From assembly GCA_024228115.1 (NCBI GenBank), contig JAAETT010000062.1, positions 1 to 45,404 on the forward strand: a stretch of 45,404 bases of DNA, written 5' to 3'. A model generated the notes under the pieces. It was not told where the DNA came from. It searched no databases and saw only the letters and a program-made list of their open reading frames with translations. The translations under genes were made by a program, and so were the position numbers. How positions within the stretch are numbered: position 1 is the stretch's first letter; every line of letters begins with the position of its first letter. Positions 1 to 45,404 of this stretch are shown here, piece after piece. The DNA comes from a bacterium (GTDB lineage: Bacteria > Myxococcota_A > UBA9160 > UBA6930).

Positions 1-139
1 CGGTCGAGCCGGGAGGGCGTTCGCCCTGGGTCAAGGACCTTTCGACCCGGAAGATCTGAATCGGAATCCGGAACGGCGGGCTGCGTCGCCCCCCGGCCAA
101 ATGATCAGATTTCTACGCTTCTGAGTGAGCGTCTACACT
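1..139 (-). mobile_element. Left terminal inverted repeat: one end of a multicopy insertion element
   Basis: Bases 2-139 are the exact reverse complement of 45267-45404 (138 bp, no mismatch by eye). The two copies diverge at the same base, 140 here and 45266 at the other end, so this base is probably the boundary of a mobile element whose body lies outside the window. Read outward from the window, the element begins AGTGTAGACGCTCACTCAG and later contains a GATCA-bearing motif. A small internal hairpin (AGGGCG-TT-CGCCCT) lies near the window edge. No transposase is visible, so the family is not assignable; the TGTAGA-type start loosely recalls IS21-type ends, which is only an impression. Confidence 0.7.
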
Positions 140-176
140 TGGAGTCGATGCAGAGCTACGCGGTCAGTGGTGCAGC

Positions 177-299
177 TCACGCCCGCAGCACCGTCGCAGC
201 GCACGACCAGTGGCAACCGCGTTCGAGGGCGTCGAGGTGCCAGTCAATCGGATTATTGCTCGGAAGCGGATGACCGCAGCTAGGGCAGGGCGAAAGCAT
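177..299 (-). CDS. Possible small zinc-knuckle peptide (40 aa), doubtful
   Basis: A 40-codon ORF with ATG at 299 begins MLSPCPSCGHPLP and later has CHWSC, so it offers a CxxC...C-x3-C set of cysteines plus histidines that could bind zinc. It lies just inside the element end and just downstream of the HAF-repeat gene on the same strand. I do not recognise the protein. The frame stays open upstream and overlaps the end of the HAF gene in another frame. It may be a real small protein, the remnant of a longer one, or chance. Confidence 0.22.
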   Translation of the reverse strand: MLSPCPSCGHPLPSNNPIDWHLDALERGCHWSCAATVLRA

Positions 300-334
300 A
301 CGATGAGGCAACTCGGGGGTGTTCCCGCGCAAAC

Positions 335-1729
335 CTATGCCGCCGTTCGACCTGCCAGCTTTCGAGAACGCCACGCCAACATCAGCGGTATCAGCAGAGC
401 CAGCTCGGCGCCGAGGCCGCACGTAGGAGGTGTCTCGAAAATCCTCCACGGGCTACCGACGCAATACGGGTTAGGCCCAGCGGGGTCCGCATACCCATTG
501 GCGGAGAGGCCCGCGTCGTAGTCCATCTTTCCATCCCCATCGTTGTCGATTCCGTCCTGGCACTGAGGGCTCTCGGTGAAATAGCCGGCATTGAAGCAGC
601 CGGGATCACCGCCGGCAAAGTCCGTGAAACCGTCGCCGTCGTTGTCCTCGCCATCGGCACAGGGACGCGGGAGGAAGGCAATCCAGCCCTCCGCCCTACC
701 GTTGGGATTGACGCCATCGCCGACCACGACCTGACCGTCGGCGGAGACGCCTCGGGCTGACCGAAGGATCCAACCGCTCGTATCGACCCCATGTGCAGCG
801 AGAAGTTCGCTCACGCGCTCGATACCGCGCTCCTCCGTCCAGAGGAACGCCACATCCAGACCCGAATCATCGCTGCGGCCCACGACCACCGAGCCATCAG
901 CGGATACGGAAAACGCCGCACCGGCGTGTCCCGAGCGGGGGGGCAGGTAGCCAAGGGTGCGCTTCACACCTGCCTGCCACCGAAAGGGCTGTTCCCCCAA
1001 TCCAAAGACCCTGCTGGTCCCGACGATGGTGGAACCGTCGGCGGAAGCCGCGTAGGCGGCGCTCAAGGGTGCCCGAGGCGAGAGGACGCCGAGACCAAAA
1101 GGCGAATTGTGGGGAGCAGACCAATACATGGCCTCCGCGTATCCGGGGCGGGTGCCCGCGCCCACGATGATGCTGCCGTCAGCTGACACTCCCGTCGCCG
1201 CGCTTTCGTACGGACCGAGGGGAAGATCCGCCAACGGCAAGAGCGAGCCGGCGCTCCAACGGAAGCCCAGCTGGAGGGTCTGAAAGTACGCTCTACCGAC
1301 CACCACGCTTCCATCGGCGGAGACTCCGTTGGCTTCGCTGGATCCCGAGCCCACGAGGTGGCCGAAGCCGATGGCGGGGCCGGGCGCTTCCCATCGAAAT
1401 GGCTCCCTGGTGCTCACGGCGCCGGAACGATGCTGGTATCCAACGACTACGGACCCGTCATGGGAGACTGCACGGGCTTTGCTGAGTGGACGTGCGATCG
1501 CTGAGAGGCCCGTTGTTCTCGTCCAGCGAACCGCGGACCAACTCCCCCCGATCCAGGCTTGTCCTACGACGGCACTTCCGTCTCCGGAAACCGCGAGAGC
1601 GAGACTCGAGTCGCCGCCGGGGAGGTGACCCATCCCGATCAGGCTGGCTTGGGCCCAGGCACCCGAGGCAATTGACAGGATCCACGGGAGGACCAGTCGT
1701 CTCGCGAGTGGCCTCGACAATGCCGTCAG
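335..1729 (-). CDS. Secreted HAF-repeat beta-propeller protein with Cys-type C-terminal anchor
   Basis: This is a surface protein of unknown ligand. It has at least seven repeats of the type GVSADGSVVVG, each followed by a RW/W-rich strand, as in the extracellular HAF repeat family, so a propeller is expected. After the propeller come two DNDGDG calcium-loop motifs of thrombospondin-3 type. The C-terminus is a cysteine (PTCGLGAELAL), a hydrophobic stretch and then WRSRKL, the architecture of a sortable envelope tail (compare MYXO-CTERM and PEP-CTERM). The frame is open back to a GTG at 1822, but the signal peptide (ARR, then LVLPWILSIASGA, then AWAQA) starts only after 1729. An AAGGAG lies 6 nt before an in-frame CTG at 1729, and a TTG lies at 1720. 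I chose the CTG on that basis. About 464 aa. The product class is fairly sure; the start is not. Confidence 0.75.
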   Translation of the reverse strand: MTALSRPLARRLVLPWILSIASGAWAQASLIGMGHLPGGDSSLALAVSGDGSAVVGQAWIGGSWSAVRWTRTTGLSAIARPLSKARAVSHDGSVVVGYQHRSGAVSTREPFRWEAPGPAIGFGHLVGSGSSEANGVSADGSVVVGRAYFQTLQLGFRWSAGSLLPLADLPLGPYESAATGVSADGSIIVGAGTRPGYAEAMYWSAPHNSPFGLGVLSPRAPLSAAYAASADGSTIVGTSRVFGLGEQPFRWQAGVKRTLGYLPPRSGHAGAAFSVSADGSVVVGRSDDSGLDVAFLWTEERGIERVSELLAAHGVDTSGWILRSARGVSADGQVVVGDGVNPNGRAEGWIAFLPRPCADGEDNDGDGFTDFAGGDPGCFNAGYFTESPQCQDGIDNDGDGKMDYDAGLSANGYADPAGPNPYCVGSPWRIFETPPTCGLGAELALLIPLMLAWRSRKLAGRTAA

Positions 1730-2239
1730 GGGATTCTCCTTGAGAGCCGACCTGAATCGCTCCGGGGGCCGCCGCCGGCCTTTGGTTGGTCCCCAAGCTA
1801 GGGAACTGGCATGCCACCGCACAAGCCGACATCTCCATTGGAGACTGAACCTCCGGGTTCTCGGGAGACTCTGTCGTGTCCTGGGTTTCGCGGAGGCGAA
1901 TAACTGGACTCGTGCTGCCGTTCACGATGCGTGCGCCCTGGGTCATGGAAGCCTCAGGCTTCTCAGGCCTGCCCGGCGACAATTGGGCGACAAGCATCTA
2001 CTCGTCGGAGTCCTTGTTTCTCGCGGACTTGCGACGCTTCTTCACGAGTTGGAGTCCCGTTGGGGACGCCACTCTGCGAAACCGCGGACTTGGCGCGGCC
2101 CGAAGTGGGCGGGCGGCAGGCGGCGGCAAAGTTCCGGCATGTAGGGCTGGGAAGCCCAGGTCCCCTGCCTGCGATCACGACTCCCTGATGGATGGTCCTG
2201 CTCGCTATGGCCCTGCATATCAGACTCGCGACCGATCAG
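1730..2239. other. Non-coding stretch with one dispersed repeat
   Basis: There is no convincing gene here. Overlapping ORFs on both strands have the arginine/proline/serine-rich composition of shadow frames. The stretch holds repeat copy A (1876-1934) and, right after it, a small hairpin GAAGCC-TCA-GGCTTC at 1948-1962. The rest has no recognisable signal. Confidence 0.5.
1876..1934 (+). repeat. Dispersed repeat, copy A (59 bp)
   Basis: This copy matches 4053-4109 on the opposite strand at roughly 90% by eye. Shared blocks include GTGTCCTGGGTTT, GGAGGCGAA and GCTGCCGTTCACGATGCGTGC. Together the two copies form an inverted pair around the methyltransferase and PEP-CTERM-like genes. The nature of the repeat is unknown. 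Confidence 0.65.
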
Positions 2240-3073
2240 TCAGCGCCGCTCAGCGACCGCGTAGCGTTCGACCCCGTGCGCCGGTTCGGTGTCGATGTCG
2301 GAGATCATCGCCCAACCGGTACCGTCGATGTACTCGGGTAGATCCTCGCTGCGGACGGCGGACTTCCAAGGCTCTCCGACGAGGCGCACGAGGACCGAGA
2401 GGATTTTTCGTTCACCGGGGATCGTGTGTGTGAACACGATCCGGCTTCCTGGCGAAGTGCAGGCGCCCGTCTCACTCAGCAGACCTCGCACCTCATCGTC
2501 TGTCAGGTACTGGAAGAGGCCCTCTGCCACGAGCACCGAGGGCTGTGAGAACTGCCAGCGACCGTCCTCCGACAACACCCTCGAGAGAGCACGCTCGCCG
2601 AGATCGGCCGCGATCTGAATCATGTTCGCCGGCTGACCCTCTATGGCGACTCCTCTGGCCGTGGCCGCAGAGGTCGTGGGATGGTCGATCTCGAAGAAGC
2701 GCACGTGGCTGTGTTGCGGCGCGAGTCTCAGGCAAAGGGTGTCGAAGCCAGCACCGAGGACCAGCACCTGTCGCGCGCCCTGCCTTATCGCGGCCTCCAC
2801 CTGCTGGTGCACGAAGATCTTGCGATGGCCGAAGCCTTCCCACTGCCCCGGCATCATGTGATCCTGGATCTGGTAGACGCGGACCATCCACTGCTTCTTC
2901 GATGCGCGCATCAGGCCTGGGCCGTAGCCCGGTGACCCCGAGGCCAGGAGCAGGCGCTCGCTGATTTCTGCCAGACCAAGAGGAAGCCGTTGCGCCCAGT
3001 CGTCCTTCACGCTCAACGTGATCAAGCCAAGCGCAACCTTGAGAGCCGTCTGGCTGATTCGCCCTTGTTTCAC
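2240..3073 (-). CDS. Leucine carboxyl methyltransferase-family (LCM) SAM-dependent methyltransferase
   Basis: This is a class I SAM methyltransferase of the LCM type (PPM1/TIGR00027-like). The key region is VLVLGAGFDTLCLRLA (SAM-binding motif I with the GAGFDT signature), followed by FFEIDHP, the acidic residue that holds the ribose in this family. VLVAEGLFQYL is the family's motif near the active site. The natural substrate of bacterial members is mostly unknown and cannot be told here. The start is a GTG with AAGGG 8 nt upstream, giving 277 aa, usual for the family. It stands alone on the minus strand within the segment bounded by the inverted 59-bp repeats, so it may be part of a transferred unit. 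Confidence 0.85.
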   Translation of the reverse strand: MKQGRISQTALKVALGLITLSVKDDWAQRLPLGLAEISERLLLASGSPGYGPGLMRASKKQWMVRVYQIQDHMMPGQWEGFGHRKIFVHQQVEAAIRQGARQVLVLGAGFDTLCLRLAPQHSHVRFFEIDHPTTSAATARGVAIEGQPANMIQIAADLGERALSRVLSEDGRWQFSQPSVLVAEGLFQYLTDDEVRGLLSETGACTSPGSRIVFTHTIPGERKILSVLVRLVGEPWKSAVRSEDLPEYIDGTGWAMISDIDTEPAHGVERYAVAERR

Positions 3074-3285
3074 GACCGAATCCCTTGGAGATTCCTGTAT
3101 GGCGAGAGGATGCGCGGTTCACGCCGACTAACGAAGCCTACAGGATGAGAGCCCTCGGCCGAGAACGCGGCAGCTCTTGCAGCATCGTAGCAGCAGGGGT
3201 TGGATCGATCGCCAAGCCGTCAAGACTCGGGTTGACTCCGAACTCCTGGCCCGCCCAACTGCCGGCTGAAAGGCCTCGCCCGCTT

Positions 3286-3945
3286 CTAGCTGGATCGACC
3301 TTTGCCGCTGATCTTGAGAAAGCCAACAAGAGACGAGAGGAGCAGCCAGCCAGAAGAAGGCGCCGGGAGAACCCCAACCTCCGTCTTGATCATCAAATGA
3401 TCCCAGTTCGTGTCGTGACCGTTGAGCTGAACGCCGGTGATGTATCCGATGTCTGTCGGTGCTGCATAGAAGGAATCATGAAGGGCGACCGCGTTCAACC
3501 CGGCCGCCCATGCAAATGCCATGTCACTGATGCTTGGAATCGGTTCGACAGAAAACGTTCCCAATGTTCCGAACCATGTGATTCTGCCTGAGTCCAGGAA
3601 GGGTTCATGATAGATGGCAGCTTCGGTAACGACTTCTCCAGGCGCCAGAGTGAAGGTGATCGTGTGCCCAGTCCCTAGACCACCTTGCAAGAACAGCGAA
3701 TGCTGAGCTTCTCCGGCCAGCGAGACAACACCCTCTCCAGCCTGAAAGAACACGGCATTGTTAGTAGGCAGCAGATCTGTCGAATGCACGAATACTGCGT
3801 CGGCGAACCCGCTCGCTGCTGGATCGCTGTCGAGATTGAAATCTTCCACGTACGTGGGAATAAACGAGATCACGGCGCCGGCCCCTTGGGACCAGAACAG
3901 AATCATGCTTGCCAATAGAAGACGCGACGCTGAGTTTCTTGCCAA
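3286..3945 (-). CDS. PEP-CTERM-like secreted protein
   Basis: This looks like an exosortase-sorted exported protein. It has an N-terminal signal peptide (SRLLLASMILFW ending near GAGA) and a beta-rich body without recognised domain. The C-terminal tail VLPAPSSGWLLLSSLVGFL ends in GKGRSS, the order of a PEP-CTERM tail, but with PAP instead of PEP. The open frame reaches back to a TTG at 3984; I prefer the TTG at 3945 because GGGGAG lies 9 nt before it and the signal peptide then starts at once. About 219 aa. Its base composition appears less GC-rich than that of its neighbours, which fits acquisition by transfer. No exosortase gene is in the window. The function is unknown. Confidence 0.65.
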   Translation of the reverse strand: MARNSASRLLLASMILFWSQGAGAVISFIPTYVEDFNLDSDPAASGFADAVFVHSTDLLPTNNAVFFQAGEGVVSLAGEAQHSLFLQGGLGTGHTITFTLAPGEVVTEAAIYHEPFLDSGRITWFGTLGTFSVEPIPSISDMAFAWAAGLNAVALHDSFYAAPTDIGYITGVQLNGHDTNWDHLMIKTEVGVLPAPSSGWLLLSSLVGFLKISGKGRSS

Positions 3946-4052
3946 CAGATACCGCTCCCCGAGAAAAAGCCATTTATGCTTCAAATTCGGTGCGAGTCAA
4001 GCAGAATCGCCCCGCTGAACAGCATGGTCTCACCCGTGGAGTATGAACTACG

Positions 4053-4109
4053 GCACGCATCGTGAACGGCAGCAGGGTCCAGTTGTTCGCCTCCGAAAAC
4101 CCAGGACAC
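4053..4109 (-). repeat. Dispersed repeat, copy B (57 bp)
   Basis: This is the reverse-oriented partner of 1876-1934. It starts with GCACGCATCGTGAACGGCAG and ends with CCCAGGACAC on the plus strand. It lies between the PEP-CTERM-like gene and tRNA-Leu, so the inverted pair ends close to a tRNA gene, a common border for inserted DNA. Confidence 0.65.
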
Positions 4110-4226
4110 ACCATTCGCCTGCAACCACGCCCCGGGCTCCCCATTTCGAGGTGTGCCGATCTTGTGTCAACCACCAGATTCCTTTTCTAGTGATCTGCAA
4201 CGTGTCGGCCTTGCTTGGGTGGCCAG

Positions 4227-4250
4227 AAACCTTGAGAAATCAAGCGGTTT
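4227..4250 (-). terminator. Hairpin just 3' of tRNA-Leu, possible terminator
   Basis: The plus-strand sequence AAACC-TTGA-GAAA-TCAA-GC-GGTTT folds into a short stem-loop starting 3 nt beyond the tRNA 3' end. It has no strong U-tract, so terminator function is only plausible. Confidence 0.3.
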
Positions 4251-4253
4251 CAG

Positions 4254-4340
4254 TGGTGCCCAGGACTGGAGTCGAACCAGCACGTCCTTGCGAACACTAG
4301 ATTCTGAGTCTAGCGCGTCTACCAATTCCGCCACCTGGGC
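4254..4340 (-). tRNA. tRNA-Leu (anticodon CAG)
   Basis: The minus strand folds as a class II tRNA of 87 nt with encoded CCA. The acceptor stem is GCCCAGG pairing with CCTGGGC. The D-arm contains GGCGGAATTGGTAGACGC. The anticodon stem CTAGA/TCTAG encloses the loop CTCAGAA, giving anticodon CAG for the codon CUG. There is a long variable arm (TGTTCGCAAGGACG) and a T-arm with GGTTCGACTCC. The long variable arm fits leucine. Confidence 0.95.
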
Positions 4341-4417
4341 ACAGGCCGGAGGAGGCTACGGGGCGGTCCCCGGGCCGTCAACTCGCGCCGGATGGACGTC
4401 CTTCCGGCCTCGAAACT

Positions 4418-6403
4418 TCAACTCGCAGCCGCGTTTTCGCCATCTGCATCGGCCATCGCGCCAAGCTCTGCACCGAGGCGTTCATACTCTGCGTAGAGGG
4501 CTTCGATTTCGCTTCCCAGTTCGGTGCGCTCGGCTTCCAGGCCGCGCAGGCGGTCCGGCTCCTTGAACAGGCCGGGATCGGCCAGCTTCCAGCCGAGTTC
4601 GGAGACGGCGCTCTCCTTTTCGAGGATCTCGGCTTCGATCTTCTCGATGCGCCGCTCGATCTTCTGCCGGGCCTTGCGGCGCTCGCGTTCGTCGCGTCGG
4701 CGCTCCTTGTTGGAAGCCGGTTCGGGCGGCGTCGGTTTCTTCTGCTCGGGCGGCGCAGCGGCCAGCGCCTCGGGTGCGTCCTTCTTTGGCTTCGTCTGCT
4801 TCGGCTCGGCGACTCTTCGCAGATAGTCGTCGTAGTTTCCCGGGAAGAAGCGCAGCCGACCGTCTTCCACCTCGATGACGCGCGATGCCAGCGAGTTGAT
4901 GAACGCACGATCGTGCGAGATGAACACGAGGGTTCCCTTGTACCCGCCGAGCGCCTCTTCGAGCACCTCGCAGGCTTGAACGTCCAGGTGGTTGGTCGGC
5001 TCGTCGAGCACCAGCACATTCGAAGGTCGAAGCAGCAGCTTGGCCAGGGCGAGGCGCGCCTTCTCGCCACCGGAGAGAACGCTGACACGTTTCTCCACGT
5101 CATCACCACTGAACAGGAACGCGCCGAGATGACCACGCAGACGGGCTACATCACCCGTCTCGGCACCGCTTTCCAGTTCCCCCAGGACGCTGCGCTTCGG
5201 GTCCAGGGATTCGAGTTGATGCTGGGCGTAGAACGCTACCTCGACCCGATGGCCAAGCTCGCGCTTGCCTGTCTCGAAAGGCAACACGCCCGCCAGGATC
5301 CGAAGCAGCGTTGATTTTCCGGCACCGTTCGGCCCGACCAACGCGACGCGGTCGCCCCGCTCGATCTGGAGGTCGATGCCTTCATAGACGATCTTGTCGT
5401 CGTATCGCTTGTGGATGTCTTCCAGGGCGATCGGAATGGCCCCGGCCCGCGAGGGCTCGGGGATCTTCAAGCGAATGCGCCGTTTGTCCTCGTCCGGCAG
5501 TTCGATCTGTTCCTGCCGTTCGAGGGACTTGACGCGGCTCTGCACCTGTCGCGCCTTGCTCGCCTTGGAACGGAAGCGTTCGATGAAGCGTTCGGTTTCC
5601 GCCGTCTTCCGATCTTGGCTCTTCTTGCGAGCCAGTAGCTCTTCTTTGCGGCGTACACGCTCTTCGAGATAGAAGTCGTAGCCGCCCGGGTAGACCATGA
5701 AGCGTCCGAGGGCGAGTTCGGCCACTCGTCGCACGTGCCGGCGCAGGAACGTGCGATCGTGGGAGATGACGATCACGCCTCCGCGAAAGGCGGTCAGGGT
5801 TTCTTCGAACCATTGGATCGAGGGCAGGTCGAGGTGGTTGGTGGGTTCGTCGAGGAGCAACACATCCGGCTCGGCGAGCAGCAACTTGGCGAGCTCCACC
5901 CGCATCAGCCAGCCACCACTGAAGGTTCGCAGTGGGCGTCCGCGAGCTTCTTCGCTGAAGCCCAGGCCGGCCAGGATGCGTTCGATTCGCGCTTCGCGTT
6001 CGAAGCCGCCCGCATGCTCGAAGCGGGCGTTGGCCGCATCGTAGGCCTCCGCCAGGTCGCTGCTCACTTCGCCGGCTTCGGTCATCTGGGCTTCGAGTTC
6101 GCGCAGGTCCCGCTCCAGATCCTCGATATGGGCCAGGGCGCGGCCGGTCTCTTCGCGGACCGTGCAGTCCTGGGCCGGGTCGATCTCCTGGCGGAGAATG
6201 CCGACGCGGGCGCCGCGGCGGACACTGCGCCGGCCCGCATCCGGCGCTTCGTCGCCCGCGGCGATGCGTAGAAGTGTGGTCTTGCCGGCGCCATTGGCAC
6301 CGACCAGGCCGATGCGATCGCCTGCGCCTACCTCCAACGACACGCCGCTGAACAGCGAGCGCGAGCCGAAGCTGCGAGAGACGTCATCGAGCCGGAGCAA
6401 CAT
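4418..6403 (-). CDS. ABC-F family ATPase (YheS/ABCF3-like ribosome-associated)
   Basis: ABC-F proteins have two ATPase domains and no membrane part; they act on the ribosome E site rather than in transport. Here the first Walker A is GANGAGKTT (about residues 35-43), with FSGGW and LLLDEPTNHLDL. The second is GPNGAGKST with LSGGEKARLALAKLLL and LVLDEPTNHLDV. The linker between them contains RFRSKASKARQVQSRVKSLER-type sequence, the tRNA-interacting linker typical of YheS. The C-terminus is a charged coiled coil (ERRRDERERRKARQKIERR). The length, 661 aa, is usual. It starts at ATG 6403 and follows no close gene on its strand. It could equally be called Uup-like; the linker argues for YheS. Housekeeping translation factor rather than antibiotic resistance, by inference. 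Confidence 0.92.
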   Translation of the reverse strand: MLLRLDDVSRSFGSRSLFSGVSLEVGAGDRIGLVGANGAGKTTLLRIAAGDEAPDAGRRSVRRGARVGILRQEIDPAQDCTVREETGRALAHIEDLERDLRELEAQMTEAGEVSSDLAEAYDAANARFEHAGGFEREARIERILAGLGFSEEARGRPLRTFSGGWLMRVELAKLLLAEPDVLLLDEPTNHLDLPSIQWFEETLTAFRGGVIVISHDRTFLRRHVRRVAELALGRFMVYPGGYDFYLEERVRRKEELLARKKSQDRKTAETERFIERFRSKASKARQVQSRVKSLERQEQIELPDEDKRRIRLKIPEPSRAGAIPIALEDIHKRYDDKIVYEGIDLQIERGDRVALVGPNGAGKSTLLRILAGVLPFETGKRELGHRVEVAFYAQHQLESLDPKRSVLGELESGAETGDVARLRGHLGAFLFSGDDVEKRVSVLSGGEKARLALAKLLLRPSNVLVLDEPTNHLDVQACEVLEEALGGYKGTLVFISHDRAFINSLASRVIEVEDGRLRFFPGNYDDYLRRVAEPKQTKPKKDAPEALAAAPPEQKKPTPPEPASNKERRRDERERRKARQKIERRIEKIEAEILEKESAVSELGWKLADPGLFKEPDRLRGLEAERTELGSEIEALYAEYERLGAELGAMADADGENAAAS

Positions 6404-6497
6404 GGGGCCGGGAACCTAGGCAGCCGATGCCCTGGGCGCGAATCCCCCTCAACTCGGGCGCCACCTACGCCGAAACGGGGATCGGGGGTTACGCAAG

Positions 6498-6785
6498 GTG
6501 AACACGGAGAAGCTGCTCGAGATCGGAGAACGAGGGATCCACCTGCTCTTTGACCGGCAGATGATCTCGGAAGCCTTCGAGCAGGATGCGGATCTCCTCC
6601 GTGAGGATGTCTCCGGGCGCCTGGAGGAGATCCAGAGGGCGATTCAAGCCCTGGTGGAATTCGAGACGCCAGAGCAGGGACATCGCTTCGTCGCGCACCT
6701 GGCGCCCTCGGTTCGCCACGTGCTCGTGCTCCTGTACTTCGAGCTCCTCGATGGCCGGCTTCGCCAAAACCCCACCCTCCACTAG
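6498..6785 (+). CDS. Small hypothetical protein (95 aa)
   Basis: I do not recognise this gene. It starts at a GTG (AAGG lies only just upstream, so the start is uncertain) and encodes an acidic, mostly helical soluble protein (FDRQMISEAFEQDADLL, then EEIQRAIQALVEFETPEQG) without cysteine, signal peptide or membrane segment. An ORF of almost the same length lies on the other strand (6489-6782), but this frame has the more natural amino-acid use. It converges with the helicase gene, and the long hairpin at 6796-6886 begins 10 nt after its stop codon. Confidence 0.5.
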   Translation: MNTEKLLEIGERGIHLLFDRQMISEAFEQDADLLREDVSGRLEEIQRAIQALVEFETPEQGHRFVAHLAPSVRHVLVLLYFELLDGRLRQNPTLH

Positions 6786-6795
6786 AAGAAGCGGA

Positions 6796-6886
6796 AGCGG
6801 GGACGTTCTTTCCGCTGTTTCCGTTATCCGGTTTCCCGCGGAGGGGGAAATCGGATAACGGAAACAGCGGAAAGAACGTCCCCGCT
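6796..6886. repeat. Long hairpin element 1 (42-bp arms) between convergent genes
   Basis: Arm 6796-6837 pairs with 6845-6886 over 42 positions, broken only by one G-T pair (6831/6851); the loop is GCGGAGG. The outer end of the arm reads AGCGGGGACG, the same as in the hairpin at 38286-38380. The stop codon of the helicase gene (6885-6887) overlaps the outer end of the right arm. In RNA it would form a very stable stem from either side, so it may serve as a two-way transcription end or as an mRNA 3' stabiliser. It probably spread as a non-autonomous palindromic element. Confidence 0.85.
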
Positions 6887-9800
6887 ATCTCGATCGGCTG
6901 CGGGTTCGCTCGATGAGTTCGGGGACGGAGAGTGCGAGCGGGAGTCGGACGCGTTCGCCGCGTTTGGTGCGGAAGAGCAGGTGCCCCTTGTCGCGGGCGT
7001 GGAAGAAGAGGTCGCGGAGGAGGGCGACGTCTTGTTGGCAGTAGCTTTCGATCTCGTCGATGCGGCCTTCCTTCCACCACTGAAGGGATTGCAGGCCGTC
7101 TGCACTCTTGGCGACGCCCAGGGTTTCCTCTCCGAGGTGGCCGAGGGCCAGACGAAAGCCCAGGCGCGTGTGGATGGCCTCGAGCAGGTCGAAGCTGGCC
7201 AGGTTCCGCAGGCCGTCATCCGTGTAGCCCTGCAGCACCTGGTAGTCGAAGCGGATCGAGTTGAAACCGATCACCAGATCGGCGGCGGCGAGATCGGCGA
7301 GGAGTGAGTCGACCTGCGCTTCACGGTAGGTCTTGAAGGCTTGCTCCCGACTATCCCAGGTGCAGGCCAGGGCCATGCGCATCAGATGGGCGTTATGCCA
7401 GCCGCCGACATCCTTGGCGCTGCGTTGGGTCTCGAGGTCGAACCAGATGAGTCGCGGCTCGGGGCCCGATTGGGCTTCGGCCTCCGGAGCGGGATTCGGG
7501 GTGCTGGCGAGCCGGATTTCCTCGTCCGGGAGTTCGGGCAACGGCTCCTGCCCGAGCGTGAGCTCCAGAACCCGTAGTGCCGCGGCCTTGTCGATCGGGC
7601 GGTTCCCGTTGCCGCAGCGCGGGGAGTGCACGCAGCCGGGACAGCCGCTCTCACAGGCACAATCGTGGATCAGCTGGTAGGTGGTTTCCAGCAGGCCTTC
7701 GATACGGTCAAAAGCGCTCGAGGTAAGGCCCATTCCGCCATCGTGTCCGTCGTAGAAGAACACCGCCGCCCGGCCGAGTTGTGGATGGCGGGTGTAGGAG
7801 ATGCCGGCCACGTCGAAGCGGTCGCAGAGGGCGAAGAGGGGGAATACGGCGAGAGCCGCGTGTTCCACCGCGTGGATGCCGCCCATCACGTGGCGTTCCT
7901 CGCGTTCCAGTACACCCGGGATTTCGTCGGGCATCTCCAGCCAGATCCCGGTCGTTTCGTACGAGGTCGGCGGAAGCTCGAGGGGCTCGGTTCCGAGTAG
8001 TTCCTGGCCGCGAACCCGCCGCCGTTCGAAACCTGTGACGTGGGTGGTGACTTTGACTCGGCCCTGGGTGAGGCGGATGTTGCCAGCGGGGCGCGTGCGA
8101 TCCCGGCTGAGGATTTCCGTCTCCTTCTCCGAGATGGCCTTCGTGAAGTAGACGGCTTCGACCGGCTCGACCGTGACCCGGCGTTCATCGAGTTCGAGTC
8201 GCGTGACCACGAAGGAGCGTCCCGCATGCAGGTAGATCGCTCCCTCGTGGCACTCGGTGTAGACATTCCCGGCGCCGATCTGCCCGATGATCCGAGGCTT
8301 TCCCTTGCCGTCTCGTTGGTTGGCGAGAACGATGGTGTAGCTGGCTCCCGCCGAGCGCAGGCTCACGTGGCGATGGGGGTTGCGGCGAGACGCGAACCAG
8401 CGATCGCCCGACTCGCTCTTCAGGAGCTCGCCGGCCTCTTCGAGTCGGCCGATGGAGGCCTGGACCGCGGGCGCTTGAAAGGCCGGCTCGTTGGCGCGGA
8501 GAGGGACCTCGGCAGCAGCACAAGGCAGATGGGCGTCCAGGATCTGGCTGTTGTTCGGGTCGAGGACTGCGTGTTCGAAGCGCCCCGAGAAGAAGGCTCG
8601 GGGATGGGCGACGAAATACTGATCCAAGGCATCCGGCTGGGCGATCATCGCGATCAGGGCTTCGTCTCGGCGCCCGACCCGGCCTGCTCGTTGCCAGGTC
8701 GCGATCTGGCTGCCGGGGTAGCCGACCAGCAAGCAGACATCGAGACCGCCGACATCGATCCCCATCTCGAGGGCCGAGGTCGAGATCACGCCCATCAGAT
8801 CGCCCTTGAAGAGCTTGCGTTCGATCTCCCGGCGCTCTTCGGGCAGGAAGCCCGCGCGATAGGAGCTGATCTTGTCGGCCAGAGCCGGATCGCCTTGCAC
8901 GATCCAGGTATGCATCAATTCGGTTACGCGGCGGGCCTTGGTGAACGCGATGGTGCGCAAGCCGTGGCCCACGGCCAGGCGAAACAACTGGCTCGCCACC
9001 GTATAGGGCGAAAGCTGAGGATTCATGAGTAGGACGTGACGTCGACTGCGGGATGCGCCATCGCTCTCGACCACTTCGAACGGGCGTCCCGCCAGGTTGC
9101 TGGCCAGCTCGCCCGGGTTGGCCACGGTGGCCGATGCGCAGACGAGCTGCGGTTTCGATCCGTGGTTGCGTGCGACTCGCAAGAGACGTCGCAAGACCTG
9201 TGAGACATGGGATCCGAAGATCCCGCGGTAGGTATGCAACTCGTCCACGACCACGAGGCGCAGGCCGCGGAAGAGACCATCCCAGCTCTGGTGATGCGGG
9301 AGGATGCCGAGGTGGAGCATGTCCGGGGTCGTGATGAGGACGTTAGGCGGATTCTCGCGGATCTTCTTGCGACGCGAAGGAGGGGTGTCTCCGTCGTAGA
9401 TCTCGACGCGCGGCCGGTCGTCCTGGGACATCAACCCGAGGGCGGTGATGTCCAGCTCGAGTTTGGCCCGCTGATCCTGTTCGAGGGCTTTCAGGGGGAA
9501 CAAGAAGATCGCCCGCGCGTCGCGGTCGGCGAGTGCCTGCTCCAACGTAGGCAGGCTGTAGACGAGGGATTTTCCGCTGGCGGTCGGCGTCGCCAGGACC
9601 ACATCCTTCCCCGAACGCAGGGCTTGGATGGCACGGCTCTGGTGGGCGTAGGGGGCGGAGATGCCGCGCGTCTTGAGGATCTGCTGAAGCGGAACCGGGA
9701 GTTCGAGTTCGGGGGCGAGATCGGGCTCCTGGGGTGGCAGGACCTCGTGGTGGCGCAGGGCCGAGGAGAGATCTGCGTCGGCAGCAATGGCATCGAGGAA

Positions 9801-9899
9801 GGCTGCGATGCGTTCGCCGGTCCCTCCGCCGCCGGACGCGACGTTCCCGCTCGTGCGGCTTGTCCGTCCAGGGCCTACTCGATCTGCTTGCTTCGACAC
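6885..9899 (-). CDS. DEAD/DEAH helicase (MrfA/YprA-like) fused to DEDD exonuclease (MrfB/YprB-like)
   Basis: The N-terminal ~800 residues are a superfamily 2 DNA helicase. Motif I is ATPTASGKS (about 103-111), motif II DELH, motif III SAT, then SALEMGIDVGGLD and WQRAGRVGRR. A C-terminal zinc-binding region carries CACESGCPGC and a fourth Cys in SPRCGNG, the DUF1998-type end seen in Bacillus MrfA. From about residue 815 a second domain begins: FDLET (first two acidic metal ligands), IGFNSIRFDY, and SYCQQDV, the three motifs of a DEDD 3'-5' exonuclease as in YprB/MrfB. In Bacillus these are two separate proteins that together excise mitomycin adducts; here they are one chain of 1004 aa. The start is GTG 9899. 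The role in DNA repair is inferred from that pair. It stands alone, divergent from the Rrf2 gene. Confidence 0.9.
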   Translation of the reverse strand: MSKQADRVGPGRTSRTSGNVASGGGGTGERIAAFLDAIAADADLSSALRHHEVLPPQEPDLAPELELPVPLQQILKTRGISAPYAHQSRAIQALRSGKDVVLATPTASGKSLVYSLPTLEQALADRDARAIFLFPLKALEQDQRAKLELDITALGLMSQDDRPRVEIYDGDTPPSRRKKIRENPPNVLITTPDMLHLGILPHHQSWDGLFRGLRLVVVDELHTYRGIFGSHVSQVLRRLLRVARNHGSKPQLVCASATVANPGELASNLAGRPFEVVESDGASRSRRHVLLMNPQLSPYTVASQLFRLAVGHGLRTIAFTKARRVTELMHTWIVQGDPALADKISSYRAGFLPEERREIERKLFKGDLMGVISTSALEMGIDVGGLDVCLLVGYPGSQIATWQRAGRVGRRDEALIAMIAQPDALDQYFVAHPRAFFSGRFEHAVLDPNNSQILDAHLPCAAAEVPLRANEPAFQAPAVQASIGRLEEAGELLKSESGDRWFASRRNPHRHVSLRSAGASYTIVLANQRDGKGKPRIIGQIGAGNVYTECHEGAIYLHAGRSFVVTRLELDERRVTVEPVEAVYFTKAISEKETEILSRDRTRPAGNIRLTQGRVKVTTHVTGFERRRVRGQELLGTEPLELPPTSYETTGIWLEMPDEIPGVLEREERHVMGGIHAVEHAALAVFPLFALCDRFDVAGISYTRHPQLGRAAVFFYDGHDGGMGLTSSAFDRIEGLLETTYQLIHDCACESGCPGCVHSPRCGNGNRPIDKAAALRVLELTLGQEPLPELPDEEIRLASTPNPAPEAEAQSGPEPRLIWFDLETQRSAKDVGGWHNAHLMRMALACTWDSREQAFKTYREAQVDSLLADLAAADLVIGFNSIRFDYQVLQGYTDDGLRNLASFDLLEAIHTRLGFRLALGHLGEETLGVAKSADGLQSLQWWKEGRIDEIESYCQQDVALLRDLFFHARDKGHLLFRTKRGERVRLPLALSVPELIERTRSRSR

Positions 9900-10058
9900 A
9901 TCCCCATTCGCCCGCCAATGCTGCAGACGCCTTTCGACTGTTTCCGCCGGTGGGAGGTGCGGCGGTGGTGAAACGGGGACGATCGAAGACTACCACCCAT
10001 CGCATCGACGTCATGGGCGCCTTGTGGGTTGGCGCCGGGAGCGGCAAGGTCTTCCGCG

Positions 10059-10511
10059 ATGCGTCTCTCCCTCCAGAGCCAATACGCGATCTGCGGGATG
10101 TTCGATCTCGCGTACCATGGGGAAGAGGGCCCGGTGCAGGTGCGCGTGATCGGTGAACGCCAGCGGATCCCGCGACGCTTTCTGGAACAGATCTTCCAGC
10201 GCCTCCGAAAGGCCGGGCTGGTGCGTGGCAAACGCGGGCCGGGTGGCGGCTACGTGTTGGCTCGAGACGCCGAGCAGGTGACGCTGCGAGATATCGTCGA
10301 GGCGGTGGAGGGCCCCCTGGGAGATGCCCTGGCGCCTGGTCCGCCGCCCAGAGATCGGGAAGTTCCGGAGCGTCCGACGTTTCTGTGGCCGGATCTGGCA
10401 GCTCGCATCCAGGGAGCACTCGAAAGCGTGAGCTTGGAAGGCCTGTGTCGGCAGGCTGCCGAGGCTGGCGTCGAGCGGGCCAGCGCAGCGGGCCGTACCT
10501 GGCATATCTGA
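10059..10511 (+). CDS. Rrf2-family transcriptional regulator
   Basis: This is a winged-helix DNA-binding repressor of the Rrf2 family, about 150 aa. It opens with MRLSLQSQYAICGMFDLAYH and contains IPRRFLEQIFQRLRKAGLV (recognition helix) and GPGGGYVLARD (wing), which are family hallmarks. It lacks the three-cysteine cluster of IscR/NsrR; only single cysteines are visible, so it probably does not hold an Fe-S cluster and is closer in type to CymR or a redox-blind member. The ATG at 10059 was chosen because AAGGT lies 8 nt upstream and the family motif begins at once. It precedes the BNR-sulfur carrier-JAMM genes by 61 nt on the same strand and may control them; CymR regulates cysteine metabolism in Bacillus, so the context fits, but this is inference. 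Confidence 0.9.
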   Translation: MRLSLQSQYAICGMFDLAYHGEEGPVQVRVIGERQRIPRRFLEQIFQRLRKAGLVRGKRGPGGGYVLARDAEQVTLRDIVEAVEGPLGDALAPGPPPRDREVPERPTFLWPDLAARIQGALESVSLEGLCRQAAEAGVERASAAGRTWHI

Positions 10512-10572
10512 GCCAGCGCGCTCCGCCTGAATTCCCTGGCTCCGAACCCTCGAGGCTGCGTATCCTGGCGCC

Positions 10573-11832
10573 ATGAGGTTTCCAATGGCGAACCCCGATG
10601 GTGCTCCTGCTTCCGGCAGCGCGGCGAAGGATGCGAATGCTCCTCCCCGAGAGGCGTCGCCGCTCGACCCGGGCCGCCACGCCGAGATCCACCATCGGCC
10701 TGGCCTCGCGCTCCTGGTTGGGACGAGGAAGGGCGCCTGGATCCTTCGGCCGGACGCGGCCCGCGAGGTATGGACGACCGAGGGGCCGGTGTTCCTGGGG
10801 AACGTGGCACATCACTTCTGCCTCGACCCGCGTGACGGTCGAACCCTGCTGATCGCCGCGAGGGCAGGGCATCTGGGGCCGACCGTGTTCCGGTCCACCG
10901 ATGGGGGCAGGAACTGGCAAGAGGCTACGCGTCCGCCGGCCTTTCCCAAGCCCTCGCCGGCCGGGCGCCAACGGGCCGTGGAACAGGTGTTCTGGCTGAC
11001 GCCCGGCCACGCGGATCAGCCTGGGGTCTGGTACGCAGGGACCGCGCCGGAAGGGCTCTTCCGCAGTGAGGACGGGGGCCTGACCTGGGATGGTGTGGAT
11101 GGCTGGAACGACCATGCGAGCTGGGACCTCTGGGCTGAGCCGGACGATGCGGAACAATCGACGCCGGACGGTTCGCCCCTCCACTCGGTGAGGATCGATC
11201 CACGCGATCCCTCCCATCTGTATCTCTCGACCTCGAGCGGGGGGGTGTTCGAGAGCCTTCGAGCGGGTGCGGACTGGCGGCCGCTGAATGGCGGTGTGGA
11301 AGCGAATTTCTTGCCGGATCCGTTCCCCGAGACCGGCCAGGATACCCACCACCTGGCCATGCATCCCAAGGCGCCGGACGTCCTCTACCAGCAGAACCAT
11401 TGCGGTATCTACCGCCTCGAGCGGCCCGGCAAACAGTGGACACGGATCGGTGACAACATGCCGAAGGACGTGGGGGACATCGGCTTCCCGATTTCCCTGC
11501 ATCCCCGGGATCCGGATACGGCCTGGGTGTTTCCGATGGACGGTACGGACGTCTGGCCACGCACGAGCCCGGCTGGCCGGCCGGCGGTCTATCGCACCCG
11601 CGACGCTGGCAAGAGCTGGGAGCGCCAGGATGCGGGTCTTCCGGCGCAGCAGGCCTGGCTCACGGTGAAGCGTCAATCGATGGCGGTGGATGAACGCGAT
11701 CCGGTTGGCGTGTACTTCGGCACCACCAATGGAGACGTCTGGGCAAGCGCGGACGAGGGCGCCAGCTGGCAATGCATCGCTCCCCACCTGCCCCATGTGT
11801 ACTCCATCGAGGCCGTGGAGTTCGTCGCGTGA
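10573..11832 (+). CDS. BNR/sialidase-like beta-propeller protein
   Basis: This is a propeller protein of the BNR/exo-alpha-sialidase-like (VPS10-like) superfamily, 419 aa. Four Asp-box motifs can be read: STDGGRNWQ, SEDGGLTWDG, TRDAGKSWER and SADEGASWQC. A GTRKGAWIL motif stands near the start, as in family members annotated 'glycosyl hydrolase' in many genomes. There is no signal peptide, so it is probably cytoplasmic; true sialidase activity is doubtful. An ATG 12 nt further in (10585) is an alternative start; neither has a strong ribosome binding site. Its stop codon overlaps the GTG of the sulfur carrier gene (GTGA), so the two are translationally coupled. This pairing with a MoaD/ThiS-like gene occurs in other bacteria to my knowledge, but its meaning is unknown. 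Confidence 0.85.
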   Translation: MRFPMANPDGAPASGSAAKDANAPPREASPLDPGRHAEIHHRPGLALLVGTRKGAWILRPDAAREVWTTEGPVFLGNVAHHFCLDPRDGRTLLIAARAGHLGPTVFRSTDGGRNWQEATRPPAFPKPSPAGRQRAVEQVFWLTPGHADQPGVWYAGTAPEGLFRSEDGGLTWDGVDGWNDHASWDLWAEPDDAEQSTPDGSPLHSVRIDPRDPSHLYLSTSSGGVFESLRAGADWRPLNGGVEANFLPDPFPETGQDTHHLAMHPKAPDVLYQQNHCGIYRLERPGKQWTRIGDNMPKDVGDIGFPISLHPRDPDTAWVFPMDGTDVWPRTSPAGRPAVYRTRDAGKSWERQDAGLPAQQAWLTVKRQSMAVDERDPVGVYFGTTNGDVWASADEGASWQCIAPHLPHVYSIEAVEFVA

Positions 11833-12086
11833 AGGTGTCGATTCCCGAGCCGCTGCGAGGCTACACCGGCGCCGGGGAGGTCGATGCGGAGGGCGCTTCC
11901 GTCGATGAGCTGCTTCGCGATCTCGACCGGCTCTACCCGGGCCTTCGTTTCCGCATGGTGGATGAGCGGGATCGTCTCCGGCCCCACTTGCGGGTGTTCA
12001 TCAATCGAGAGCGCGCACGCGGCCTGCAGGAGCCCCTCCGCGAGGGGGACCAGGTGCAGATCCTCCAGGCGCTGAGCGGTGGGTAG
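11829..12086 (+). CDS. MoaD/ThiS-like ubiquitin-fold sulfur carrier protein
   Basis: This is an 85-residue protein of the MoaD/ThiS/CysO fold. It begins KVSIPEPLRGYTG, contains VFINRE and LREGDQVQIL, the last two strands of the fold, and ends exactly in ALSGG, the exposed Gly-Gly that is adenylated and thiocarboxylated in this family. The GTG start overlaps the stop of the BNR gene. The next gene encodes a JAMM protease. That neighbourhood matches the CysO-Mec+ pair of actinobacteria, where the carrier delivers sulfide for cysteine synthesis and Mec+ cleaves the new cysteine from the carrier. Molybdopterin or thiamine synthesis is less likely because no moa or thi genes are near. No activating E1-like enzyme (MoeB/ThiF) and no cysteine synthase is in the window. 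Confidence 0.9.
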   Translation: MKVSIPEPLRGYTGAGEVDAEGASVDELLRDLDRLYPGLRFRMVDERDRLRPHLRVFINRERARGLQEPLREGDQVQILQALSGG

Positions 12087-12201
12087 TGGGTTGTCTGCCC
12101 CCAGGGGACAGTGCCCCGACCAGCGGGACGGGTGAAATCCCCGAGGGTGTTCCGTAGAATGCCGCGGTCCCACGCAGGGGCCGAGTTGCCCAGGACGGGC
12201 C

Positions 12202-12265
12202 GTGAGCGGACGCATCGACGTAGATCGGTCTCTGTGAGCGGACGCATCGACGTAGAACGGTCGCT
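12202..12265 (+). repeat. 32-bp tandem duplication at the start of the JAMM gene
   Basis: Two adjacent 32-bp units (12202-12233 and 12234-12265) differ at only two positions. Each starts with GTGAGCGGACGCATCGACG. The second GTG is the start of the JAMM gene. Because 32 is not a multiple of three, the first copy opens a different frame of 11 codons that ends in a TGA overlapping the true GTG. Confidence 0.85.
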
Positions 12266-12737
12266 GCCTCCGGTGGCAGTGCCCGCGATCGTGTGGAACG
12301 AGCTTCGGGGCCATGCCCTGGAGACGGTTCCTGAGGAGTGCTGCGGGCTCCTCCTGGGCAAGGAAGCCGGTCGCTACGAGAGGGTGGTCCGCTGTCGCAA
12401 CGAAATGACGCGGTTGCACCAGGAAGACCCGCAGTCCCATCCGCTCGACGGACGGGAGGCGTTTCACATGAACGAGATGGACTACGTGCGGATCCAGCAA
12501 CAGGCCAAAGAGGAACGGGTTCAGGTGACCGCGGTCTACCACTCCCACGTAGGCGCTGGCGCGTACTTCTCCGAGATGGATCAAGCCTATGCCCTCGAAC
12601 CGTTGTTTCCGTTCCCCGATGCAGATCATCTGGTGATCTCCGTGGTAGAACGCCGAGTCCGAGACATCGCCATCTTTCGCTATGAGCGAGCGACAGGTGG
12701 TTTCGAAGGACGCGTGCTCAGCACGGAGGCCCCGTGA
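12234..12737 (+). CDS. JAMM/MPN+ metalloprotease (Mec+/Mov34-like)
   Basis: This is a zinc protease of the JAB1/MPN/Mov34 family, 167 aa. The complete JAMM signature is present: the glutamate in VPEECCGLLLG and HSHVGAGAYFSEMD (H-x-H-x7-S-x2-D). Bacterial members of this short type cut after the Gly-Gly of a sulfur carrier; Mec+ of Mycobacterium releases cysteine from CysO. The substrate is presumably the carrier encoded 148 nt upstream. I chose the GTG at 12234, after which the sequence reads SGRIDVERSLPPV; the open frame extends upstream to 12111 but with unnatural composition. A 32-bp tandem duplication places a second, out-of-frame GTG before it. Its stop overlaps the GTG of the lipoprotein gene. 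Confidence 0.9.
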   Translation: MSGRIDVERSLPPVAVPAIVWNELRGHALETVPEECCGLLLGKEAGRYERVVRCRNEMTRLHQEDPQSHPLDGREAFHMNEMDYVRIQQQAKEERVQVTAVYHSHVGAGAYFSEMDQAYALEPLFPFPDADHLVISVVERRVRDIAIFRYERATGGFEGRVLSTEAP

Positions 12738-13762
12738 AGCGGCTGATCGGATTGTTGCTGGTAGCCCATGCCCTGGGTTGCGCTGGCCCGCGGTACAGCT
12801 TCGAGGATCTTCCGGAGGCGCCGATCGCCCTCGTCTACCGGAACATGACGGAGGCCGAGCAGGCCGCCGACGCGTTCTACAAGATGGAGGAGAAACTTCG
12901 GACCGCGCGAACCGGCATTCGGCCCCGGAAACGCCAGAACACGCTGAACGTCGATGAGATGGCCCAGGCCTTCGGCGTCTACGGATCCGGTGAGACGCGC
13001 GCGGCTTCTTCCCTTGGACATCTGGCGCTGCTCGATCCGAGGACGGGGGTGGTCTCGATCGCCGATTGGGCGCCCCGCGGCTCCCGCCCGCTGGCATGGT
13101 CCGCCGATCACCAACGCCTCCTTTATCTCGGTCTCCGCCGGGGAATGCCGCATATCTACGAGCGCGATTTTCGCACCGGGGACATCACTCCGATCACCCA
13201 TACCCGTCGCCGTCACCTCGACGCTTGCTACTGCGGTGAGGACGCCATCGTCTTCGCGGCCTTCCTCCCATCAGGCGGAAGCAGGCTCTACCGTCGCAAG
13301 GCCGGTGGGGGGAAGGCGGAGGCGATCACGGACGGCCCCTCCGATTTCGCTCCCTCCTGCTCACCCGATGGCAGCGCGGTGTACTGGGCTTCGGTCGAGG
13401 ATAGGGCCTCGGGGCCGATCTCCATGCTCGACTTGACGGATCCCGACGGCCAGGCCCGGGTGCTGACGCGCGGCCGCCATCCGAGTGTGACTCCCGACGG
13501 CAAATGGATCGTCTACAGCGCAAAGACCCGCTCGGGCTGGAAGTTGTGGCGTATGCGCACCGATGGAACGGGGCGTCACCCGCTCGGCCGAGGCGCGTCC
13601 TGGGAGCATCAGCCCACGGCATCGACCGAAGGTGGCTATGCCGTCTTCGTGACCACGCCCTCGGACAAGGAAGTCCACTTCTCGGTGTGGGTCCGGCCCT
13701 TCGATGGCGACGATGACCGGCCGATGGCCATCGACGGTGAGGGCCTTTTTCCGGTCTGGTAG
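12734..13762 (+). CDS. TolB-like beta-propeller lipoprotein
   Basis: This is a predicted lipoprotein: the start MKRLIGLLLVAHALGC has a lipobox ending at Cys16, followed by Gly, so outer-membrane anchoring is possible. The body (342 aa) has WD40-like/PD40 repeats as in TolB and protease propellers: WSADHQRLLYL, CSPDGSAVYWAS and VTPDGKWIVYSA. It starts with a GTG that overlaps the JAMM stop codon (GTGA), and so belongs to the same transcript. A propeller in the envelope as the last gene of an operon with cytoplasmic sulfur-carrier genes is unexpected. The function is unknown. Confidence 0.85.
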   Translation: MKRLIGLLLVAHALGCAGPRYSFEDLPEAPIALVYRNMTEAEQAADAFYKMEEKLRTARTGIRPRKRQNTLNVDEMAQAFGVYGSGETRAASSLGHLALLDPRTGVVSIADWAPRGSRPLAWSADHQRLLYLGLRRGMPHIYERDFRTGDITPITHTRRRHLDACYCGEDAIVFAAFLPSGGSRLYRRKAGGGKAEAITDGPSDFAPSCSPDGSAVYWASVEDRASGPISMLDLTDPDGQARVLTRGRHPSVTPDGKWIVYSAKTRSGWKLWRMRTDGTGRHPLGRGASWEHQPTASTEGGYAVFVTTPSDKEVHFSVWVRPFDGDDDRPMAIDGEGLFPVW

Positions 13763-13791
13763 CTGCTCGTTACCGCCGCCCATCTTTTTCC

Positions 13792-13803
13792 GGCCGATCG
13801 GCC
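13792..13803. promoter_or_regulatory. 12-bp perfect palindrome upstream of sat
   Basis: GGCCGATCGGCC lies 30 nt before the sat start, after a T-rich run (CTTTTTCC). It is a candidate operator, for instance for a dimeric regulator; no experiment or comparison supports it, and GC-rich palindromes of this length occur by chance. Confidence 0.25.
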
Positions 13804-13833
13804 AACGTTTCTTCATCACGATCAGGAGTTCTC

Positions 13834-15099
13834 ATGTCCCGCACGCCTCAAGGCGATCTCGTTCCCGTTCACGGAGGCCTCGACGCACCCGTCGACTGCA
13901 CCATTCCCCTTTCCGAGCGCAAGGCGTTCCTGGCCGAGGCTTCTGGTCTGCCTTCCGTGCGGGTGAGCCGCGCGGATCTTTCGACCCTGTATCGAATCGG
14001 GGATGGCGCGCTCTCGCCGCTCGAAGGCCCGATGGACGAGGAGACCTGGAATCGGGTGCTCGATGAGCGGGTCATTCTCAGTGGTGGAAAGTCCTATGTC
14101 TGGACGATCCCCCTGGCGCTGCCCGTCACCGATGAAGAAGCCCAGGCTGCAGCCGGCGCATCGGCCGTCGCGGTGCAGACCGAGGAAGGGGACACCATCG
14201 CGATCGTCGACGGGCCGAGCTGCTACGCATTCGACAAGGATCGCTATGTCAAGCAGGTCTACCGTACGGAACGCTTCGACCATCCCGGCGGACGCATGGT
14301 CGAGAGCGACCCGCGCACGCAGCTTCTGGGCGGAAGCCTGCGGGTTCTGCCCCAGCCCATCAATCGGCAGTACGGCCAGTTCATGCTCTCCCCGGTCCGG
14401 GTACGAGCCTTGATCCGGGATCGGAAATGGGAGCGGGCGCTGGCATTCCAGACGCGCAATCCCCTGCATCGGGCCCATGAGTACGCCCTCGTCGCCGGCG
14501 CGGAGCGCCTGACCCGCGACGGGAGCTACACGGGCGTCGTGCTGAACCCGTTGGTCGGAGAGCTGAAAGGAGACGACGTCCCTGCATCCATGCGCATGGA
14601 GTGCTACCGGGAGCTTCGCAACAAGAGTCTGCTCGGCGAAGGGGACAAGGACGAGGCGCTCTGGGCCGAGCGGGGGTACGACCTGCCCGAGGTCTTCGAG
14701 CTGATCGGACTCGATATCAAGATGTTCTACGGTGGGCCGAGCGAGGCCGTCATGCACGCCATCTACCGGCAGAACTACGGCTTCAGCGATCTCGTCGTGG
14801 GCCGCAAGCACGCGGATGCGCCCTTCGAAGACGGCGAAGCCATCTGGGGCGACTTCGATGCCCACGAGATCTTCGACGATCTCCCGGGAGAGCTCCACCT
14901 CACACCGTGCAAGATCGGCTTTGCGGCCTTCTATGAGTCGCTGGGACGGGTCGACCTGATGGAGCGACATCCTGACGAGAAGCCCTACGGCATCTCGGGA
15001 ACGAAGGTCCGTGATCAGCTTCGCGCTGGGGAACATCCGGATCCGCGCATTCTTCGCCCCGAGATCGCGGATATCCTGATCGAAGCGTACAAGGCCTGA
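13834..15099 (+). CDS. sat: Sulfate adenylyltransferase (ATP sulfurylase)
   Basis: The enzyme makes adenosine 5'-phosphosulfate and pyrophosphate from ATP and sulfate, the first step of sulfate activation. The homo-oligomeric Sat family is shown by FQTRNPLHRAHEYAL (QxRNPxHxxH nucleotide-binding motif), the N-terminal PUA-like region with LSPLEGPMD, MFYGGPSEA, and the C-terminal ISGTKVRDQL. The length of 421 aa is usual for a Sat without fused APS kinase. The ATG has AGGAG 6 nt upstream. It follows the lipoprotein gene by 71 nt and precedes ald. In this setting it likely supplies assimilatory sulfur to the carrier/JAMM module; a role in dissimilatory metabolism has no support, since no apr or dsr genes are present. 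Confidence 0.95.
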   Translation: MSRTPQGDLVPVHGGLDAPVDCTIPLSERKAFLAEASGLPSVRVSRADLSTLYRIGDGALSPLEGPMDEETWNRVLDERVILSGGKSYVWTIPLALPVTDEEAQAAAGASAVAVQTEEGDTIAIVDGPSCYAFDKDRYVKQVYRTERFDHPGGRMVESDPRTQLLGGSLRVLPQPINRQYGQFMLSPVRVRALIRDRKWERALAFQTRNPLHRAHEYALVAGAERLTRDGSYTGVVLNPLVGELKGDDVPASMRMECYRELRNKSLLGEGDKDEALWAERGYDLPEVFELIGLDIKMFYGGPSEAVMHAIYRQNYGFSDLVVGRKHADAPFEDGEAIWGDFDAHEIFDDLPGELHLTPCKIGFAAFYESLGRVDLMERHPDEKPYGISGTKVRDQLRAGEHPDPRILRPEIADILIEAYKA

Positions 15100-15140
15100 G
15101 AGGATCGCCCTGGCGGCGACCCGGAGGCGAGGGAAACCCC

Positions 15141-16253
15141 ATGCACATCGGCATTTCCAGGGAGACGAAGGATCAGGAGTTCCGCGTCGGAATGACGCCG
15201 GATGGCGTGCGCATGTTGACCGACCGCGGTCATCGATTGTCGGTGGAAATCGGGGCCGGGCAGGGCAGCGGATTCCCCGATGACGACTATCAACAGGCCG
15301 GCGCGCGCCTCGTCTCCACCGAAGAGGTGTGGAGCGAGCCGGCGATGATCGTCAAGGTCAAGGAGCCGAATCCCGAGGAAGTCGCCCGCCTCCACGAGGG
15401 CCAGGTGTTGTTCACCTACCTGCACCTTGCGGCTGCACCCGAGGTGACGCAGGCCCTGCTCGAAGCCCAGGTGATCGGAATCGCCTACGAAACGATTCGC
15501 CATGCGGACGGTACGTTTCCGGTGCTTGCACCGATGAGCGAAGTGGCGGGGCGCCTGGCCGCGCAAATCGGCGTGACGCTCCTGCAGAAGAACCGCGGCG
15601 GCAAGGGGCTTCTGGTCGGAGGTGTGCCGGGCGTGCCGCGGGGTGCGGTGACGGTCATCGGTGGGGGAATCGTCGGCATCAACGCCGTGCGCATCGCCCA
15701 CGCCCTCGGGGCTGACGTGACGGTTCTCGACGTAGATCTGCGACGCCTGGCGTACGTCTACGACATCTTCCGCGGCGAACTGAACACGCTCTTCTCGAAT
15801 CCGGCCAATATCGAGCGAGCGGTCGCCGAGAGCGATCTGGTCATTGGTGCGGTCTACATCCACGGCAGGCGCGCACCCACCCTCGTGACCGAGGAAATGG
15901 TCCAAAGCATGGAAGCCGGTTCGGTGGTGGTCGATGTGGCGGTCGACCAGGGTGGCTGCATCGAGACCATCCACCCGACGACGCACTCGGATCCCATCTA
16001 CTCGCTCCATGACGTGATCCACTACGGCGTGGCGAACATGCCTGGTGCCGTGCCGCGCACTTCGACTTTCGCGCTCACGAATACGACCTTCCCGTACATC
16101 GAACGAATTGCTGCAGAGGGAGTCGAAGCTGCGGTGGGCGCCGACCCTGCGCTCGAGCAGGGAGCCAACTTGTGGCGCGGCGAAATCGTCTGCCAGGGAG
16201 TCGCCGATTCCCTCGGGCTTCCGTATCGGAAGCTCTCGGAGCTGCTTGGTTGA
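15141..16253 (+). CDS. ald: Alanine dehydrogenase
   Basis: Ald interconverts L-alanine and pyruvate plus ammonia with NAD. The sequence begins [20 protein letters not shown], as is typical. The pyruvate-binding lysine and catalytic histidine stand in IVKVKEP (near residue 74) and YLHLAAAPE (near 96). The Rossmann motif is [15 protein letters not shown], and the end has [17 protein letters not shown] and [15 protein letters not shown]. The length of 370 aa is standard. It starts at ATG 15141, 41 nt after sat, with GGAGGCGAGGG shortly upstream, so co-transcription with sat is possible. Downstream it meets the RAYT-associated repeat. Confidence 0.95.
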
Positions 16254-16311
16254 GCTCGGAACAGATCCAGCATCGCTAGAGTTGAGAGAGGCCGAGCGCG
16301 AATAGCTTCTG

Positions 16312-16460
16312 GCGCCTGCGGGTCCGGGAGGTTGGCCGGCTGGGGGTTCGCGGGGCTGTTGAGGGGGGTCGGTCGGGGGGTTCGGGAGTTCCTTCGATCC
16401 TTCGGGACGTTTCCGAGTGGCCGACGGGTGCGCGCGGCGCCTTCGCCCGCATAGGTGGAG
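16312..16460 (+). repeat. RAYT-associated repeat, copy R1 (3' of RAYT 1)
   Basis: About 145 bp, beginning near GCGCCTGCGGG and continuing TTGGCCGGCTGGGGGTTCGC. It matches R2 (17318-17459, opposite strand) and R3 (43412-43560). With R2 it flanks the transposase gene as an inverted pair. It is the most diverged of the three. Confidence 0.7.
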
Positions 16461-16488
16461 CGGGGGCCGGCTCGGGTTCGTGGGTCGG

Positions 16489-17187
16489 CTAGACGACGGT
16501 TGGGACCTCGGCCGGATCGAGTAGGGGGCCGGTCTTGCGCCAGCCCTCCGCCAGGAGCCAGGTGTGCGGTGTGGCAATCGCCACCACGTTTCCTCCGGGT
16601 CGTTCCCGCGCCTGGGCGACGAGCCCTCTGGCTGAGCTCCGCCAGCCCTCGAACCAACGCCCCGACGAAGCGGGATCGATTCTCGTTGTCTTCGGCTTCG
16701 TCTTCATGTGCCTACGTGCATTCAGAAGCACGTAACGCATCGCATTCCGCACCTGGGTCGGCGTCCGCAGCACCACATGATGGAAGCGATCGAGCAGCAC
16801 ACGCCCCTTCCGCCCGAAGACCCGGTTCACCGCCCGCGCCAGACGAGACCCCAACGCATTCATCCCTCTTCCGAGCGCCCCCGCATCGCCGGCCTCGACG
16901 ATCAGATGCAGATGGTTCGACTGAATCGAGTAGTGCACCAGTCGGAAGTCCGTGCGCTCGAGCACGCAGGCAAAGGACCGCTCCACTTCCCGCACCAGCC
17001 GCCCATCGCGAAGTGACGGAACATCCGGCCGGACCTTCACGGTGACATGGCACGGATGCCGAGACGCGAGCGGTGCTCGCTGAAGGTGGGCGACTCGCGG
17101 GTTCGGACCACGCTTGCGGCCGGCACCCTCACGCCTTCCGCCCCAACCATGAAGGGGAAGATCGAGCTGAGGAGTCCGACGCAGCAT
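16489..17187 (-). CDS. REP-associated tyrosine transposase (RAYT), copy 1
   Basis: This is a Y1/HUH single-strand transposase of the IS200-related TnpA-REP group, 232 aa. The HUH pair is in SNHLHLIVEA and the catalytic tyrosine in NAMRYVLLNARRHM, with the family motif GRVLLDRFHHVVLRTP between them. The N-terminus has GGRREGAGRKRGPNP, a basic patch common in this group. Copy 2 at 43682-44380 has the same length and is about 92% identical. I chose ATG 17187 because both copies share it and share the promoter directly upstream. RAYTs move or maintain short palindromic repeats rather than themselves. This copy lies between inverted repeats R1 and R2, so here the gene itself may be part of a mobile unit. 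Confidence 0.92.
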   Translation of the reverse strand: MLRRTPQLDLPLHGWGGRREGAGRKRGPNPRVAHLQRAPLASRHPCHVTVKVRPDVPSLRDGRLVREVERSFACVLERTDFRLVHYSIQSNHLHLIVEAGDAGALGRGMNALGSRLARAVNRVFGRKGRVLLDRFHHVVLRTPTQVRNAMRYVLLNARRHMKTKPKTTRIDPASSGRWFEGWRSSARGLVAQARERPGGNVVAIATPHTWLLAEGWRKTGPLLDPAEVPTVV

Positions 17188-17194
17188 GGTGTTG

Positions 17195-17223
17195 ATAATG
17201 GCATTGTTTGGTTCTGATGTCAA
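17195..17223 (-). promoter_or_regulatory. Promoter of RAYT copy 1, predicting a leaderless mRNA
   Basis: On the minus strand TTGACA (17223-17218), a 17-nt spacer and CATTAT (17200-17195) stand 7 nt before the ATG. Transcription should begin at or next to the start codon. The same arrangement is conserved before copy 2 although part of the spacer differs. Confidence 0.65.
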
Positions 17224-17317
17224 GAACAAGCGAGAGGCGCCTACTCCTTCCCTCGATCTGGCCACGAACTCGCATGCCGCCCACCCGACCTACGGCCCCA
17301 AGCCGGCCTTCGCCCAA

Positions 17318-17459
17318 CCCAGGCGGGCCAAGGCGCCGCGCCTCCCCGTCGGCCTAGCGAGGACCCATCGCAGGATCGAAGGATGCCCTCACAACCAACC
17401 CATCCGCCTCAACAGCCCCGCGAACCCCAAGCCGGCCAACCTCCAGGTCCCGCAGGCGG
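17318..17459 (-). repeat. RAYT-associated repeat, copy R2 (5' of RAYT 1)
   Basis: Read on the minus strand it runs CCGCCTGCGGGACCTGGAGG, then TTGGCCGGCTTGGGGTTCGC, and ends near GGCGCGGCGCCTTGGCCCGC. It is inverted relative to R1 and stands about 130 bp upstream of the RAYT start, as R3 does for copy 2. The remaining gene-free stretch to 17591 shows no other signal. Confidence 0.75.
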
Positions 17460-17591
17460 CACCAGTGATCCTATCTTCGAGCCACGTTCCTCGAAAGAAA
17501 CCAAGACCTTGACGATCCCCTGCAGGCTAGCGTGCAATGGCCTGGTGTTCGGGTTACCAGATCCCCCGGCCGACCTCGAGAAGGCCCCGGA

Positions 17592-19856
17592 TCAAACCAT
17601 CCGGATTCGGGGATGTCCGGCACGCTTGAGAAGTGCCTGCCGATCCGTTCCGTCTGCGGGGTGCAGGGCGTAGCCGAACGCCAAGGCCGCGCGAACGGGT
17701 TGGTTCAACCGGTCGTCCCGGGAGATGCGGTCGGCGACGGCACGGGAGAGGGCGGTGATCCGCTCTTCCGGCGCAGTGCCCGGGTCGGGAAGCAGCATGG
17801 TGAACTCGGCTTCGCCGGTGCGCGCCAGCACGTCGAAATCGCGTAGGGGCTCGCGGAGGGCCAGAGCGGTTTGCTGGACCAGTCGATCGGCGCGAACCCC
17901 GTCTCCTTCCCGGCGCACCTCGTCCAGGTTCTCGAGCCGGCAGACGGCCACGGCCAATCGGCCTGCTTCGTCTCCCGCTCGCGCGAGTTCCTGGTCCAGT
18001 CGAAGGGCCAGGTACTCACCATTCGGAAGCCCGGTTTCCTCGTCGAAGTTGCGGTGTTGCCCTGCACTTTCGTAGTAGAGGGCGTTCTCCAGGGCTCGTT
18101 CGACGTAGGATCCGTAGCGGGTGAAGACGCGCAGATCGTCCTCGTTGAAGGGACCCGCGTAGAATTGATCCGGCGCGACCTTGTCGTACAGGCTCAAGGT
18201 GCCGATCACGCGGCTTTCTCGGCGGAGTGGGGCGGAGAGAACGGATTGGAAGCGACCACCGGCTTCAGCGAGGCCAGGCTCTTCGGCAACCTGGCGTATC
18301 AGGCGCGGCTGGCGTGATTTCAGCGTGGCGACCGCGACGTGTTTGTCGAGCTGGAAGAGGGCTTCCTGGGTTCGGCCATCGCCCGAGCCGTAGTAGGAGC
18401 GGATCACATAGCGGCGGGTTTCTGGATCCTGTAGACGCAGCACGGCGTGGTCGGCCTCGAGGATGAGGGCCCCCGAAGAGGTCGCGAGCCTCGTGACCTC
18501 GCTGATTTCCCGGCTCGAGATCAGCCGGATCCCGGCTTCGTTGATGGCCGTCACCTTGGTGGCATGGGCGGACATGCGGGCTTCGCGTTCGGCCTGGGCC
18601 ACCGATTCCGCGGCGGCTGCGGCCATCTCGAGGAGCGCCTCCTCCAAGCTACGGCTGCGCGGCACCGGTGCGCCGGCCTGGACGGCGAGCAGGCCCACCA
18701 ACTCGCCACCGGCGAGCAGGGGCAAGGCGGCGTAGGCAAGCCGTCCATCCACACCATGGAGCAGCACGGGTTGCCGGTTGCGAGCGGCCCGGCCGTCGAT
18801 CCCGTCGCCGCTATCCACGCGCCAGTCGGCACCGAGTCCGGCACCTCCCAACGAAGTGGCGATCCAGCGAAGCGAGTCTTCGTCTGGATCGTAGAGGTAG
18901 GCGGTGGCGATACCGCCGCCGGCTCGGCGAGCGACCAGTTGGCATAGCGTACGCAGGCGGACATCCAGGGCGTCGCTCGTGGCCAGGGCCGCGCGCACTT
19001 CCCGCACGGCGGCGTACCTGGACGCCTCGCGGCGAAGCGTTTCGTGCTCCTGGGCTCGGTGGATGATCTCGGCGTCCAGATGGCCGAGTTGCTCCGCAAA
19101 TTCCAGGTCGTCGTCGTCGAAGGCATCGGGCCGGGTTGCGTGATGCAGGTTCAGGACGCCGAGAACGCGTCCCTCGTGAATCAACGGCACGCAGAGGGCG
19201 CTCTCGACGTCGAAGCGTTCCCGGACGATCTGGAAGTCGGCGCGATCCGCATGACCACGCACTTTGAGGGGCCGCGCGTCCGCCGCGACCTTGCCCGCGA
19301 TGCCCTCACCGAGGGGGACACGGATCTTCGGCCAGAGTTCCGGTTCGACGCCGACCGCGACTCGGATGGCGAGGTCGCCTCGTTCGGTGTCGAGCAGCAT
19401 CAAGGAGCCCCCGTCCGCACCGGTCACGCTCATGGCGATTTCGAGCATGCGGCCGAACAATTCCTGGGGCTCGACTGTGAGATTGACCGACTCGACGATC
19501 TCATGCAGCGCCTGGAGCAGTTCGCTCTTTCGATCACCGGACGAAACCCCGTAGCCCCAGAGCAAGCGAGCTGTGAGTGGAGAGACGATCTGCTCGACGT
19601 CTTGAGCCAGCTCAGGATGCGTCTCCGCGAAGGGGGGCAGGCTGCCGCTATCGATCAGCGCGTGGAGTGGCTGCCCGAAGAGCGCGAGATCGTCCGTCAA
19701 GCGCAGTTCCAGATGCATGGCGGCCGCGCGCTCCCGGGCCGTCGAAAGTTCCGGGTCGTAGGCCCCTCGGATCTCGATCTCGGGATTCTCTTCCAAGATC
19801 GGAATCAGGGTCAGGGTCTCTTCGGTGACCCCGTAGATGGCGACTGCGCGGCGCAT
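17592..19856 (-). CDS. Triple-GAF protein with degenerate GGDEF domain
   Basis: This is a cytoplasmic sensor-like protein of 754 aa. Residues 1-70 look Rossmann-like (AIYGVTEETLTLIPILEENP). Three GAF-type domains follow (about 125-270, 285-425, 440-590), with clear GAF marks such as VPLGEGIAGKVAA and ALCVPLIHEGRVLGVLNLHH. The last 150 residues have the GGDEF fold (ETGLPNGEYLALRLDQEL), but the signature is GEAEF instead of GGDEF and the first metal-binding aspartates are absent (CRLENLDE), so diguanylate cyclase activity is unlikely. The domain may bind nucleotide or act as a scaffold. It is the last gene of a tight set, 9 nt after the MglA-like GTPase gene. Confidence 0.85.
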   Translation of the reverse strand: MRRAVAIYGVTEETLTLIPILEENPEIEIRGAYDPELSTARERAAAMHLELRLTDDLALFGQPLHALIDSGSLPPFAETHPELAQDVEQIVSPLTARLLWGYGVSSGDRKSELLQALHEIVESVNLTVEPQELFGRMLEIAMSVTGADGGSLMLLDTERGDLAIRVAVGVEPELWPKIRVPLGEGIAGKVAADARPLKVRGHADRADFQIVRERFDVESALCVPLIHEGRVLGVLNLHHATRPDAFDDDDLEFAEQLGHLDAEIIHRAQEHETLRREASRYAAVREVRAALATSDALDVRLRTLCQLVARRAGGGIATAYLYDPDEDSLRWIATSLGGAGLGADWRVDSGDGIDGRAARNRQPVLLHGVDGRLAYAALPLLAGGELVGLLAVQAGAPVPRSRSLEEALLEMAAAAAESVAQAEREARMSAHATKVTAINEAGIRLISSREISEVTRLATSSGALILEADHAVLRLQDPETRRYVIRSYYGSGDGRTQEALFQLDKHVAVATLKSRQPRLIRQVAEEPGLAEAGGRFQSVLSAPLRRESRVIGTLSLYDKVAPDQFYAGPFNEDDLRVFTRYGSYVERALENALYYESAGQHRNFDEETGLPNGEYLALRLDQELARAGDEAGRLAVAVCRLENLDEVRREGDGVRADRLVQQTALALREPLRDFDVLARTGEAEFTMLLPDPGTAPEERITALSRAVADRISRDDRLNQPVRAALAFGYALHPADGTDRQALLKRAGHPRIRMV

Positions 19857-19865
19857 GGAACGGGT

Positions 19866-20909
19866 TTATGCCTCCTCCATCGGATCGAGGCGGACACTGA
19901 GAACGAGACTGCGCTCCTCACCCCGTTCGTCCCGGAGGACGAGGGGGACGGCCACGGCCCGAGGGCCGTCGGCCCTTGCCGTACCGACCTGGACGATCTC
20001 GAAACTTCCGACCGTGGCGGGCTCGGAACTCGAATCTTCGGGCGCTTCGAGGCTCGTGGCGAGGTCCACGTCGAACACGTCGGCGGTCGCATCCGAGGTG
20101 GCTTCGCGGAAGGATTCTTCGAACATGTTCTCCGCGAGAGTCGTCGTGGCCTCGATGTCGTCCTCTTCCTCGTCATCGGGAGCCAGCAGGTCTGCATCCA
20201 GGCCCTCTGTGGGAAGCGGGTCGAGCTGGGGACCGGAATCGCCCAAGGGATCGGAGTCGGCCAGGGGATCGGAATCCACCAAGGGTGCGGAGTCGGTCAG
20301 CGGCTCTGCGAGATCCGACGCCTCATCCTCGGCAGGCAACTCGGGGCCACGCTCGCGCAGGGTTCGTACGACACGTTTGGAGATGGTCGTCAGCGTCGGA
20401 AGGATGCCAGTGCCTTCGGTTGCGACCGCTTCGAAGGCCGCCACACCGGAGAGCTCGAGTTTTCGGTGCAGCTCCTCCAGGGCGAAAGGATCCGACAGAT
20501 CGCGCTTGTTGTATTGGATCACGAGAGGCACATCGGAGACTTCGCGGCCGTACTCGGACAAGATCTCGCGGAGTTCGGCCCAGCTGGCCAGCGTCGCGTC
20601 GATCTGGTCGCGTTGGGTATCGACCACGAAGACCACCCCGTCGACCCGGTCGAGTAGATGCCGCCGGGTGGGTGCATGCTCGGGCGAGCCGGGTGTCGTC
20701 TCGATGCGGATGCGCGTGCGCGAACCACCGACATCGCCCAGTTCGATCGGGAGGGAGTGGTAGCTGACCGAGGGATCGATGCGGGTGGGATGGCTCTCGA
20801 TCTCCCCGCGATGATCCGGTCGCAGCTTGCTGTGGATCATCTTCAGATTGGAGAGCTTGCCCGCGCCGGGCGTTCCCCAATACAGGATCCTGGCATTCAC
20901 CTCGGTCAT
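19866..20909 (-). CDS. MglA-like small GTPase with altered P-loop and acidic tail
   Basis: This is a Ras-like GTPase of the MglA group (347 aa). The start TEVNARILYWGTPGAG fits, as do the strand VDGVVFVVDTQ and IQYNKRDL (the N-K-x-D guanine motif). In the P-loop, however, the residue after GK is leucine: GTPGAGKLSNL instead of GKTTNL of MglA, so the Thr/Ser that normally holds Mg2+ is missing or shifted by one. The second half (after about residue 195) is an acidic low-complexity linker with repeats like DSDPLADSDPLGDS, followed by a small C-terminal beta-rich piece. ATG 20909 was chosen because it overlaps the upstream stop (TGATG); the frame stays open further up. MglA sets cell polarity in Myxococcus; whether this protein hydrolyses GTP is open. 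Confidence 0.85.
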   Translation of the reverse strand: MTEVNARILYWGTPGAGKLSNLKMIHSKLRPDHRGEIESHPTRIDPSVSYHSLPIELGDVGGSRTRIRIETTPGSPEHAPTRRHLLDRVDGVVFVVDTQRDQIDATLASWAELREILSEYGREVSDVPLVIQYNKRDLSDPFALEELHRKLELSGVAAFEAVATEGTGILPTLTTISKRVVRTLRERGPELPAEDEASDLAEPLTDSAPLVDSDPLADSDPLGDSGPQLDPLPTEGLDADLLAPDDEEEDDIEATTTLAENMFEESFREATSDATADVFDVDLATSLEAPEDSSSEPATVGSFEIVQVGTARADGPRAVAVPLVLRDERGEERSLVLSVRLDPMEEA

Positions 20910-22015
20910 CAGATCTTTCCCTTCTTCTGGAGCAGCCGCCGTGCGTGTGTCGAGATCGGCGTCGCCACGTCCTTGCTCTTCATGATATTCCGCAGATCCC
21001 GTTCCTGGAGGAAGTTCAGGAATTTCATTGCGGTCGGGACAGGGCATTTCGGATTGGTGGCCAGCCCGATCTTCACCTGATAGTTGCGCGTCCATTCCCG
21101 GTTGTTGGCGATGATGCGCAGGATCTCGTCAGCGATGTTGCGAGATTTTGCCAGCCCCTCGATCTCGTTGTCGGTCATCTTCGGGCTGCGGATGGCGGCG
21201 GTGCTCACGAGCTTGTTGCGATCCCGCACCAGCAGGCCGCGAGCCTCCTTGTTGCCCATCCGCGCCAACTTGATCTTCTGCATCACGTTCATCGACTGGA
21301 TGAGTGCATACAGGTTGGACGTCTCGTCCTCATCGAGTTCGCCTTCGGCCTCCTGGATCAGGTCGGTATCGAACTCGCTGGCATCGTCGCCGAGTAGCGC
21401 GCGAAGCGCTTCGGCAGCGGCTTCGTCGGTGATCTCTTCGACCGGCGGAAGATCGCTCTCCTCGTTGGGCTCTTCGACCTCGCCGCTCGGTCTGTCGAGG
21501 CCGAGGAATGTGAGGATCCGATCGATGGTGGCGCGGCCGGTCAGCCGGTTGTCGCCCAGGGAATCGACGATGGCCGGGTGTCGCAGCATCGCTTGCTGGT
21601 TGTTGGCCACGATTTCCACCACGCGCGGGTGGGGCAGGCTGGCCAGGTAGGCGAGCGTCCGGTCATCGACCGCAGGATTGAGGGCCAGCCTTTCTGTCCG
21701 GTCGCCGTCGTCCTTCCAGGCCTGGGCCAGCCAGGAAAGAAGCGCAGGGTGCGCTTCGGAAGTGGCGACCGTGTTCGCCACGCTCTCGGGCAATTGCTCC
21801 AGGCTCTCCTGGGCCTTGCTCTTGACCTCATCGTCCGGATCGTGGATCAGAGCAAACAGGACGGTTGCGAGTTCGACGGGCTCGAGGGGTAGGGCACCGC
21901 CTGCAGCCATGCGGCGCACCCCGATGGGCGCGTCTCTCCGTACGTACTTCTCCGCCTGGGGCGAGAGGTTCAGACGGATCTTTTGTTTCGCTGTCTCAGC
22001 TTCAGCTCCGGGCAT
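20909..22015 (-). CDS. HEAT-like repeat protein of unknown function
   Basis: I do not recognise a named family. The 368-residue protein is all-helical, with HEAT/leucine-rich-variant-like repeats: PVELATVLFALIHDPDDEV, ERLALNPAVDDRTLAYLA, NKLVSTAAIRSPKMTDNEI and KIGLATNPKCPVPTAMKFL. An acidic linker lies in the middle (VEEPNEESDLPPVEE). Repeats of the 'N-P-x-V/C-P' kind occur in DUF2336-like and related scaffolds. ATG 22015 has GAGGAG about 11 nt upstream; a GTG four codons earlier is also possible. Its stop shares a base with the ATG of the MglA-like gene, so equal production and complex formation are likely. A GTPase partner or scaffold role is inference. Confidence 0.75.
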   Translation of the reverse strand: MPGAEAETAKQKIRLNLSPQAEKYVRRDAPIGVRRMAAGGALPLEPVELATVLFALIHDPDDEVKSKAQESLEQLPESVANTVATSEAHPALLSWLAQAWKDDGDRTERLALNPAVDDRTLAYLASLPHPRVVEIVANNQQAMLRHPAIVDSLGDNRLTGRATIDRILTFLGLDRPSGEVEEPNEESDLPPVEEITDEAAAEALRALLGDDASEFDTDLIQEAEGELDEDETSNLYALIQSMNVMQKIKLARMGNKEARGLLVRDRNKLVSTAAIRSPKMTDNEIEGLAKSRNIADEILRIIANNREWTRNYQVKIGLATNPKCPVPTAMKFLNFLQERDLRNIMKSKDVATPISTHARRLLQKKGKI

Positions 22016-22080
22016 ATGCCGGTGCACTCCTCTTCTTGTGGGTCACGAGCCAGGGAGGGGCAACCGGATTCTTCCCGGTG

Positions 22081-24147
22081 TTACCCCTCTGCCGCAGCCT
22101 GGGCCTTGGCCGCCGCGATGATCTTTTCCCGCTCGCCTGCAGGTACCTCGTGGTAGTGGTCGAACTCCATGTGGAACGCCCCCTTCCCACCGGTCAGGCT
22201 GGTGAGGGCGCTCGCGTACTCCAGCATTTCGGCCATGGGGACCTCCGCCTTGATCACTGCCGTATGGCCCCGGGTTTCCGTGGTCTGGACCCTTCCACGC
22301 CTGCTGGAAACGTCGCCCATGACATCTCCGACGAAGTCCCCGGGTACGGACACCTCCACCCGCATCACGGGTTCCAAGAGGGTCGGTTTGGCCTGCTCCA
22401 GGGCGGCCTTGAAGCCAAATGAGCCCGCCAGCTTGAAGGCCATCTCGTTCGAGTCCACCGAGTGGTGCTTCCCGTCGATACAGCGCACTTTCACGTCCAC
22501 GACCGGATATCCGGCCAGCGGGCCGGCCTCGGAAGCTTCCATGATTCCCTTCTCGACGGCCGGGATCAGCCCCCGGGGGATCGCTCCGCCCACGACTTCA
22601 TCCGAGAACTCGATTCCTTCCCCTCGGGGCTTCGGCTCCACGGTCAGGAAGCAGACGCCGAACATGCCCTTGCCGCCGCTCTGCTTCTTGAGCTTGCCCT
22701 CCACATGCTCCGCACGCCCCTTGATCGTCTCCCGGTAGGGGACCTTCGGGGTCTTCAGCGCCACATCCACTTCGTAGAGCCGCTTCAGCTTCTGGGCCGT
22801 GATGCGGATATGTAGCTCGCCCATGCCGGTGAGCAGGAATTCGCCGGTAGACGGATCGCGACCCAGGTGGAGCGTCGGATCCTCTTCCACCAGACGAGCC
22901 AAGGAGGTGAAGACCTTGTCCTCGTCGCCCTTCGAGGGTGCCGAAATCGCGTAGGACAGGACGCCTTGGGGGATCGGAATGGGTTGGAGCGTCACGCCCC
23001 CCTTTTCCTGACACAGGGCATCCCCGGTGTGGACATCCTTCAACTTGGCTACCGCGACCACATCTCCGGGGCCCGCTTCGGGAATGTCCACATGCTCCGC
23101 ACCCTGCAAGAGCAAGAGCTTGCCGAGCCGCTCCTTCTCGCCGCGGGTGGCGTTCAGCACCGGGGTATCGCCTTTGACGGTGCCAGAGACCACCCGCAAG
23201 ACCGAGAGCGTCCCCGAATAGCGATCCACCACGGTCTTGATCACGAGTGCGGTAAACGGCGCGCCCGGCTCCGCGGTGACCCGGATTTCCTCGTCGTCGA
23301 GGGTGGCGGCCCAAGCGGCACCGCGATCCGTCGGAGAGGGCAGGAGGCGTTCGATGGCCCGCAGGCAGGTCAGCGCGCCGATCTCACGGGTGGCGGCTCC
23401 ACATACCACGGGCACGAGGCTCCGCGTCAGTGTCGCGCCAACCAGGCCGCGCATGACATCCTCGTTCGAGAGCTCACCGTCCTCGAGGTATTTCTCCAGT
23501 AGCTCGTCGTCGCTCTCGGCGGCGGCCTCTACCAGTTCGGATCGCGCCTCGAGGGCATCGTCCATGAGTTCCGACGGAATCTCCGCTTCCTTGCCGTCGA
23601 TCACCGCCTTCATGTCGAGCAGATCGATCAGGCCACGGAGTTCCTCACCCTCGCCGATCGGAAGGCTGATCTTGATCGGGTTGATGTCCAGATCCTTCAG
23701 GCTGGAGACGGCCGCATCCAGATCAGCCCGTTCGTTGTCCAGTCGGTTGACGAAGGCGATCACGGGAATTCCTGCGCGGCCACTGGCCCGCCACATGCTC
23801 TCGGTTCCTACCTTGGCTCCGTCGGTGGCGGACACGACCAGAACCGCGGAATCGAGGCCGTGCAGCAGGGCTTGCCCGTCACCCTGGAAGTTCGGATCGC
23901 CTGGCGTGTCGGCCAGCGTGAGATGGAGATCCTTCCAGCCGAAGCCGAATAGCGAGGAAGTCAGGGTGTGCTTGCGCTCGAGCTCTTCCGGGGTGGTGTC
24001 GAGAACCGACGATCCGTCCGCGGGAGAGCCCAGGCTGGGGGTGGCACCGGCCACGTGCAGCAGGCTCTCACCAAGGGAGGTCTTGCCATCGGCCGCGTGT
24101 CCGATCAGCGCAAAGCTACGCGTGTTGGCGACACTGAAATTCTGCAT
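22081..24147 (-). CDS. Elongation factor G-like GTPase (EF-G2/FusA2 type)
   Basis: This is a translational GTPase with the five-domain layout of EF-G, 688 aa. G1 is GHAADGKTS (about residues 16-24), and G4 is NRLD rather than NKMD. G3 reads DTPGDPNF, so the catalytic histidine of DTPGH is replaced by aspartate. Domains II-V are recognisable (GRDPSTGEFLLTGMGELHI; EGIEFSDEVVGGAIPRGLIPAVEKG; RRGRVQ). This combination is that of the EF-G-like paralogues (mycobacterial FusA2, Thermus EF-G-2) and not of the essential translocase; a normal fusA is expected elsewhere. It lies 21 nt behind coaX and probably ends the nadC-birA-coaX transcript. Confidence 0.92.
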   Translation of the reverse strand: MQNFSVANTRSFALIGHAADGKTSLGESLLHVAGATPSLGSPADGSSVLDTTPEELERKHTLTSSLFGFGWKDLHLTLADTPGDPNFQGDGQALLHGLDSAVLVVSATDGAKVGTESMWRASGRAGIPVIAFVNRLDNERADLDAAVSSLKDLDINPIKISLPIGEGEELRGLIDLLDMKAVIDGKEAEIPSELMDDALEARSELVEAAAESDDELLEKYLEDGELSNEDVMRGLVGATLTRSLVPVVCGAATREIGALTCLRAIERLLPSPTDRGAAWAATLDDEEIRVTAEPGAPFTALVIKTVVDRYSGTLSVLRVVSGTVKGDTPVLNATRGEKERLGKLLLLQGAEHVDIPEAGPGDVVAVAKLKDVHTGDALCQEKGGVTLQPIPIPQGVLSYAISAPSKGDEDKVFTSLARLVEEDPTLHLGRDPSTGEFLLTGMGELHIRITAQKLKRLYEVDVALKTPKVPYRETIKGRAEHVEGKLKKQSGGKGMFGVCFLTVEPKPRGEGIEFSDEVVGGAIPRGLIPAVEKGIMEASEAGPLAGYPVVDVKVRCIDGKHHSVDSNEMAFKLAGSFGFKAALEQAKPTLLEPVMRVEVSVPGDFVGDVMGDVSSRRGRVQTTETRGHTAVIKAEVPMAEMLEYASALTSLTGGKGAFHMEFDHYHEVPAGEREKIIAAAKAQAAAEG

Positions 24148-24168
24148 GGGGCCTCCGGTTTGCTCGGT

Positions 24169-24966
24169 CTACGTCGCGGACCGATTCTTCTCGAACAGGA
24201 TGCGTAGGCCCTCCAGGGTAAGGAAGGGCTCGACGCGCTCGATTGTCTGGGCTTCCCGGGCGATGCGTTGGGCCAGGCCGCCGGTCGCAATCGTGCCGGC
24301 CTCCTCGCCCAGTTCGCCGCGGATTCGGGTCACCATCGAATCCACCATGCCGGCATAGCCGAATAGCAAACCCGATTGGAGGGATTGGGTCGTCGTGCGA
24401 CCGATCACCGTCTTGGGACGGACGATCTCGACGCGGTGGAGCATCGATGCGCGTTCGAAGAGCGCCTCCATCGAGATGTGGACACCCGGGAAGATCGCAC
24501 CGCCCAGATACTCGCCCTTGGCCGAGACACAATCGAAGGTGGTGGCCGTGCCGAAATCGACGGCGATGACGGGTCCCCCCACGAGTTCGAAGGCGGCGAC
24601 GGAGTTGACGATGCGATCGGCGCCCACTTCGCGGGGGTTCTCGTAGCGCACCGGCATGCCGGTGCGGATACCTGGGCCAACCACCATGGCCGGTTGGGCG
24701 AGGAGCTTGCCGCACACGCGTTCCCAGATGGGCAGCAGCGGCGGGACGACGGTGGAGAGGATCGCATCCGTGAACGCCCCCACCTTGCAGCCTCCGAGGT
24801 CGAAGAGACCGTGGAGAGCGACGAGTACCTCGTCGGAGGTCTGTTCCCGATGCGTGGCCAGGCGCCAGTGATGCAGGAGCTCCCCCGGGCCACCGCTGTA
24901 ATCGAATACGCCGAGCGTGACGTTCGTGTTGCCCACGTCGATGGCCAGCAGGACGGGGCTCGTCAT
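24169..24966 (-). CDS. coaX: Type III pantothenate kinase
   Basis: CoaX phosphorylates pantothenate with ATP in the first step of coenzyme A synthesis. Family marks are AIDVGNTNVTLGVFD (phosphate-binding loop) at the N-terminus, the pantothenate-site region GADRIVNSVAAFE, VDFGTATTFD with the catalytic/metal aspartates, and EYLGGAIFPG. The length is 265 aa, as usual. The ATG at 24966 overlaps the stop of birA (ATGA); the frame is open further upstream inside birA, which I reject. The birA-coaX neighbourhood is common in many bacteria. Confidence 0.95.
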   Translation of the reverse strand: MTSPVLLAIDVGNTNVTLGVFDYSGGPGELLHHWRLATHREQTSDEVLVALHGLFDLGGCKVGAFTDAILSTVVPPLLPIWERVCGKLLAQPAMVVGPGIRTGMPVRYENPREVGADRIVNSVAAFELVGGPVIAVDFGTATTFDCVSAKGEYLGGAIFPGVHISMEALFERASMLHRVEIVRPKTVIGRTTTQSLQSGLLFGYAGMVDSMVTRIRGELGEEAGTIATGGLAQRIAREAQTIERVEPFLTLEGLRILFEKNRSAT

Positions 24967-25982
24967 CCGGCTTGTCCTTGGGGCGCTGGGGCGCCGCCCA
25001 ACGCCTGGGGCCGGAGCGTTACGTCCCCTGCGACGATCCTCGCAAGGTCGCCGCTCTCGAGATGAAGTTCGAGCGTACCGTCGGACCCGATACCGCCCGC
25101 GACCCCGCAACGAACGCTGCCGCCGGGATCCGAGACCTCGATCTCGCGACCTCGCATCCGGTAGAGGGCTTCGAAGTCGGCGCGCAATCCTTCGAACCCG
25201 GCTTCAGCGTGTTTCTCGAGCACGCCTTCGAGAATAACGAAGAGTCGCCGGGTGAAGGCCACCCGATCGATCGGGCGGCCCAGGGACGCTGCCAGGCTGG
25301 TCGCCCGAGAACGGAATTCCTCCGGGAAGGTCTCTGGGGAAACGTTCAGATTCACGCCGATTCCGAGGACGAGATGCCCCACCTGGGTCGCCTCGGCACT
25401 CATCTCCATCAGGATGCCTGAAACCTTGAGGCCATCGACGAGGACGTCGTTCGGCCACTTGATCTCGACGCGCTCCGCTGTGCCCAGGGCCTCGGCAATG
25501 GCCTGAGCCACGGCCAGCCCGGCTCCGAGGATGACGGTCGGTGCCTGGGTGATGGAGATCGCGGGCCGCAGCACCAGCGAGAGGTAGAGGTTCTGATGAG
25601 CCGGCGAATGGAAATGCCGGCCAAGGCGGCCGCGCCCCGCGCTCTGGTGCTCTGCCACGACGGCGGTGCCGTGAGGCGCGTCTTCGCGGGCCAACTCTCC
25701 GGCAACCCGGTTGGTGGATTCGGTGGTCTCGAGGTGGTGAAGGTCGTGGGCCAACCAGCGGGTTCCGAGGCCCGGCAAGAGCTCTTCCGCATAGAGCCGG
25801 TCGGGCCGGGCGATCAGCTCGTAGCCTCCCCCCGCCGCGCCCTCGATCTGGTAGCCGCGGCTGCGCAACGCTTCCACGTGCTTCCACACCTGGTTCCGGC
25901 TTACGCCGAGCTCCTCGGAAAGGGCTTCTCCCGAGCAGGGCGCGCGGCCCAGGCTTTCGACGATGCGCTCGGTACTGCTCAT
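24963..25982 (-). CDS. birA: Biotin-protein ligase / biotin operon repressor
   Basis: BirA attaches biotin to carrier proteins. The N-terminal 60 residues form a winged helix (ALSEELGVSRNQVWKHVEALRSRG), so it may also repress biotin genes, as in group II BirA. The catalytic part has ETTESTNRVA, HQSAGRGRLGR (the biotinyl-AMP loop, GRGRxGR), KWPNDVLV and GVNLNV. The C-terminal SH3-like domain ends with VAGDVTLRP. 339 aa. The ATG at 25982 overlaps the nadC stop (ATGA), and the stop overlaps the coaX ATG. Confidence 0.95.
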   Translation of the reverse strand: MSSTERIVESLGRAPCSGEALSEELGVSRNQVWKHVEALRSRGYQIEGAAGGGYELIARPDRLYAEELLPGLGTRWLAHDLHHLETTESTNRVAGELAREDAPHGTAVVAEHQSAGRGRLGRHFHSPAHQNLYLSLVLRPAISITQAPTVILGAGLAVAQAIAEALGTAERVEIKWPNDVLVDGLKVSGILMEMSAEATQVGHLVLGIGVNLNVSPETFPEEFRSRATSLAASLGRPIDRVAFTRRLFVILEGVLEKHAEAGFEGLRADFEALYRMRGREIEVSDPGGSVRCGVAGGIGSDGTLELHLESGDLARIVAGDVTLRPQALGGAPAPQGQAG

Positions 25983-26851
25983 CGCTGCGCCAGCTCCCCC
26001 GGCGTCACCTCGAGCGCCAGATCCGCATTGGGGGCGGAATGGGTGAGGGCGCCTATGGAAATGCGATGGACCCCGGTCTCGGCGAACTCTCGAACGTTCT
26101 CGAGGGTCACCCCACCGGTCGCCTCCAGGGGGATGCGATCCCGGAAGCGTCTGGACAGCTCCCGCAGCTGGTCCGGGGTGCGGTTGTCGAGCAGCAGCAG
26201 GTCGGCGCCTGCCTCGATCGCGGATTCTGCCTGGGCCACGGATTCGACCTCCACCTGGATCTGCAGATGGGGCGCGGCGCCTGCGCGTGCCGCTTTGACT
26301 GCCATGTCGACGCCGCCAGCGGCGTTGACGTGGTTGTCCTTGATCAGGATGGCGTCGAACAGGCCCACCCGGTGGTTGGTGCCGCCGCCCGTCGCCACGG
26401 CCAGCTTGTCCAGGCTGCGGAAGCCGGGAAGGGTCTTGCGGGTATCGACGATGGCCACACCGGTGCCTGCCACCGCCTCGACGAAGCGGTGTGTCCAGCT
26501 CGCGACTCCGCAGAGCCGGCCCAGAAAGTTCAAGGCGGTGCGTTCCGCGGCCAGGATTCCCCGTGCGGAACCGTGCAGCCGGGCCAGGATCTGTCCGGCG
26601 GCGACGCTCGAGCCTTCGGCCACCTCGGTGTTGAACGCGATGCTCGCATCGACCGCTTCGAACACCGCCTCCGCGATGGGAAGGCCACAGACGATCAGGG
26701 GTTGCCGCGCTTCGATCCAGCCCGAGAGCTCGTCGCTGGAGCCGAAGATGGCCACACTCGTCACATCGCCGGTGCCGAGATCCTCGGCCACGGCCAGGTC
26801 GATCAGCGGTTGCCAGGTCGCACGCGGCGGACACGGGGGGAGCGCAGCCAC
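25979..26851 (-). CDS. nadC: Nicotinate-nucleotide pyrophosphorylase (quinolinate phosphoribosyltransferase)
   Basis: NadC turns quinolinate and PRPP into nicotinate mononucleotide in NAD synthesis. The family is clear from EDLGTGDVTS, ERTALNFLGRLCGVAS, DTRKTLPGFRSLDKLAV (with the catalytic basic residues), GGGTNHRVGLFDAILIKDNH, and EATGGVTLENV near the end. 290 aa, usual length. It starts at a GTG with a poor ribosome binding site. It is the first gene of a tightly overlapping set nadC-birA-coaX (ATGA junctions), then the EF-G-like gene, all vitamin/cofactor functions except the last. Confidence 0.95.
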   Translation of the reverse strand: MAALPPCPPRATWQPLIDLAVAEDLGTGDVTSVAIFGSSDELSGWIEARQPLIVCGLPIAEAVFEAVDASIAFNTEVAEGSSVAAGQILARLHGSARGILAAERTALNFLGRLCGVASWTHRFVEAVAGTGVAIVDTRKTLPGFRSLDKLAVATGGGTNHRVGLFDAILIKDNHVNAAGGVDMAVKAARAGAAPHLQIQVEVESVAQAESAIEAGADLLLLDNRTPDQLRELSRRFRDRIPLEATGGVTLENVREFAETGVHRISIGALTHSAPNADLALEVTPGELAQR

Positions 26852-26933
26852 CCCGGGAGTCTAACGACCGGAGGGAACTCCCGCCGATCCTGTGGGGATC
26901 ACGGCGGCCAAAAAATGCCTCTGGAGGAAGAGC

Positions 26934-28817
26934 CTATTCCTCGTTCTTGAGCTTGCGGATCTCTTCCTGGATCAAGGTCTCGGTCATCTGCGGGATGACC
27001 TCCCAGGCCACCTTCTCGATGCGCTCCACGGCATCCTTGATGATCCGCTCAGCGAGATCGCCGAAGGCATCCCAGGCCATCTTTTCGACCGCATCGTGGA
27101 CCTGCTGCTCCAGCATGGGCGAGAGTGCCGGCGGGGTCGCATCGTGGCGCTCGGGTTCGGCCTCCGTGGCAGGTGCCGCCTCGGCCTCCGGTTCAGCCGG
27201 CCAGTTCGGCTCGGACGGCAGGACGATGGGAGCCGGCGGGCTGTCGGCGAGGCTGGCTCCAAGGTCCGAGGAGGAGACGTCGTAGCTGCGGGCTGCCTCG
27301 GGGTCGAGGGTGGTCTGGCCCATCGGGTCGTCGTCATAGAGGGCGCCTGCCGGCGGCGGTTGGCCGGCGTCCGACACGTTGCTCGCCTCGGCCGATTCGC
27401 CGCCGGCCGCGAAGAAGTCCGGCGATGATGCCGCGTCGGCACTGGCAGACAAGTCCGGCGATGACGCGGTGTCGGCGCTGGCAAACAAGTCCGGTGCTGC
27501 CGACGGGTCGGCGCTGGCAAACAGGTCCGGCGCTGCCGGTTCCCGGACTTCGTCCGTGAACAAGTCGGCACCGGCGCCCGGTTCGGCCGCGCTGGCGGGC
27601 TCCGGGGCGAAGGAAGAGCTGCTCTCGAAGGTCGGGGCCTGCTCCGCGCCCGGAGGGCCGCCGAACTCGAAGACCGTGGGCGCATCCGGCGCCGGCGGCG
27701 GTTCCGCGAGCACTGAGGCCATTCCGCCGGGATCGGAGGAGCCCAAGGGATCGGATGCGTCCATGGGATCGGAGGCCTCGAAGGGATCCGAAACCGGACC
27801 GGCCTGGGAGCTCTCGTTGAAGTCGGAGAATCCGGCGCTCTCAGAAGCACCGAACAAGTCTGCCGAGCCCTGGCCGGCACCCCCGTCGCTCGAAGCCTGG
27901 GGTGCAATCGGGTCGGAGACCTCATCCACCAACAAAAACGCGTCGGCCGTATTCGGGCCGTCGCCAGGGACTTCGGCCGAGAGTTCGTCCGGGAGATGCG
28001 GCTCCGCGGTGATCAACGGGGGATCCCCCAGCGGATCGCCGCTTTCCAGCACGTCGTCCTCGCCGGTCAGCAGATCCTCGACGCTCGCGCCGCCGGATGC
28101 GGGTTCGAGGAGAACGGTTCCGTCGTGAGGGTCCACGGCCGAGGTGAAGAGATCGGCACCGGGTGCGAAGTCATCCGACGTCCGCGCATTCGCATCCGAT
28201 TCGAAGTCGGCGCCGCCACTCGAACCCATGGGTTGCGAGTCAGAGGCCTGGCCCGCGTCGAGCGGCTCTCCGCCCATCAGCACCGTGGTCGGCGGACTGT
28301 CGAGCAGCGCCGCGTCGGCCGTGCCGCTCGGTGCCGTGACATCGTCTTCGAACAAGTCGTAGGGTTCCGGGCCTGCTCCTGGCGTCACCAGGCCTGTGAG
28401 GCCGAGCGGCTCGGGCTCTGCAGACGGATCGGTTTCAGCGACGACGGAGCTGCTTCCGAGTAGCGCATTCACCTGATCGACCAGGGCCTGGGCCTCGAAC
28501 GGTTTGGTGATGTGGCCATCCGCACCGACCTCGTTCGCCTGGGCCTCGTCGAAGGTCTCGAAGGTGCCTGTCAACAAGAGCACGGGGATCCCGCTGAGAG
28601 CCGGATCACTCTTGATCGCGTGGCAGACCTCGTAGCCGGAGAGGCCGGGCATGACCACGTCGGCAAGGATGAGATCGGGGCGGAGCTCTCGCGCGCGGGA
28701 TACGGCGTCATCGCCGTTGTCCACGGTTACGAGCTCCACGTCCTCATTGGCGAAGCTGATCCCGACGACCTTCTGGATCGTCACGCTGTCGTCTGCGAGA
28801 AGCAGGGTCTTGGGCAT
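26934..28817 (-). CDS. Response regulator with long acidic repeat linker and C-terminal helix
   Basis: Residues 1-125 are a receiver domain: MPKTLLLADDSVTIQKVV, phosphoacceptor Asp53 in LILADVVMPG, LLLTGTF, and KPFEAQ. The next ~430 residues are a low-complexity linker rich in D, S, A and P, with short repeats such as ADLFASADPSAAPDLFASAD. The last ~65 residues are amphipathic and helical (EKMAWDAFGDLAERIIKDAVERIEKVAWEVIPQ), a C-terminal region I associate with receiver proteins of delta-type proteobacteria. 627 aa. There is no DNA-binding or enzyme domain, so it probably acts by protein contact, like FrzS-type regulators. The ATG at 28817 follows a run of eight G; upstream frame is non-coding. 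It lies 82 nt before nadC. Confidence 0.85.
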   Translation of the reverse strand: MPKTLLLADDSVTIQKVVGISFANEDVELVTVDNGDDAVSRARELRPDLILADVVMPGLSGYEVCHAIKSDPALSGIPVLLLTGTFETFDEAQANEVGADGHITKPFEAQALVDQVNALLGSSSVVAETDPSAEPEPLGLTGLVTPGAGPEPYDLFEDDVTAPSGTADAALLDSPPTTVLMGGEPLDAGQASDSQPMGSSGGADFESDANARTSDDFAPGADLFTSAVDPHDGTVLLEPASGGASVEDLLTGEDDVLESGDPLGDPPLITAEPHLPDELSAEVPGDGPNTADAFLLVDEVSDPIAPQASSDGGAGQGSADLFGASESAGFSDFNESSQAGPVSDPFEASDPMDASDPLGSSDPGGMASVLAEPPPAPDAPTVFEFGGPPGAEQAPTFESSSSFAPEPASAAEPGAGADLFTDEVREPAAPDLFASADPSAAPDLFASADTASSPDLSASADAASSPDFFAAGGESAEASNVSDAGQPPPAGALYDDDPMGQTTLDPEAARSYDVSSSDLGASLADSPPAPIVLPSEPNWPAEPEAEAAPATEAEPERHDATPPALSPMLEQQVHDAVEKMAWDAFGDLAERIIKDAVERIEKVAWEVIPQMTETLIQEEIRKLKNEE

Positions 28818-28994
28818 GTTCCCCCCCCTGGACGGCCAGTTGCTCGGGTACCGGGGCGCTCCTGCGCCGCGGGCCGTGGCGGTCCCTACGCCGGTTCTAT
28901 CGTCGGCTTCGAGCCAGGGATTGACCCCTTTTCTCACCCGACCCGACCGGAACCGCCTCCAGCCTAGAGGCCTCGGCCCTGGCCCGCACCCGGT

Positions 28995-29004
28995 CCCCCC
29001 CCCC
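28995..29004. repeat. Run of ten C upstream of the PP2C gene
   Basis: A homopolymer of ten C lies just before a possible sigma-28 promoter in the gene-poor stretch between the response regulator and PP2C genes. A run of eight C at 28821-28828 lies directly before the response-regulator ATG. Such runs can slip during replication and so alter promoter spacing. Confidence 0.5.
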
Positions 29005-29009
29005 AAAGG

Positions 29010-29037
29010 TCAAGTCGATCGTCGCCATACCCGATAC
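29010..29037 (+). promoter_or_regulatory. Possible sigma-28 (FliA-type) promoter for the PP2C gene
   Basis: TCAAGTCG, a 12-nt spacer and CCCGATAC resemble the FliA consensus (TAAAGTTT, 11 nt, GCCGATAA). The spacing is one longer than ideal. A sigma-28-family gene is encoded at 29858-30625, which makes the match more interesting, but it is only a pattern match. Confidence 0.3.
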
Positions 29038-29075
29038 GCTGCCGGAAGGGGCGCATGCCGCCCCTCGGAGTGAAG

Positions 29076-29804
29076 ATGATCCTGAGAGCGGCAGCAGCGA
29101 GCGACGTCGGACACCGACGCAAGCACAATGAGGATCGGTACGCCTTGGCACCGGAGTTGGGCCTGTATGTGGTGGCGGACGGCATGGGGGGCCATACCGC
29201 GGGGCAGGTCGCCAGTGAGTTGGCCGCCGAAGCCTCGCTGAAGGCGATCCAGACCCTGGACGGTGCAGCCGCCACCCTGACCGAGAAGCTCCGCTACGCC
29301 GTCGCTTCCGCCAACCGTTCGATCTTCAGCACCGCCGAGAAACGGCCCGAGTACGCCGGGATGGGAACCACCATCGTGATGATCCTCGCGGAGGGCGAGC
29401 GTGCGGCCCTGGCCCACGTGGGAGACAGCCGCGCCTACCGGGTGCGAGCCGGTGCCATCCGCCAGCTATCCGACGACCATTCCATTGTCGGTGATCTTCT
29501 GCGCCGCAATCAGATCACCGAGGACGATGCCAAGGAGCATCCCCATCGTCACGTTCTGACCCGGGCGCTCGGCGTTCGCGAGAGCGTCGAACCGGATCTT
29601 GCAGAAATCTCGCCCGCACTTGGCGATGTCTTCGTGCTCTGCTCCGACGGCTTGACGAATCACGTCGACGATCACGAGATCGCGAAGATGGCGACGGATA
29701 TCGAGGATCTCCAGGAACTCTGCGAATCCCTCGTGGACCTCGCGAATGCTCGCGGTGGCGAGGACAACACCACGGTGATTGCCGCGCGGTGCTGCCCCTC
29801 CTGA
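29076..29804 (+). CDS. PP2C-family serine/threonine phosphatase (Stp-like)
   Basis: This is a metal-dependent PP2C phosphatase of the short bacterial Stp/PrpC kind, about 242 aa, cytoplasmic. Motifs in order: SDVGHRRKHNEDRY, VADGMGGHTAGQVAS (metal-binding DGMGG), GMGTTIV, HVGDSRAYR, DHSIVGDLLRR, LCSDGLTNHV and GGEDNTTVI (last metal Asp). All catalytic aspartates are present. Two starts are credible: ATG 29055 (GGAAGG 5 nt upstream) and ATG 29076 (GGAG 5 nt upstream); I prefer the second because the family motif begins closer to it. No kinase gene is adjacent. It converges with the sigma-factor gene and may serve a partner-switch or Hanks-kinase pathway. Confidence 0.92.
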   Translation: MILRAAAASDVGHRRKHNEDRYALAPELGLYVVADGMGGHTAGQVASELAAEASLKAIQTLDGAAATLTEKLRYAVASANRSIFSTAEKRPEYAGMGTTIVMILAEGERAALAHVGDSRAYRVRAGAIRQLSDDHSIVGDLLRRNQITEDDAKEHPHRHVLTRALGVRESVEPDLAEISPALGDVFVLCSDGLTNHVDDHEIAKMATDIEDLQELCESLVDLANARGGEDNTTVIAARCCPS

Positions 29805-29857
29805 TCGGATCCGTCCTGCTCGCATCCATCTAGCGAGCGGGAAGGGCGGACGAAGCG

Positions 29858-30625
29858 CTACTCGCTCTCGAGCGTGTTCTTGAGCTTGCTGCGCAGGCGG
29901 AGCGCGGACTTGGTGTGGATCTGGCATACCCGGGATTCGGTGATCCCGAGAATGTTGCCGATCTCCTTCATGTTCAAGTCCTCGTAGTAGTACAGCGAGA
30001 TGACCAGGCGCTCCTTCTCGGGAAGCATCGCGATGGTGTCGGCGATCAGGCCTTTCATCTCGTGGAGCTTGAAGGTCGAGAACGGGTTCTCGGCGTTCAC
30101 GTCTTCGATGATGTCGGCGAAGGAGCCCGTGCGGTCGCCGTCCTGGCCGCCGCCGCGGATCTCCTCGAGGTTGACGAGCGAGATGCCGCGTACCTGATTC
30201 ATCAGCTCGTGAAACTTCTCGATCTGCAGGCCGAGCGAGTCGGCGACCTCGTCTTCGTTGGCCTGGCGGCCGAGACGCTGCTCCACCTCGCCGTAGGCGC
30301 GCTCGAGCTTGCGGCTCTTCTGGCGCACGCTACGCGGCACCCAGTCGAGTGAACGGAGTTGGTCGAGGATCGCGCCCTTGATCCGAAACTCCGCATACGT
30401 CTTGAACTTGCAGTTCTTGCCGGGATCGTATTTGTCGATCGCATCCATCAGTCCGATCACACCCGTGTTGTGCAGATCGTCCAGGTCGATATGCGAGGGC
30501 AGTCTGACAGCGATCCGGTTGACGATGTACCGGATGAGCGGTGCGTGCTCGAGGACGATGGCTTCCTTCAGGTCTCCCGGGATATCTCCATGCTTCTCTC
30601 TCGCGTCACGCAACTGAGCTTCCAT
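29858..30625 (-). CDS. FliA/WhiG-family RNA polymerase sigma factor (sigma-28 type)
   Basis: This is a group 3 sigma factor, 255 aa. Region 2 reads [37 protein letters not shown] and then [28 protein letters not shown], the hallmark of FliA/WhiG. Region 3 is [17 protein letters not shown], and region 4 is [40 protein letters not shown]-like. The ATG at 30625 has GGAG 6 nt upstream. About 100 nt upstream lies a near-consensus sigma-54 promoter, and the next upstream genes are sigma-54 activators. FliA normally drives late flagellar and chemotaxis genes; none is in the window, so the target set may be different (motility, development or surface genes). I leave out the name fliA for that reason. 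Confidence 0.93.
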   Translation of the reverse strand: [255 protein letters not shown]

Positions 30626-30724
30626 TCGATTCTCCACCTTCCGCGCGGGCTGTTGCCGCATCTGGCCTCGGGTTCTGGCAGGCGACCCTTCCTGCCGACC
30701 CGTTGCACTTCGACTGCGGGTCAA

Positions 30725-30740
30725 AGCAGGCGTCGTGCCA
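30725..30740 (-). promoter_or_regulatory. Sigma-54 promoter upstream of the sigma-28 gene
   Basis: The minus strand reads TTGGCACGACGCCTGCTTT. Against the sigma-54 consensus (TGGCACG-N4-TTGCW) only one base differs, and the invariant GG (-24) and GC (-12) are ten bases apart, as required. Transcription would start near 30714, leaving a leader of about 90 nt before the sigma-factor ATG. The rest of the 30626-31008 gap shows no gene. Confidence 0.75.
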
Positions 30741-31008
30741 ATGTCCCGGTTCTCGGACGGGGAACACCGGGGGGGCTGCCGAAGCGACCGGCGAAAACGC
30801 CCGCTAACCAGTTGAACTCCCAGGCATTTCAGGGAAAGCGAGGGGCTCCGCCCGGGCGAATACCGCAGCGAGACGGCTGGCGCAGCCCGCTGATGCACCC
30901 CGGCAAGCAACCGGCGGAAGCGTCAAAAGGCCGGCGCTGCGGGTTGCAATTCTGACATCCGAGGGATTCGGCTTGGAAACGCAGCGGGCGCCACGATTGC
31001 GACCAGCC

Positions 31009-32403
31009 CTACGCTTCGGGTGTCAGGCCCTTCTTCTTGATCTTCTCGATCAAGGTCGTGCGATTCAGGCCGAGCAGCTGCGCCGCCTGGTTCTTGTTCC
31101 AGTGGGTGCGCTCGAGGGCTTGCCGGATCAAGTCGGCCTCGAAATCGTCGACGACGTCGTTGAACGAGAGGCCTGCCTCACCGAGCTTCAGCGCAGGGCC
31201 GGTGGGCCCGGCAGCGCCATTACCATGGAACTCTTCAGGCAGGTTTTCGAGATCGATCTGGCCCTCGCCCCGCATGACCACCATGCGCTCGATGGAGTTC
31301 TCGAGCTGGCGGACGTTGCCCGGCCAGGGGTGGGCAACAAGGCGATCGAGCGCGGCCTCCGAGAGCTGGCAGGGCGGTTCGTCCGGATTCGGTGCGTCCC
31401 GCGACAGGAAGTGGTGCACCAGCAGCCGAATGTCCTCCTGGCGCTCGCGAAGGGGCGGCACCTGGATCGGGATGACATTCAAGCGGTAGTAGAGGTCTTC
31501 GCGGAACTGCTTGGTTTCGATCGCTTTGCCGAGGTCCTGATTGGTGGCAGCGATGACCCGGAGGTCCACGTGCTCGGTTTCCGAGGAGCCGACGGGCTCG
31601 AAGGTCTTTTCCTGGAGCACCCGGAGCAGCTTCACCTGCAGGTTCGGGCTCATGTCGCCGATCTCGTCGAGGAAGATCGTGCCGCCGTTGGCGGCGGAGA
31701 AGCGGCCCTCGCGATGGGCCACCGCGTTGGTGAAGGCCCCCCGGACATGGCCAAAGAGCTCGGATTCGAGCAACTCCTCCGGGATGGCGCCGCAGTTGAC
31801 GGTGACGAGAGGCCGGTCGGCCCGGGGGCTGTTGTAGTGGAGGGCCCGGGCGATCACCTCTTTCCCGGTGCCGCTCTCGCCCGTGATCAGGACGGTGCTG
31901 TCGGTTTCCGCCACGCGCCGCACGACCTCGAGAACATCGTGGAGGCCTCCACGAGCGCCGACGATGTTGTCGAAGTGGTAGCGATCGTGGAGCTGATGTT
32001 GGAGGTGTCGATTCTCGGATTTCAGTCGCCCATGCTCGATGGCCTGGCCCACCAACCGGCGCAAGACGTCCTGTTGGGGCCCGTCCATGGCCTTCTCGAG
32101 GTACCAGTAGGCCCCGGCGCGCAGGGCTTCTACGGAGGCTTCCGCGCCACCGTAGCCCGTGACGACGATGCAAGGCAGCTCGGGATGCAGATCGTGGATC
32201 TGGCGAACCAGCTCGAGCCCGCTGATTCCCGGCATCTTGACGTCGCACATCACCAGGTCGAGAGGGCCGGCCGTGACCGCAGCCATGGCCTCGGTCGCGT
32301 CCTTGGCAGATGAAACCTGGTAGCCACCACGGGTCAACACCCGCTCGACGGCCCGTCGATACAGTTCGTGGTCGTCGACGACCAGCACGTGGGGCTTGCC
32401 CAG
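31009..32403 (-). CDS. Sigma-54-dependent response regulator (FlrC/FlgR-like), variant GAFTNA loop
   Basis: It is an NtrC-family activator: receiver (VLVVDDHELYRRAV, Asp54 in VMCDVKMPG), AAA+ ATPase (GESGTGKEVIARA, GTIFLDEIGD, LRVIAATNQDLGKA, RLNVIPIQVPPLRER) and a Fis-type helix-turn-helix ending NQAAQLLGLNRTTLIEKIKKKG, a form typical of flagellar activators such as FleQ and FlrC. The sigma-54 contact loop reads GAFTNA rather than GAFTGA. No ATG fits the start: GGAAGAGG lies 7 nt before an in-frame CTG (32403), and a GTG at 32388 would cut into the first strand. I chose the CTG, giving 464 aa. The longer frame to 33456 overlaps another gene and is rejected. It is divergent from the second sigma-54 activator and upstream of the sigma-28 gene. 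Confidence 0.88.
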   Translation of the reverse strand: MGKPHVLVVDDHELYRRAVERVLTRGGYQVSSAKDATEAMAAVTAGPLDLVMCDVKMPGISGLELVRQIHDLHPELPCIVVTGYGGAEASVEALRAGAYWYLEKAMDGPQQDVLRRLVGQAIEHGRLKSENRHLQHQLHDRYHFDNIVGARGGLHDVLEVVRRVAETDSTVLITGESGTGKEVIARALHYNSPRADRPLVTVNCGAIPEELLESELFGHVRGAFTNAVAHREGRFSAANGGTIFLDEIGDMSPNLQVKLLRVLQEKTFEPVGSSETEHVDLRVIAATNQDLGKAIETKQFREDLYYRLNVIPIQVPPLRERQEDIRLLVHHFLSRDAPNPDEPPCQLSEAALDRLVAHPWPGNVRQLENSIERMVVMRGEGQIDLENLPEEFHGNGAAGPTGPALKLGEAGLSFNDVVDDFEADLIRQALERTHWNKNQAAQLLGLNRTTLIEKIKKKGLTPEA

Positions 32404-32526
32404 GGCGAAACCTCTTCCGGGGGGAAGTGGCCGCAAGGTAGGAATCGAGCGCGCTGCCTTCAACCCACCCGAAAGGATCCGGGGGTCCGATTCAACCCGG
32501 CCGGGGTTGCCGCCGATGAGGCCTGC

Positions 32527-34050
32527 ATGACCTCGGAGCGCGTACCCCCCGCGAGCCAGGACTCGATCTCCGAGTTCGGCGCGCCGGCAAGCCCGGATTC
32601 CAAGCCCGGGTCGGGTTCTGCGACTCGTGAGGCGGGTATCGAGGCCGGTGGTCGGATCCTCCTGGTGGATGACGAGCCGCTCTTCGTACGTGCCATGGAT
32701 CGTATCTTGCGCCCCGAGCAGCATACCTTGATGGCCGCCTCCTGCTGGGCCGAGTTCGAGCCCCAGTTGGCCGATCCCACACTTGACCTGGTGCTCCTGG
32801 ATCTGGTGCTGGGGACGGTCGACGGAATCGCGGTACTCGAGCGGATCAAGGCCTTGCGGCCGGATCTGGAAGTCATCGTCCTGACAGGCCACGCCAGCGT
32901 AGAGAGCGCGGTGGGCTGCATGCGCCTCGGTGCCTTCGACTATCTCGAGAAGCCCGTGAGCGATATCCATCGGGTGCGAAATACGGTGCGTCGCGCCATC
33001 GAACGCCGGCGGCTGGTCCATCGCACCCGGATGCTCGAGCAGGAGTTGGCAGGGCGCGAGGGTGCGCCCGAGTTGATCGGCGGCGTGCCTTCGATGCGGG
33101 CGATCGTGCGGATGATCGAGAGTCTCCGCCACAACGAGTCCAACGTGCTCGTGCAAGGCGAGAGCGGGACCGGCAAGGAGATCGTTGCGCGCGCCATCCA
33201 CGCCGCGAGTCTGCGCAAGGATTGCACCTTCGTCCCGGTCGATTGCGGTGCGCTGCCGGAGACGATCATCGAGAGCGAGCTCTTCGGGCACGAGAAGGGC
33301 GCCTTTACCGGCGCCGTGGGTGCCCCGGGGCTCTTCCGGGTCGCAGACGGCGGGACGCTCTTCCTCGACGAGATCGGCGAGATCCAGCCGAGCGTGCAGG
33401 CCAAGCTGCTGCGCGCATTGCAGCAGAAGGAAGTCCGCCCCGTGGGCGCGACGCATGCCATGCCGGTGGACATCCGGGTCATCTGCGCGACCAATCGGGA
33501 TCTGTCCGAGATGGTCGCGGAAGGCAGCTTCCGCCAGGATCTCTACTACCGGTTGAACGTCGTTCGCATCGAGCTTCCGCCGCTTCGTGAGCGCAGCGAG
33601 GATGTGGCGCTACTTGCCCAACACCTCCTTCACAAGCATCGCCGGCCGGATTCCCCTGTGCGCGGCTTCACGCCGGAGGCGCTGGAGCGGCTGTGCGGGC
33701 AACGCTGGCCCGGCAACGTTCGCGAGCTGGAGAACGCCATCGAATCTGCCCTTGCCCTGGCCCAGGACGAGCGGCTCGGTGTCGCAGATTTCCGGGACGG
33801 CCATTCGCCGCTGCCGGTGCTGGCAATGAAACCCGCCGACGCGGCTGTGCCGCTTTCCCTCGAGGCCTACGAGCGTCTGGCTCTGGAGCGAGCGCTGGAG
33901 GAGAGCCGCGGCGATGCCAGCGAGGCTGCACGCAGGCTCGGCATTGGTCGCTCTACCTTGTACCGCAAGCTCTCCAAGCACGGGATCGAGGCGGGCCGAC
34001 GCGCGACCCATCCGACGGGACCGGTGGGTAGGCTCGAAGCCGTCCGGTAG
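32527..34050 (+). CDS. Sigma-54-dependent response regulator (NtrC family)
   Basis: This is a second bacterial enhancer-binding protein, 507 aa, complete. After a 40-residue Ser/Pro-rich lead the receiver begins (GRILLVDDEPLF; phosphoacceptor Asp92 in VLLDLVLG). The AAA+ domain has GESGTGKEIVARA, a canonical GAFTGA loop (GHEKGAFTGAVGA), GTLFLDEIGEI, and RLNVVRIELPPLRER. The C-terminal Fis-type helix-turn-helix is ASEAARRLGIGRSTLYRKL. ATG 32527 has GAGG 5-6 nt upstream. The histidine kinase gene follows closely on the same strand and is its likely partner. Confidence 0.92.
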   Translation: MTSERVPPASQDSISEFGAPASPDSKPGSGSATREAGIEAGGRILLVDDEPLFVRAMDRILRPEQHTLMAASCWAEFEPQLADPTLDLVLLDLVLGTVDGIAVLERIKALRPDLEVIVLTGHASVESAVGCMRLGAFDYLEKPVSDIHRVRNTVRRAIERRRLVHRTRMLEQELAGREGAPELIGGVPSMRAIVRMIESLRHNESNVLVQGESGTGKEIVARAIHAASLRKDCTFVPVDCGALPETIIESELFGHEKGAFTGAVGAPGLFRVADGGTLFLDEIGEIQPSVQAKLLRALQQKEVRPVGATHAMPVDIRVICATNRDLSEMVAEGSFRQDLYYRLNVVRIELPPLRERSEDVALLAQHLLHKHRRPDSPVRGFTPEALERLCGQRWPGNVRELENAIESALALAQDERLGVADFRDGHSPLPVLAMKPADAAVPLSLEAYERLALERALEESRGDASEAARRLGIGRSTLYRKLSKHGIEAGRRATHPTGPVGRLEAVR

Positions 34051-34133
34051 ACTTGCGCCGTCGCCCCCCGCGACACCTGATAGGCGAGAGGATCGAGCGT
34101 GATCGGCGGGCTCCATCGAAGCGGGTGCGGGCT

Positions 34134-35780
34134 GTGAACGCGGCTTCCGGTGTGGCGGTCCACGTGCTGATCGCGGAGCCCTTTCAGGAAGGCCCCACGG
34201 CGACGTCCACCGCGGATGCGCTTCGGCGGCTGGGCCCGGCGGTTCAGCTCGAATTGCATCATGAGGTTCGCGTCGCTGCCGCCGCCCTGCGGGCTCGGCA
34301 CGCGGATCTGGCTGTTCTCGATTGCCGCCTCGGCGACGATCTCTGGTCTCTCTTGCAACGCGCAGGAGAGGGTGCGACGCCGGCGATCGTGATCGGCGAG
34401 GCCAATGACGAGTCCTTCGCACTCCGGGCCTTTCGTGCTGGTGCCGCTGCTTGCGTGGCCCGCGGCCCTGCGCTCGGTGACGACCTTTCGATCGCTGCGC
34501 GCGAGCAGCTCCAATGGCTGCGCCGGATCAAGGCCAGCGTTCCGCCGGTCGAGAACGTGGAAAACGCTGGTAGTCTGGGGCGTTACAGCGGGCATGTGAT
34601 CGAAAACATGAATAGCGCGGTGCTGGTCCTCGATTGCCATGCGAGGGTCTCCTACGCCAATCCCACGGCTGAGAGGGTGCTCGGCGCGGGGTCCGGAGAA
34701 CTCACCGGGCGGGACATCCGCGATTGGTTCCCGGGCGCCGGTCCGGGCGACGTGCTGCCACTTCTGACGCTCGAAGAAGGTACGCGCTTTCGCGGCGTCG
34801 AGACGGTTCTGACGAGGGCCGACGGAACCTTGATCCCCACCGGGATCTCCTGCGCACCACTCGTCGATGCGAGCGGTGTCCGCGAGGGTGCCGTCGCGAT
34901 CTTCCAGGACCTGACCGAGATCAAGCAGCTCCAGCGCCAGGTTCTACAGACGGAAAAGATGGCCTCGATCGGCCAGTTGGCAGCGGGCGTGGCCCACGAG
35001 ATCAACAACCCGATGGGCTTCATCCACGCGAACCTCTCCCAGCTCACCGAGTACCTCGATGACTTGCAGAAGGTCTGGGCCCACGTGGAGGGTCTGCGCG
35101 CTGCGGCCGGACGCGAAAGGCTCGATGGCCAGGAGGTTCGGGATGCGGCCAGCGCGTTGGACGGCACCATCCAGGCCGTCGACGCGAACTTCCTGATGCA
35201 GGATTTCGGCACGGCGATTCGGGAATCGCTGGAGGGGTCCGAACGGATCCGCGCGATCGTCACCGACCTGCGGGCCTTCTCCCACCAGGACACTGCCGAG
35301 CGGGCGCTGTGTGACGTGAACCGGGCATTGGATTCTACGGCCCACATCGTGTGGACCATGATGAAGCACTCGGTCGTCCTGACGAAGCAGTACGCCGAGC
35401 TCGCGCCCGTGGTCTGCTTCCCGATGCAGCTGAAGCAGGTGTTCATGAACCTGCTGGTGAATGCCTGCCAGGCCATCGAGGAACGGGCGGCCCAGGAAGA
35501 GCTGCGCGGAGAGATCCGACTGCAGACGGAGCTGCAAGGCGATGAGGTCCTGATCAGCGTATCGGACAATGGCGCGGGGATGCCGAAGGCCACCCTGGAC
35601 CGGATCTTCGATCCGTTCTTCACCACCAAGGAAGTGGGTGTCGGTACCGGCCTTGGCCTCTCGACCTCTTTCAATCTGATCCGGAACCACGGCGGTATGC
35701 TGCGGGTCGAGAGCGAGCTGGGCCGCGGTACGAGCTTCGAGGTTCGGCTGCCGCTGGGCGATCCGGATGAGTTGCTGTGA
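34134..35780 (+). CDS. Hybrid-like sensor histidine kinase (pseudo-receiver, PAS, HisKA, HATPase)
   Basis: It is a cytoplasmic histidine kinase of about 548 aa without membrane segments. The N-terminus looks like a receiver (VHVLIAEPF, LAVLDCRLGDDL, AIVIGEA) but is degenerate. A PAS domain follows (about 160-275: IENMNSAVLVLDCHARVSYANPTAERVLG), then the H-box VAHEINNPMGF with phospho-acceptor His288, and an ATPase with VFMNLLVNACQAIEE (N box), DNGAGM (G1), FDPFFTTKEVGVGTGLGLS (F and G2 boxes). The kinase class is that of NtrB/AtoS-like partners of sigma-54 regulators. The start is uncertain: GTG 34134 fits the composition, and the frame is open to 34053. The stop overlaps the GTG of the next receiver gene (GTGA). 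Confidence 0.9.
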   Translation: MNAASGVAVHVLIAEPFQEGPTATSTADALRRLGPAVQLELHHEVRVAAAALRARHADLAVLDCRLGDDLWSLLQRAGEGATPAIVIGEANDESFALRAFRAGAAACVARGPALGDDLSIAAREQLQWLRRIKASVPPVENVENAGSLGRYSGHVIENMNSAVLVLDCHARVSYANPTAERVLGAGSGELTGRDIRDWFPGAGPGDVLPLLTLEEGTRFRGVETVLTRADGTLIPTGISCAPLVDASGVREGAVAIFQDLTEIKQLQRQVLQTEKMASIGQLAAGVAHEINNPMGFIHANLSQLTEYLDDLQKVWAHVEGLRAAAGRERLDGQEVRDAASALDGTIQAVDANFLMQDFGTAIRESLEGSERIRAIVTDLRAFSHQDTAERALCDVNRALDSTAHIVWTMMKHSVVLTKQYAELAPVVCFPMQLKQVFMNLLVNACQAIEERAAQEELRGEIRLQTELQGDEVLISVSDNGAGMPKATLDRIFDPFFTTKEVGVGTGLGLSTSFNLIRNHGGMLRVESELGRGTSFEVRLPLGDPDELL

Positions 35781-36148
35781 GCGAGCCGCTCCCGGTCGTC
35801 CTGCTCGTGGATGACGAGAAGCACATCCTCTCCGCACTCAGCCGCTCGCTGCGTCGCGAGGGCTACGAAATCCTGACCGCAGGCGGCGCCGACGAAGCGC
35901 TTCGGCTGCTTGGCGAACGACAGGTCGACCTGATCGTCTCGGACCAGAAGATGCCGGGTACTCACGGCATCGCATTCCTCAGCGAGGTCGAGCGCGGCGG
36001 AAGCCGTGTGCCACGGGTTCTTCTGACCGGCTGGCCCGAAGAGATCCCCCAGGCCGAGATCGACCGCGCCGGGATCACAGCCCTGCTTCCCAAGCCGTGG
36101 GACGATGCAGAGCTGAAATCGACCCTTCGATCCTGCTTGGCGCGCTAG
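35777..36148 (+). CDS. Single-domain response regulator
   Basis: It is a stand-alone receiver domain, 123 aa. It has the acidic pair in LLVDDEKHIL, phosphoacceptor Asp56 in LIVSDQKMPG, VLLTGW (Thr/Ser switch) and the lysine in LPKPW. This form (SDQKMPG and PKPWDD) is that of RpfG/HDOD-linked receivers, but no output domain is present. It starts with a GTG overlapping the kinase stop, so it is translated with the kinase and may be a phosphate sink or an adaptor. Confidence 0.93.
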   Translation: MSEPLPVVLLVDDEKHILSALSRSLRREGYEILTAGGADEALRLLGERQVDLIVSDQKMPGTHGIAFLSEVERGGSRVPRVLLTGWPEEIPQAEIDRAGITALLPKPWDDAELKSTLRSCLAR

Positions 36149-36172
36149 GGCGGCGGCCGAGCGTCGGGCTGC

Positions 36173-37408
36173 TCAGGTACCCTTGGGAAGTCGGCTCAGG
36201 TATTCAAGATCGGTCTTCTGGGAAGCCTTCCCGCCGACCAACAGGACCCGGAAGCGACGGCTCTGGCCCTTGGTCGTGTAGAGGCGGCCCTTGCCCGCGA
36301 AGCCCATCTCGAAGACGTTGAGATGAACGGGTAGACCCCCGACCTTGCGCCTCACGCCCGCGTTCTCCGGATCGTCACACAGCTTCTTCAACGCTTCTTC
36401 TGCCCGAAGCTTCTGGCTCTCGTCTCCCAGGGCGAGAATGCCCTCGATGGCGTGATCGTCGACTTCGAGTTCCTTGTAGAGGGTGCGCAGGCGGCGGGTC
36501 ATCAGCTCGGAATCCTTGCTGGCGCCCTTGCCCGTGCGTTTGACCTGCTTCTGCAGGCGGCGGATCTCGTCGTCTTTGGACTCGAGATCTCCGGTCGCTT
36601 CTTCGAGCAGCTCCTCCAGCGCGCGACGTTCCTCATTCAGTTCCGAACTGCCGGCGGCTGCCGCCCGAAGCGATGCCTCCCGGTCTTCGACCTCGGCCAG
36701 GCGGGCGCGCAGGCGGGTCCGCTCGTCTTGGAGCGTTTCGATTTCCTCGAAATAGATCTCTTTCTCCGGCTCCACCTCGGCAAGCCGGCCTCGAACCTGG
36801 CCGAGTTCCAGGGCGATGGATCGGGCGCGCTCCGCCATGGAAGCTCGTTCATCCATGACGCCTCGAAGGGCTTGTTCTTCGAGCCGGGTCAGGCGTCGGG
36901 TGTAACCGATCAGGCTCGTCAACAGGAGCGCCGCGTACGCGACGAGGATGCCGTTGGCGGCAAGGGCGTTGTGGGGAACGCTCACCTCGACATCGACGAT
37001 GGCCGGCAACAGTTCCGCGCCGTTCGAATCGGAGGGCGCCACGGGCGGGGCGTAGCTTCCCGCAAACAAGAGGGTGGTGCCGTCCGCTCCAAGCACGATC
37101 GGGCGTACCCGGATGCGCCCGACACGGATCCAGGCGGAACTCGCGAGAAGCGCGTCGAGGCGGTCTCGGACCTGGCCCGCGACCGGCCCGTCATCGGGGT
37201 CTACGTGGGTGGCGGCCTCGACTTGGGAATTGAAGTGGGCGGTCATCACCGCCTCGAAGGCCTCCACGGAGAAGACGTAGGCAATCAGGAACAGGAAGAT
37301 CGCGAGGTAGGTGAAACGGAAGCCGGCGAGCCGTTCCAGGGGGCCCTGGCGGTCCTCGTCCGAATCCCCGGGGGCTTCCCGCTCCGGCGTGTGTACGGCG
37401 GTATCCAT
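36173..37408 (-). CDS. Membrane-anchored coiled-coil protein of unknown function
   Basis: I do not recognise the family. The 411-residue protein has a transmembrane helix near residues 35-55 (YLAIFLFLIAYVFSV), an extracytoplasmic part of about 100 residues, a second helix (ALAANGILVAYAALLLTSLIGY), then a long coiled coil (about 180-310, with RTRLRARLAEVEDREASL and EEATGDLESKDDEIRRLQKQV). The last 95 residues form a compact basic domain (PVHLNVFEMGFAGKGRLYTTKG, RFRVLLVGGKAS), which recalls a RelE/ParE-like fold only loosely. ATG 37408 was chosen; the frame upstream of it is implausible. It converges with the receiver gene and is divergent from a methyltransferase gene. The topology suggests a membrane sensor or scaffold. 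Confidence 0.75.
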   Translation of the reverse strand: MDTAVHTPEREAPGDSDEDRQGPLERLAGFRFTYLAIFLFLIAYVFSVEAFEAVMTAHFNSQVEAATHVDPDDGPVAGQVRDRLDALLASSAWIRVGRIRVRPIVLGADGTTLLFAGSYAPPVAPSDSNGAELLPAIVDVEVSVPHNALAANGILVAYAALLLTSLIGYTRRLTRLEEQALRGVMDERASMAERARSIALELGQVRGRLAEVEPEKEIYFEEIETLQDERTRLRARLAEVEDREASLRAAAAGSSELNEERRALEELLEEATGDLESKDDEIRRLQKQVKRTGKGASKDSELMTRRLRTLYKELEVDDHAIEGILALGDESQKLRAEEALKKLCDDPENAGVRRKVGGLPVHLNVFEMGFAGKGRLYTTKGQSRRFRVLLVGGKASQKTDLEYLSRLPKGT

Positions 37409-37508
37409 GGCTGCAATCAAGGTACGGCTTGCTCCGAGGAATCCCCAATAAGCGAATGACCAGGTAGAGACACCGCACCTGGCTCGAAGGTTGCTACGGT
37501 GCGCCGCC

Positions 37509-38315
37509 ATGCGTTTGGTGGATCTAGACCGGGATATGAGCGATGTCATTCCGACCGGGACGACGCGGGATAGTGAGTTCGTCTTCGATCGAATGACCCG
37601 CGCGACACTGGCGGCAACGCTTCCCGGACCGGGCCGGCGGATCCTGGATGTGGCCAGCGGTTTCGGTCAGGACGCGATCGAGCTGCAGGCGCAAGGTGCA
37701 TGGGTCGTCGGGGCGGAGCCGTCCGAGCGGATGATGGCCTGGACACGGATGAAGAGCGGGGAGGCCACCGGTGCGGTCCCGGCCTGGGTCCAAGCCTGGG
37801 GGGACGTCCTTCCCTTCGCCGATGACAGCTTCGATTCCGCGTTCTGCAAGGGAGCGCTCGATCACTTCGATCAGCCGGATACCGCGATCGCGGAAATGGC
37901 CCGGGTCACGCGGCCCGGCGGCCGGGTCGTGCTGACGATTGCCAACTACGATTCATTCACGTGTCGCGCCTCGCGCACGGCCGATGACCTGGCAGAGCTA
38001 GGCCTGAACCGCCCGATGCGCCGGGGGCGAAGGCACTACGACGTTCCGAACGATCATTTCACACGCTACGACCTGGCGCTCATGCGCGAGCAGCTCAGCG
38101 CCCACGTGGAGATCGACCACGTCGAGGGTCTCTCGCTCGCGTGGGGCCTGCCGACCTGGACGAGAACCGTGGGGCATCTGCCCGAATCCGTGGCCGATAC
38201 GGCTCTGCACACCCTCGACTGGATCGCCGGCCGCGTCCCGTCCCTTGCCGATGTCCTGGTCCTGGCCGGAAGCCCGCGAAACAAGTCAACAAGCGGGGAC
38301 GGGGTTTACAATTGA
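37509..38315 (+). CDS. Class I SAM-dependent methyltransferase (Methyltransf_11 type)
   Basis: The SAM-binding motif I is RILDVASGFGQDAIEL, followed by VVGAEPSERMM, the strand DVLPFADDSFDSAFCKGALDHF (motif post I/II) and VTRPGGRVVLTIANYD. This is the UbiE/Methyltransf_11 layout; the substrate is unknown. Length 268 aa from ATG 37509; a further ATG at 37536 is possible. The last ten residues (KSTSGDGVYN) are encoded by the left arm of hairpin element 2, so the insertion of that element seems to have replaced or extended the original C-terminus. Confidence 0.85.
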   Translation: MRLVDLDRDMSDVIPTGTTRDSEFVFDRMTRATLAATLPGPGRRILDVASGFGQDAIELQAQGAWVVGAEPSERMMAWTRMKSGEATGAVPAWVQAWGDVLPFADDSFDSAFCKGALDHFDQPDTAIAEMARVTRPGGRVVLTIANYDSFTCRASRTADDLAELGLNRPMRRGRRHYDVPNDHFTRYDLALMREQLSAHVEIDHVEGLSLAWGLPTWTRTVGHLPESVADTALHTLDWIAGRVPSLADVLVLAGSPRNKSTSGDGVYN

Positions 38316-38380
38316 CTTCTTGAGAGAGGGCTCTGCCCCCTCTCAAGAAGTCAATTGTAAACCCCGTCCCCGCTTGTTGA
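38286..38380. repeat. Long hairpin element 2 (41-bp perfect arms) between convergent genes
   Basis: Arm 38286-38326 pairs perfectly with 38340-38380; the centre adds a short inner stem (GGGC/GCCC). Near the outer end it reads AGCGGGGACG, as does the element at 6796-6886, while the inner sequence differs. The 3' ends of both the methyltransferase and the glycosyltransferase genes lie inside the arms, so both reading frames end with element-encoded residues. It probably acts as a bidirectional terminator. Confidence 0.87.
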
Positions 38381-39620
38381 GTTGTTGGTAGACGTCGAGG
38401 GTTCGTTCGGCGATGCGGGGCCAGGCGTAGGCGGATTCGACGCGCGGGCGTGCGCGGGCGCCGAGGCGGTGGCGTTCTTCGGGTCGTGCGAGCAGGTCGG
38501 AGATGGCTTTCGCCAGCGCTTCGGGATCGTCGGGTGGGACGGTGACGCCGCCACCGGCGACCTGGACGACCTCGGCCAGGGCTCCTGCATCGGTGGTGAC
38601 GACAGGGGTGCCGCAGGCCATCGCCTCGACGGCCGGTAGGCCGAATCCTTCGTAGCGGGAGGGGACCACGACGAGTGCGGCCCGGCGGTAGAGGTGGATC
38701 AGCTCCTCGGTCGGTACGCGTCCCGCCAGGTGCAGCTGGTCTCCGCAGCCGATCTCCCGTGCCCAGGCGCTGGCCTCGCTCTGGGCGGAGTCGACGAGGG
38801 TGAGCGTCACGTCCTTGCCGAGGAGCGCCAGGGCCCGGATCAGGCTGCGGATGCCTTTGTTGGGGTCCGACGCTCGGCCGATGCAGACGATCTCGGTGTT
38901 CGAGCGTTCAAGCGTAGGGTCGGGCGAGAAGAGGTCCGTGTCGAGGCCGTTGCCGAGCATGCTGATGCGCTCCGGGCGCACTCCGAAATCCCGCTGGATC
39001 TGGACGGCACTCGCATGGGAAGAGGTGAGCACGCGCTCGAGGCGGCGGGCGACGAAGGCTTGCATCCCGATCGGATAGAACTGCATCGTTCCGATCGCGT
39101 CGCGAAGGGTTTCGTCGCGCACGAAGGAGGCACGCCGATCGACCGTCAGGGGATGATGCACGGTGGTGACGACGGGCAGGCCGAGAGCCTGCATTCCGAG
39201 CAGGCCATAGCCCAGGCATTGGACGTCGTGGATGACGTCGTAGCGGGCCCCGGCGCGGATCCTGCCTGCCAGGGCCCGGAAGGCACGCAGGCTGAAAGCG
39301 AACGGCTCGGGCAGGAACCCGATGCGGCTCGCCGCCAACTCGTAGAAGTGGAGAGGGCGAAAGATGCGCAGAGGGTTCGGCCGCGGCAGGAACTCCGCCC
39401 AGTCCTTCATGAACCAGCGTGCCCAGAACATCTCGTTCTCGATCTCGGTCACGTTGTCGGCAAAGGGCATCGCGTCGGGGTAGGGCGGCCCGACGATCAC
39501 GTCGACCTCGTGGCCGAGGCGGGTGAGTTCCCGTGCAAGGAACCAGAGATAGATGCCCTGGCCGCCGCACTGCATGTTGCCTCGGTAGGCGACGAATCCG
39601 ATCCGCAGGGGGCGAGGCAT
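38343..39620 (-). CDS. GT4-family glycosyltransferase
   Basis: This is a retaining GT-B glycosyltransferase of family 4, 425 aa. The N-terminal domain begins RIGFVAYRGNMQCGGQGIY with the donor/acceptor-loop glycines. The C-terminal domain has GRASDPNKGI and PSRYEGFGLPAVEAMACGTPVV, the EX7E motif. Its ATG overlaps the stop of the methyltransferase gene (TGATG). The paralogue at 40361-41656 shares the RGNM-CGGQGIY opening, so the two arose by duplication. The last residues (NKRGRGLQLTS) come from hairpin element 2. It probably adds sugars to a lipid-linked or surface glycan; the acceptor is unknown. Confidence 0.92.
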   Translation of the reverse strand: MPRPLRIGFVAYRGNMQCGGQGIYLWFLARELTRLGHEVDVIVGPPYPDAMPFADNVTEIENEMFWARWFMKDWAEFLPRPNPLRIFRPLHFYELAASRIGFLPEPFAFSLRAFRALAGRIRAGARYDVIHDVQCLGYGLLGMQALGLPVVTTVHHPLTVDRRASFVRDETLRDAIGTMQFYPIGMQAFVARRLERVLTSSHASAVQIQRDFGVRPERISMLGNGLDTDLFSPDPTLERSNTEIVCIGRASDPNKGIRSLIRALALLGKDVTLTLVDSAQSEASAWAREIGCGDQLHLAGRVPTEELIHLYRRAALVVVPSRYEGFGLPAVEAMACGTPVVTTDAGALAEVVQVAGGGVTVPPDDPEALAKAISDLLARPEERHRLGARARPRVESAYAWPRIAERTLDVYQQLNKRGRGLQLTS

Positions 39621-40357
39621 CAAGCCGCCGCGCGCACGTCTTCCTCGGGGTTGCTCGCGGGCTTGCTCGCGTAGAGGATGACGCTCTTCGGGCAGATGTA
39701 GTTCAGGATCTTCTTCTCGATCCAATCCATCAGCGGTGAACCCGTGGCACGCACGAGGTAGAGGCGGTAGGCGCGCACCATCGCGCTCTCGTCGGCGCGG
39801 GGCAGGCTCATGATCGAGCGCAGCACCCAATAGGGCGTATGCAACCCGTGGGCGAATCCGGCGCCCTCGGTCGCAAGGCCGGCCTTGGCCAGGGCCTGTG
39901 CCAGTTGGCGGGGCTTGAAGATGCGGATATGCCCACCGGGGCTCTCGAAATAATCGTCGCCCAGGCGCAGATAGAGATGCTCGCTGGTGGCGGTAGGAAT
40001 CGTCACGGCGATGCGGCCACCGGGCTTGGTCACCCGGGAGAGTTCGCGGACGGCGGCGCCGTAGTCGTGTACGTGCTCCATCACCTCCGAGCAGATCACA
40101 CGGTCGAAGGTCGCATCCGCGAAGGGCAGGGCGAAGGTGTTGCCCTGTAGCATGCCGCCCGCGGTCTCCAACTCGTCTGCCCTTCGGCGGACGGCCCGGT
40201 GCGCCAGGCGCATGCTGTCGAGGTCCAGATCGAGACCGACCACCCGAGCGCCGCGCTCCAATGCACCAAAGCAGTGGCGCCCCTCGCCGCAGCCGGCGTC
40301 CAGCAGCAGCTGGCCGGGTCGGATGTCGAGCCGGTCGAGATCCACGGTGAGGAGCAT
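39620..40357 (-). CDS. Class I SAM-dependent methyltransferase in the glycan cluster
   Basis: Motif I is LLLDAGCGEGRHCFGAL, motif post I is VVGLDLDLDSM, then FDRVICSEVMEHVHDY and VTKPGGRIAVTIP, the Methyltransf_11/UbiE form. 245 aa. A C-terminal region with WIEKKILNYICPKSV is seen. It lies between two GT4 genes with overlaps or a 3-nt gap, so it probably methylates the glycan or the lipid carrier intermediate made by them, by inference. The start ATG at 40357 is 3 nt after the stop of the upstream glycosyltransferase gene. Confidence 0.88.
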   Translation of the reverse strand: MLLTVDLDRLDIRPGQLLLDAGCGEGRHCFGALERGARVVGLDLDLDSMRLAHRAVRRRADELETAGGMLQGNTFALPFADATFDRVICSEVMEHVHDYGAAVRELSRVTKPGGRIAVTIPTATSEHLYLRLGDDYFESPGGHIRIFKPRQLAQALAKAGLATEGAGFAHGLHTPYWVLRSIMSLPRADESAMVRAYRLYLVRATGSPLMDWIEKKILNYICPKSVILYASKPASNPEEDVRAAA

Positions 40358-40360
40358 GGG

Positions 40361-41656
40361 TCAGGCTGCTCGGGATCGAGTCGGCGAAGCCAGCAGGACG
40401 TCTTCGAACACGTCGGTCAGGCGTGCTGCCGCGTCCGACCACGAGAAGACGTTGAGGATGCGCTCCCGGGCGGCGCGGCCCATTTCCGCAGCGCGTTCCG
40501 GCTCCGCCAGGATTTCGGAGATGGCGTTGGCCAGGGCTCGGGGATCGCGCGGCGGAACGAGTCGTCCAGCGTGGCCGTCGGTCCCCACGACCTCGGGCAG
40601 TGCACCGGCGGCATTGGCGATCACCGGCAGACCACAAGCCATCGCCTCGCTGGCGGGGAAGCCAAAGCCTTCGAAAAAGGAAGGCACGATGGCGATCCTG
40701 CCCGTGGAGTATTCGCGCACCAGATCCGGCAGCTCGAGAAAATGCTCGTTCACCGTGACGCGCTGCTCGAGACCAAACCGCTTGACGAGCGCGGGGACGA
40801 GTCCGTGATCTGGAATGCGTCCGTCGACGATCTTGAGGGTGACATCGGGCAACAATGAGAGCGCTTCGAGGAGCGTTCCGATGCCCTTCTTTCGATCCTC
40901 GGTGCGGCCGACGAAGATGAGATCGGTCTGTTTCGGGATTTCGGGGAAGGGACGGAAGACCTCGGCGTCGGTGCCGTTGTAGACGACCGCGATGTCCTTC
41001 TCCGGGATTCCGAAGCAGCGCTCGATCTCTGCTCGTGAGGCCTCACTGACGGTGACGATCTTGTCGAGCCGCGGCGCGACCTGCTGCTGCATGAACAGCG
41101 GGAAGTAGAGCGTGCGCCGCACCTTCTTGATCAAGCGCGGATCGACGGCGAAATCCGCTTCCCGGTCGATGTGCAGGGGATGGTGGATCACCGAGACCAC
41201 GGGCACGCCGAGAGCCCGGATACCGAGCAGGCCCCAGGAGAGGCTTTGGTTGTCGAAGACGATGTCGAAGCGATGCTTCTCGTGCAGCTCCTTCCAGCGC
41301 AGGAAGAGCCGCAGGCCGAACGATTGCATCTCCGGGAAGACGCCCATGCGGGAGACTCCGAGTTCCCACAGGTTCACCGGAGAGAGCAGCGCCCGCGCAT
41401 CCCTCTGCCGCGCCCATTCCTTGAGGGGCAGGCCAAACACGTTCTCGTTCGGAATCACGTGAAGGGGAATGTCATCCGGCAGATCGGGCAGCGGCGGCCC
41501 CGCGATCACATGGACCTCGTGGCCGGCCTTCTTCCACTCGCGCGCGAGGTACGCGGTGTAGATGCCCTGCCCACCGCAGTACATGTTGCCCCGGTAGGTG
41601 AGAAGCGCGATCCGCACGGGCCTATCCGCCGTCCGTTTCGTCGCCGCTTGCCCCAC
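40361..41656 (-). CDS. GT4-family glycosyltransferase (paralogue)
   Basis: It is a GT-B family 4 enzyme of up to 431 aa. It has RIALLTYRGNMYCGGQGIYTAYLARE at the start, VVYNGTDAEVFRP, FVGRTEDRKKGIG and PSFFEGFGFPASEAMACGLPVI (EX7E). The open frame starts at GTG 41656, overlapping the membrane protein gene by 35 nt; GTG 41617 would give MRIALLTYRGN, close to the paralogue's start, and is equally possible. The genes run membrane protein, this GT, methyltransferase, second GT, all minus strand and tightly packed, so they form an operon. Confidence 0.92.
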   Translation of the reverse strand: MGQAATKRTADRPVRIALLTYRGNMYCGGQGIYTAYLAREWKKAGHEVHVIAGPPLPDLPDDIPLHVIPNENVFGLPLKEWARQRDARALLSPVNLWELGVSRMGVFPEMQSFGLRLFLRWKELHEKHRFDIVFDNQSLSWGLLGIRALGVPVVSVIHHPLHIDREADFAVDPRLIKKVRRTLYFPLFMQQQVAPRLDKIVTVSEASRAEIERCFGIPEKDIAVVYNGTDAEVFRPFPEIPKQTDLIFVGRTEDRKKGIGTLLEALSLLPDVTLKIVDGRIPDHGLVPALVKRFGLEQRVTVNEHFLELPDLVREYSTGRIAIVPSFFEGFGFPASEAMACGLPVIANAAGALPEVVGTDGHAGRLVPPRDPRALANAISEILAEPERAAEMGRAARERILNVFSWSDAAARLTDVFEDVLLASPTRSRAA

Positions 41657-41891
41657 TCGCCGGAGGCGGGGAAGGAGGCTGGGTGGTCGGGTCCGTCTCC
41701 GGCTCGACCTCGATCGTGGCGATCGTCCAGCCGACCCAGAAGGTCAGGCCAAGGACGAAGCCGAGCAGGATGCCCACCGGGATCGCGACCGCCCACCAGG
41801 CTCCATTCAAGAGTCCGTTCAGGAAGACCAGCCCCAGGAAGGCGGCGGCTCCGCAGATGGCGAATCCCTGGGTTCGGGACGAATCGGTCAT
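41622..41891 (-). CDS. Small membrane protein with two TM helices
   Basis: It encodes 89 residues: short cytoplasmic-like lead, TM1 (FAICGAAAFLGLVFLNGLL), a turn with GAWW, TM2 (VAIPVGILLGFVLGLTFWVGW), and a Pro/Ser/Asp-rich tail. I do not recognise a family. As first gene of the glycosyltransferase operon and overlapping the next gene, it may support membrane assembly of the glycan enzymes, but nothing in the sequence proves this. Confidence 0.65.
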   Translation of the reverse strand: MTDSSRTQGFAICGAAAFLGLVFLNGLLNGAWWAVAIPVGILLGFVLGLTFWVGWTIATIEVEPETDPTTQPPSPPPASGASGDETDGG

Positions 41892-42251
41892 CGATGGTTC
41901 TCCACTCGAAAGGCTGGCGTTCCGGTCCGCCCGAGGAGGGACGAGAGCTCGTTCCTGGTGGGTCTACCAGGTGGGCTCCATGTCGCCGGTGCCGCCCCGT
42001 GCCGGGCCCGAAGGTCCGCTCGGCAGCGCCCCTCTTCTCACCTTGCGGTGGGGTGGAGATGCCTCAGGGGCGCGCCTTCCGGCGAGTGACGGATCCCTTG
42101 AACGTCTCCAACAGGAGCGAGCGTGTGATCCCATCGCCCGGGCGAACCGGGGGCGGAGGATGCGCGGTGTGGCCCGGCGTGTCAACGCGCGGGGCTCTAA
42201 CCTCCCGCCGATGCAGGTGATCGGGCGGGGCGGCCGAGTCGAGGGGTTCCG
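41892..42251. other. Divergent intergenic region without gene
   Basis: This 360-nt stretch separates the glycan operon from anmK. It contains a small hairpin CCTGGT-GGGTCT-ACCAGG near 41957-41974 and many GC-rich runs; both outward promoters must lie here, but none can be recognised with confidence. Confidence 0.5.
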
Positions 42252-43394
42252 ATGCGGGTGATCGGGCTGATGTCGGGGACCTCCGCGGATGCCGTGGATG
42301 CGGCGCTGGTCGCCTGGCCCGAGGGCGGGGAGAGCCGGCCTTTCGAGTTGCTCGCCTTCTGTGAGATCCCGCTGGGCCGGGAGCTCCAGGCACGGATTCA
42401 CCGATTGGCGGCGGGTCGGGTACCGGGCCCGGAAGCCCTGGCGGAGCTGGCCCGGCTGGACGTGGAGCTGGGCGAGCGCTTCGCCGGAGCGGCTCGGGCC
42501 GTCGCTGAACGCGCGGGGCTGGATCTGAAGGAGGTCGACGTGATTGCTTCTCACGGCCAGACCGTCGCTCACCATCCCGAGCACCGAGCCACGCTCCAGA
42601 TCGGAGATCCTTCGGTCATCGCCGAACGGACCGGCTGTACGACCATCGCGGATTTCCGCACCCGCGACATCGCTGCGGGCGGGGAGGGGGCACCCCTGGC
42701 TCCATTCTTCCATTGGGCGGTGATGGCGGACCCGACCGAAGATCGGTTGGTTCTGAATCTGGGGGGCATCGCCAATGTCACCTGGCTTCCGGCCGGAGCT
42801 GCCGCGGAAGATGTCGTCGCGTTCGATGTGGGCCCGGCCAACTCGCTGATGGATGGTGTCGTCTCCCTGGCGAGCGATGGCGCAGAGCGTTTCGATCGAG
42901 ATGGCGAAGGAGCTGGAAGGGGCAGGGTGGATGAGCCCTTGCTTCGCGAACTCCTGGCCGATCCCTACCTCCAGCGCCTTCCGCCCAAGAGCACCGGCAG
43001 GGAACGATATGGCCTGGCCGAAGCCGAGCTGCTCTGGTCGCGTTGGCAGGAGACCGGCAGGATTCTCGATGATCTTCTTGCCACGCTGGTCGCGCTGGTT
43101 GCGGAGAGCGTTGCGAGTGCTGCCCGCGATTTCCTGGGCGTGCCACGCGTCGATCGCCTGCTCGTCGGCGGTGGCGGTGCGCGCAATCCGGTCTTGATGG
43201 CGGCTTTGGCGGAATGCGGTCTCACGGCCGACGTTCAGCCCTTCGATGCCGTGGGAGTTCCGGCCGCTGCAGCGGAGGCGATGGCCTTCTCGTTGATGGG
43301 CCGCAACGCTCGGCTCGGGCTGGTGAATCACCTGCCACGGACGACCGGCGCGCGAGGGGAGCGAATCCTGGGAGAGCTGGTCCCCGGAAGCTGA
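42252..43394 (+). CDS. anmK: Anhydro-N-acetylmuramic acid kinase
   Basis: AnmK opens the anhydro ring of anhydro-MurNAc and phosphorylates it, an early step in cell-wall recycling. Motifs: GLMSGTSADAVDAAL (ATP-binding P-loop), ASHGQTVAHHP, ADFRTRDIAAGGEGAPLAP, LNLGGIANVTWL, DVGPANSLMDG and LVGGGGARNPVLM. 380 aa, a normal length. It starts at ATG 42252 and stands alone, followed by RAYT repeat R3. The catalytic aspartate in ADFRTRD is present, so it should be active. Confidence 0.96.
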   Translation: MRVIGLMSGTSADAVDAALVAWPEGGESRPFELLAFCEIPLGRELQARIHRLAAGRVPGPEALAELARLDVELGERFAGAARAVAERAGLDLKEVDVIASHGQTVAHHPEHRATLQIGDPSVIAERTGCTTIADFRTRDIAAGGEGAPLAPFFHWAVMADPTEDRLVLNLGGIANVTWLPAGAAAEDVVAFDVGPANSLMDGVVSLASDGAERFDRDGEGAGRGRVDEPLLRELLADPYLQRLPPKSTGRERYGLAEAELLWSRWQETGRILDDLLATLVALVAESVASAARDFLGVPRVDRLLVGGGGARNPVLMAALAECGLTADVQPFDAVGVPAAAAEAMAFSLMGRNARLGLVNHLPRTTGARGERILGELVPGS

Positions 43395-43411
43395 GGGCTG
43401 ACGGTGGCGGC

Positions 43412-43560
43412 TCCTGCGGGGCGGAGTGGCTGGCCGGCTTGGGGTTCGCGGGGCCTTCGAGGGGGGACGGGTTGGGTGTGAGGGCATCCTTTCATCCTGC
43501 GAAGGGTTCTCGCTGGGTCGACGTGGGGGCGCGGCGCCTTGGCCCGCACGGGCGAGGCCG
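43412..43560 (+). repeat. RAYT-associated repeat, copy R3 (5' of RAYT 2)
   Basis: It starts near CTCCTGCGGGG, goes on with TGGCCGGCTTGGGGTTCGC and GTGAGGGCATCCTT, and ends near GCGCCTTGGCCCGCACGGGC. It matches R2 closely and in the same position and direction relative to the transposase gene. No copy is found 3' of RAYT 2. Confidence 0.75.
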
Positions 43561-43645
43561 ATGTCGGCTCCGAGCCGGGGATCGGGTGGACTGTCGGCCG
43601 GTTCCCGGCCGGATTGGGGCTGGTGGCTGTATGCGTGGGTCTATG

Positions 43646-43674
43646 TTGACACGACATTTAAACAATGCCATTAT
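43646..43674 (+). promoter_or_regulatory. Promoter of RAYT copy 2, predicting a leaderless mRNA
   Basis: TTGACA (43646-43651), a 17-nt spacer and CATTAT (43669-43674) stand 7 nt before ATG 43682, as in copy 1. The shared block AACAATGCCATTATCAACAC spans the -10 region. Confidence 0.65.
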
Positions 43675-43681
43675 CAACACT

Positions 43682-44380
43682 ATGTTGCGTCGGACTCCCC
43701 AACTCGATCTTCCTCTTCATGGCTGGGGTGGAAGGCGTGAGGGCGCTGGGCGCAAGCGGGGGCCGAACCCGCGAGTTGCCCACCTTCAGCGAGCGCCTTT
43801 GGCTTCGCGGCACCCCTGCCACGTGACATTGAAGGTCCGGCCCGATGTTCCGTCGCTTCGCGATAGGCGGTTGGTGCGGGAGGTGGAGCGATCGTTTGCC
43901 TGCGTGCTCGAGCGCACGGACTTCCGGCTCGTTCACTATTCGATCCAGTCGAATCATCTGCATCTGATCGTCGAGGCCAGGGATGCGGGGGCGCTCGGCA
44001 GGGGGATGAATGCGTTGGGATCTCGTCTGGCGCGGGCCGTGAACCGGGTATTCGGGCGGAAGGGGCGTGTCCTACTCGATCGATTCCATCACGTGGTGCT
44101 ACGGACGCCGAGCCAGGTGCGGAATGCGATGGGCTACGTCCTCCTGAATGGACGTAGGCACATGAAGACGAAGCCCAGGACAACGAGGATCGATCCCGCT
44201 TCTTCAGGGCGTTGGTTCGAGGGTTGGCGGTGCTCTGCCAGAGGGATCGTCGCTCAAGCGCGGGAGCGACCCGGCGGACAGGTCGTGGCGGTCGCCACGC
44301 CGCATACGTGGCTTCTGGCAGAGGGCTGGCGCAAGGCCGGCGCCTTGCTCGATCCGGCCGAGATTCCGGGGGCTGCCTAG
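43682..44380 (+). CDS. REP-associated tyrosine transposase (RAYT), copy 2
   Basis: It is an intact second copy of the 232-residue HUH transposase, with SNHLHLIVEA (HUH) and the tyrosine in NAMGYVLLNGRRHM. It differs from copy 1 at about 18 residues, none of them in the catalytic set, so both copies are under selection or recent. It is on the plus strand, so the two copies form an inverted pair 26 kb apart. The open frame to 43214 upstream of the ATG overlaps anmK and is not real. It lies between anmK and the truncated DUF3626 gene. Confidence 0.92.
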   Translation: MLRRTPQLDLPLHGWGGRREGAGRKRGPNPRVAHLQRAPLASRHPCHVTLKVRPDVPSLRDRRLVREVERSFACVLERTDFRLVHYSIQSNHLHLIVEARDAGALGRGMNALGSRLARAVNRVFGRKGRVLLDRFHHVVLRTPSQVRNAMGYVLLNGRRHMKTKPRTTRIDPASSGRWFEGWRCSARGIVAQARERPGGQVVAVATPHTWLLAEGWRKAGALLDPAEIPGAA

Positions 44381-44515
44381 CGGACCGGTCACTCTTGCAA
44401 GAGACCCCGTGAATCCCGGACCGGGCAAACACTCCAGGTCGCGGCGCTATCCTGCGGTCGAGTTCAAGGAGGCGGGGCTACGGAGACTGCGCCGAAGCAG
44501 CAGGCGATCGATCAT

Positions 44516-45301
44516 GTGGCGGCCCATGCTCAGGCCCGTCGGGTCGCCGCTCGCCATACGATCGAGCACATCTGTCGCATGTCCAACTTGCCGCTGGACG
44601 CGATCGATGCGCTCATCGGGCAGCTGCAGAGCCACGCCTGCGTTGCGTTGCACTTCCACCCCGACCGCCTTGCGGGGGATGGGCGCAGCGTGGCCGAGGC
44701 GCTGCGCGATGACGGTATCTACCGGAACCAATTCGAGACCCAGCTCTCCAACGGCATGCTTTCACCGGAGCGGGGTGGCCCCCGGGACCGCTGGGAGAAC
44801 GAGCTCTTCGGCGATGCGTACCGTGCCCCCGACCTCCCGCTCTCGTTGCGGCCACGCTACGGCGCGCTGGCGTTGATGGGACATGCAGACGGGCCATCTC
44901 CCCGTTTCGGCTCCAGCTACTTCGTATTGACTCCGAGCTGTTCGCGGCGCAGCACGTTCTGCTTTGGTGACTCCCATGAGAATCCACCGGCTCGGGGCGT
45001 ATGGGCGCAATGGGATGACGTGCTTGCGGCGCTGCTGACGGAGAGCTTTCTTCGAGGCTCCGCGCTGGGGCGTGGCGACATTCGCCCCGCCGCGCTCATC
45101 GAGTCTCTGCGTACGGATCTCGGACGCACTCGACCCCTGCCATCCCAGCGGTCCGCCAGCCGGAATCTGGATCACTACATCGAAGCGCAGGTGCACGGTG
45201 AGGTGCTGCTGCAGCGGGATGCGGACCTGCTCGTAGTGGACCCCAGTTTCCGTGGGACGCCGACCGAGTGTAGACGCTCACTCAGAAGCGTAGAAATCTG
45301 A
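44516..45301 (+). pseudogene. DUF3626-family gene truncated by the insertion element
   Basis: The frame encodes a DUF3626-like protein: LHFHPDRLAGDGRSVAEAL, GIYRNQFETQLSNG, RYGALALMGHADGPSPRFGSSYFVL, SRRSTFCFGDSHE and LDHYIEAQVHGEVLLQRDAD. The family's function is unknown to me. From base 45267 the sequence is the terminal inverted repeat, so about the last dozen residues before the stop at 45301 come from the element and the native C-terminus is missing. The start is uncertain: the family-like sequence begins before the GTG at 44516 (KQQAIDHVAAHAQAR), and AAGGAGG at 44466-44472 lies 7 nt before an in-frame ACG (44480), while no ATG/GTG/TTG exists in the right place. Confidence 0.75.
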
Positions 45302-45404
45302 TCATTTGGCCGGGGGGCGACGCAGCCCGCCGTTCCGGATTCCGATTCAGATCTTCCGGGTCGAAAGGTCCTTGACCCAGGGCGAACGCCCTCCCGGCTC
45401 GACC
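45267..45404 (+). mobile_element. Right terminal inverted repeat: the same insertion-element end
   Basis: This is the exact reverse complement of 2-139. Relative to the window both copies are entered from the same end of the element. It interrupts the DUF3626 gene at codon level, which supports insertion rather than an old repeat. The body of the element lies outside the window. Confidence 0.7.

Follow-up and report, generated by a model that had tools for sequence, protein, structure and literature searches.

Within the window (the whole stretch of 45,404 nucleotides analysed here), six genes encode an Rrf2-family regulator, an Asp-box (BNR) beta-propeller, a ubiquitin-like carrier, a JAMM metalloprotease, a beta-propeller lipoprotein, and an ATP sulfurylase (Sat) (Table 1). 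Coordinates and Pfam matches bore out the original prediction for all six genes, for the GTGA overlaps that join propeller to carrier (11829-11832) and JAMM to lipoprotein (12734-12737), for the Gly-Gly tail of the carrier, and for a complete JAMM site. The same prediction had read these genes as one sulfur/cysteine module; they are instead two unrelated pieces, namely an old cluster and a pair of genes inserted into it.

Table 1. Genes and sequence elements of the locus, in window coordinates
Feature	Position	Strand	Evidence and remarks
Rrf2-family regulator	10059..10511	+	Pfam PF02082, E 8e-30; first gene of the cluster
Inserted cassette (propeller and carrier)	10514..12126	+	about 1.6 kb; absent at empty sites
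Asp-box (BNR) seven-bladed beta-propeller, 419 aa	10573..11832	+	Pfam BNR; 3b7f ortholog
ThiS/MoaD-fold ubiquitin-like carrier, 85 aa	11829..12086	+	PF02597, E 2.5e-10; ends LSGG-stop
Genus-conserved element GGTGAAATCCCCGAGGGTGTTCCGTAGAATGC	12130..12161	+	5' of JAMM; promoter-like GTGAAA-17-TAGAAT
JAMM/MPN+ metalloprotease (Prok-JAB)	12234..12737	+	PF14464, E 1.3e-18
PD40/TolB-like beta-propeller lipoprotein	12734..13762	+	PF07676, E 2.8e-9; lipobox-like N-terminus
ATP sulfurylase (Sat), divergent	13834..15099	+	PF01747, E 8e-54
Alanine dehydrogenase	15141..16253	+	end of the conserved cluster

A conserved cluster and the cassette inserted into it

Rrf2, JAMM, lipoprotein, and Sat form a conserved, old, order-wide set. 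JAMM homologs were detected in 73 of the 80 genomes of the order, and across 30 JAMM loci of this order the gene is followed by a PD40 lipoprotein (27/30) and an ATP sulfurylase (28/30), with an Rrf2 gene located 5' of JAMM in many relatives and an alanine dehydrogenase in the same place in L302 and in the majority of longer JAMM regions. A carrier is absent at 25 of these 30 loci. The JAMM zinc site comprises PEECCG followed by H103-S-H105-x7-S113-x2-D116, i.e., the complete E ... HxHx7Sx2D pattern, and is invariant across three homologs, while Sat scores above the Pfam cut-off and below the NCBIfam ones. The Rrf2 protein lacks the Fe-S cysteine triad and reaches 99 bits against IscR (equivalog cut-off 207) and 77 bits against CymR (cut-off 195), so that the "CymR-type" label it had been given is unproven.

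The site of insertion is empty in two members of the same genus (G1188 and G1190), in which the cassette is missing between rrf2 and the promoter-like element of JAMM. Accordingly, blastn placed window positions 10009-10513 and 12127-12795 contiguously, 48 nt apart, in loci L310 and L339. Two of five genus members carry the cassette in the rrf2-JAMM slot, and copies of the pair unlinked to the cluster are present in the same family. The promoter-like element, delineated with a promoter scan and by aligning five loci of the genus, some carrying the cassette and some not, lies within the 147-nt gap between carrier and JAMM, and these two genes are not coupled. Adjacency of JAMM to the propeller-carrier pair was confined to two genomes, this one and that of a congener. 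Given the empty sites within the genus and the rarity of JAMM alongside the pair, carrier and JAMM, which had been matched to CysO/Mec+, do not represent an ancestral pair of this kind, and carrier-JAMM adjacency in a single genome can be accidental. The pair is, apparently, an independent and mobile two-gene system.

A beta-propeller paired with a Gly-Gly carrier

SxDxGxxW repeats along with a propeller fold identify the first protein of the pair as an Asp-box (BNR) beta-propeller, in which neither a signal peptide nor another secretion signal was evident. Its AlphaFold2 model (pLDDT 90.5, pTM 0.91) displays the same seven blades as PDB 3b7f (Foldseek TM 0.93, 62% identity), and the match to this entry extends over the full length (E 6e-165). 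This entry, Reut_B4987 from Ralstonia eutropha JMP134, is thus a full-length ortholog with a solved structure; its function is given as "Not known" (PMC2716378), and the papers found do not mention pairing with a carrier. Six polar residues (K53, H204, H259, Q274, H276, and R367) are invariant or nearly so across 136 carrier-linked and 24 unlinked relatives, which suggests a predicted active site on the top face of the propeller. The nearest folds were GH74, DAIP, Ycf48, and sortilin, which are glycan or peptide binders and not sulfur transferases.

The second protein is a beta-grasp domain with a C-terminal Gly-Gly, i.e., a carrier of the ThiS/MoaD type, and 123 of 137 distinct propeller-linked carriers end exactly in GG. 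The Arg of an R-x-H motif is present in all 138 linked carriers vs 13 of 25 unlinked ones. The closest solved relatives of the carrier are the CysO structures 4n6e_B from Amycolatopsis and 3dwg_C from Mtb, while the best NCBIfam matches were to SAMP1/MoaD-arch models. The carrier clusters with propeller-linked carriers and not with the unlinked CysO-like ones, cysM is not adjacent, and the JAMM linkage is secondary; hence, we did not assign it to the CysO subfamily. A role as the MoaD of molybdenum cofactor synthesis was likewise rejected, in line with the original prediction, as a moaD-moaE pair lies on contig C425. Searches of phage records with the carrier returned no match.

Among 156 propeller loci that could be assessed, 139 (89%) displayed a Gly-Gly carrier directly adjacent on the same strand, downstream of the propeller in 116 and upstream in 23, with a 4-nt overlap in 54. 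This adjacency spans at least seven bacterial phyla, and the propeller itself was found in 7-40% of sampled genomes from four phyla. The anticipated recurrence of BNR and Gly-Gly carrier genes across phyla was thus observed, whereas that of JAMM with them stopped at two genomes. Of the two beta-propellers suggested to act with the carrier, only the BNR protein is tied to it, the lipoprotein going with JAMM and Sat. The trees of propeller and carrier are also strongly correlated (mirror-tree r = 0.94 for the full set, 0.64-0.96 inside individual clades, with no permutation as high), although these are raw values that include the species-tree signal. No natural propeller-carrier fusion was found among the loci examined. 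The original prediction had also proposed modelling the BNR-carrier complex; prediction of a joined chain, obtained by reading L044 past its stop codon, yielded no confident docking (pTM 0.76, last block pLDDT 69), from a poor alignment in which carrier-only rows were misplaced in the N-terminal half. Finally, in one alphaproteobacterial clade the propeller retains all six residues and the carrier is not adjacent, and no carrier of this type was detected at E 1e-5 in 10 of the 11 solo-propeller genomes checked. This suggests that the propeller may also work alone or use another carrier.

Proposed mechanism and alternatives

Other carriers in the same genome adjoin their clients, including ThiS-ThiG, MoaD-MoaE, three carriers linked to AOR, and one linked to a molybdenum hydroxylase. 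By analogy, the propeller most likely serves as client to the carrier encoded beside it, which would be charged by a MoeZ-type E1 (MoeB plus rhodanese) encoded on contig C4, the single such E1-rhodanese of the genome. The original prediction had seen neither an E1 nor a cysteine synthase at the locus; no cysteine synthase is adjacent, and this E1 as well as PALP/cysteine-synthase-fold genes are found elsewhere in the genome. In the mechanism we propose, the E1 would adenylate the C-terminal glycine of the carrier and load sulfur as a thiocarboxylate, after which the carrier would dock onto its dedicated Asp-box propeller and offer its flexible Gly-Gly tail to the top-face pocket formed by the six conserved residues, where sulfur, or possibly the carrier itself, may be handed to a small substrate. 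We consider it somewhat probable that the pair is an independent, apparently mobile carrier-and-client system, inserted here between rrf2 and the JAMM operon and operating through such charging, docking, and transfer. Against this reading stand the solo propellers, the joined chain that did not dock with confidence, and the nearest folds, which bind glycans or peptides. The broader proposal, i.e., that this is a widespread ubiquitin-like carrier system of bacteria with a beta-propeller enzyme as its dedicated client, the carrier passing sulfur (or itself) to a substrate at an invariant His/Lys/Arg site, is in our judgement evenly balanced.

Several other readings involve the neighbouring cluster. 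The inserted cassette may now be the source of a carrier for the JAMM/Sat cluster, a role that a CysO-like protein may fill in the same slot in family f6, and the occupation of the rrf2-JAMM slot by two different Gly-Gly carriers in two lineages is consistent with such recruitment. We regard it as unlikely, however, given that in every other lineage examined the cassette lacks a JAMM partner, that just two of five genus members have it there, and that the slot may simply be one where insertions are tolerated. That carrier, JAMM, and Sat cooperate in a single CysO/Mec+-like cysteine-supply operon appears improbable: while CysO proteins are the nearest solved relatives of the carrier, the linkage of Sat, JAMM, and Rrf2 is order-wide, and family f6 encodes a different Gly-Gly carrier directly 5' of JAMM (L309, L311, and L315), most JAMM loci of the order have no carrier, the pair has been inserted at a site that is empty in congeners, the carrier groups with propeller-linked ones and has no cysteine synthase beside it, and a genuine CysO-CysM-JAMM operon (L251) is arranged differently.

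Alternatively, the carrier could act as a modifier of the ubiquitin-like kind, for which the propeller would serve either as an E3-like receptor or as the dedicated target; Lys53 on the top face might then accept the modifier, and JAMM would be the isopeptidase. Lys53 is conserved in 134 of 136 carrier-linked propellers, the SAMP1/MoaD-arch matches and the adjoining JAMM fit this reading, and several of the same genomes also contain JAMM-carrier-E1 operons. Yet Lys53 is retained just as well (23/24) in propellers without a linked carrier, there would be no need for three invariant His along with a Gln and an Arg if the lysine were a target, and JAMM adjoins the pair in just two genomes, here with its own promoter-like element in between, so that we view conjugation as unlikely. 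Least credible, and highly improbable in our view, is that the propeller acts as an ordinary ligand-binding protein or glycosidase, with the carrier as a hitch-hiker. The Asp-box fold, the glycosylhydrolase names given by Pfam and NCBIfam, and the existence of solo propellers favour it, but immediate adjacency to a carrier at 89% of assessable loci across phyla does not, and the protein has no evident secretion signal and is a single propeller, not a tandem GH74 (TM to GH74 just 0.34-0.66). To judge by the pairing, the automatic labelling as a glycosidase may well be mistaken.

Compared to known systems, the carrier-and-client arrangement favoured here resembles ThiS-ThiG, MoaD-MoaE, and AOR-linked carriers in that the carrier gene is coupled to a client gene, and differs in that the client is an Asp-box beta-propeller without a known reaction. 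Likeness to CysO-CysM-Mec+ lies in the nearest solved relatives of the carrier and in the proximity of JAMM and Sat; here, however, the carrier belongs to another cluster, with R-x-H instead of the HRFVN-type stretch, its partner is the propeller instead of CysM, and JAMM is present by juxtaposition. Gly-Gly carriers with JAB, E1, and ATP sulfurylase have been described as ThiS/MoaD-JAB-E1 neighbourhoods of types 4b-4e (Iyer, Burroughs, and Aravind 2006, PMC1779556), in a main text that contains none of the words "propeller", "BNR", or "sialidase", and unlike in these neighbourhoods neither JAB nor E1 is conserved with the propeller-carrier pair. No paper linking a BNR/sialidase-like propeller to a MoaD/ThiS carrier was found in the literature searched, whose coverage was partial. 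If correct, our proposal would place the propeller alongside ThiG, MoaE, CysM, and AOR as a new type of client for sulfur carriers, and such clients tend to point to sulfur-containing cofactors and natural products. The pairing also provides a concrete hypothesis for the role of 3b7f-type "sialidases", in a system that is present in laboratory-growable species and for whose propeller a structure is available and an active site apparent. Cupriavidus metallidurans CH34 is among the bacteria that have the pair. Among the neighbours of propeller loci, none proved conserved as a third gene of the pair, which is weakly associated with ECF sigma, DUF6596, YCII, and VOC genes.

The propeller–carrier pair across phyla

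The six genes from rrf2 to sat, their overlaps, the Gly-Gly end and the JAMM site are all as the original prediction described, yet its grouping of them into one candidate sulfur/cysteine module was mostly wrong: the JAMM cluster and the propeller–carrier pair are separable. Using propeller profile A1 as the query for genome samples of four phyla, we detected the propeller in 45 of 189 home-phylum genomes, 28 of 398 Pseudomonadota, 121 of 301 Chloroflexota and 86 of 247 Acidobacteriota (the last three being the phyla of loci L008, L027 and L019). Of 167 propeller loci above 250 bits, 156 were assessable after removal of seven unrelated multi-propeller proteins and four contig-end cuts. A ThiS-type carrier was adjacent on the same strand in 139 of these 156 loci (89%), in Myxococcota, Pseudomonadota, Planctomycetota, Acidobacteriota, Chloroflexota, Bacillota and Vulcanimicrobiota, a locus count that includes a few places entered twice (137 distinct linked carriers). 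At about eight carriers to a 6.4-Mb genome, a carrier would, by simple arithmetic, fall within 500 bp of a propeller by chance at well below 1% of loci. The propeller precedes the carrier in 116 loci and follows it in 23, with a 4-nt overlap in 54. The BNR protein that the prediction left unassigned appears, from sequence, to belong with its carrier to a real and widespread pair.

Annotated plasmid records from Pseudomonas aeruginosa, Mitsuaria and Burkholderia also hold the pair, the carrier labelled “MoaD/ThiS family protein” and the propeller either “exo-alpha-sialidase” or hypothetical. A third conserved gene, sought around the pair, was not found. In several phyla, genes for ECF sigma factor, DUF6596, YCII, VOC and DoxX are repeatedly found in its vicinity (L064, L234, L235, L253, L257, L272, L274). 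At one Chloroflexota locus (L251, 2299-4879), a single opposite-strand operon about 3 kb from a pair encodes MoeB and JAMM together with a CysO::CysM fusion.

Separation from the JAMM cluster

Features of contig C62 in window coordinates
Feature	Position	Strand	Remark
Flank matched in G1190	10009-10513
Rrf2	10059-10511		JAMM cluster
Asp-box (BNR) propeller	10573-11832	+	pair
Gly-Gly carrier	11829-12086	+	pair
Flank matched in G1190	12127-12795
Conserved element, 32 bp (about 30)	12130-12161		upstream of JAMM; kept across genus
JAMM	12234-12737		JAMM cluster
PD40 lipoprotein	12734-13762		JAMM cluster
Sat	13834-15099		JAMM cluster
Alanine dehydrogenase	15141-16253		JAMM cluster

With the JAMM protein as bait, 73 of 80 genomes of the order were positive. 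Among the best 30 JAMM loci, the lipoprotein lies 3' of JAMM in 27, ATP sulfurylase in 28, and Rrf2 within 1.5 kb upstream in 15; longer regions run from a divergent helicase through Rrf2, JAMM, lipoprotein and Sat to, usually, alanine dehydrogenase. Propeller and carrier occur at only two of the 30, in the window's genome and its congener G1189 (L003), and 25 have no carrier. In three genomes of family f6, a different, CysO-like Gly-Gly carrier immediately precedes JAMM; with such a carrier in this position in f6 (L341, L342, L343), the rrf2–JAMM slot has received a carrier in two lineages. A small opposite-strand XRE-type regulator accompanies the CysO-like carrier there in L342 and L112.

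The two flanks match stretches only 48 nt apart in same-genus G1190, and the DNA flanking the pair is contiguous in both G1188 and G1190; both genomes therefore lack the pair (about 1.6 kb) and show a clean empty site. G1191 has neither gene upstream of JAMM (short contig), and four other family genomes (G027, G041, G120, G134) carry pair and JAMM on separate contigs. The conserved element, which has promoter-like spacing and is a possible promoter or Rrf2 operator, divides carrier from JAMM and is shared by five genus members, some carrying the pair and others not, so that the JAMM cluster retains a likely promoter of its own. The JAMM cluster and the pair are two modules, not one. The JAMM 5' end (gtgagcggacgcatcgacgtaga) is duplicated in tandem, at about 12203 and 12234.

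The propeller as a putative carrier client

In the window's genome (6.4 Mb, 700 contigs, 97% complete), which matches to named records assign to Myxococcota/Deltaproteobacteria, ThiS adjoins ThiG and MoaD adjoins MoaE. Four further Gly-Gly carriers (L073, L070, L071 and L074, on C415, C150, C326 and C167) neighbour enzymes identified from sequence as aldehyde ferredoxin oxidoreductases (three) and a molybdenum hydroxylase (one), and the last carrier adjoins the propeller. Each carrier gene adjoins its client or probable client, and by analogy the propeller is probably the client of its own carrier. The search for moeB elsewhere, suggested by the original prediction, returned one full-length E1-rhodanese of MoeZ type, on contig C4; mycobacterial MoeZR is reported to serve both molybdenum cofactor and cysteine biosynthesis (PMC3227635).

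The carrier's closest solved relatives are CysO-type proteins (4n6e_B, 3dwg_C). An exact GG terminus is found in 123 of 137 distinct linked carriers, nearly all others being extended beyond it by one residue to a few dozen. The Arg of R-x-H occurs in 138/138 linked carriers versus 13/25 others. On the carrier tree, where many forks are weak, linked carriers fall into a few clusters largely separate from unlinked ones, with 6 label changes versus 23.7 in shuffles. Carrier and propeller distances correlate at r = 0.94 overall and 0.64, 0.78 and 0.96 within three main clades, values reached by no permutation and computed without a species-tree control. An actinobacterial carrier-like protein adjoining a propeller (L067, 7102-7380) has no Gly-Gly end.

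The propeller is an ortholog of 3b7f, a seven-bladed Asp-box propeller whose function is listed as unknown (PMC2716378). Its AF2 model (pLDDT 90.5) next best resembles GH74 xyloglucanases, DAIP, Ycf48 and sortilin. Besides structural Gly/Trp and Asp-box residues, six polar residues (K53, H204, H259, Q274, H276, R367) are kept in at least 134/136 linked and at least 23/24 unlinked propellers; judging from the strand order in the model, they would lie where inner strands begin or at or within B-C turns, and so on the face where propellers usually have their active site. A carrier of the propeller-linked type was undetected in 10 of 11 genomes with alphaproteobacterial solo propellers. Solo propellers, mainly alphaproteobacterial (L138, L140-L148, L065, L066), keep the conserved polar residues without an adjacent carrier.
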